The notes beneath the pieces are model-generated. The model did not search any database, was not told the DNA's origin, and worked only from the letters and a program-made list of their open reading frames with translations. Positions 1-33,560 of a DNA stretch of 33,560 bases are shown here, piece after piece. Every line of letters begins with the position of its first letter. The first letter of the stretch is position 1. The position numbers and the translations under genes are program-made. Source of the DNA: a virus; IMG/VR virus record IMGVR_UViG_3300034190_002068, positions 1 through 33,560 of that record, one strand, 5' to 3'.

Positions 1-14
1 AAGAAAGGATAAAT

Positions 15-188
15 ATGATAGGATCAAAGAAACGACTAATTGAACTAGCTGACGATGCGCAAAAAAAGGCAGACGAAGCTGTAACACCCACGACCCGTGC
101 CTTGTACAGAGGCATGGAGATGGCTTATCTGGACTCCGCAGACCGCGTGGACTGGGATAAAACATGGAACAGAGAGGAGGGTGAGTAA
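15..188 (+). CDS. Small hypothetical phage protein (57 aa)
   Basis: I do not recognise this protein. It reads from an ATG preceded by an AAAGG-type ribosome site and ends in a TAATG overlap with the next gene, so the two are probably translationally coupled. The N-terminal half is Lys-rich (KKRLIELADDAQKKADEA) and probably helical. The C-terminal half is acidic and aromatic (DWDKTWNREEGE). There are no cysteines, signal peptide or membrane segment. It is the first complete gene of the plus-strand early module in this window. Confidence 0.6.
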   Translation: MIGSKKRLIELADDAQKKADEAVTPTTRALYRGMEMAYLDSADRVDWDKTWNREEGE

Positions 189-397
189 TGTACGACGTTT
201 ATTGCGGAGGTAAGAAAATCGCAGAGGACGTAACCTACCGAGAGGCTTTGCCTTACTTGGAGAGGTGTAGGGATGCTGAGATTCGACCGAATACCGAATT
301 TAATGTAGCAACCAATCGGGTCGTCTTTTCTTCACTTATGTTGCTGGGTTGCGCGGTTGGCGGTTTTGCCATCGTAATCCTAGCTTGTATACTATGA
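188..397 (+). CDS. Small C-tail membrane protein (69 aa)
   Basis: The family is not recognised. The first 45 residues are soluble and charged. Residues 48-69 form one hydrophobic segment (SSLMLLGCAVGGFAIVILAC) ending at the C-terminus, so the protein is probably tail-anchored with its N-terminus in the cytoplasm. The start overlaps the previous stop (TAATG) and the stop overlaps the next start (ATGA), placing it firmly in a coupled early operon. A role at the host membrane, such as exclusion or host takeover, is possible but not shown by the sequence. Confidence 0.65.
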   Translation: MYDVYCGGKKIAEDVTYREALPYLERCRDAEIRPNTEFNVATNRVVFSSLMLLGCAVGGFAIVILACIL

Positions 398-684
398 TTA
401 AGTACAAACAAACCATTATACAGTCCGCAGAGGACGTAACGGGTGTACCTGCAAAGATCATTTGCGGGGCGAAACGTACGGATGAACTCGTAAACATACG
501 GGACATTTGTGCAACGATCATCAAAGAGGAGCTAGGCAGTAGTGACCAAAGCATTGCCTTGTCTTTGGGGCGGGATCGTAGCTCAATCACATACGGACAC
601 ATGAGGCACTCTAAGAAGATGCAGAACAGTCCTTTTTATCAAACCCTATACTGGGAGATAAAAAAGGCTTGCAGGGCGGACTAG
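394..684 (+). CDS. Stand-alone DnaA domain IV-like DNA-binding protein
   Basis: This 96-residue protein resembles only the C-terminal DNA-binding domain (domain IV) of the initiator DnaA. It has a helix-turn-helix region followed by SLGRDRSSITYGHMRHSKKM, which matches the DnaA signature around GRDHTTVIHAxRKI, with RD-R in place of RD-H. The AAA+ ATPase domain is absent. I start it at the ATG at 394, which overlaps the previous stop as ATGA, rather than at an in-frame ATG 45 bases upstream inside the previous gene. By family knowledge it should bind DnaA-box-like DNA. It could act as a phage initiator helper, a competitor of host DnaA or a transcription regulator. It lies directly before the candidate structured RNA. 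Confidence 0.75.
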   Translation: MIKYKQTIIQSAEDVTGVPAKIICGAKRTDELVNIRDICATIIKEELGSSDQSIALSLGRDRSSITYGHMRHSKKMQNSPFYQTLYWEIKKACRAD

Positions 685-685
685 A

Positions 686-1050
686 CACGTCCTATAAAAT
701 GGAGAGTTACAGTTTGCTGGGGATATGCCAGCTAGGGGAGCGTCACCCCGAAATGATGGCGCAACTCTCTAATCTAGGTTATAGTTTACCCGCAGTGATA
801 TGCCCAAGGCTATTGTTACGCCTCGTGGATTAACCACGACCACAAGCGGGAGGGGGCTGGGAACAAATGAAACGATAGGTTGCCGAGCTATACTGAAGAG
901 TGATGAACCAAAAGGGGATTTACCTGTTTAGGAACGAACTGACGAATCGGTTGGGTTAAGCGTGGTAGCGAAACACTTAGGGGGCATTGTGTCCATTCAC
1001 GAAGGTTGCCGAGATTAAACTTGTATCCATTTACGTAAACCGATACATTT
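686..1050 (+). ncRNA. Candidate structured noncoding RNA or structured intergenic region
   Basis: About 370 bases without a credible gene. It contains many nested complementary segments: GAGAGTT (702-708) with AACTCTC (763-769) enclosing hairpins GCTGG/CCAGC (716-720/728-732) and GGGG/CCCC (735-738/746-749); then CCCGC (789-793) with GCGGG (846-850) enclosing AGGC/GCCT (807-810/820-823) and CGTGG/CCACG (824-828/834-838). ATAG/CTAT (875-878/888-891) is a further weaker hairpin. The 11-mer AGGTTGCCGAG occurs at 877-887 and 1003-1013. The strand is purine-rich with GA/GAAA loops, as in large RNAs. I could not match it to RNase P, tmRNA, a group I intron or a riboswitch. It could instead be a DNA site such as an origin bound by the adjacent DnaA-like protein. 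The strand is inferred. Confidence 0.5.
1021..1049 (+). promoter_or_regulatory. Candidate promoter with palindrome in the spacer
   Basis: TTGTAT (1021-1026), a 17-base spacer and TACATT (1044-1049) form a sigma70-like promoter. It ends 7 bases before the ATG at 1057, leaving essentially no leader. The spacer contains the perfect palindrome TTTACGTAAA (1030-1039), a possible operator. The following gene has no Shine-Dalgarno sequence. Confidence 0.4.
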
Positions 1051-1056
1051 ACACTC

Positions 1057-1689
1057 ATGTCTCAACTAATATGTAATATACCATCTAACAAAGTATACGT
1101 TAGAAAAGAATACCTCCGCGATCTCAAAGATGGGTTCGGGGAGTTCGTTGAAGGGTACTGGGTGACCGCAAAGTCAATTCCTGGTAGGGCGTTCTACTTT
1201 GAAACTTTCCTACCAGAGTACGGTGCTTTGTACGATAAGTTGCCAATTTCAGCGTTCGTGTCCACACCGGAGACACCGGAGTTGGACTTAACCTTGCCGG
1301 AGTTGCAATTTTGGAATTGTATGGATTACGGTGTAGTATGCGTATCCAAACAGTTTATCGGTAGTATGGATTACGAGATTTTGACCCGTTCGGAACATTC
1401 TGTACCCGCAACCTACCTGTTTACTTTGGACAACTACCACTACAGTAATGACGAAATTGACTACAGTACAGCAGAAGTACCGTCCGAACATAAATCCTTT
1501 AATTGCTTGGAGTTGGAAAACGGTCAATACGCGCTGTACCCAAACAATCGTATGCGGGTATACGACAACAGCTTGACCCCAAAGGAGCCAAAGAACCCAG
1601 ACTTTCTGGTTTCCACCGAATATTATCAGGTAGAAAACGGAAATAAATATCGACTTGGAGATACGGATGAGTATTACTGGAAATCATGA
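1057..1689 (+). CDS. Hypothetical phage protein (210 aa)
   Basis: I do not recognise the family. The protein is acidic and rich in Tyr and Asp, with no signal peptide or membrane segment and only scattered cysteines, so a soluble cytoplasmic protein is likely. It has an unusually regular alternation of short aromatic and beta-like stretches and many Pro residues (ELDLTLPELQFWN). There is no Shine-Dalgarno sequence before the ATG, and a promoter-like element ends 7 bases upstream. Its stop overlaps the start of the nuclease gene (ATGA), so the two are probably made together in the recombination/replication module. Confidence 0.7.
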   Translation: MSQLICNIPSNKVYVRKEYLRDLKDGFGEFVEGYWVTAKSIPGRAFYFETFLPEYGALYDKLPISAFVSTPETPELDLTLPELQFWNCMDYGVVCVSKQFIGSMDYEILTRSEHSVPATYLFTLDNYHYSNDEIDYSTAEVPSEHKSFNCLELENGQYALYPNNRMRVYDNSLTPKEPKNPDFLVSTEYYQVENGNKYRLGDTDEYYWKS

Positions 1690-2429
1690 GTCAACATTAC
1701 TATAAATGCGAACCCGATAAAGATCCCGTGTTCCTTAAATCCGTTACCAGCCCAGCAAAGGCTCGCGGTAAGGAATACGTTTACCCGTCCGTTACTACTA
1801 TCCTGTCCATTTGCCCAGATGCTTTCTTGGGTATGTGGTCAAAGAAAGAGATGTTCAACTACGGTAGACAAACCGAGCTATCATACGAGGAAGCCGAAGA
1901 GAGGTTGTATGGTATGCGCAGGTGTCCAGATCAGAAGATTGCCATACCTAGTGCGGAATTCGGAACCAATGCCCACAAGTACATGGAGGACTGGGGAAAT
2001 GGTGAAGAAGACGAGAATAACCCTTACGCGGAGATATGTTCCGGTGTAATTGAGTTATTTGATGATTGGGAACTGGAGCCGGAATTGTCCGAAAGTATAC
2101 AGTACAGCCATGACGATGCGTGTGCAGGGACAGTGGATCTGATTGCTAAGATTGGAGATGATACCGTTTTATTGGACTACAAGTTCCGCGCTTGTAAGGG
2201 GTCTGGTAAGTTCTGGTTCAAGGACTGTATGCAACTAGCTATTGAATCCGAGTGGGTGCAGGAGCGTTATAACCTTGAGTTTAGACCCGATATAATATCT
2301 ATCTGTATTTGCACAAACACCGGAAAGGTTTACCCAAAGCGTTGGAAAGCGTTGGATCAAGTACAGGGCATCAATGCGTTTCGCGCAATTAGGGACGTAG
2401 CCAGAACAATGAAAGGTTGGGAAGTTTAA
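1686..2429 (+). CDS. PD-(D/E)XK nuclease (Cas4/RecB-like exonuclease)
   Basis: A 247-residue protein with the RecB/Cas4 nuclease pattern. YPSVTTIL (residues 33-40) is followed by GTNAHKYMED (93-102, motif I His97), then AGTVDLIAKI (147-156, Asp151), LLDYKFR (162-168, the Asp164-x-Lys166 core) and a Gln in QLAIES (183-188, motif III-like). These are the metal-binding and catalytic residues of the family, so an active DNA exonuclease is expected. Cysteines are scattered (for example ICIC, 206-209) and I cannot assign an iron-sulfur cluster. It begins in a 4-base overlap with the preceding gene and precedes the OB-like protein. That pairing suggests end-resection for recombination or degradation of host DNA. 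Confidence 0.85.
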   Translation: MSQHYYKCEPDKDPVFLKSVTSPAKARGKEYVYPSVTTILSICPDAFLGMWSKKEMFNYGRQTELSYEEAEERLYGMRRCPDQKIAIPSAEFGTNAHKYMEDWGNGEEDENNPYAEICSGVIELFDDWELEPELSESIQYSHDDACAGTVDLIAKIGDDTVLLDYKFRACKGSGKFWFKDCMQLAIESEWVQERYNLEFRPDIISICICTNTGKVYPKRWKALDQVQGINAFRAIRDVARTMKGWEV

Positions 2430-2433
2430 TTTT

Positions 2434-2880
2434 ATGGAAACAGCAAAAGTAACATCTATCCAGGATACTGGTAAAAAATACAACGATCTGTTTAAAGTAC
2501 GGGTCGTTTTGGATAATGGTAAAAAGGGTACAGTCAACGCCAAGAGCTTCCCGCCACCTTACGCTGTAGGTGATACAGTAGAAATTAAGGAGTGCTGGGA
2601 TGATGGCAACCTACGAAAGATCAGTAAGGTGTCCGAAGGCTTTGCGCCTACAGGTGGATCAACCACCAGCGCACCTGCCCGTAAGGAATACGATCCCCTG
2701 CCGGGCTTCATAGCTACCAATCTGGCTTTAGCAATCCAAGAGGTACAAGCTGACAACGGCTCAGGGGCTTACTCCAAGGAGCAGGTCGCCAACAAGGTAC
2801 TGGAGTTACATCAACTTCATGCCGATTTGGTCGTAAGTGTACGCGAAAAACTGAATAATGGATCACAACTTCTTACCTAG
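2434..2880 (+). CDS. Probable OB-fold-like DNA-binding protein
   Basis: The N-terminal 65 residues (ETAKVTSIQDTGKKYNDL, then VRVVLDNGKKGTVNAK and VGDTVEIKE) have the beta-strand and Gly/Lys turn pattern of a small OB fold. A flexible linker (TGGSTTSAPARKEYD) and a helical C-terminal region follow. It could be a single-stranded DNA-binding or annealing protein supporting the nuclease just upstream, but no exact family is recognised. It lacks the acidic aromatic tail typical of SSB. The next gene starts 23 bases before its stop. Confidence 0.6.
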   Translation: METAKVTSIQDTGKKYNDLFKVRVVLDNGKKGTVNAKSFPPPYAVGDTVEIKECWDDGNLRKISKVSEGFAPTGGSTTSAPARKEYDPLPGFIATNLALAIQEVQADNGSGAYSKEQVANKVLELHQLHADLVVSVREKLNNGSQLLT

Positions 2881-3148
2881 TGATTCACAGGAACGTAAGA
2901 ACATTCCCGTATATAGCGGGTTTGTTGCTTACTTCCCTCGCGCTATGTCTGCCGTTGCTCATCACTCGTGGGTGGGCAACGAGCAACATCACCCCGGAAC
3001 CCCAGTCCATTGGGATAAAAGTAAATCCCAAGACGAACTTGATGCTATGATGCGACACCTTCTTGAAGAAGACTGGGTGGCGGTAGCATGGAGAGCGATG
3101 GCAAACTTAGAAAGGAAACTCGAAGATGAGTCCAGACGAAATCATTGA
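2858..3148 (+). CDS. MazZ/DUF5664-like dATP/dGTP diphosphohydrolase N-terminal domain protein
   Basis: The 96-residue protein follows the pattern of the dATP/dGTP diphosphohydrolase N-terminal family: ERKNIPVYSGFVAYFPRAM, then VGNEQHHPGTPVHWDKSKS, then DELDAMMRHLLEED and VAWRAMANLE. The conserved acidic/His helix segments (DELDAMMRHLLE) correspond to the metal-dependent all-alpha NTP pyrophosphatase core. Relatives hydrolyse dATP/dGTP to monophosphates and are best known from phages that make 2-aminoadenine (Z) DNA, but no PurZ or DpoZ gene is visible here. Pool adjustment or another use is therefore as likely. It overlaps both neighbouring genes, and the next gene starts at 3126 inside it. 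Confidence 0.7.
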   Translation: MDHNFLPSDSQERKNIPVYSGFVAYFPRAMSAVAHHSWVGNEQHHPGTPVHWDKSKSQDELDAMMRHLLEEDWVAVAWRAMANLERKLEDESRRNH

Positions 3149-3323
3149 TACTTATATGTCTACACCCCGATCCGATACACCGGAAGATAAACATTTAAGC
3201 AATCAGTTTCACACTATTTATAAACAAACTATTGAGATCGCCCGAATGCGTGGTCTAATTTCTTTTGAACCCCAAACAACTGACTTTTGGAAAAACCTGA
3301 TAGAAACATCCCCGGACAAATGA
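3126..3323 (+). CDS. Small hypothetical protein (65 aa)
   Basis: Unrecognised soluble protein. It begins inside the end of the preceding gene (23-base overlap) and ends in an ATGA overlap with the next one, which is the main support for its reality. It has no cysteines or membrane segment. The sequence is rich in Thr, Asp and Ile, with a helical middle (NQFHTIYKQTIEIARMRGL). Confidence 0.55.
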   Translation: MSPDEIIDTYMSTPRSDTPEDKHLSNQFHTIYKQTIEIARMRGLISFEPQTTDFWKNLIETSPDK

Positions 3324-3484
3324 AGAACATTGAAAAAGCTATGAACGCCTTGGAGACTGCACTTAGTATTTTGGACTCCGAAGATTTGCGCGATGAATTG
3401 CGAAAGTTACCCGAAACCTCTCTCATCTACCTCAATGGCGTAAACTCCGCTGTTAGGGTAGCAATCGAAAACCTAAAAAAATAA
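3320..3484 (+). CDS. Small helical hypothetical protein (54 aa)
   Basis: I start it at the ATG at 3320, which overlaps the previous stop, not at an ATG 33 bases upstream in the preceding gene. The protein is almost wholly helical and amphipathic (MKNIEKAMNALETALSILDS ... AVRVAIENLKK), so it may dimerise. The function is unknown. Confidence 0.55.
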   Translation: MKNIEKAMNALETALSILDSEDLRDELRKLPETSLIYLNGVNSAVRVAIENLKK

Positions 3485-3489
3485 ACGCT

Positions 3490-3720
3490 ATGGAAATGGA
3501 TAACGGAATGTTAACGATGGATGGTTACGATGATTGTATCGTAGGAATTGTAGAACGCTTTGGTATGGAACCCATCGTGTGCTACGACAAGGACAAGGTG
3601 CTTCAACGTCACCGTGATGACGGTATGGGTTACGACGAAGCCATTGAGTTTTTTGAGTACAACCAACTAGGTGCTTGGGTCGGTGACCGTACACCCTGCT
3701 TCATCAGTCCACTCGCATAA
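3490..3720 (+). CDS. Small conserved phage protein (76 aa)
   Basis: The sequence MDGYDDCIVGIVERFGMEP, followed by VCYDKDKVLQ and GYDEAIEFFEYNQLGAWVG, is a pattern I recall from many small phage proteins of unknown function that sit next to replication genes. It is acidic and soluble, with no catalytic motif I can name. Its stop overlaps the primase-helicase start (TAATG), so it is coupled to that gene and may be an accessory to it. Confidence 0.75.
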   Translation: MEMDNGMLTMDGYDDCIVGIVERFGMEPIVCYDKDKVLQRHRDDGMGYDEAIEFFEYNQLGAWVGDRTPCFISPLA

Positions 3721-5555
3721 TGGCTACACCTGATGAACTATGCCGTGCGTTATCTGATCGCATGGATTCCGTTATGGCGGAACACTTCTCGGAGGCTAAA
3801 AAGTCCGGTGCTTCTTGGAGCATGGGTGACTTGGATGGCAATCCGGGGAAGTCGACTGGAGTATTCCGAGGTAGAGGTGGTATTTTCTTTGCCAAGGACA
3901 GGGCTACGGATGAGTCCTTGAATGTGGTACAACTGCTACACCGCAAGCTGGGTGGTTCCTGGGCGGACACCTTGGCTTATGTAAAGAAAACGTGTGGCAT
4001 ATCGGACGTAAAAACCATTGCGCCGAAGCCGAAACCCAAGAAGCCGGACTTGGTTTGTCACTCCATGCGTGGGACTAAGCCATACGAATACCTTACCAGC
4101 CGAGGCATCCAGGAGCAGACGATGAGCAAATATAAGCTACGTCGTTTGACCAAAGATGACTTACCACCAAGTAAACAAGTAAGGTGGAATGATGAGTACA
4201 TACGGTTTGTATATACAGACAGTACCTCGGATATTGTAATGTACAAATGGTTGGGTATAGAACGCCAGGACGGAAAGAAAGAAATCGGTAGCACGGTTCC
4301 GCAGTACGCAACCCTATGGGGACATTGGCTGGTGGATGACAACACTACCGCAGTTCTGATTACCGAGGGCGAGGTTGACGCTATGAGCGTAGACCAGATG
4401 TGTCCGGACATCCCTACCTTGTCCATGCCTACGGGCGCAAGTAACCTTGACTGGATAAATAACGACTACGAAAGGTTACAGCAGTTCGAGAAGATATACA
4501 TCCTTACGGACATGGATACAGCCGGGGAGCAAGCTGCCCAGAAGATAGCCAAGCGTTTAGGTTTAACCCGTTGTTTTCGCGTGTCCCTACCAAGTGGCTA
4601 CAAGGATGCTAACGATTACCTGCAATCCAAGGAACACGGTAAGCCGGACTTCTCGCAATTACTAGATGAGGCTAAGACTTATGATCCCAAGCAGTTGCGA
4701 TCAGTGTCGGAGTTCACTGGTGGGATTGCTGAAGAGATTGAGCGATTCAAGCAGGAAAGCGAAAGTAATAACTTCATTTGGCCGGAGTTACCATTTCGTT
4801 TTAGGCACGGTGAAATGACGGTTGTTACCGGATACCCTGGTCATGGTAAATCACAATGCGTTTACCAGATGGTTCTTCATGAGATGATGGAAAACAACAG
4901 GCGGGTATGTATTGCTTCCTTCGAGATTCCCGCAAAAAATATGTTGTTTAACCTCATGTGGATGCACTTCGGGAGATCCCCGCAAGCGGATACCTTCACG
5001 GAGGCACTCAAGGTATTTGAGGATAAGTTATGGTTTATTGAGAGCGATGAGGATACGACCGCTTCGTGGTCTACACTCAAAGAGGACTTCCTGTACGCTA
5101 ACAAGCGGTTTGGGTGCGACTTCTTCGTAGTGGACGCACTGATGCACATCACTAAGAAAGGTGACGCTGAAGGTACGGACTTAGTTGCCAAGCAAGCGGC
5201 GAAGTTCTGCGTCAATAACGATACCTCTATGCTGTTGATTTGCCATGCGGATGCAAAAAAGCGCGGTAATGACCACGTTCCGGATGTAGAGGACGTTCTG
5301 GGCGGTCAGGGTATCGGCGGGGCGGCACACAATGTCGTATCCGTTTGGCGCAACAAGAACAAGGAACGCGAAACGGAAGCACGGGGATGGCCGGACGACG
5401 ATGAGCCGGACGGTAAGATATACATCTCCAAACAAAGAGCTACTGGTAATACGGTATTTCGTGATATTTGGTTCCACAAGTTTTGTCGCAAGTTTAACTT
5501 GACAAAAGAACCACCACCCGTCAAAACCTATGTACAAGTTGAAAACCCGTTTTAA
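3720..5555 (+). CDS. Primase-helicase (TOPRIM plus DnaB/gp4-type helicase)
   Basis: This 611-residue replicative enzyme makes primers and unwinds DNA at the fork. The TOPRIM domain spans about residues 205-300, with VLITEGEVDAMSV (212-224), YILTDMDTAGE (260-270) and KDANDYL (295-301), giving the catalytic Glu and the DxD pair. The RecA-like helicase domain has Walker A GYPGHGKSQ (371-379), Walker B FFVVD (468-472), a sensor-like LLICHAD (505-511) and motif H4 GGQGIGGAAHNVVSVWRNK (528-546). The N-terminus resembles the zinc-binding domain of gp4 primases in outline (WSMGDLDGNPG ... GGIFFAKDRATDES) but has no Cys/His zinc ligands. Primer synthesis may therefore differ or rely on host primase. 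Confidence 0.95.
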   Translation: MATPDELCRALSDRMDSVMAEHFSEAKKSGASWSMGDLDGNPGKSTGVFRGRGGIFFAKDRATDESLNVVQLLHRKLGGSWADTLAYVKKTCGISDVKTIAPKPKPKKPDLVCHSMRGTKPYEYLTSRGIQEQTMSKYKLRRLTKDDLPPSKQVRWNDEYIRFVYTDSTSDIVMYKWLGIERQDGKKEIGSTVPQYATLWGHWLVDDNTTAVLITEGEVDAMSVDQMCPDIPTLSMPTGASNLDWINNDYERLQQFEKIYILTDMDTAGEQAAQKIAKRLGLTRCFRVSLPSGYKDANDYLQSKEHGKPDFSQLLDEAKTYDPKQLRSVSEFTGGIAEEIERFKQESESNNFIWPELPFRFRHGEMTVVTGYPGHGKSQCVYQMVLHEMMENNRRVCIASFEIPAKNMLFNLMWMHFGRSPQADTFTEALKVFEDKLWFIESDEDTTASWSTLKEDFLYANKRFGCDFFVVDALMHITKKGDAEGTDLVAKQAAKFCVNNDTSMLLICHADAKKRGNDHVPDVEDVLGGQGIGGAAHNVVSVWRNKNKERETEARGWPDDDEPDGKIYISKQRATGNTVFRDIWFHKFCRKFNLTKEPPPVKTYVQVENPF

Positions 5556-5557
5556 TT

Positions 5558-5923
5558 ATGAAAAAAATCAAAATACACACCGAAGAAACAGACAACCACC
5601 GCCAAGTAATTGGTTTGGATTTAAGTGACAATGTAGCTATAATGCAGTACGGAGAATTGGGATACCCCAATCCGTATATCATTGTCGAGGAAGTTGGAGC
5701 AGCTTTAGAGGTTGCGGACCTGACCTACGATGACCGATTCCGGTACATACAGGACAATCAGTTAAGTATTGATTATATGTACGACCTGGATGGCGAACTG
5801 GATTACATCCACGTCTCCAATCGTGCAGGAGCAACCCTATGCGGGGAAGTTGAGCGTCTTGACGATTTGCGCGAGGTGATCGACTACCTTATTGATATGC
5901 ATGAAGAGAACCCCTTTGCGTAA
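5558..5923 (+). CDS. Acidic hypothetical protein (121 aa)
   Basis: Unrecognised. It is strongly acidic with many Asp, Glu and Tyr residues (YIIVEEVGAALEVADLTYDD), no membrane segment and a single cysteine. High negative charge over a small soluble protein is compatible with a DNA mimic or an enzyme inhibitor, but nothing specific shows this. The HNH gene starts inside its 3' end. Confidence 0.65.
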   Translation: MKKIKIHTEETDNHRQVIGLDLSDNVAIMQYGELGYPNPYIIVEEVGAALEVADLTYDDRFRYIQDNQLSIDYMYDLDGELDYIHVSNRAGATLCGEVERLDDLREVIDYLIDMHEENPFA

Positions 5924-6197
5924 AGTCTCGAAAGAGAAAAGCAAACAACTTCGTATATATGCTAAGGAGCGCAAATCTTATCTCCAGGAGAACCCACACT
6001 GCGAGGTGTGCATCTCCGAGGGTGTCCAACGACCCAAATCGGCTACGGACATCCACCATAAACACGGAAGAGGACGCAATACAAATGACGCGACCCTTTT
6101 CCTGGCGGTATGCCGTTCGTGCCATGACGACATCCATTTCGGCGCAAACCGAGGACGAGGACCCAAATGGGCAAGGAGCAAAGGCTACCTGATATAG
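5901..6197 (+). CDS. HNH endonuclease
   Basis: A basic 98-residue protein with the beta-beta-alpha-metal nuclease layout. CEVC (34-37) and CRSCH (71-75) are the structural zinc pair, IHHKHGRGRNTND (51-63) gives the HH-N core, and DDIH (76-79) gives the last His. I start at the ATG at 5901; a TTG 9 bases upstream is also possible. Similar small HNH proteins act as nicking or packaging-associated nucleases in many phages. Here it is far from the terminase, so a homing-type or replication-linked role is as plausible. It overlaps both neighbouring genes. Confidence 0.85.
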   Translation: MKRTPLRKVSKEKSKQLRIYAKERKSYLQENPHCEVCISEGVQRPKSATDIHHKHGRGRNTNDATLFLAVCRSCHDDIHFGANRGRGPKWARSKGYLI

Positions 6198-6400
6198 TTC
6201 ACCTGGAACAAAGGCGTTTTATCATTCCATCGCGTACATCCCCGGACCCCCACCTTGTCGATCTAGATGAGTGTGGGGGTTTTGGCGAGTGCAGTTGCGA
6301 GGATTACATAAGACGACGTAGGCCGGATCATCTTAGGGGCAAACAATCTCAACAATGCTATCACATTAAAACAGCTATAGAATATGAAAAAGATCAATAG
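6167..6400 (+). CDS. Small SWIM-type zinc-finger protein (77 aa)
   Basis: The C-terminal half contains CSCEDY (residues 42-47), then RRRRPDHLRGKQSQQCYHI, which is the CxC...CxH pattern of a SWIM zinc finger. SWIM domains bind DNA or protein and occur in recombination-linked factors. The protein has nothing else recognisable. Its start lies inside the HNH gene and its stop overlaps the exonuclease start, so it is embedded in the nuclease group and could be a partner of one of these enzymes. Confidence 0.65.
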   Translation: MGKEQRLPDIVHLEQRRFIIPSRTSPDPHLVDLDECGGFGECSCEDYIRRRRPDHLRGKQSQQCYHIKTAIEYEKDQ

Positions 6401-7142
6401 ACTTATATGGGACATAGAGACTTCACCAAACGTAGGACTGTTCTGGAGGCCGGGCTACCGTTTATCCATTCCGCATGATAACATCATCCAGGAACGAGGT
6501 ATTATCTGTATATGCTACAAGTGGGAGGGTTCTAAGCAAGTCCACCACCTGGAGTGGGATAATGGCGATGACTCCAAGCTGTGCCGGGACTTTATGGAGG
6601 TAGCGTTGAAGGCGGATGAACTAATTGCCCACAACGGAGATAAGTTCGATATTAAGTTCTTCAATGGTCGTTGTGTCGTACATGGTCTGGACCCCGCGCC
6701 AATATGGAAGACCGTAGATACCCTAGTGATCGCTAAACGCAGGTTCGGGTTTAACTCCAATAGATTGGATTACTTGGGCAAGTACCTCTTCGGGGAGGGC
6801 AAGATACATACGGAGTTCGGTATGTGGAAGGACATACTCCTGGATAACTGCCCAAAGGCTATGGCTAAGATGGTCAAGTATTGTAAGCAGGACGTGAACC
6901 TCCTGGAGCGCGTCTGGAAGAAGCTACAAGCCTACCACGCACCCAAGACTCATGTCGGTGTACTCAACGGACACGACAAGTGGACATCACCGTTTACCGG
7001 AACGGACCAGGTGCGCAAGGTTCGCCGGACAATTACAGCCGCAGGTACACCGCGCCACCAGTTCCAGTGCAAGGACACCGGGGGGCATTACACCGTTTCC
7101 CAGAAAGCATGGGAAGAATACTTGGAATGGAAGAACTCTTAG
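6384..7142 (+). CDS. DEDDy-type 3'-5' exonuclease (DnaQ/PolB exonuclease-like)
   Basis: A 252-residue protein with the RNase H-like exonuclease motifs. ExoI is WDIETSP (9-15, Asp10/Glu12), ExoII lies in AHNGDKFDIKFF (82-93, with a conserved Asp) and ExoIII is YCKQD (166-170, Tyr and Asp), giving the DEDDy set. There is no polymerase domain. The C-terminal tail has His/Cys residues (GTPRHQFQCKDTGGHYT) that may form a small zinc site. It could act as a detached proofreading or trimming exonuclease. No DNA polymerase is encoded nearby. Its TAG stop runs directly into a repeated intergenic element. Confidence 0.9.
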   Translation: MKKINRLIWDIETSPNVGLFWRPGYRLSIPHDNIIQERGIICICYKWEGSKQVHHLEWDNGDDSKLCRDFMEVALKADELIAHNGDKFDIKFFNGRCVVHGLDPAPIWKTVDTLVIAKRRFGFNSNRLDYLGKYLFGEGKIHTEFGMWKDILLDNCPKAMAKMVKYCKQDVNLLERVWKKLQAYHAPKTHVGVLNGHDKWTSPFTGTDQVRKVRRTITAAGTPRHQFQCKDTGGHYTVSQKAWEEYLEWKNS

Positions 7143-7174
7143 GGGTCGACTCCAGTCACCTTCACAATTTATTA
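7142..7174 (+). repeat. Left copy of 33-bp direct repeat flanking the PAPS-reductase-like gene
   Basis: The 33-bp block beginning GGGGTCGACTCCAGTCACC is repeated with four mismatches at 8092-8124. The copies bracket the PAPS-reductase-like gene with a 950-bp period, and this copy ends on the first base of that gene's ATG. It may be a shared leader or regulatory site, or the scar of a cassette duplication or insertion. Confidence 0.8.
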
Positions 7175-8061
7175 TGATAACTCAGGAATACACATTTCTA
7201 CAGCCACCGGAAGCAACTAAGTGGAACGTCTTGAATTTAGGGGCTGGTGTCCAGTCTTCGGCACTAGCACTTATGGCAGCTAAGGGTGAGATAACTCCGA
7301 TGCCGGACTTTGCTATATTTGCGGATACACAAGCGGAACCGCAGTCCGTTTATGACTGGCTTGATTGGCTGGAGGGAGAACTTCCATTTCCCGTGCATCG
7401 TGTCACCAAGGGTAATCTTACGGATGATTCATTGACTCCAGCTGTAGCTACTGCTCGCGCAAAGAACTACAAGGAGGGGGAAGAATACATGAAGCGAATC
7501 ATTCCCGTATTTGGATTGATGCCCGATGGGAGTAAAACTGCGGCGATAGGTCGAAGTTGCACCTCTGACTACAAGATACGAGTCATGGAAAAGAAAATCA
7601 AGGAACTTTGTGGTATAGATCGCGGAGAGAAAGAGCTAAAGGTCACTCAATGGATTGGTATATCGTGGGATGAGATACAAAGAATGAAGGAGGCTAGGTT
7701 GCCGTGGACCCAGCTTAGGCATCCATTGATTGAGAGAAAAATACATCGACATGATTGCATCAAATGGATGGCCGATAATGGATTCCCTGAGCCACCCCGC
7801 TCGGCTTGCGTATATTGCCCTTTCCATAATGACACCGAATGGCGCAGGTTGCGTGACGATGAGCCACACGAGTTCCAAAGAGCCGTTAAGTTCGACAAGG
7901 AGTTACGTGAACTATCTCGGCGGGACTCAGCCCTAAAAATGGAGGTTTATCTGCATAGCCAATGCAAACCGCTTGATGAAATTGACTTTGATTCGGACGA
8001 GGACAAGGGCCAGCAGGTATGGGACTTCAAGGCTGAATGCGAAGGGATGTGCGGCGTATAA
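7174..8061 (+). CDS. PAPS reductase/ATP-pyrophosphatase (adenine nucleotide alpha hydrolase) family protein
   Basis: A 295-residue protein with the modified PP-loop NLGAGVQSSALALM (21-34), an ADTQAEP segment (50-56), RSCTSDYKI (127-135) and a CxxC in SACVYCPFH (210-218). These features place it in the PAPS reductase/DndC/QueC-like superfamily, which activates a substrate with ATP or reduces sulfate adducts. True PAPS reductase activity is uncertain because the usual SGGKDS loop is altered. Phage members have been proposed to modify nucleic acids or to assist sulfur metabolism. I start at the ATG at 7174; an upstream ATG in the same frame lies deep in the exonuclease gene. The gene is bounded on both sides by near-identical 33-bp repeats. 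Confidence 0.85.
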   Translation: MITQEYTFLQPPEATKWNVLNLGAGVQSSALALMAAKGEITPMPDFAIFADTQAEPQSVYDWLDWLEGELPFPVHRVTKGNLTDDSLTPAVATARAKNYKEGEEYMKRIIPVFGLMPDGSKTAAIGRSCTSDYKIRVMEKKIKELCGIDRGEKELKVTQWIGISWDEIQRMKEARLPWTQLRHPLIERKIHRHDCIKWMADNGFPEPPRSACVYCPFHNDTEWRRLRDDEPHEFQRAVKFDKELRELSRRDSALKMEVYLHSQCKPLDEIDFDSDEDKGQQVWDFKAECEGMCGV

Positions 8062-8065
8062 CCTA

Positions 8066-8103
8066 GGGGGTGACTTGCGGGGTCGACTTGCGGGGTTGAC
8101 TCC
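8066..8103 (+). repeat. Tandem 13-bp repeat, three copies
   Basis: Directly after the stop of the PAPS-reductase-like gene stand three consecutive units: GGGGGTGACTTGC, GGGGTCGACTTGC and GGGGTTGACTCCA. The third unit is also the beginning of the right-hand 33-bp repeat. Units differ by one or two bases. A protein-binding array or slippage expansion of the repeat boundary are both possible. Confidence 0.8.
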
Positions 8104-8124
8104 AGCCACCTCCACAAATTATTA
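8092..8124 (+). repeat. Right copy of 33-bp direct repeat
   Basis: This block matches 7142-7174 at 29 of 33 positions. It is followed by 21 bases and then the ATG of the next small gene. It begins with the third unit of the 13-bp tandem array. Confidence 0.8.
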
Positions 8125-8145
8125 AAACACTAAACAGTATAAACA

Positions 8146-8343
8146 ATGAGCGATACAGGAACACATAGCCACAGCAACAGGCACAGGATGCACGAGGAGA
8201 ACGCTGAACTCCGCAAGGACAAGGAACGTCTGGACTGGCTACTGTCTATGGTCGGCTGGGCTAGTACCAGAGAGGACATCGACAGGATGATGGGGGACGA
8301 GCATAATGATGGTGACTTAGACCGCCTTAATCAAGACCTATAA
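8146..8343 (+). CDS. Small coiled-coil phage protein (65 aa)
   Basis: The core HEENAELRKDKERLDWLLS is a short coiled-coil followed by a Trp-rich turn, a pattern I recall from many small phage proteins of unknown function. The N-terminus is His/Ser-rich (TGTHSHSNRHRMH) and could bind metal. The C-terminus is acidic. It is transcribed downstream of the second 33-bp repeat. Confidence 0.65.
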   Translation: MSDTGTHSHSNRHRMHEENAELRKDKERLDWLLSMVGWASTREDIDRMMGDEHNDGDLDRLNQDL

Positions 8344-8360
8344 ATTAATATAACTTTATG

Positions 8361-8429
8361 CAGACACCAGCCCTAACAATCAACCAGACGATAGGGTAGT
8401 AGAATCAACACCAACCCTGGCTGGGTCTG
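8361..8429 (+). promoter_or_regulatory. Long stem-loop leader before endonuclease VII-like gene
   Basis: CAGAC-A-CCAGCC (8361-8372) can pair with GGCTGGGTCTG (8419-8429), forming an 11-bp stem with one bulged A around a 46-base loop. Inside, CCCTA (8371-8375) can instead pair with TAGGG (8392-8396). A 13-codon open frame (8358-8399) lies across it. This could control translation of the next gene. Confidence 0.4.
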
Positions 8430-8439
8430 CGCCAATCTT

Positions 8440-8955
8440 ATGTACTTATCACAAAATAAACTAAAACCCTGGAGGGAGGAGAATACACCGGAATATTGCC
8501 CGCTATTGGGCATCCGGGACTTCAAGCCCGTAGTGGATCACGACCACGAAACCGGATTAGTCCGTGGAGTCATATCATCGGAGGCAAATACACTGCTAGG
8601 GCGCGTTGAGAGGGCCTACAAGCGTCTTTCTCTCGTTGCGCGTACCTTATCCCTCCCGGAGATATTAAGACGCATAGCGGACTTCCTGGAGCAAAATACT
8701 TGTGCAAGGACGGGGTATGTTTTACATCCAGTTGGACTCAACCAACTCTGCAAGCGATTCAAGAACAACTATCTCGCAGAGGAACAGATCGAGATACTCG
8801 AAAAACTGGGTGCAAAAAAAGATGAAATTTATGCTTGCACTAACGCTGACAACCGTACAAAGTTGTTTCGTAGTGTAATGAAAGTTTGGAGTACCAAGGC
8901 TCCGGCAGGGTTTGTTCATTTCCCTGGTAGTAGCTGCGCCCGACAGTTACGCTGA
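8440..8955 (+). CDS. Recombination endonuclease VII-like protein, zinc ligands altered
   Basis: A 171-residue protein whose first 55 residues carry the endonuclease VII core VDHDHETGLVRGVISSEAN followed by TLLGRVERAY. This corresponds to the family pattern DHDHxTGxVRGLLCxxCNxxLG and should resolve branched DNA. The catalytic D-H-DH and the Asn are kept, but the zinc-binding CxxC pairs are reduced: YCPLLG keeps one Cys, and SSEAN replaces the second CxxC. The fold may therefore be stabilised differently, or the protein may be degenerate. The remainder is helical and unrecognised. It is the last plus-strand gene before the terminator. Confidence 0.75.
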   Translation: MYLSQNKLKPWREENTPEYCPLLGIRDFKPVVDHDHETGLVRGVISSEANTLLGRVERAYKRLSLVARTLSLPEILRRIADFLEQNTCARTGYVLHPVGLNQLCKRFKNNYLAEEQIEILEKLGAKKDEIYACTNADNRTKLFRSVMKVWSTKAPAGFVHFPGSSCARQLR

Positions 8956-8992
8956 AACTTGGATCGGGCATTTGTGTATGTGTTATACTCAG

Positions 8993-9024
8993 CCCCCTTG
9001 GGAAACCAGGGGGGTTGTTTTATT
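8993..9024 (+). terminator. Rho-independent terminator of the early operon
   Basis: CCCCCTTGG (8993-9001), a GAAA loop (9002-9005) and CCAGGGGGG (9006-9014) form a 9-bp stem with one G-U pair, followed by TTGTTTTATT. It ends plus-strand transcription exactly where the convergent late operon finishes (stop at 9020). Confidence 0.9.
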
Positions 9025-11836
9025 CCTCCTCCTCTGGAGTAAACAGCGGTTGGATCTTAGCACCAAAGTCCGCGTCCACGGATTCCGATATAGCGGCGGC
9101 GGACACTCCCTTTGGGGCTGCCGTCATTGGCAAAACAATTTTACGGAACGCATCCAGGGATTCTGTCTCCGTACCTCGGTTAGCAATGAACCTCATGTAA
9201 CGTGAACCCACACCGGACTTGTATGCCCACGCTAGGGCGCGTCCCCGCAAACCACCGATAAGATTACCTACACCGTATAACTGAACCCCACCCCTAGTAA
9301 GAGAGTAACGGGGCTGGAATATCTGTTGAACACTAGCACCTCTGGTTTCTGCACCTTCCTGTAGGATGCGATTTGCGCCACGCATCTCCGCTGCTCCCTT
9401 TTTCCCAAGTACAGTTTGCATATTTTGGAAGATAGCAGTACCGGGGCGTACCTCTCTCGAAAAAGCCTCCGGGTTCCAGAGTAAATTACCAAAACGATCC
9501 GTCTGGGCATTGGACGCAAACTTAGCAAATAATTTGTCGATAAACGCTTGCTCAAATGCTTGTACGGCCTCCGGGCTTCCCTGGTCCTTGAGGGCTTGCA
9601 TTGAACGTCTAACAGCAGATGGGTCCGCGTCCACGAATCTTTCAGCAAACCGCGCTAAGTCAAATCCCGTCATTTCGGGTTCAAGGAACTCACCGTTTTC
9701 GCCACGACGAGGGAGGAGTTTCTTCAGTAGTGTAGCGTTGAGTAACTCATTCTTCTTTCTCCCCAACGCCATACGTTTGAGGATTTTATCCATAACGGCC
9801 TTTTGTGCATCCGTACTGAAGGCAGAAAAAAGTTCCGCTATTTCATTCTCCTTGATGTCCCCGAACTTAACCTTGGACTGCTGGAGTCTCTTTTGTAGGT
9901 TTTGTAGTGCGCGTACTTGGTTGTCCCCAAACAACACGCGTACAATATCTTCGTCAAAACGAATACTCTTCAAGTCCACGGTGTCACCCGTTACTAGGCC
10001 GATGTCGTTGAGGTACTGTTTCTGTAATGCGGAACGCAACCCGGCTTCATTACCTGCTTGTCCAGCAATACGCAACGCCTCTGAGATGTTGGTTGGGTCA
10101 TTAAGTATACGAGATACTACCTGAGTGTCAGTCAAAGCATCCGCGGCCAGTTTTTCCTTAAGGGCTGCACCTACTCCACCACGCTTGGTAGCGAGGTAAG
10201 TGTTCTGGTAGAAGTCCATAGCGGTTTCAAACGCCTCCCCTAGCTCTGGGTCACCTTGTGTTATGTCATCGCGCAAACCACGCAACTTATCCATAACCCT
10301 AGATGCTACACGTTCATTTGCCGCAAAACCAGCTTCCTTATTGGAACTAATAATGTCATTGATGATGTCCAGATACTCGCGGAACTCCTGGAAACTAATA
10401 TCCGTACGTCCCGGTGTACCCGGCCCCAGGATGTCATTACCGAACTCGTCCACTAACCCCGTAGGCTCACCGGGTTCACCATCCATGATTTTTTTTAGTT
10501 TCTGGACGAGGGCTTTACTTTGGGGTTCATCGAGAACATCAAAATCCTTTTTAGCGGCTTCGACGGCATCAATGAAACGCTCGATTGGAACTGTGCGACC
10601 TCTTGCAATGGAACGCAGAGCATTGAAGTTCGCGTTGTTGATGTTGCTAATATCAGTTACTCCAGGTTGCAACAACTCGCGGATAGTTTTGCCTGTTTGT
10701 GTTTTACTAGCCGCTGGAACCGACAAGCGGGCCGCCGTTTCGCCTAACTCGTCCTTTAGTATCTTAGCAATACTGGGGTCAACTTCAGCAATTTCATTAA
10801 GAACTCGCTTGTAGGATTCCGTAAAACTTTCGGATGCAGCGATGAACTTATCCTTATTGGCATCCACTAGTTTACTCCCGGTAGCTAATTCCTTGTAAGC
10901 AAACAATTTGTCCCGCAAGTCACTCAACTGGGACGCTAACTTAGAGGTAGGACGTGCAGCAGCGATTTCACTAGCTTGTCGCGAACCTACACCCGTTCGT
11001 ATAGCGGGAGGTGCTTTTATGTCACCTATGGTTTCCTGAACGATCTTGGATTTGTTTAGTGTATCCAGGGCTTTATCCACTTCGCCGACGATTGCTTTGG
11101 CTGCTTTTTTTCCAGCAATTCTAGCACCAACGAATCTGCCTATACCCATTGTGGCTATGTCTATCGGTATACCAATAGCAGCTTCTACGCTGTTCTTTTT
11201 CGCAATCTTACCGAGTTCAACATCCTGCTGGGCTAGGACCTGGGCTGCGACATTAACCAAACCACCCGCTATACCTGTACCTACAGCAGCACCACCTACC
11301 GTACCTGCTGGCCCAACCCCTGAACCCACAAGTGCGCCAACGGTTCCCCCAACGGCTTGTGCAACCGGGCGAAATATATCGGAGGTAAAGTCCTCGAAGG
11401 AAGTCCCCAATTCGTCCACCATAGTCATCTTATTGGTGCTTGGGTTACGGAAAAACAACTTCGGGTCACCCTTGATGTTCAGTTGGGCTACGTTTTCATT
11501 GCCGTAGCGTTTCTCCAGGTACTCAATCTTGGACTTGTCATCCGGGAGTGCCATGACTAAGGTACGCTCCTTGAAGTCCATACCCGAAGTGGTGTCCAAC
11601 TGGTTTTCGGGTACATTCAATGCCCTCGCGGATAGGGCTTTGATTCTGCGTCGTCTTTCCTGCTTATCTACCTTTTCGTAGTCCTCATCCATCACGAAAT
11701 CCCCTTCCTTGAGGTTTTGGATGGCTTGTTGTCGTGCGGCTGCAAACATTTGGGGTACAGCCTCCGCAGAAGGAGGTCGTTCACCAGTCACGGTAATCTG
11801 TACGCCCTGCGGATTGGTAAGTCTGTATTTTGCCAT
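9020..11836 (-). CDS. Large internal virion/ejection-type protein (938 aa)
   Basis: The last gene of the late operon. No exact family is recognised, but size, position and composition fit the internal core or ejection proteins of podoviruses. It has a soluble N-terminus and a Gly/Ala/Val-rich hydrophobic stretch at about residues 154-205 (VAQAVGGTVGALVGSGVG and onward) that could insert in membrane during DNA ejection. A long Lys/Glu-rich helical body (coiled-coil-prone) and a basic C-terminal region follow. No transglycosylase motif is obvious. The start ATG is preceded by no clear Shine-Dalgarno sequence. A strand-switch terminator lies immediately beyond its stop, on the other strand. Confidence 0.7.
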   Translation of the reverse strand: MAKYRLTNPQGVQITVTGERPPSAEAVPQMFAAARQQAIQNLKEGDFVMDEDYEKVDKQERRRRIKALSARALNVPENQLDTTSGMDFKERTLVMALPDDKSKIEYLEKRYGNENVAQLNIKGDPKLFFRNPSTNKMTMVDELGTSFEDFTSDIFRPVAQAVGGTVGALVGSGVGPAGTVGGAAVGTGIAGGLVNVAAQVLAQQDVELGKIAKKNSVEAAIGIPIDIATMGIGRFVGARIAGKKAAKAIVGEVDKALDTLNKSKIVQETIGDIKAPPAIRTGVGSRQASEIAAARPTSKLASQLSDLRDKLFAYKELATGSKLVDANKDKFIAASESFTESYKRVLNEIAEVDPSIAKILKDELGETAARLSVPAASKTQTGKTIRELLQPGVTDISNINNANFNALRSIARGRTVPIERFIDAVEAAKKDFDVLDEPQSKALVQKLKKIMDGEPGEPTGLVDEFGNDILGPGTPGRTDISFQEFREYLDIINDIISSNKEAGFAANERVASRVMDKLRGLRDDITQGDPELGEAFETAMDFYQNTYLATKRGGVGAALKEKLAADALTDTQVVSRILNDPTNISEALRIAGQAGNEAGLRSALQKQYLNDIGLVTGDTVDLKSIRFDEDIVRVLFGDNQVRALQNLQKRLQQSKVKFGDIKENEIAELFSAFSTDAQKAVMDKILKRMALGRKKNELLNATLLKKLLPRRGENGEFLEPEMTGFDLARFAERFVDADPSAVRRSMQALKDQGSPEAVQAFEQAFIDKLFAKFASNAQTDRFGNLLWNPEAFSREVRPGTAIFQNMQTVLGKKGAAEMRGANRILQEGAETRGASVQQIFQPRYSLTRGGVQLYGVGNLIGGLRGRALAWAYKSGVGSRYMRFIANRGTETESLDAFRKIVLPMTAAPKGVSAAAISESVDADFGAKIQPLFTPEEEE

Positions 11837-11850
11837 ATTGCGTTACGTTA

Positions 11851-14016
11851 CTAAATTTGCTCAATCGTGTAATTTGCACCCGAAGCTGGGTCCGATACCG
11901 TAGTAGAAGTAGCACTTGTACCTAACCCTTCACTTAAACCGTCACCACCAAGATTCTGCGACAGTTCATCGCGGCTGGATACCTTAAATGCCTGGTTTGC
12001 GGCCTCTTCGCCATGACTAATGATGAAGGCGTCGTAAACATTCATAAGACTCCTTTTGCGTTGCTCCATGTACGCCTTGAGGTTTTCGCGGAAACGCTCC
12101 GGTGATTGACCCTGTGCAAGTGCGGTTCTTGAGTTCATCAACAAGTCCAACTCAATATTGGAAACCTGCCCAAGTCCGGAAGCACCACTTTCATTGCTAT
12201 CGCGGAGTGCCTGGAGGGTGGAGAACGCAGCATCCGCCTGTAGTGTTTTAATGACTTTTGCTTGGTCAAAGGCTTTACTTCCGGGAACGAAACTAAAGAA
12301 AAGACCCAAGGGACCAGCCGTAAGGAGGCCCGCATCCTTTCCTGCTTGTTCGGCGGCGCGTTGAATAACTGCGTTTTGGCGCAGGAGGTCACCTACCTTG
12401 TAGATGGAAGCAATCTTGGACCGTTCCTTTAACTCGTCTCGTTCAAGTTTATCCTGTTCTTGCTCGTAGTTAAACCGATCTATGTCCAAGCCCAGTTTCC
12501 GTAATGCAACCTGGTCGTCTAAACTAACGCCATCCGATATGTTACCAAGGGATCTCGTTACGCCATCCTTGTCAGTAATCAACAGTTTTCCGCTTTGTTC
12601 AAAGATTACGGGTTCCTTCTTGGCTTCTTGCTGTAACCCGCGAGCAACGGCATTTATTTGCTGTGCAGTTGGGTCCTTGAAGCCTCTTTGTATCAATTCG
12701 GACTTAGCTTGTTTCTTAGCGTCCCCAAATGATAACTCAGTATCATCCTTCGGTGTACCAAAAAGTCTTTCATTGCGTTCTCTTTCGCGTTCAATGGCTC
12801 GTTGTTCCAGGCGACCCTGTAACTCCTGTGAGGCCATCTCTGCGCCCATATACTCAGGGGCGAGTGGTTGAACGCCTTCGGGAATATCAAAGCCCGCTTC
12901 CCGCATGAGTCGCGTAGCCTCCGGGGTTGCTCTACGACGTAAACGACCTGTACCGGGTTCAACAAACTGCTCAGTGCGCTGGATTGGCTGATCCTCGTAA
13001 CGCATAAATTGTGCGTAGCTCTGACCTTCCATTGGACGACCCATAAGGCTTGCTTGTCGGCTGGCATCAACTTGTGCTTGTTGCTCTTGCGCCTGTAAGA
13101 ATGGATCACGGCTAAAGCCCGTTTCGGGGCTGAAGGTTGTACCCATTCTTTCGGCCAAAAGTTCTCCCTTTTTGATTTCCTCGTCAGTCAGCAAACCGCG
13201 CTGTTGCATCTCTAGGAATGCCGCCTGTGGGCTACCGGGCTGTACGCCCTCCGGTAATGTAGGCCGAGGAGTTGGTATATCCCTTTGTGCTAAGAACTCA
13301 GATACAGTTTGTGTAGCAGGCTGAGCTTCGGCTGGATTGATGACTGGTTGTATAGCCCCAAGGATTTGTTTGTCTAGTTGTGGAACACCAGCTTGCGACA
13401 TTGTTTGATTGATGATCGCACGTTTGTCTGGTTCTTGTAGTACAGTGCCTTGACCTGGTACAAATGGGTTATTGGCTAGTTCTGGAATACCTCGTTCTAC
13501 AGGTACAACACCGACATCCCGCAGAGTACCCTCTTGCATCGCTTTCTCTAATTGCTCTTGTGTTGTTGGGGCAGGAGGCTCTACTGCGGTATTGAAAACA
13601 AACGGATTCTGTATACCGAACATTATATTGTCAAGGTTCGTAAATTCCGTAAAATTGTATGGTATGTTCGCCGGGTCCTGTGGTTGTACCTTCATGGGAT
13701 CGTCAGCAAAGGAGTATCGTTCCTGTGTAAAATCAGGTATAGGCATATTCAAAGTAACGGGCCTAGAGTTTGCCCCCGCAACCTCTTTCACTGCGTCGAA
13801 CCTAGGAGGAACCGGAGTCCCTTGGCGTTGTGGCCCCCTGGTGGTAAGATTACCAGATTGTGTATCGTAGTTAACATTAGGCCCAGCGAGTGCATTGAAC
13901 ACTGAGCCTAGCAACTCTGGAGACGCACCAGCAGAAACCGCTGAATCCATTAAATCTTGATCCTGCTTGCCTAAAAGGGCTTGTACTGCCCGGTCTTGTG
14001 AAATTCCTAAAGCCAT
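11851..14016 (-). CDS. Large Gln/Pro-rich virion protein, probable ejection partner (721 aa)
   Basis: This protein is rich in Gln, Pro, Glu and Arg, with a disordered N-terminal half (many PxPxF/Q segments) and a helical, charged C-terminal half (RLEQRAIERERERNERLF; RKLGLDIDRFNYEQEQDKLE). I do not recognise a domain. Its pairing with the 938-residue gene downstream, at the end of a podovirus-like late operon, suggests an internal or ejection protein. It begins 6 bases after an extended -10 sequence, so it may be expressed separately from the upstream structural genes. Confidence 0.65.
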   Translation of the reverse strand: MALGISQDRAVQALLGKQDQDLMDSAVSAGASPELLGSVFNALAGPNVNYDTQSGNLTTRGPQRQGTPVPPRFDAVKEVAGANSRPVTLNMPIPDFTQERYSFADDPMKVQPQDPANIPYNFTEFTNLDNIMFGIQNPFVFNTAVEPPAPTTQEQLEKAMQEGTLRDVGVVPVERGIPELANNPFVPGQGTVLQEPDKRAIINQTMSQAGVPQLDKQILGAIQPVINPAEAQPATQTVSEFLAQRDIPTPRPTLPEGVQPGSPQAAFLEMQQRGLLTDEEIKKGELLAERMGTTFSPETGFSRDPFLQAQEQQAQVDASRQASLMGRPMEGQSYAQFMRYEDQPIQRTEQFVEPGTGRLRRRATPEATRLMREAGFDIPEGVQPLAPEYMGAEMASQELQGRLEQRAIERERERNERLFGTPKDDTELSFGDAKKQAKSELIQRGFKDPTAQQINAVARGLQQEAKKEPVIFEQSGKLLITDKDGVTRSLGNISDGVSLDDQVALRKLGLDIDRFNYEQEQDKLERDELKERSKIASIYKVGDLLRQNAVIQRAAEQAGKDAGLLTAGPLGLFFSFVPGSKAFDQAKVIKTLQADAAFSTLQALRDSNESGASGLGQVSNIELDLLMNSRTALAQGQSPERFRENLKAYMEQRKRSLMNVYDAFIISHGEEAANQAFKVSSRDELSQNLGGDGLSEGLGTSATSTTVSDPASGANYTIEQI

Positions 14017-14022
14017 AGTAAT

Positions 14023-14052
14023 ATTATATCATACAGTGTTAGTAAGTGTAAA
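14023..14052 (-). promoter_or_regulatory. Late promoter before the 721-aa virion protein
   Basis: On the minus strand TTTACA (14052-14047), an 18-base spacer ending in TGA and TATAAT (14028-14023) make a near-consensus extended -10 promoter. Only 6 bases separate TATAAT from the ATG at 14016, so the predicted start falls at or next to the ATG (leaderless). Confidence 0.6.
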
Positions 14053-14057
14053 AAAAG

Positions 14058-14630
14058 TTAAGTAGGTAGTGAGATCTCAAGTGAAGCATCTGCTGATGTT
14101 GTTACTGGTCCAGTTGGGTTCGTGCTTGAGGACACAATGATAGCAACTAATGCAGGAGTCACCGAAGCTGGCAACGTAATATCATTATCGTATGATGCGG
14201 AAACTGCTCCAGAGCTTGAGACTTGTTCATCCACAACAAGTGTCCCATTAACTGAAACTTGTACACTTGCGGATGCGGATTGAAGATTCCCGTCTGCATT
14301 AGCCTCAGCATCTACGTTAATATCAAAATCAACCGCTGCTTGATACCTGAAAGCAAATTGTATTCTACCTGACTGATTTCCTACGCTACTTATATTGTAA
14401 CTAAACGAATCAGGCAATGTTCCTTCGTAGTCCTCACGGTCCTCTCCGTTCGGATCAGTCACTCCTCCTGAAACAGTCAATACTTCGGTGTACGCCTTCC
14501 AAGTATCATTCGCCCAATCATTTGTAGCACAGTTCACGGGAACCGTAGTTGCCACAATGGGGTCTGGCTCATCTAGAAAACTGTCCGACGATGAGGCAAA
14601 TGGACCTGCTCTGAGGATAGGATTAGGCAT
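14058..14630 (-). CDS. Ser/Thr-rich beta-structural virion protein (190 aa)
   Basis: Unrecognised. It has a short polar N-terminus and then a long run of alternating small and hydrophobic residues (VDFDINVDAEANADGNLQSA; VSVNGTLVVDEQVSSSGAVS) typical of a secreted-like beta-sandwich found in phage appendages. There are no catalytic motifs. Its place between the fibre/structural genes and the ejection-type genes argues for a tail or capsid-surface component. Confidence 0.65.
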   Translation of the reverse strand: MPNPILRAGPFASSSDSFLDEPDPIVATTVPVNCATNDWANDTWKAYTEVLTVSGGVTDPNGEDREDYEGTLPDSFSYNISSVGNQSGRIQFAFRYQAAVDFDINVDAEANADGNLQSASASVQVSVNGTLVVDEQVSSSGAVSASYDNDITLPASVTPALVAIIVSSSTNPTGPVTTSADASLEISLPT

Positions 14631-14635
14631 CGGGT

Positions 14636-15118
14636 TTAAGCTGGTGATACTAGGAAGTTTCTGGTTCCAGCGGTGTTGTCAGACTGAACGACATCAAAAA
14701 CTTCAATAACAGTTCCAGTTAGGAGATCATCAAGTTCACCCCTGGAATCAATACTATCGTCGTCTATGGTTTCTTTAAGTGAAGATTGATTGGTGCTTAA
14801 CTCTCCCGTGGTGACATCAAAGATTGCCCCCTCTTCGATCTTAGATTGTATGTTATCAAACTTTTCCCGGATCTCCCGTCTTTCACTCGTACTCGTAGCT
14901 TTTGCGAGTTCTTCTTTTTCGGCTTTTCGGGCGGCTCTACGGTTTTTACCTTCTTCCCTGGACTTTTCCTGACGTTCCTTGGATGCTTGGTTTTCTATAT
15001 CCAGCGCACTAGGGCCTCCTCGTCCAGTCATATCACCATGCGAAGATCTCTCCCCGTGTGGGGATCTCTCCCCATGCGGAGTTCTGTCCCCATGTTCTCT
15101 GTACGTATCCTCGCTCAT
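14636..15118 (-). CDS. Hydrophilic protein with PHGERS repeats (160 aa)
   Basis: Unrecognised. The N-terminus contains three tandem copies of a six-residue unit, TPHGER-SPHGER-SSHGD, bringing regularly spaced His residues. A Lys/Glu/Arg-rich helical coiled-coil (ERQEKSREEGKNRRAARKAE) and an acidic tail follow. It starts in a TAATG overlap with the upstream structural gene. The His repeats might bind metal or provide a pH-sensitive element. A virion-linking or assembly role is only inferred from position. Confidence 0.6.
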   Translation of the reverse strand: MSEDTYREHGDRTPHGERSPHGERSSHGDMTGRGGPSALDIENQASKERQEKSREEGKNRRAARKAEKEELAKATSTSERREIREKFDNIQSKIEEGAIFDVTTGELSTNQSSLKETIDDDSIDSRGELDDLLTGTVIEVFDVVQSDNTAGTRNFLVSPA

Positions 15119-16443
15119 TAACTATATGGTAGGCTGGCGGTAGCTACTTGGTCGGGTATAGCATCCGTTACTATGATTGTTTTTTTGTAGTAATTAGTAC
15201 CGTTAATGTCGTTGAAAGCGGGCTTTATTGAAGCGGATAGTACATATTGATTACCAATAGGGTCTGGCGGGCCTTTTTCAGTAGTTACACTGTAGCTAAT
15301 CGAGGTTTCGTTGGCAGCAATGACCTTGTTGTTAATAAGAGCAGCCGCAAACGCAAACACCTGCTGAGACACTGACCCGGATACACTATCAGTTGAGGTT
15401 CTGTATCCTCGGTATCCCTTTGTTATGTTTACGCCACCCTCGGAGCCAGCTATGGATATGGTTGAAGATGCCCAGTTATTTGGACTCCATAGACCATCTG
15501 CACTTTGATATGTGTAATCCGCTGCAACAATGTTTGGTGAAGTTTGGAAAAACTCATATACTGTACACAAAACATCGGCTTGAGCGGGTGGTCTTTCAAT
15601 TACCTCATTGATCCTAACGATTCGGTTATCCGTCTCCGATACCGAAAAACGAACAACTCCAGGATACTGAAAGGGTCTAAATGTTTTGTACTCACTAACA
15701 AGATTAGGGTCCGAGCCAACAATACTGTTGCCGTTTTTGTCCTGCATTGTGGTGACCGTAATTCTCTTTAGCCCCAAGAAGTTGTCCGTTGTGCGGCTAA
15801 TGATTGGCCCAGTAGTTGTACCCTCCGTTACAAGAAACTCCTTCGTTTCCTGCTGTACACCTTCAGATAGTTGCCTGGTGCTTACACTGAGCGTGCCAGC
15901 CTCTATATACGTCTCCTCTACGGTTCTGGAGGCATCGGTATCATCCACCTCATAAGAGGACAGGAAGAGCGTTACAGCGGCCTCATCGTCGATTTGGCTA
16001 GTGATGGTTGTCGTACCAACTGTTTTTTGGAAATCAGTACCCGCTGCGGCAATACTCTGTCTGCGCACTCTACGCAGTCCATTGAGTTCGTAGTCAATAG
16101 TGTCGTCCTTAACCTGTACAAAGGTACTGCTTAGGGTTTCGTATACGAACTGTATTATGTATTGCCCGCCCTCAACCCGACTCCTGTTGCCGGACTCCGC
16201 AGCAATAAGACGCATATTTGGGTACGTTTCCTTGTGTCTTGGGTTAATCCCATCTACACTCATCTCCGCGGACGACAGCGTACCAAAATCCGCAAATATA
16301 CGATCCTTGTTATCATTGAACCAATCATTACGAGGGTTCAATGGGGTCATATTGAAGGTTAAACGGAAGCGATCATTCTGTAGTTTTTGTACAGAAGGAT
16401 TCCCAATTACCTTCAGCCGATTAGTTCTGTGAGATACAGCCAT
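15118..16443 (-). CDS. Structural (tail-associated) protein, beta-rich (441 aa)
   Basis: I recall similar proteins only as unannotated structural proteins in environmental phages. The sequence is beta-rich, with repeated VxxTTxTxxS-type strands and no enzymatic motif. It begins MAVSHRTNRLKVIGNPSVQK and overlaps both neighbouring genes by the TAATG arrangement. Placement just after the fibre gene and before small appendage proteins suggests a tail-tube or fibre-linking part. Confidence 0.65.
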   Translation of the reverse strand: MAVSHRTNRLKVIGNPSVQKLQNDRFRLTFNMTPLNPRNDWFNDNKDRIFADFGTLSSAEMSVDGINPRHKETYPNMRLIAAESGNRSRVEGGQYIIQFVYETLSSTFVQVKDDTIDYELNGLRRVRRQSIAAAGTDFQKTVGTTTITSQIDDEAAVTLFLSSYEVDDTDASRTVEETYIEAGTLSVSTRQLSEGVQQETKEFLVTEGTTTGPIISRTTDNFLGLKRITVTTMQDKNGNSIVGSDPNLVSEYKTFRPFQYPGVVRFSVSETDNRIVRINEVIERPPAQADVLCTVYEFFQTSPNIVAADYTYQSADGLWSPNNWASSTISIAGSEGGVNITKGYRGYRTSTDSVSGSVSQQVFAFAAALINNKVIAANETSISYSVTTEKGPPDPIGNQYVLSASIKPAFNDINGTNYYKKTIIVTDAIPDQVATASLPYS

Positions 16444-17693
16444 TATTGAGCAAGTAATCCAAGGTTTTTGAGTGCCTTAACAATGTCGTTTATTGTGTAT
16501 GCCGTGCTTCCTACGTTACCTGTAAATGTGGCATTAGTGTGAACGGTAGTTCCCGATCCTCCAGTAATTCCACTTGTTTCACCAGTTCCATTTTGTTGGA
16601 CAACAGGAGTAGCATTAAAAAATCCAATCTTTTGGCTGGTAGCAGTACCAATCTTTGTTCCAGTACTTGTGCCGATAATTATATCGTGATCGCCAGATAC
16701 ATCTACATCCTTGCCGAATACTATCTTTTCACCAGAGTTTGTGGTAACGAACTTTAAGTAACTGTTGCTACTTTCTGTTACATCCAAAGCACTTGCTAGA
16801 TTGTCCGTTAGGGATATTTTGTTAGTTCCAGTATTACCGTTGAAGTTTACATTTAAACCAACCGTAGCATCATCGACGGAAACTTCATCGCAGTTTACAT
16901 CTCCAGCATTTGTAATATCCCCATCGGATACACTAATTGATGTAAATGTACCAGCCGCAAAAGTACCCGCTGCTGCTGAGTTCGCACCAATAACCGTACC
17001 ATCAATAGCCCCACCATCAATGTCAACGGAATTAGATGCCTGTGTAGCGATTGTCCCCAAGCCGAGACTTGTTCGTACCGTTGATCCGGACTCGTACTGA
17101 AAAGCACCAGCACCAGTTGCTACAATAAATTCCCCATCCGAGGAAGGAGCAGACAAAGCTCCAAGATCATCAAGGACATCCTGTTGTTGTTGCGCATCAA
17201 GGTTTGTTCTAGCGGCTGATGCAGAGGAAGCGTTCGTTCCTCCGTTTGCTATAGCCAATGTCCCCGTAATTGCACCACCAGGTAAACTATCGAGAGAAAG
17301 GTCACCGGAGTGATTCGCCCTGTTTCTGGCAGCATCGTAAACACTGGTTGTGACGGGTGTTGCATCAACCTGGTTATCCTTCAACAACGTAGACAGTTCA
17401 ATACTTCCACCTACTGCACTGCTTGGTATAATTACCTCAACGTGTTCACCACCGGGTAAGGTAATATCATAGGAAGTACCAGTATCGGATGAACCTGTAT
17501 TAAAAACTGTCAACGAACCATTGCCACTAGCGTCTGATGTAGTCGATACGGAACCACGTCCAATAACAGGAGAGTCCGTAGCACTTACATCTGCACCTAC
17601 ATTTTTGAGTGTAAACGTAATTGTCTGGCTCGCGAAATTAGCGTAACCAGCATCCTTAAGGTTAAAGTTAACTGTAGTGCTTGAAGCTGACAT
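16443..17693 (-). CDS. Tail fibre-like protein (416 aa)
   Basis: The protein has repetitive Gly/Ser/Thr/Asn-rich beta sequence typical of trimeric phage fibres. The diagnostic segment is LPGGAITGTLAIANGGTNAS with SAARTNLDAQ, a motif I recall from many phage tail-fibre and appendage proteins, followed by LGLGTIATQASNSVDIDGG-type repeats (ITNAGDVNCDEVSVDDATVG). The C-terminus (YTINDIVKALKNLGLLAQ) is a short helix often found at the end of such phage proteins. The N-terminal 130 residues probably form the virion-attachment part. A role in host binding is inferred. Confidence 0.8.
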   Translation of the reverse strand: MSASSTTVNFNLKDAGYANFASQTITFTLKNVGADVSATDSPVIGRGSVSTTSDASGNGSLTVFNTGSSDTGTSYDITLPGGEHVEVIIPSSAVGGSIELSTLLKDNQVDATPVTTSVYDAARNRANHSGDLSLDSLPGGAITGTLAIANGGTNASSASAARTNLDAQQQQDVLDDLGALSAPSSDGEFIVATGAGAFQYESGSTVRTSLGLGTIATQASNSVDIDGGAIDGTVIGANSAAAGTFAAGTFTSISVSDGDITNAGDVNCDEVSVDDATVGLNVNFNGNTGTNKISLTDNLASALDVTESSNSYLKFVTTNSGEKIVFGKDVDVSGDHDIIIGTSTGTKIGTATSQKIGFFNATPVVQQNGTGETSGITGGSGTTVHTNATFTGNVGSTAYTINDIVKALKNLGLLAQ

Positions 17694-17986
17694 TAGTATT
17701 TACCCTTTCTTGATTTGGGAGATGATTTCTTGCGGCCACCCTTACCCTTCCATAACTCAGTGCAAGCCAGGTGTTTAGCGGTTCCCGGTTTAGCGGTGTC
17801 GCATTTATGCCTAGCCCGGAAACTCTTACGGGCGGCGTCGGAGTAGTTATGGCCGTAACCTTTGGCTCCAGCGTGGACGAGTTTACGTTCCCCGCCTACA
17901 CAATACAGTTTCATGATCTTCTTGCCGGATCGTGTAGATGGGCGGACCTCTCCGCACCGCATTGTTTTCTTGGGGTTACTTGCCAT
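17693..17986 (-). CDS. Small basic Cys-containing late protein (97 aa)
   Basis: A highly basic protein (Lys/Arg throughout, tail GKGGRKKSSPKSRKGKY) with four Cys (11, 29, 62, 75). Its central KSFRARHKCDTAKPGT segment resembles a family I know from many marine phages but without assigned function. It stops against the fibre start in a TAATG overlap and overlaps the 81-residue protein at its own start. Binding to DNA or to capsid interior, or zinc binding by the cysteines, is plausible but not established. Confidence 0.75.
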   Translation of the reverse strand: MASNPKKTMRCGEVRPSTRSGKKIMKLYCVGGERKLVHAGAKGYGHNYSDAARKSFRARHKCDTAKPGTAKHLACTELWKGKGGRKKSSPKSRKGKY

Positions 17987-18221
17987 TTCGTACCTTTGCT
18001 CGTGGTGTGTTTGCTACAACTGTCTTTCCTTTGGCTCCTGCGCGTTTCTTCTTTCTTGCTGTAGCTGCTCGTTCAGCTTTCGTAAGGCTAAGTGCCTTAC
18101 GTTTCGGTAAGCAGCGGTCCGGATTTTTCTTATCCTTAGAAGTTCCGCAAGGGCCTTTAATTGATCCATCTGTTCCAATCCGTACCCAGTTTTGTTCGCG
18201 CCATTGTTTGAGTTGTCCCAC
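17976..18221 (-). CDS. DUF6321-like small basic protein (81 aa)
   Basis: The protein matches the pattern WVRIGTDGSIKGPCGTSKDK, then KNPDRCLPKRKALSLTKAER and AATARKKKRAG, which I recognise as the DUF6321 type found in phage structural regions. It has two conserved Cys and a strongly basic C-terminus. The start is GTG (18219-18221), sharing bases with the upstream stop (TAGTG), so it is translationally coupled. The function is unknown. It belongs to a run of four basic small genes. Confidence 0.75.
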   Translation of the reverse strand: MGQLKQWREQNWVRIGTDGSIKGPCGTSKDKKNPDRCLPKRKALSLTKAERAATARKKKRAGAKGKTVVANTPRAKVRNGK

Positions 18222-18391
18222 TATTTAGCCTTTCGTTTACGACCCTTGGCCTTCTTTGCGTAGTTGGGGTCCTTGCAGTATTTACTCGCCGCCATGTTAG
18301 CGTAAGCACTTGGGTAGGTGTCAAATGTACGTCTAGCCCAGGCTTTACCTTCCGGGCATATCTTACCTCCGCTTTTTGCTTTTTGTGCCAT
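18221..18391 (-). CDS. Small basic protein with Cys pair (56 aa)
   Basis: The translation MAQKAKSGGKICPEG, then WARRTFDTYPSAYANMAASK and YCKDPNYAKKAKGRKRKAK is complete. The motif FDTYPSAYANxxASKxC recurs in small phage proteins. It has two Cys and a poly-basic tail. No Shine-Dalgarno sequence is seen; the leader contains a direct repeat. It ends at the GTG start of the next gene. It probably belongs with its basic neighbours. The function is unknown. Confidence 0.7.
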   Translation of the reverse strand: MAQKAKSGGKICPEGKAWARRTFDTYPSAYANMAASKYCKDPNYAKKAKGRKRKAK

Positions 18392-18394
18392 TAC

Positions 18395-18414
18395 GTTGAG
18401 TTGTGGTTGAGTTG
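18395..18414. repeat. Short direct repeat GTTGAGTTG x2
   Basis: Two copies of GTTGAGTTG separated by TG lie in the 69-base gap just upstream of the 56-residue minus-strand gene. The 11-bp period equals about one helical turn. It may be regulatory or incidental. Confidence 0.5.
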
Positions 18415-18460
18415 CGCCGTTTTACCATTTTAGTTGGTTTCTGGCAGTAACGTATAATCC

Positions 18461-18574
18461 TCATTTTTTCTTACGTTTTTTGAGTGCCTTAAAGTCAGCA
18501 CCAGTAATTTTCTTACGAGGAGGAGCAACAGCAGCTAGACGCTTTTGTTTTGGACTGTACTTAGAGTAGGGCAT
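18461..18574 (-). CDS. Very short basic phage protein (37 aa)
   Basis: The 37-residue product MPYSKYSPKQKRLAAVAPPR then KKITGADFKALKKRKKK is a recognisable short phage family (KYSxKQKxLAxVAPPRxKIT). I recall it from marine phage late regions. It is too short for routine gene calling. It is start/stop-coupled to the upstream membrane gene and is very lysine-rich. The function is unknown. A DNA-binding or scaffold-like peptide are possibilities. Confidence 0.7.
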   Translation of the reverse strand: MPYSKYSPKQKRLAAVAPPRKKITGADFKALKKRKKK

Positions 18575-18729
18575 TATTTATCTTGTTTGTTGTGAAAATC
18601 AAAGAGGACTTTGACCTTTTCTGTAAGTGTTTCGATGTTGTAGTGCATTTTGGCTAGTACAATGACTAGACCAATAAAGCCGACAAAGATCGGCCATAAA
18701 GCTGATATGATTGATAGGACTTCATTCAT
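18574..18729 (-). CDS. Single-span small membrane protein (51 aa)
   Basis: The sequence MNEVLSIISALWPIFVGFIG LVIVLAK is a transmembrane span (about residues 5-26). A short charged, helical cytoplasmic tail follows (MHYNIETLTEKVKVLFDFHN). It overlaps the stop of the 132-residue holin-like gene by 4 bases and its own stop overlaps the next start. It could be an antiholin, pinholin-type or spanin-like part of the lysis cassette. Confidence 0.65.
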   Translation of the reverse strand: MNEVLSIISALWPIFVGFIGLVIVLAKMHYNIETLTEKVKVLFDFHNKQDK

Positions 18730-19124
18730 TTAACTTGGGATGATCCGAAGTAAAATCCGACAATAGCCAGAGCGGTCTGCCGTACTTCAGGTAGTATAAC
18801 ATATCCACTGACCTGATCCCATTTAACGCCCTTCAGAAGCCCGAAGAAGCCGTTTGTTTCCTTCTGGATGGATACGTCCACGTTAGTGAATGCAAGGACG
18901 AATGGGGCTATTACAATCGCAAAGAAGGTCACTCCTACGAGGAACCTCCGTACCCATACTCCAGTATCACGGGCAGCAGCCCTGTCAGCGGAGTCATCAG
19001 CGACTCCCTGCTTCTTCAGCATATTGTCGAACTGACGAGCTTGGCTCTGTGCTTGTGCAGCTATGAGCTTCATAACGAAGCCAGAGATCCCACCACCAAG
19101 CAATGATATAAGTTCAGGGGTCAT
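18726..19124 (-). CDS. Three-span holin-like membrane protein (132 aa)
   Basis: Three hydrophobic segments can be seen: residues 4-25 (ELISLLGGGISGFVMKLIAA), 61-79 (FLVGVTFFAIVIAPFVLAF) and 117-131 (TALAIVGFYFGSS). They are separated by a charged helical loop (AQSQARQFDNMLKKQGVADD). This layout resembles the three-span holin group found in phages and gene-transfer agents (GTA_holin_3TM). Holins form pores that release endolysin. It is 4-base coupled to the small membrane genes on both sides. Confidence 0.75.
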   Translation of the reverse strand: MTPELISLLGGGISGFVMKLIAAQAQSQARQFDNMLKKQGVADDSADRAAARDTGVWVRRFLVGVTFFAIVIAPFVLAFTNVDVSIQKETNGFFGLLKGVKWDQVSGYVILPEVRQTALAIVGFYFGSSQVK

Positions 19125-19273
19125 TTCTTGAGTAACTTGTAAATAGATAGTCCCATATACATCAAAGTAGCTAGACCTACGAACAGGCTAACTACAGCGT
19201 TTACTTCGGAAAGCCCGATTGTTGCAAGGAATCCTCCTGCACCAAGCGAGGCTCGTGAGATTAGTTCGTCCAT
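19121..19273 (-). CDS. Small membrane protein, holin-like (50 aa)
   Basis: The translation MDELISRASLGAGGFLATIG then LSEVNAVVSLFVGLATLMYM has one or two hydrophobic spans (residues 8-22 and 26-43), with a short basic C-terminus (SIYKLLKK). Both ends are ATGA overlaps (start with the 80-residue gene's stop, stop with the holin-like start). I read it as the third member of a membrane cassette, possibly a second holin or an antiholin. Confidence 0.65.
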   Translation of the reverse strand: MDELISRASLGAGGFLATIGLSEVNAVVSLFVGLATLMYMGLSIYKLLKK

Positions 19274-19515
19274 CATTCTTCTGGAGTTGGAAATGTTACT
19301 GAAGAAACAGTAGCTGCTTGTTCTTCTTCTGTAAGCGTATAGTCAGATACTTCCAATGCGTACTTGGCTGAACCCACTAATGGAGCTTTAGTAATCTTTG
19401 GAGAAGTAACATACTTACTGCCAGAGCCATTGACGTAAAAAGAAAGACCCTGTGCCTGTCCTTCCGCACTTGCTCTAGAGATTGCCTCTTCTTCTGTTGT
19501 ATAAAGTAAATACAT
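19273..19515 (-). CDS. Small acidic hypothetical protein (80 aa)
   Basis: Unrecognised. It starts MYLLYTTEEEAISRASAEGQ, has a middle with GSGSKYVTSPKIT, and ends acidic (FPTPEE). It is soluble, without cysteines. Position between the adhesin gene and the membrane cassette, with start/stop overlaps, is compatible with a chaperone or accessory of the adhesin, as is common for genes next to phage fibres, but this is only inference. Confidence 0.6.
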   Translation of the reverse strand: MYLLYTTEEEAISRASAEGQAQGLSFYVNGSGSKYVTSPKITKAPLVGSAKYALEVSDYTLTEEEQAATVSSVTFPTPEE

Positions 19516-20804
19516 TATGAAATGTCGTAGTACGTTTTGATGTTATCGTGTATATCGGAAAGGGATGCGGTTTGGTCAGAAGCATAAATAACAACCTCTG
19601 ATATGTTACCTCCCCAGTTACTTCCTCCATCGTGACTTCCAATGCCACCTGCTGTTTGTGATAAATATGTATCAACAGATGATACACTTACCTTCTCAAC
19701 TCCATCAAAATATCCTTTCGCAGTTGAGCTACCCGCAACACCAGAAAACAAATGTTGTGCTTCATCGGTATCAGCCGCATCTACAAGCCTCACGGATGAT
19801 GATCCAAAGTCTGGTCCATAACTGAAATGCCAACCATTAGTGGTTCGTGAAGGTAGATACCAACGTCTATTACCACCGCTTAACCTTGATAGGGCTAATG
19901 CGATTTCAGTACCCGATGAATAACCAATGTTTTGACAGACATTAAAAGCACTTGCACTATTGATACTAGTTATTACATCTGGTAAATCTAAATCATCATT
20001 TGATCCATCAAAAGAAATTGTAGTCCTTCCGTTTGGATCTGTAATGAGACCGCTAGAACTATCAGCAATCTTTGGTTGCTCGTTTAGCGTGTCTTGGCTT
20101 GCATCGTTTCCGCTACCGCTTTGGTCGTACCAAGTAACAACAAAAGCATCAGTACCACTAATGAAGTCACCTAAGTTTGTATCCGTTGTATCTCCTACTG
20201 TGTACGAAGCTCCAAAACCAAAACCAAGTTGTATTGCTCCAGCAGAATCATTACTTCTTATATAGATGTAGGCTGAGTTCGCATTAATTGTTGTAAGCGA
20301 AACGCTATTAGCCATAGTTGCTATATTAGAAGATGGACTTCCTCCAGCATCCGCTAAGAAAATACTCCAACTACCAGTTACGGAGGTTACAACAGTTGAG
20401 ACAGTCACAGTATTCCCAGAGGGAATCGGTGGTTGGTTTATAGGAACACGAACCTGAAATCCACTAGATGCTCCAGAAACGGCCAAAGAGTACAGCGGCG
20501 AAAGCGTAGTGCTTGATGCTGATCCTGTGGCTACAACCCAACTTGTTCCAAGATCTAAAGTAGTTGGCTCCGTTACATTGGTAATAGGTGATGTCGTCGA
20601 GACTGCACCACTACCATCAAAGCCTACATTGACCTCCACGTTATCAGACGATCTGCGGATGCGTACTGCGTTACCGCCATTGCCTGTAAGTGAACGAAGG
20701 CTATATGCAGCAGAAGCCCCACCAGCTATCTGGAGGAGCCTGTCACCCACTCTGCTAGGCGACGAGGATTCTCTACCTAGTGCCTGATCCAGACTGATGT
20801 GCAT
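19515..20804 (-). CDS. Adhesin/tail protein with arabinofuranosidase-like lectin fold (429 aa)
   Basis: Residues 32-64 (AAYSLRSLTGNGGNAVRIRR with NVEVNVGFDG) and 223-235 (TWYDQSGSGNDA) are the two halves of the pattern seen in alpha-L-arabinofuranosidase B-type catalytic/lectin domains of phage and bacterial surface proteins. Between them sits about 150 residues of Ser/Thr/Gly-rich beta sequence, longer than the usual gap and probably an inserted beta domain. The C-terminal 200 residues (ISFDGSNDDLDLPD ... GGIGSHDGGSNWGGNISEVV) look like a concanavalin/laminin-G sandwich. I infer carbohydrate recognition at the host surface. Catalysis is not shown. Confidence 0.8.
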   Translation of the reverse strand: MHISLDQALGRESSSPSRVGDRLLQIAGGASAAYSLRSLTGNGGNAVRIRRSSDNVEVNVGFDGSGAVSTTSPITNVTEPTTLDLGTSWVVATGSASSTTLSPLYSLAVSGASSGFQVRVPINQPPIPSGNTVTVSTVVTSVTGSWSIFLADAGGSPSSNIATMANSVSLTTINANSAYIYIRSNDSAGAIQLGFGFGASYTVGDTTDTNLGDFISGTDAFVVTWYDQSGSGNDASQDTLNEQPKIADSSSGLITDPNGRTTISFDGSNDDLDLPDVITSINSASAFNVCQNIGYSSGTEIALALSRLSGGNRRWYLPSRTTNGWHFSYGPDFGSSSVRLVDAADTDEAQHLFSGVAGSSTAKGYFDGVEKVSVSSVDTYLSQTAGGIGSHDGGSNWGGNISEVVIYASDQTASLSDIHDNIKTYYDIS

Positions 20805-20805
20805 A

Positions 20806-21075
20806 TTAGACCTTGTGTACTGCGATTAAACCACCAGCCGCAACCGTTACGTCCGTAAAGCGTCCGTACAGTATTGTACCAGCACCAAATGTCGTATGAA
20901 GTTCATCTGCGTTCTCAATGTCAGCAGCAGATACGGTTACGCTGGAAATGGTAGAATCCTTGAGGCATTGAATTGCTCCGTATGTTCCAGCACCAGCGGT
21001 AGCATGATTAGTTCCATCCAGGATAATAGATCCGGCGGAGGAGAACTCAAGGGCGTTGTTTCGTGAAGTTGCCAT
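20806..21075 (-). CDS. Small beta-rich structural protein (89 aa)
   Basis: Unrecognised. The sequence ATSRNNALEFSSAGSIILDG then AGTYGAIQCLKDSTISSVTV is Gly/Ala/Thr-rich and beta-like, typical of small head or neck surface proteins. One Cys is present. It sits directly downstream of a promoter-like extended -10 element and one base ahead of the adhesin gene. It may be a decoration or neck-whisker component. Confidence 0.6.
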   Translation of the reverse strand: MATSRNNALEFSSAGSIILDGTNHATAGAGTYGAIQCLKDSTISSVTVSAADIENADELHTTFGAGTILYGRFTDVTVAAGGLIAVHKV

Positions 21076-21081
21076 ATTCGT

Positions 21082-21112
21082 ATTATATCATTGTTGTTAA
21101 CGGCTCTGTCTA
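21082..21112 (-). promoter_or_regulatory. Late promoter before the 89-aa structural gene
   Basis: The minus strand reads TAGACA (21112-21107), a 19-base spacer ending TGA, then TATAAT (21087-21082), and 6 bases to the ATG at 21075. The extended TGA-TATAAT core is identical to that at 14031-14023, so the two are probably the same promoter class. Confidence 0.55.
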
Positions 21113-22101
21113 GAGACGTAGGTATTAAATCGTTTATTGATGGTGGAGTTGTTCATACGGAGATCCACCTTTTCAAGTTCTTGCGCTATGTACTTCTGGG
21201 CAACTCCTTCTTCGGCTATAGCTTCTTCTTGTTTATTTTGCACCCGAAGGAAATCAGCGTACACGGAGTGCGCCATGTAGTTAAAGAACTCAGCAGGAAC
21301 CGTAGCTGTTGAGTTATAAAAATCACTCGTTACAGAGAACGGGGTGAATTGCTTCTTGTAAGTTACAAAGGCCGTGTTGTCTGTTGTATTAACTATATTT
21401 AGGATATTAGCTCCGTCAGAATCAGCAAAGAAATCATACTCAATAGCTGAGTTATTTAAGAAAGCATCCTTTCGATGAATCCGATTGAAGTCACCTATTG
21501 TATTTTTATTGGGTTGTTCGTAAGTAATTAAGTTTTTATTTTCCGCAGTCGGTCTACCTCCATTAGCTATACTGTCAGCGGCAAAAAAATCTACGTCCTG
21601 AACATTGTCAATATCTGCAACTTGGCTTGTGTATTTATTGGTTCCCTCTGATGCAACGGAAACGGTTCCGTCTGTAGCAACTGCAATCGTACCCCCCATT
21701 GAAATTCTCCAGGTGTCACTTAATGATGCATCTCTATACATCATAGCACCTGCAGATATTAAAGTGGCACTACGTTCTGACTGACTTGTATAATAAATGT
21801 TTGAGCCAGTCTTTGCTAATCCATTCGCACCACTTTCAACTCCAGCAAGAATATAACTTGAATTTATAGTATTAGCATCAGTACCGCTACTAGACGTTGC
21901 TCCACTTAATAATATTGCTGAAATATTACGCTCCTCGGAGGAAACTAAATACCGAGGCCATACTGGGCTAGTATCGAAGGCTTCCTGGAACCTACGGTTG
22001 ATGAAGTTCTTGACCTGTGTCTGTTCATCCGCAGCCAGTTCAACGGCTCCGATCATATTGGTAATTAGAGAAAACAGGTCGCCGTATGTTCTTGTTTGCA
22101 T
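21097..22101 (-). CDS. Head-tail adaptor/neck or tail-tube candidate (334 aa)
   Basis: No exact family is recognised. The first 60 residues (MQTRTYGDLFSLITNMIGAV, then VKNFINRRFQEAFDTSPVWP) resemble the helical N-terminus of podovirus adaptor/tail-tubular proteins that dock on the portal. A long beta-like region follows. Its position directly after capsid, decoration and a 101-residue protein in the late order supports a connector role. It is coupled to the upstream gene through overlapping ends. Confidence 0.6.
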   Translation of the reverse strand: MQTRTYGDLFSLITNMIGAVELAADEQTQVKNFINRRFQEAFDTSPVWPRYLVSSEERNISAILLSGATSSSGTDANTINSSYILAGVESGANGLAKTGSNIYYTSQSERSATLISAGAMMYRDASLSDTWRISMGGTIAVATDGTVSVASEGTNKYTSQVADIDNVQDVDFFAADSIANGGRPTAENKNLITYEQPNKNTIGDFNRIHRKDAFLNNSAIEYDFFADSDGANILNIVNTTDNTAFVTYKKQFTPFSVTSDFYNSTATVPAEFFNYMAHSVYADFLRVQNKQEEAIAEEGVAQKYIAQELEKVDLRMNNSTINKRFNTYVSRQSR

Positions 22102-22406
22102 TATGCGTTGTTTGGAGACAGATCTTTGTGCTTCTTATTGAAATACTTGAGGAACTCCTTTGAGTGTACCTCCTTGTGGCCGTATTTGTTTGTCAGCCGG
22201 AAGAAGTCCCTGGGGTGCATTACAGCCACGCATTTGCCCAGAGTAGGGTGTGTTTTACCCCTGAGTTTGTTAGCCTCCTTGCGGGCTTCCTTGTCGCGGT
22301 CCTCGGCCTGTGCTGCCTCCATCCGGAAACCAGTTTTGATTTCCTTCATAAAGGCGCGGTCCACCTCGCCATCAGAGTAGCGGGGTAATTTAGTAATAAT
22401 TTCCAT
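22101..22406 (-). CDS. Hypothetical basic helical protein (101 aa)
   Basis: Unrecognised. It is Lys/Glu/Arg-rich with a coiled-coil-prone centre (EAAQAEDRDKEARKEANKLR) and a C-terminal domain with PRDFFRLTNKYGHKEVHSKE. No membrane or secretion signal. It is the first gene after the terminator that follows the capsid block, and it ends against the adaptor start. A structural assembly role is likely but unproven. Confidence 0.6.
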   Translation of the reverse strand: MEIITKLPRYSDGEVDRAFMKEIKTGFRMEAAQAEDRDKEARKEANKLRGKTHPTLGKCVAVMHPRDFFRLTNKYGHKEVHSKEFLKYFNKKHKDLSPNNA

Positions 22407-22412
22407 AGATTG

Positions 22413-22446
22413 AAAGGAAGGGAGTGGCCGCTACGCAGCCACCCCC
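22413..22446 (-). terminator. Probable terminator after capsid and decoration genes
   Basis: On the minus strand GGGGGTGGC (22446-22438), a 9-base loop (22437-22429) and GCCACTCCC (22428-22420) form a hairpin with one A-C mismatch, followed by TTCCTTTC (22419-22412). Placement just downstream of the capsid and decoration genes resembles the partial terminator that follows the capsid gene in T7-like phages. It would favour high capsid transcript levels. Confidence 0.6.
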
Positions 22447-22458
22447 AACCAGAATCAA

Positions 22459-22905
22459 TTAACCGATGCGCTTGATGCTCAGGAGGACACGAACCTTACC
22501 GGATGTGTCTCCGCTCATGTCGCCACTTGCAGTGATGTCGATGTTTCCATCACCCGTGCAAACTACGCGGGCAGTGTCAGAAGCAGCCGAATCATCGCCA
22601 GCAATAGACAGACGTGCGCCTGTGTTTGCAGCGATATTGGACTGGTCAACACGAACAGCAACAATCAAACCATCGTCGTCATTTACACCTGTATTGGAGT
22701 CAGTACCAATCTTAAAGGTACGACTTGCGGTGCTAAATGTGTCAACGACTTTCAAAGCGGCTCCGTCAATAACGTCGCCTTGCTTGACTGGGATTGATAC
22801 AACAGTTGTGCTATTACCAGCAGCAGTAGTGAAGTCACCCGGTGTGAGGATGATTTCGTCGGTGTAGCCAGTCATGCCAGCTTCATTTACAGTTAAACGT
22901 GCCAT
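22459..22905 (-). CDS. Probable head decoration protein (148 aa)
   Basis: A Gly/Thr/Asp-rich beta protein (MARLTVNEAGMTGYTDEIIL, GDFTTAAGNSTTVVSIPVKQ) lying immediately downstream of the major capsid gene, the usual place for a decoration or stabilising protein. It has the strongest Shine-Dalgarno site I noticed in the window, AAGGAG 10 bases before the ATG (22921-22916), consistent with abundant synthesis. A single Cys is present. No sequence family is recognised, so the assignment rests on context and composition. Confidence 0.6.
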   Translation of the reverse strand: MARLTVNEAGMTGYTDEIILTPGDFTTAAGNSTTVVSIPVKQGDVIDGAALKVVDTFSTASRTFKIGTDSNTGVNDDDGLIVAVRVDQSNIAANTGARLSIAGDDSAASDTARVVCTGDGNIDITASGDMSGDTSGKVRVLLSIKRIG

Positions 22906-22908
22906 AGT

Positions 22909-22922
22909 ATTATATCTCCTTT
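22909..22922 (-). promoter_or_regulatory. Strong ribosome-binding site of the decoration gene
   Basis: The minus strand reads AAAGGAG followed by ATATAATACT and the ATG at 22905. The AT-rich spacer contains a TATAAT lookalike, but its 3-base distance to the ATG and the strong Shine-Dalgarno sequence argue that translation, not transcription, is the main signal here. Confidence 0.7.
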
Positions 22923-22929
22923 GTTAAGA

Positions 22930-23937
22930 TTAAGCTACGTCAGTGAGTTTACCGTGCGCTTGTGGGTGGTAAACACCCAGAGTAAGCGAGCAGTCAACAT
23001 AACCGCGCTCACCACCGCCCATGTTTGGAAGACGAGTTGAACCCATTGGGATCAGTTCGTGGATACCAGCATAGTCAGGGTTAACAAGGTAACCTTGGTT
23101 GTTTGGAACCGCTGTAGCGGGCATACAGTCAGGGTTAGCGTTTACGATAGAAACAAGACCGTGATCGGACTGATAGAACTCAACGGACAACTTGATTTCC
23201 GCAGAACCACCTTCGTAGTTTACATTACGAACGGTAGCTGTTTGGTCACCAAGGCGAGCGTAGTCAGAAATCTGACGACGAAGCGCAGTGTCAGCGATGA
23301 GCATCAGAGAATCAACAGCACCAGTTTCGCGGTAGATGGAGGTAATAACTGAGTTGAAATCACCTTCACTAAGTGCGTTACTAGTAGCGTTAATGCTGCT
23401 TGCGGGTGTCTTGAAGTCATCTGGAATGTCAGAAGATGCACCAGCACCACCTGTGTTAGCAGAGGACTCAATCCACTTACCAAGACCACGGAGCTTGTAG
23501 GCATTACCAGCACCGTTTTCTTGTTGGCGGTCGTTCTCGGAACAAAGAGCAAGCTCAACGTCACGTTTCAGTTCGCGGATGGACTTCGCTTCGGCTTGAG
23601 CAATCTTTGCTGGGCCAACGGAGTCAACAGCTTCCTGAAGATCGGAAACGAGATAGTCACGACGGAACTTCTGTACGTAGTTACCAAGACGTGCGCGTCC
23701 TGAGAACTTGTCCGTAAAGGAAGAAACGTCCGCGCCTTCTGCGATGCCGTCTGCGTTAGGAGTTGCTAGTGTGTCAACGGTCCACTCAACAAATGTAGCA
23801 GATGCTTTTTGCTTGTTGAGGGATGAAAGGACGGGTGTCTCTTCGGGCGCAAGGATGGACAGTACATCTGTCAGATCCTCACGATTAGAAACAGCCGATC
23901 CTGGATTTGTAGTGTCGAATGTATTAGATACAGCCAT
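22930..23937 (-). CDS. Major capsid protein, SU10/DUF5309 family
   Basis: A 335-residue protein with the features of SU10-type major head proteins. The N-terminus ends with VLSILAPEETPVLSSLNKQK, then FVEWTVDTLATPNADG, a long helical spine (SIRELKRDVELALCSENDRQ) and the C-terminal VDCSLTLGVYHPQAHGKLTD. The length is close to the family's usual 300-350 residues and the fold is HK97-like. It builds the icosahedral shell. It lies just downstream of the scaffold gene, as expected. Its ATG has no strong Shine-Dalgarno site, unlike that of the decoration gene. Confidence 0.85.
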   Translation of the reverse strand: MAVSNTFDTTNPGSAVSNREDLTDVLSILAPEETPVLSSLNKQKASATFVEWTVDTLATPNADGIAEGADVSSFTDKFSGRARLGNYVQKFRRDYLVSDLQEAVDSVGPAKIAQAEAKSIRELKRDVELALCSENDRQQENGAGNAYKLRGLGKWIESSANTGGAGASSDIPDDFKTPASSINATSNALSEGDFNSVITSIYRETGAVDSLMLIADTALRRQISDYARLGDQTATVRNVNYEGGSAEIKLSVEFYQSDHGLVSIVNANPDCMPATAVPNNQGYLVNPDYAGIHELIPMGSTRLPNMGGGERGYVDCSLTLGVYHPQAHGKLTDVA

Positions 23938-23949
23938 GATATTAGGATA

Positions 23950-25014
23950 TTAGCGGTTTTGTAATTGTAGAGTTCTGAGAGTTACGAAATCACTCTTCTT
24001 GCCTGATTTTTGGAATCTACTTGTCAGATCCTTCATAGTTTTTACTCGACTTCCCTGCACCTTTTCCGGTTGCGCCGCCGTTGAATTCGGTTGACTTGGC
24101 GGGTTTAACCTAGTGGAGTTGTTACCTGGGACGGGTTTTCTTGCGTACATACTATTGGCAGCGTGTGCCATTAGGTACGGAAGTTGCGCGGATACATCCG
24201 GTGGTAACAACTTTTCCAGTTGGTCAAACCGGGTGTCGTTAATCATGGATTGATACCGTTGACGTGTGTCGTTATCTTCTCCATCCATCCAGGAAAGTTC
24301 CTGCTTTGCTCTGTCATCAAATGCTGAACGTAGCTGTTTGCCTTCCTCTATGGATTGGAGTTTTTTCAGTTGCGCAGGTAGGAACTTATCGCGGTTCTTC
24401 CGGGCATTAAGTAATCCCTTTCTGACATCCGCTTTTGTTAAGTCCTTGCCCTCCACTTCTGTGATAACGTCATCCGGGCCATAACCATCGGTATTAAAAA
24501 GCAAATCCTCAGCCCACTCAATCACGGAATCAACTTCCTGTGCTTTTACCTGTAGACCTTCAATATTATCAATATTTTCGTAGGGGTTGTTTTTAACCTC
24601 CGCTTGTGGTCTAAGTGGGTCGTTCTCCTTCTCCTTGATGGACGCTTGCAATTTCGCTAACTGCTCTTCGGCAGATTTGCGTTTTGCGGTGAGTTCACCA
24701 AAGCGAGCAACGGCTTTGCTTCCTAGTTTTTGACCTAGTTCACGTAACTCGTCCTCTGACATATCGTCGAGGTCTAACTGTGAAAGAACTTCTTCAGGGT
24801 TGGATTCCGTTGCTTCGGGTTCAGAACTCTCATCCGTCTCCGTTACAACTTCTTCTGTCTCCTGCGATTCTTCGGGTTCCGGCTCGGTGCTTGGTGTTTC
24901 CACCTCTGGCTCCTGGCTTTCTCCCAAGCGACGCATTGCAAATTGCGCCACTGATGTATTGTCCACCGAACTTGGTTCCGCCTCGGCGTTAGCGGTTGAG
25001 TGATTATCTTCCAT
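23950..25014 (-). CDS. Scaffold protein for capsid assembly (354 aa)
   Basis: Low-complexity acidic N-terminus (PEPEESQETEEVVTETDESS), a long charged coiled-coil middle (KRKSAEEQLAKLQASIKEKE) and a basic C-terminal end (LTSRFQKSGKKSDFVTLRTL) are the hallmarks of podovirus scaffolding proteins, which chaperone capsid assembly through their basic C-terminus. The position directly before the major capsid gene matches. An extended -10 box lies 41 bases ahead of the ATG in the gap after the previous gene. Confidence 0.75.
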   Translation of the reverse strand: MEDNHSTANAEAEPSSVDNTSVAQFAMRRLGESQEPEVETPSTEPEPEESQETEEVVTETDESSEPEATESNPEEVLSQLDLDDMSEDELRELGQKLGSKAVARFGELTAKRKSAEEQLAKLQASIKEKENDPLRPQAEVKNNPYENIDNIEGLQVKAQEVDSVIEWAEDLLFNTDGYGPDDVITEVEGKDLTKADVRKGLLNARKNRDKFLPAQLKKLQSIEEGKQLRSAFDDRAKQELSWMDGEDNDTRQRYQSMINDTRFDQLEKLLPPDVSAQLPYLMAHAANSMYARKPVPGNNSTRLNPPSQPNSTAAQPEKVQGSRVKTMKDLTSRFQKSGKKSDFVTLRTLQLQNR

Positions 25015-25055
25015 AAGTTGTCCGTCCTACAACGCTAGACGATAGCGATAAATTA

Positions 25056-25064
25056 ATTATAACA
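25056..25064 (-). promoter_or_regulatory. Candidate extended -10 promoter before scaffold/capsid genes
   Basis: The minus strand contains TGT-TATAAT (25064-25056), an extended -10 element, with no convincing -35. Scaffold synthesis starts 41 bases downstream, so this one, unlike the others, would give a normal leader. Confidence 0.4.
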
Positions 25065-25066
25065 CC

Positions 25067-25282
25067 CTAAACAAGTGATTGTTGGTGTTGTTTGCGTAGC
25101 GACCCCCAATTTACGATTGCAAGGATGTCGTCATACGCGCAGATGCGCCCAGCAAGCTGTTGTATACCCTCAGTGCTGGCCCCATTAAGATCCTGTATGG
25201 ACTCTTCTCGTGCTGCTTCTATTGTTTGAATGAAACGTGCAAACGCTTCGTGTTGGCTTAGTGCCTTGATGTCTTCTTCCAT
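25067..25282 (-). CDS. Small phage protein (71 aa)
   Basis: Helical, acidic at the N-terminus (MEEDIKALSQHEAFARFIQT). The phrase AFARFIQTIEAAREE is a pattern I recall in small proteins encoded beside portal genes in marine phages. The function is unknown. It lies between the virion lysozyme gene and the scaffold promoter, three bases from the lysozyme stop. Confidence 0.65.
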   Translation of the reverse strand: MEEDIKALSQHEAFARFIQTIEAAREESIQDLNGASTEGIQQLAGRICAYDDILAIVNWGSLRKQHQQSLV

Positions 25283-25285
25283 GGA

Positions 25286-25912
25286 TTATTTATCCTCAAT
25301 TTTTGTCACCCCAACACCGCCGGGCTTAAAGAATCTATAGTAGGCATCAACTGATGCGTCATATCGTTTTTGCATCGTATTTTTTCGTGCCTCTTCTCTT
25401 GGGTTCATCATGAAATTTACGAAATGCTCATGCACACCCTCAAATGTTGGCTCGTACCGCTTTTCGATTCCTGAACCTTTGTGGAACCTTGGCTCGCTTG
25501 GGCGACCCTGAAACATTTCTTGATAGTCCTGCATATACCCGGAACCTAAGTATACACCAGACGGGCTGTTGGGATCTTTAATCGAGTCCGTGTAGTATTC
25601 AATCTCCGCCCGAATACTATTTGGCTTCTTGGTTCTTTCGAGATACTTTCGGTAATCCTTTAAGGTATCTCCGGTTTTTTGAAATAAACCAATGCCGGGA
25701 TCTCTCGTAGTGCCGGGGTCTAGTTTCTCCACCTGGTTGATGTCAAATGAGCCACCAGTTTCTACGTCGATATTCCCAAGCATAATAGCCTTTAAACCCG
25801 GATCGATGTCCAATTCGTTTAATACAGAAACAACCTCAATTTTGTTGATGGAATCCTGCATTTCCTTGGATCGTTTTTGACCCTGCTGCGTTACAGATAG
25901 GTTGTCGGACAT
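25286..25912 (-). CDS. Phage tail lysozyme-like peptidoglycan hydrolase (208 aa)
   Basis: The segment KAIMLGNIDVETGGSFD (residues 41-57) holds the conserved catalytic-type Glu (E51) in the phage tail lysozyme pattern (GNxxxETGGxF). It is followed by PGIGLFQKTG, the substrate-cleft GxGLxQ motif. The C-terminal half (VYLGSGYMQDYQEMFQGRPS; VHEHFVNFMMNPREEARKNT) completes a goose/SLT-like lysozyme fold. It should cleave the glycan strands of peptidoglycan, probably from the virion during DNA entry, since it has no signal peptide and sits between portal and scaffold. Use as the lysis endolysin cannot be excluded, as no other is visible. Confidence 0.8.
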   Translation of the reverse strand: MSDNLSVTQQGQKRSKEMQDSINKIEVVSVLNELDIDPGLKAIMLGNIDVETGGSFDINQVEKLDPGTTRDPGIGLFQKTGDTLKDYRKYLERTKKPNSIRAEIEYYTDSIKDPNSPSGVYLGSGYMQDYQEMFQGRPSEPRFHKGSGIEKRYEPTFEGVHEHFVNFMMNPREEARKNTMQKRYDASVDAYYRFFKPGGVGVTKIEDK

Positions 25913-28005
25913 TACTGTATCTGTTGGGTTTGAACTTCACCCATTTGTGCGGGTGGTGTGCCAATTCTACCAATCTGCGCGTTCTGAAGTTGTTGCATTT
26001 GGAACACGTACTGTCCCTGGTACTTCTCCAGCCTACCTCTAAAGGCTTCGTCCTGCTGGATACGTTGTTGGATGTCCGGTTGTTGTACGTATTGCTGGAT
26101 GAGTCCCATTGCGATTTGCGCACCGTTAGGACGGGCGGGCATCTCGATACCAGCAAATATCTTAGCTAAATCGTCGGTGACTTGTTTGACTATTTGCTCC
26201 TGAGCTTGTTCCGCAGGTTGGAGTATAGCGTCCGCAAGAACCGGGTCAATGCTGCTCGCAACCACGTCCAGAAGTCTGTTGACGTCGATCCGACCATTGC
26301 GATCCAACTGCGTAAGTGATACAATCTGGTTAAGTTTATTTTCTTGAGCTTTGGGATCAGTGTTGAGTACGTCATATGAAATTACTATGTCAAAGTTTTC
26401 GTCCGGGTTGCCTTTAGTAAATAACTGCGCATCGGGTACACCAGTTACGCGGAAGAACATTTCATCGGGTCCAAAACGCTGGAAGCAACGGAAGGACATA
26501 CGAAGAACCTCGGCGCAGTGCGATAAATACTTATCCACCAGGAATTGACGACGAGTTTGGCTGATGGGATCATCAAAGTCCAAGCCCACCATTGCGTCCG
26601 CCTGGCGTTCCATAGTTTGCTCCATCTCTACTGAACCTGGGTTGTAGGAAGGGATGGGTCCGAACTCAATCTCACCCTTCCGGCGGTATGGAATCATTCT
26701 CCCTGGTCCCCAGTCACTTGGTGCGTTCCCAACTGGGTGCATGATTGGCGGGAATGTGGCAATACTATTGCGGTCAATTCTGGAATCGCGCTCCACCTTT
26801 ACTTGATGCTGAATACCCCGCAGTATGTCGGGAATTGTCATAGTATCGTATAGACGCTTGCTGTCTTCGGACAACTTGGTTACTACAACAGGATAGTCCT
26901 CGTACCCGTTCATTAACTCAAACTTGGCGTATCCAGGGACACCCAAGCCATCGTCGCCATCAAAGTTGCGGTGGAACACAGTCTCGTAGATACCTTCGGA
27001 ACCATCCTCTGCGTCTATGAGGCGTTGGTAGCCGTGTACGATTTCAATCAACTCCTCCGCTTCGTAGGCGTTGTCCGTCAAACTAATGGATCGACGACCC
27101 TCTTGTTCGCGCTCAATACTGTCTACGTTTACGCCTCGGTAGTGTTCAATAACGTACTCCACGAAGCCAGCGTCCCATCCATCGGTAAGCACCTTGTTTT
27201 CCAGTTCTTGTGCGGTATAAAAAGTGCGCCAGAAGCAATATGGACTTCTCTGTGGATCGGTTACATATGGGGGAAACATGAAGTCTCCATCTGGAGCCAG
27301 TGTCTTTACATCCGGCGCATCAATCTGTCGGCGAATAACAGGTAGTTCAGCCTCACCTGTTTTGCGTAAAGTGCGTAATGCTTTCTTGGCTTTTGCTTTG
27401 GTTACGCCCTCAAATGTACTCATCAACAAAGAAATAACATCCTCCTCGTTGACTGTATCTACGATAGCTTCTGCTAGTTGCGGGGAAATCTGAGCAATCT
27501 GATCCAGGTTTAGCTTCTGAATAAATCGTCTATCTTCACGATGCCAGCCTACATATGTAATTAAAATACCACGCTCCAGGAGGTAGTTAGCCCCAAGTTC
27601 CATCTCCTTGTAGAAGCGGGGGATATACCCGGAGGACACCATCCACTTCATGAAATTAGAAACTACCTTACTTCGGGCGATGTCACCTACTTCTACTGGA
27701 TAGGCACTGACATTTGCGCGACGCAGGGATGCCATAAATGCGGATACAAGTTTCGTGATCCGTTCGTCGATGACGTGACTCTCCATGTCCGCTGCGCCCT
27801 CAAAGGGAAACGCATCCGCACCGTGCTTTCGGAGATCCCGGCTTTTACCGGGCCAAAAGTTGCGGCGGTCATCATAGGAATTACGGCAAAGATCAAAATA
27901 CGCCTCCAGTTCCAGAACCGTTTGGTCGTATGCGTAGCGTAGTGTTTTGACGCTAGGTGTCTTGCCGACGTAAGTCAGTTCTTCAGAAATAGTATCCTCT
28001 CGCAT
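25912..28005 (-). CDS. Portal protein (697 aa)
   Basis: Long portal of the podovirus/N4-like size class. The N-terminal half contains SRDLRKHGADAFPFEGAADM and a helical clip region (VVSNFMKWMVSSGYIPRFYK). The C-terminal quarter is Gln-rich (GQYVFQMQQLQNAQIGRIGT), the usual barrel/tail end. It forms the dodecameric DNA gate at one capsid vertex and docks the terminase. The order terminase, portal, scaffold, capsid supports it. The stop overlaps the start of the lysozyme gene. TATAAT lies 5 bases before its ATG. Confidence 0.85.
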   Translation of the reverse strand: MREDTISEELTYVGKTPSVKTLRYAYDQTVLELEAYFDLCRNSYDDRRNFWPGKSRDLRKHGADAFPFEGAADMESHVIDERITKLVSAFMASLRRANVSAYPVEVGDIARSKVVSNFMKWMVSSGYIPRFYKEMELGANYLLERGILITYVGWHREDRRFIQKLNLDQIAQISPQLAEAIVDTVNEEDVISLLMSTFEGVTKAKAKKALRTLRKTGEAELPVIRRQIDAPDVKTLAPDGDFMFPPYVTDPQRSPYCFWRTFYTAQELENKVLTDGWDAGFVEYVIEHYRGVNVDSIEREQEGRRSISLTDNAYEAEELIEIVHGYQRLIDAEDGSEGIYETVFHRNFDGDDGLGVPGYAKFELMNGYEDYPVVVTKLSEDSKRLYDTMTIPDILRGIQHQVKVERDSRIDRNSIATFPPIMHPVGNAPSDWGPGRMIPYRRKGEIEFGPIPSYNPGSVEMEQTMERQADAMVGLDFDDPISQTRRQFLVDKYLSHCAEVLRMSFRCFQRFGPDEMFFRVTGVPDAQLFTKGNPDENFDIVISYDVLNTDPKAQENKLNQIVSLTQLDRNGRIDVNRLLDVVASSIDPVLADAILQPAEQAQEQIVKQVTDDLAKIFAGIEMPARPNGAQIAMGLIQQYVQQPDIQQRIQQDEAFRGRLEKYQGQYVFQMQQLQNAQIGRIGTPPAQMGEVQTQQIQ

Positions 28006-28010
28006 CGTAA

Positions 28011-28016
28011 ATTATA
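28011..28016 (-). promoter_or_regulatory. -10-like TATAAT immediately before portal
   Basis: TATAAT (28016-28011) is separated by 5 bases from the ATG at 28005, with an AT-rich upstream region but no good -35 or TGn element. It could be a promoter for a leaderless portal transcript or simply an AT-rich initiation region. Confidence 0.3.
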
Positions 28017-28035
28017 ATTTTAACATATACGACAA

Positions 28036-28398
28036 CTACCTTTTTACCCAGTGGTACTTTAGCTCTCCGTTATTACGTGTTTCCTCGAAGTAAATCATCT
28101 TGCCTATCAGTTTACCCTCCATCTTTTTGGGTATCTTGACGGGTACACGAGTACCTCGATCCCGGTGTCGGGTGTACACATAACTGGAGTTTTGACACGC
28201 CCTCAGCACCTCTCCTCTGTAAATAACGGGCATAGGTACTAGGTCATCCAGTATAATCTGTCCGGGTTCGTTAATCCATATAGCTTTCCCGGAGCCAGTA
28301 ACCATATCTTCGCTCAGGTTGTTGATTACGAGATTGTATAATTCCTCCAGGGGACAATCTAGTTCCTTAGCCAGTTGTGTTAGTCTTTTCTTTGCCAT
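28036..28398 (-). CDS. Hypothetical protein with N-terminal helix-turn-helix-like segment (120 aa)
   Basis: Residues 4-24 (KRLTQLAKELDCPLEELYNL) resemble the small helical IF2-N/HTH-type module (xVxxLAKELxxxxxEL), which binds nucleic acids. The rest is beta-like and ends with a basic tail. The product is basic and cytosolic. A good ribosome site (GGAGG, 6-base spacing) precedes the ATG, which shares a base with the terminase stop. A packaging accessory is possible between terminase and portal, but I cannot name it. Confidence 0.6.
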   Translation of the reverse strand: MAKKRLTQLAKELDCPLEELYNLVINNLSEDMVTGSGKAIWINEPGQIILDDLVPMPVIYRGEVLRACQNSSYVYTRHRDRGTRVPVKIPKKMEGKLIGKMIYFEETRNNGELKYHWVKR

Positions 28399-30044
28399 TA
28401 GTATCCTCCACTTCCTCTTGTAGTTGTTTGTAAGTTGCGGCTATCCACAAAGTCCGGCCCAAGTCCGTCGTTGTGCATCCGTAAATATCTTAGTAAATCA
28501 ATAAAGTCCTTTAGGGGTTCATCCTTCTTTCCGGAGTTGCTCCAGTTAATGATGCTAAATATTAGGTTCTTACAGGACTCGTGTATTTGTAGAATCGGAC
28601 GATTTGCTCCATCTACCTCCGCTTCGGTGTTGTACCGCATCCACTCATCCAATGCAGCTAGACCTGCGTCCACCTCTACGCCACTACTGGGAACGAAGAA
28701 CATACCCTTGTCCGCAAAGGACTCAAACAGGTCATGGTTGTCCTCATTCTCTCGTGCAAAATACCTGGAGTCCCCGATGCGTTCAAAAACATCAATTCCC
28801 AGGTCCTCTTCGATGAAACCAAATTCATCAACGTACGCCTGTACATCGTAGCCCAGCTTTTTGGATGCGTCCGAGAACTTCCATCGTACCTCCTTGCCTC
28901 CGCCACCTACACCTACTTCAGCCCAGGGACCAAAGGTATCTCTATCCGGCCACTCTCTTAGTACAGTGACGTGTCCCTTGGAATCCACCGCTGCCCAGAT
29001 CGCAACATAGTTCCTAGCTCCAGCGGGGTCAACCACCTGGTACACTGTATGCGTTTGGGGCGTAATCTTAGGTAGTTCGGAAATAACATGGACACCAGTC
29101 GAAAACTGCGGAAACAGGGTATTCATGGACTTCACCGGAATACCGTAAGCCCGTGTCATGATCTCCTCCCTGGAACTGTTCCTCAATTCCTTGCGGATAC
29201 GCTTGTACCCGCCGAATGGGTTCAACTGGGAATGAAAGAACACAATCCCGGCATCCTTATTGTGACTGTACTGTACATAGGGTACAGTCTCCCCATCCAG
29301 CATCTCGGCTTCCCTGGAGTGGTAGGTTTCGCAATTCTTCAGGAACTCCGCTACAAAGGGCGTATACCCGTCAATGGGCGTAAAGGTCAAAAGCATCTTG
29401 GAGTCCCTTGTAGCCAATCTGAAGCGCATTGTATTGACCAAATCACCGTCCTCCAGGTATTCATCCAACCACAACCCGATATTATGCCACTTTGGAGTAC
29501 TACTACCAATCTCTAGACCCTCGAACTTACTTCTATTGGCCTGGAACTGTGAATATGTATGGAAATATACCGTACTTCCGTTGGGTAGAATGAAACTACC
29601 TCCCGTAAAACCGTTTTTGACCGTATAATTGAGGTACTCAACCGTGGATTTGGACTTCTGCTTGAGTTCTGGAGGTAAATATCGGTAAACAGCCCGCTGT
29701 TGCACCCGGATGGACGCATCGTTGTCCTGCGCGAAGCATACAATCTCAGCATTGGGGTTCTGTAAGGCCGCTTGGACTACGCTCCTGGCTCCGTACTCCG
29801 TCTTGGAGCTACGGTTACCACCGCTCACAAAAACAGTATCCACCGTCTCCAGGAACTTGTCAGCGTGCTTCCAACCATCCAACTCGAACCCGTGGTTCAG
29901 TGGGTCATCCTGCGCTAGTTTTATCGCCTCCTCTCGGTTCTCTAGTAACTTACCTACCGCTTCTATCCCATCCTTCCGCGCAAGTACCTCCAACTGCTCA
30001 CGGGTTGGTACTCTCAGAATGGGATGCGGTGTAATATTAGACAT
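28398..30044 (-). CDS. terL: Terminase large subunit
   Basis: A motor and nuclease that packages DNA. Walker A lies in VSGGNRSSKTEYGAR, Walker B in IGLWLDEYLEDGD, and motif III in LLTFTPIDGYTPFVAEF. The C-terminal RNase H-like nuclease has VVDPAGARNYVAIW, VQAYVDEFGF and DFIDLLRYLRMH, giving the acidic metal residues. I begin at MSNITPHPILRVPTREQLEV (ATG at 30044), which overlaps the preceding stop, instead of a start 42 bases further upstream that would encode a non-conserved basic extension. The stop shares one base with the next ATG (TAATG). Confidence 0.93.
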   Translation of the reverse strand: MSNITPHPILRVPTREQLEVLARKDGIEAVGKLLENREEAIKLAQDDPLNHGFELDGWKHADKFLETVDTVFVSGGNRSSKTEYGARSVVQAALQNPNAEIVCFAQDNDASIRVQQRAVYRYLPPELKQKSKSTVEYLNYTVKNGFTGGSFILPNGSTVYFHTYSQFQANRSKFEGLEIGSSTPKWHNIGLWLDEYLEDGDLVNTMRFRLATRDSKMLLTFTPIDGYTPFVAEFLKNCETYHSREAEMLDGETVPYVQYSHNKDAGIVFFHSQLNPFGGYKRIRKELRNSSREEIMTRAYGIPVKSMNTLFPQFSTGVHVISELPKITPQTHTVYQVVDPAGARNYVAIWAAVDSKGHVTVLREWPDRDTFGPWAEVGVGGGGKEVRWKFSDASKKLGYDVQAYVDEFGFIEEDLGIDVFERIGDSRYFARENEDNHDLFESFADKGMFFVPSSGVEVDAGLAALDEWMRYNTEAEVDGANRPILQIHESCKNLIFSIINWSNSGKKDEPLKDFIDLLRYLRMHNDGLGPDFVDSRNLQTTTRGSGGY

Positions 30045-30213
30045 CCTTATCTTCCTTATCCATGAACACCATAATATACGGGGCATCGGGTTCGTATACC
30101 CTAGTACCTACCTCACCGTCCATGCGCACCGTCACCCACCCATCTACAATCTCCAGTACGTCCCCGTACTGATCCATACCAAGGTGGTATATTCTCTTTG
30201 GCTTAGTCCTCAA
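30037..30213 (-). CDS. Small hypothetical protein, likely TTG start (58 aa)
   Basis: The protein ends MVFMDKEDKDV and starts RTKPKRIYHLGMDQYGDVLE, beta-like and acidic. The best start is TTG at 30213, with GAGGAGG 9 bases upstream (30229-30223) inside the end of the previous gene. An ATG at 30240 lacks a spaced ribosome site and an ATG at 30177 would drop 12 residues. The stop overlaps the terminase start by 8 bases. Coupled expression between terminase subunits suggests a packaging role. No family is recognised. Confidence 0.6.
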   Translation of the reverse strand: MRTKPKRIYHLGMDQYGDVLEIVDGWVTVRMDGEVGTRVYEPDAPYIMVFMDKEDKDV

Positions 30214-30775
30214 TATCAATAACCTCCTCGGATAACTCATCCACGCGCTTTAAATCCGCCAGATAATCATCCTTGTTGTAGTTCTTGTGCGTTACCTCAA
30301 TCTTCTGTACGTTGTCCCCACGCAAACGAGATATAGTCTCATTAGCCAGTTTGTTATCCACTCCTAACTCCCGCTTGGCTTTAATCAAGTCCGGTAGAGC
30401 AATGGTACTCGCTTCGCCCGCCTCCAGCTTCTCCAGGATAGCGTCGTTCAACTTCGGGGCAATCTCCGCGTTGTACTGCAAGTTCTCCACCAAATGAGTA
30501 CATAACTCCCTCTTCAAATCCCCAGCAACCGGGGACTCCGCCAACTGAGCCTGTATCTTCCTAATCGTGTAGTAGTTCCCACCGTAGTCCTTGTATATCC
30601 TACTGGGGCTTACCCCCTTGCATAACAATCCAGCGATCTCCAGCCACGTCTCCGGCTTTGTATGAGCCAAGTCCCGCATGGAGGAGTACCCCTGTACGTC
30701 CTGCAAAACAACCTTCAGATCCTTCTCTACGCGCAAACTAAGCGCATCATTATCCCGCAACGCTAACTCCTTCAT
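30203..30775 (-). CDS. Probable terminase small subunit (190 aa)
   Basis: The protein lies upstream of the large subunit, with only the 58-residue gene between them. The helix-turn-helix region PSRIYKDYGGNYYTIRKIQA (residues 57-76) fits a DNA-recognition domain, followed by a helical oligomerisation region (LNDAILEKLEAGEASTIALP) and a C-terminal KIEVTHKNYNKDDYLADLKR tail, the kind of segment small terminases use to contact the large subunit. Small subunits bind the packaging site and gate DNA entry to the motor. The family is inferred, not matched by a strict motif. Confidence 0.65.
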   Translation of the reverse strand: MKELALRDNDALSLRVEKDLKVVLQDVQGYSSMRDLAHTKPETWLEIAGLLCKGVSPSRIYKDYGGNYYTIRKIQAQLAESPVAGDLKRELCTHLVENLQYNAEIAPKLNDAILEKLEAGEASTIALPDLIKAKRELGVDNKLANETISRLRGDNVQKIEVTHKNYNKDDYLADLKRVDELSEEVIDIED

Positions 30776-30984
30776 CCCTGTGTAGCCTCCACGTATACAG
30801 TCCTAGCCATTAACATATTACATAACTCCACGTACGCGCAAATATACTCCCTGCAATCCTCTGCATTCGTACTCTCCTGTACCTTCTTCAGTATACCCTG
30901 ACCCACTAGATACTCTCCCTTATCCGCTACGTACGCAAAAGCTACCTCATCCTCACTACCATCATAACCATTCAAATGAATCAT
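30772..30984 (-). CDS. Hypothetical protein at head of late operon (70 aa)
   Basis: Unrecognised. It reads MIHLNGYDGSEDEVAFAYVA and contains three cysteines spread through ECREYICAYVELCNMLMAR-like helices. I start at the ATG at 30984 because an ORF extension to a TTG at 31020 would overlap a consensus-like promoter (31020-30992). The stop overlaps the small terminase start by 4 bases (ATGA). As the first gene of the late transcript, it may be an early-late regulator or packaging accessory. Confidence 0.6.
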   Translation of the reverse strand: MIHLNGYDGSEDEVAFAYVADKGEYLVGQGILKKVQESTNAEDCREYICAYVELCNMLMARTVYVEATQG

Positions 30985-30991
30985 AGAAAGC

Positions 30992-31020
30992 ACCCTACCA
31001 TATACTTGACATTCTGTCAA
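30992..31020 (-). promoter_or_regulatory. Late-operon promoter with palindromic operator
   Basis: The minus strand reads TTGACA (31020-31015, full consensus), a 17-base spacer ending TGG, then TAGGGT (30997-30992), 7 bases before the ATG at 30984. The -35 sits inside the palindrome TTGACA-GAA-TGTCAA (31020-31006), a likely repressor or activator site. It is the best-formed promoter in the window and heads the packaging and virion operon. Confidence 0.65.
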
Positions 31021-31110
31021 TAGCCCCGTAAAGTCCTCACTTTTTTATAGGGGTACTTATGTATAGCAAATTTAAAGAAAAAAAATAAAGCTGACCGCCC
31101 CCACCCGTGT

Positions 31111-31142
31111 ACATATGTTCACTACTGCACATTTGTTCACTA
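31111..31142. repeat. Two 14-bp direct repeats, 18-bp period
   Basis: ACATATGTTCACTA (31111-31124) and ACATTTGTTCACTA (31129-31142) differ at one base and are spaced by CTGC. Such paired sites commonly bind a dimeric protein. Confidence 0.75.
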
Positions 31143-31290
31143 GTTAGCAGTCCAGATCATAGGGTCAATACTTCATATGCTTCCACAGGCTTTTAATCCA
31201 TGCCGGCATTTAGGCGGTTTGCTTCATGCGCGATAAAGCTTTTCTTCTTTTGCTTAGGATATATCTGACGGGCTTATGAGGTCGCAAAGT

Positions 31291-31323
31291 TTGACCAGGC
31301 ATTGACCAGGCGTTGACCAGGCA
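31291..31323. repeat. Three tandem 11-bp iterons
   Basis: TTGACCAGGCA, TTGACCAGGCG and TTGACCAGGCA run without gaps. The 11-bp period matches about one helical turn, so all units face the same side of the DNA. This arrangement is typical of iterons in replication origins or of terminase small-subunit and regulator sites. Confidence 0.85.
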
Positions 31324-31492
31324 TTCCATTTTTTCAGTATTCAAGCGGTTTTGGATCCTTCATGCGGTCTAAGGTATATGTACTACGGTTTAAAGACGTT
31401 TTCGGGCGGTTTGTTTGCGGTATACGGTGTCGGGGATGATGGTTGCGCGACGGTGTCAGGTACATTTGCGGGTTGACGGTGCCGACGGGCAC

Positions 31493-31516
31493 AAAAAAAA
31501 CCCGCTCGAAAGCGGG
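31493..31516 (-). terminator. Rho-independent terminator, minus strand
   Basis: CCCGCT (31501-31506), loop CGAA and AGCGGG (31511-31516) form a 6-bp stem. Read on the minus strand it is followed by eight T (31500-31493). It ends the transcript containing the 46-residue gene. A second hairpin GTGCC/GGCAC (31479-31492) lies just beyond. Confidence 0.9.
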
Positions 31517-31541
31517 CTTGTTACCGTTTGCTATCGGTTTG

Positions 31542-31682
31542 CTAGATGCAATTCTGTAGACAGCGCTCGAGCGCATCCTTATCATTCATGCGCACCGCTT
31601 GTCGGATCTCGGCAAACTCGAGCGCAATATGCGGGTCAACGGTATGATCCAAGCAACGTGAGATAAAGTATACCCAAGACAT
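31542..31682 (-). CDS. Small hypothetical protein (46 aa)
   Basis: The translation MSWVYFISRCLDHTVDPHIA then LEFAEIRQAVRMNDKDALER ends CLQNCI. It lies 2 bases beyond the stop of the 125-residue gene and immediately before a terminator, so it is very likely the second gene of that short operon. It has three cysteines and no signal or membrane segment, and its function is unknown. Confidence 0.6.
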   Translation of the reverse strand: MSWVYFISRCLDHTVDPHIALEFAEIRQAVRMNDKDALERCLQNCI

Positions 31683-31684
31683 GA

Positions 31685-32062
31685 CTAAAAACCCGCTGGT
31701 AGAAGTTTGCGCCCAAGCTCGCGACGTATGGCGTCATGATTGTCGCGGTTTTTGGAACCGTTTGCGCCCACTCCGGCACGACGGCGCAATTTTTCAATCT
31801 CGCGCAACTGTTCAAACTCCGCAACAAGCAGTAGACCGCTGTTGTCGTCTAACTCCGCTTGTCCGATGACGGTAAACCCGTGGTCTACCAGCCATTTGTA
31901 AGCGTCGTGTAAACTGTCGCGGGATTCGTAATCCCGATCGACGGTGACAGCGTCGCGGTCAAATCGCCCGCTTACTAGTTTGACGCGTGCGCCCAAGGTA
32001 TTAGTTGCGCCAAGGTAGCGCACACGGATTGCATGGTAATTTTTCAAGTAATCGTATGACAT
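31685..32062 (-). CDS. Conserved hypothetical phage/plasmid-type protein (125 aa)
   Basis: The N-terminus SYDYLKNYHAIRVRYLGATN followed by TLGARVKLVSGRF is a pattern I recall from proteins of unknown function in phages and mobile elements. A basic C-terminus (REIEKLRRRAGVGANGSKNR) suggests nucleic-acid contact. It is preceded by a leader sharing TAATTTTG-ATATAG-TAA with that of the clamp-like gene, so the two probably share regulation. A GC-rich stretch separates it from the clamp terminator. Confidence 0.65.
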   Translation of the reverse strand: MSYDYLKNYHAIRVRYLGATNTLGARVKLVSGRFDRDAVTVDRDYESRDSLHDAYKWLVDHGFTVIGQAELDDNSGLLLVAEFEQLREIEKLRRRAGVGANGSKNRDNHDAIRRELGRKLLPAGF

Positions 32063-32135
32063 AATTTTGATATAGTAACACGGGCGGAATTACCCGATTG
32101 CGGGAATATCGGGAAAACGGTGAATAAATGCAAAT

Positions 32136-32158
32136 AAAAAAACCCGCCATGTGGCGGG
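32136..32158 (-). terminator. Rho-independent terminator of the clamp-like gene
   Basis: CCCGCC (32143-32148), loop ATGT, GGCGGG (32153-32158), with seven T on the minus strand (32142-32136). It is very similar in stem and flanks (ACCCGC...GCGGGCTTGTT) to the terminator at 31493-31516. Confidence 0.9.
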
Positions 32159-32184
32159 CTTGTTTTGGTACACCTGGTAACGGT

Positions 32185-32745
32185 TTATTGACACCGTACA
32201 GGCATCAAGATTCCGCGCCCGTCATTACCTTTGGAATTGTTGGGCGCAACATGGATGCCTTGGCTTGGATCGGTAATGTCTAGTACTACTTCATCACTAC
32301 CTAGAGCTTGTGCCATTTCGTAAAGAAACTTGGCATTCAAACCGATGCGAACTTTGGTTTCATCGCGGGATGAATTAAAGACAGCTTTGACATTTGGAAA
32401 GGTATACTCTTCGCGGGTGAAAGTTTGACCGCTTGGCAAGGTAACGTTGCCATTTGCGCCCAAAACGCCCGTTGCTAACTTATCGCGTTGCGCTGTCTTG
32501 ATCGCGTCGACAGGAACCATACCCGACGTGTTGTCTACCTTATTGCAACTCTTGTCTAGATGGGTGGAATCGACGTGTAATACGACCATCTTTTTACCGT
32601 CTGTTGCTACCAGTTGCGCTTTATCCTTTACGGGCGGTAATGGCATGGCATCGCGGTCGCAAATGAGGTACGGGTTTGTTAAAACGTGACGGGTTGAATC
32701 TTTGGAAACGCACTTGTCGATCTTATTGAATTTGCTGATTTGCAT
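32185..32745 (-). CDS. Short beta-sliding-clamp (DnaN)-like protein (186 aa)
   Basis: The middle carries AQLVATDGKKMVVLHVDS (residues 43-60), the clamp-domain pattern xVATDGHRxxV, with MVPVDAIKTA (76-85). The C-terminal segment RIGLNAKFLYEMAQALGS (133-150), LDITDPSQG and the ending GILMPVRCQ match the last strands of beta clamps (VGFNxxYLxDxL ... YVIMPMR). Beta clamps are about 365 residues in three domains; this is half that size. It may form a different ring or act as a partial clamp or decoy that tethers host polymerase to phage DNA. It is a single-gene unit with its own leader and terminator. Confidence 0.75.
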   Translation of the reverse strand: MQISKFNKIDKCVSKDSTRHVLTNPYLICDRDAMPLPPVKDKAQLVATDGKKMVVLHVDSTHLDKSCNKVDNTSGMVPVDAIKTAQRDKLATGVLGANGNVTLPSGQTFTREEYTFPNVKAVFNSSRDETKVRIGLNAKFLYEMAQALGSDEVVLDITDPSQGIHVAPNNSKGNDGRGILMPVRCQ

Positions 32746-32886
32746 GGTAATTTTGGTATATAGTTAATGAATTGTCAGAATTGACGGTTCAAAGATTGCG
32801 CATCCATGCCGGGCTTTCAAGCGCAAAGTGAAAAGATTGTGAAGAAAAGTATTGCGCCCTCATGCCGGAGGCATTTGTTTTCCTGT
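32746..32886. promoter_or_regulatory. Divergent intergenic region between clamp-like and small plus-strand genes
   Basis: The clamp side contains the leader TAATTTTGGTATATAGTTAA (32748-32767), similar to that of the 125-residue gene. GTCA-GAAT-TGAC (32774-32785) is a short inverted repeat resembling, in half-site content, the late promoter palindrome. ATGCC-GGA-GGCAT (32872-32884 area) followed by TTTGTTTT is a weak hairpin on the plus strand. Confidence 0.35.
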
Positions 32887-32970
32887 ATGGAATTATTAAT
32901 CAATACCATCGCGGTAGCCATTACGGTTGTGGCTATCCATCACTATATGACTAAGGAAATAGATGAATAA
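32887..32970 (+). CDS. Tiny single-span membrane protein (27 aa)
   Basis: MELLINTIAVAITVVAIHHY then MTKEIDE: one hydrophobic span (residues 3-17) and a short charged tail. GGAGG lies 15 bases before the ATG, a wide spacing. The stop overlaps the next ATG (ATGAATAA), the best support for it being real. It could instead be a leader peptide for the following gene. Confidence 0.45.
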   Translation: MELLINTIAVAITVVAIHHYMTKEIDE

Positions 32971-33124
32971 AATGACTCAATACGCTATTAAAAAATATGA
33001 CGGGAAATTGTTTCCCGAAAGATACGAAACCCGCAAGCAAGCGGAAACAGAATTGCTTTACAAGTTAGGCACGGGCGCAAGCTACGGTCTCGCTTGGGTA
33101 GTAGAAATCCTTCAATCCAATTAA
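32963..33124 (+). CDS. Small hypothetical protein (53 aa)
   Basis: The translation MNKMTQYAIKKYDGKLFPER continues YETRKQAETELLYKLGTGAS. It is basic and soluble. A good ribosome site (AAGGAA, 6 bases before ATG) precedes it. It overlaps the preceding tiny membrane gene and is followed five bases later by the next. No family is known. Confidence 0.6.
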   Translation: MNKMTQYAIKKYDGKLFPERYETRKQAETELLYKLGTGASYGLAWVVEILQSN

Positions 33125-33128
33125 TCAC

Positions 33129-33305
33129 ATGACGCACAAATCTTACATACTTGCCTATACCATACGGGAGGGCGACACCTATGCAGACCACTATGAAGTC
33201 TTTGATAGCCTAGAAAACGCCCGCGATGAGTATCGGGCGATCCTACAGCAAGACAATCTTTACACAGCCAGTATCTCGCTAGGTATAGAGGGTACTGACA
33301 TCTAA
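33129..33305 (+). CDS. Small hypothetical protein (58 aa)
   Basis: MTHKSYILAYTIREGDTYAD then HYEVFDSLENARDEYRAILQ. This is an acidic alpha/beta sequence (a beta hairpin then a helix), of a type common in small phage early genes. No catalytic motif. It has no clear Shine-Dalgarno sequence. It continues a run of tiny plus-strand genes that leaves the window. Confidence 0.6.
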   Translation: MTHKSYILAYTIREGDTYADHYEVFDSLENARDEYRAILQQDNLYTASISLGIEGTDI

Positions 33306-33321
33306 CCAACCAACACACACT

Positions 33322-33560
33322 ATGGAAATTACAGTAAAACACGGATGGGAAACCACAACCGACTTCACCTCTAAGCTCAGTCAATATGCGCTCACAATGC
33401 AATGGCGTGACGGATCAGAGAGTATCGAATACTTCGACTATATCAGCGATGCCAGAGAAGCACTTGAGTTCCACCTTAGCCCAAGACGTTTTAATGGTTT
33501 AGAGATATGGATTGACGGCAAAAAACAGAAGGTAGAATCAAACGGAATCTATGGAATCAT
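33322..33560 (+). CDS. Hypothetical protein, partial at window end
   Basis: The frame opens at ATG 33322 (MEITVKHGWETTTDFTSKLS) and runs to the window edge without a stop, giving at least 79 residues. It resembles the preceding gene in composition (acidic, DGSESIEYFDYISDAREALE), suggesting tandem small related beta-alpha proteins. The function is unknown. Confidence 0.55.
   Translation, partial: MEITVKHGWETTTDFTSKLSQYALTMQWRDGSESIEYFDYISDAREALEFHLSPRRFNGLEIWIDGKKQKVESNGIYGI

Follow-up and report, generated by a model that had tools for sequence, protein, structure and literature searches.

What is encoded in the 372-nt gap that separates a DnaA-like gene from the next gene in a 33,560-bp virus record (IMGVR_UViG_3300034190_002068), the whole of which was analyzed and is here called the window? 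The upstream gene (394-684, plus strand) specifies a 96-aa protein resembling DnaA domain IV (PF08299, E = 4.4e-8), and the downstream gene, which starts at 1057, is a member of phrog_3704. An earlier note had taken positions 686-1050, just after the DnaA-like gene, to be a gene-free block carrying an unassigned large structured RNA. The block lies where it was placed and holds no gene, but the conserved element within it is narrower, at about 707-1026. Compensatory changes in homologues support the RNA assignment and, on the sequence comparisons described below, it is very probable that the block is a conserved structured RNA.

The same note had recognized no known RNA class, and database searches agree. 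When Rfam 15 was searched with the window and its relatives, no family reached its gathering score within the element, and the best sub-threshold matches of the element were those of chance. No riboswitch family matched the element, and zero tRNAs were identified in the window using ARAGORN. Judging from comparative evidence that is good but drawn from few sequences, the element is an uncatalogued structured phage RNA. A short protein gene in place of an RNA is extremely unlikely. The only ATG open reading frame of note in the block (699-833, 44 aa) does share a segment, LGE.HPE.M.QL..LGY.LPAV, with the relative L178, where the same frame is open (tblastn E = 2e-6). However, its codon-usage signal is absent (−0.04 bits per codon; 17% of spurious reading frames score as high), and its changes show no third-position bias and mostly alter the amino acid. 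The frame is not kept on either side of the common segment in L178, where a 2-nt loop indel and the 3′ side shift or alter the reading, and the conserved stretch of 342 nt runs far past it.

Candidate relatives were collected from several starting points. A terminase alignment (A4) yielded 80 family loci. One of these, L105, is the same virus as the window (99.8%), and its record stops short of the block. L178, whose terminase is 73% identical to that of the window, carries a homologue of the DnaA-like gene (44% identical) and, starting ∼520 nt past the end of that gene, a sequence with 78% identity to window positions 707-798 over 92 nt (blastn). The homologous element in L178 comprises positions 8010-8351 of the reverse complement (342 nt). 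Scanning the viral collection for the motif and pseudoknot pattern added a second true relative, L186, which is a sister of L178; of the 18 pseudoknot pattern matches, only L178 and L186 were genuine. Covariance model R1, which aligns to window positions 706-805, was run on 90 loci and on additional whole records and matched only the window, L178 and L186, and a structural descriptor applied to all loci returned the same three. Besides model R1, the motif TTACAGTTTG...GGGGAGCnTCACCCCGAAnTGATG can serve as a search handle. The RNA family is narrow within the data searched.

Other routes gave no homologue. Upstream of the downstream gene in 80 loci the DNA was unrelated and held no common sequence, and searches with the DnaA-like gene and the PD-(D/E)XK exonuclease returned zero loci. 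With the primase, four close relatives (L082-L085) were obtained, as were two loci at a greater distance, but the element sequence has no match in any of them, and nothing was found for the element in the phage and plasmid collections. Seven matches from a double-repeat pattern scan were all repetitive or coding, with no likeness to the element outside the repeat; a similar pattern in genome_contigs gave one chance match within coding sequence of a Verrucomicrobiales contig. A “replication initiation protein” of C75C1, considered as a relative of the DnaA-like protein, gave no convincing alignment. The primase relative L084 has a gene-free block of ∼300 nt (240-552) that follows a gene homologous to that of window 15-188; this block folds better than its shuffles (z = −2.17) and has zero Rfam family matches, and it was rejected as a homologue for want of recognizable common sequence with the element. 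Note also that L088, a very distant primase relative, carries an Rfam int-alpA RNA at 3364-3432 (60.3 bits; gathering score 35.8).

The limits of the element (707-1026, plus strand) were taken from the blastn match to L178, the L178/L186 boundaries and the covariance model, and the 3′ end should be considered approximate in the window. Between L178 and L186 the element is identical at 335 of the 336 positions measured. The 5′-3′ exonuclease genes of these viruses are 89.8% identical, their upstream genes 89.7%, and the spacers flanking the element 62.5% and 63%. The ends of the element are fixed because this near-identity stops where the spacers diverge. Such near-identity stems from very strong constraint or from recent exchange. 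As far as sequences can tell, the homology of the distant window copy favors constraint, and part of the near-identity could come from recent exchange. Either way, the sister viruses have almost the same element although their genes are 10% different. A weak −10-like TATAAA (693-698, plus strand), about 9 nt ahead of the point where homology begins, can be read from the sequence; it has no good −35 and was not reported by a promoter scan of the window.

From fold energy alone, using a single sequence, the claim of a structured RNA would be unsupported. The window RNA does not exceed its dinucleotide shuffles in stability (z = +0.20), the L178 homologue gives z = +0.40, and the two domains proposed in the earlier note, folded alone, give p of about 0.05-0.16 depending on the chosen ends. 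Folding-energy scores can overlook genuine structured RNAs.

Covariation was assessed after aligning the window and L178 through common sequence anchors (64% identity). Stems of at least five pairs that form in both sequences and contain a double change were counted without reference to any proposed structure. Seven were observed, whereas column shuffles give 1.09 on average (0 of 500 shuffles reach seven), and four of the seven form a compatible set (716-732, 740-762, 780-892 and 789-850). The anchored two-sequence alignment thus contains compensatory changes of the kind that mark a conserved structured noncoding RNA. Its alifold z-score is −4.64, versus −0.71 for an unguided MAFFT alignment. 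The covariation result holds only when GACCACnAGCnGG and motifs like it are used as anchors, since the unguided alignment misplaces the middle of the element and yields no signal, and it is carried by two distinct sequences only. When the 3′ part was tested alone, covariation was not significant. These data show that the copies are homologous, that those of the sister viruses are nearly identical and that helices covary within the 5′ two thirds of the element.

All helices are given for the plus strand, with the window sequence preceding that of L178. Hairpin 1 (716-732; stem 716-720/728-732) has two double changes, GCUGG/CCAGC to GGCGG/CCGUC. It is followed by an H-type pseudoknot (735-762) in which S1 (735-738/746-749) is invariant, S2 (740-745/757-762) has one double change (GCGUCA/UGGCGC to GCUUCA/UGAAGC), and the loop GAAAUGA occupies 750-756. 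A long-range stem (780-786/886-892; UAUAGUU/AGCUAUA to UAUGGCU/AGCCAUA, one double change) encloses a middle domain (789-850). The latter is closed by 789-793/846-850 (CCCGC/GCGGG to CCAGC/GCUGG, one double change) and contains an inner GUG/CAC stem (795-797/841-843). Two further elements are tentative: a candidate long-range closing stem (773-778/976-981; UCUAGG/CUUAGG to UCUAGG/CCUAGG) with a one-sided change only, and a 3′ hairpin domain (920-968; stem 920-924/964-968) with one double change, UUACC/GGUAG to UUGCC/GGCAG. Three helices contain G-U pairs that would be mismatches on the other strand, and the RNA would therefore be read from the plus strand.

The earlier note had drawn two multibranch domains, closed by GAGAGTT/AACTCTC (702-708/763-769) and CCCGC/GCGGG (789-793/846-850), and had asked for covariation in homologues as the check. 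Both pairs of segments are present at these coordinates. The second stem stands, with a compensatory change from C-G to A-U. The first does not: three of its seven pairs are kept in L178, and 702-706 falls outside the conserved element. What is conserved in domain 1 is the hairpin and H-type pseudoknot, which replace that closing stem. By this comparison, about half of the detailed structure first proposed is wrong.

The 11-nt repeat reported at 877-887 and 1003-1013 proved sound. Both copies, on the plus strand, match AGGTTGCCGAG exactly, and this is the only repeat of at least 9 nt in the window element. The only repeat of at least 9 nt in the L178 element is CTGGAGCCT (9 nt, at 8187 and 8319 of the reverse complement), which differs from AGGTTGCCGAG yet occupies the corresponding two places. 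Repeats this long occur in 0.6% of shuffles of the window element (at least 11 nt), which is beyond chance, and in 16% of those of L178, where in both cases matching positions were not required. Because the cores of the two repeats, GGUUGCC in the window and GGAGCC in L178, are each partly self-complementary, a pairing between copies 1 and 2 could make them change in concert.

The proposed product would be a noncoding structured RNA of ∼320-340 nt, transcribed from the plus strand of the early replication region. Its fold would comprise the 5′ hairpin and H-type pseudoknot, the long-range stem with its branched middle domain, the 3′ hairpin domain and then the second repeat copy. Such an RNA may be a free-standing gene that works in trans, and would most likely bind a phage or host protein in early infection. 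Action in trans is preferred to control of a neighbor because the downstream gene and both spacers vary between relatives while the RNA is constant; the element precedes a phrog_3704 gene in the window and a phrog_107 exonuclease gene in L178. We hold action in trans to be slightly favored, and a trans-acting structured phage RNA, to which we give a little better than even probability, is the best overall explanation of these sequences.

The main rival is a replication primer or origin transcript, since the nearest constant neighbor of the element is the DnaA-domain gene. The RNA would be made beside the initiator gene, its 3′ part would prime or regulate initiation, and the DnaA-domain protein would putatively bind DNA just downstream. 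ColE1 RNAII is a primer RNA that folds and whose 3′ part primes or regulates initiation; the element is likewise a structured RNA beside replication functions, but it has no demonstrated origin or antisense partner, and its downstream DNA is not conserved. Among 25 family records, many of them fragments, the DnaA-like gene occurs only in the window and L178, both of which have the RNA (the L186 record ends before the expected place of this gene). Close to its 3′ end the element has a conserved GGGGGC run. In L178, tandem GTAACC-containing repeats lie between the element and the 5′-3′ exonuclease gene (∼1710-1790, minus strand; absent in L186), and in the window a near-perfect palindrome, TGTATCcaTTTACGTAAAccGATACA, is found just past the RNA at 1022-1047, upstream of the gene at 1057, where it could be an operator. 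Against a primer or origin, the DNA past the RNA is only ∼63% identical, with large gaps, even in the sister viruses. DnaA-box-like sites (TTWTNCACA) are not enriched, with one in the whole window (at 13724) versus 3.1 expected, although a phage-specific box would escape this count, and cumulative GC skew reaches its minimum at about 31 kb. These two results, together with G-U pairs that point to a plus-strand RNA, leave the structured origin suggested by the earlier note without support. A primer or origin role is considered unlikely.

A cis-acting leader or attenuator of the downstream gene or operon is given the same low probability. The element lies directly upstream of the early operon, structured leaders are common, and L178 has a terminator-like hairpin directly upstream of the element. 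The downstream gene is not the same between relatives, however; no terminator or anti-terminator was found at the 3′ end of the element in the window, a leader would not usually have as many as ∼340 conserved nt, and the riboswitch families gave no match. That the element is a ribozyme, for example an atypical or degenerate group I-like RNA, is very unlikely. Sequence constraint is near-complete, and the order of long-range stem, branched domain, repeat 1, stem strand, hairpin domain and repeat 2 may loosely recall P3-P4/P6-P7-P3-P8-P7 of group I introns (RF00028). Unlike these introns, the element interrupts no gene; P7 is not recognizable, no group I or other ribozyme was matched in Rfam up to E = 10, and the flanks are not conserved exons (∼62% identical between the sister viruses). 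Membership in group I was rejected on the last two results. We think it improbable that the element represents a new class of phage RNA machine, either ribozyme or RNP core, in which a pseudoknotted core and a co-changing pair of short repeats would serve early takeover or replication in connection with the DnaA-domain protein.

The trans-acting RNA preferred here can be compared with other phage RNAs. The packaging RNA (pRNA) of phi29 is a small, essential-type phage structural RNA. The element is likewise a small phage structural RNA, but it has no Rfam match and lies in the early replication region instead of beside packaging genes, and the terminase here is of the large-subunit phrog_2 type. 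GOLLD and ROOL are large ornate RNAs of phages and prophages that are often found near tRNA islands, and GOLLD often exceeds 800 nt (PMC12286853). The element resembles them in being phage-borne, structured, pseudoknotted and without a known target, but it is much smaller and lies beside replication genes. Membership in GOLLD or ROOL was rejected for lack of a sequence or Rfam match and of a tRNA gene in the window. Few large orphan RNAs are known from phages, and the roles of most are unsolved. The present RNA has a length that allows synthesis and probing, and the minimal DnaA-like protein that adjoins it provides a candidate partner.

Two observations were made elsewhere in the window. Three tandem copies of TTGACCAGGC occur at ∼31290-31325, in a region with few genes close to the GC-skew minimum. 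The phrog_3704 gene at 1057-1689, labelled “ferredoxin”, encodes a protein with 70-81% identity to gene products from hundreds of marine viral contigs, and its DNA matches T4-like cyanophages and pelagiphages close to purM and ferredoxin annotations. The gene looks common to unrelated phages, and its label may have been taken from a neighbor.
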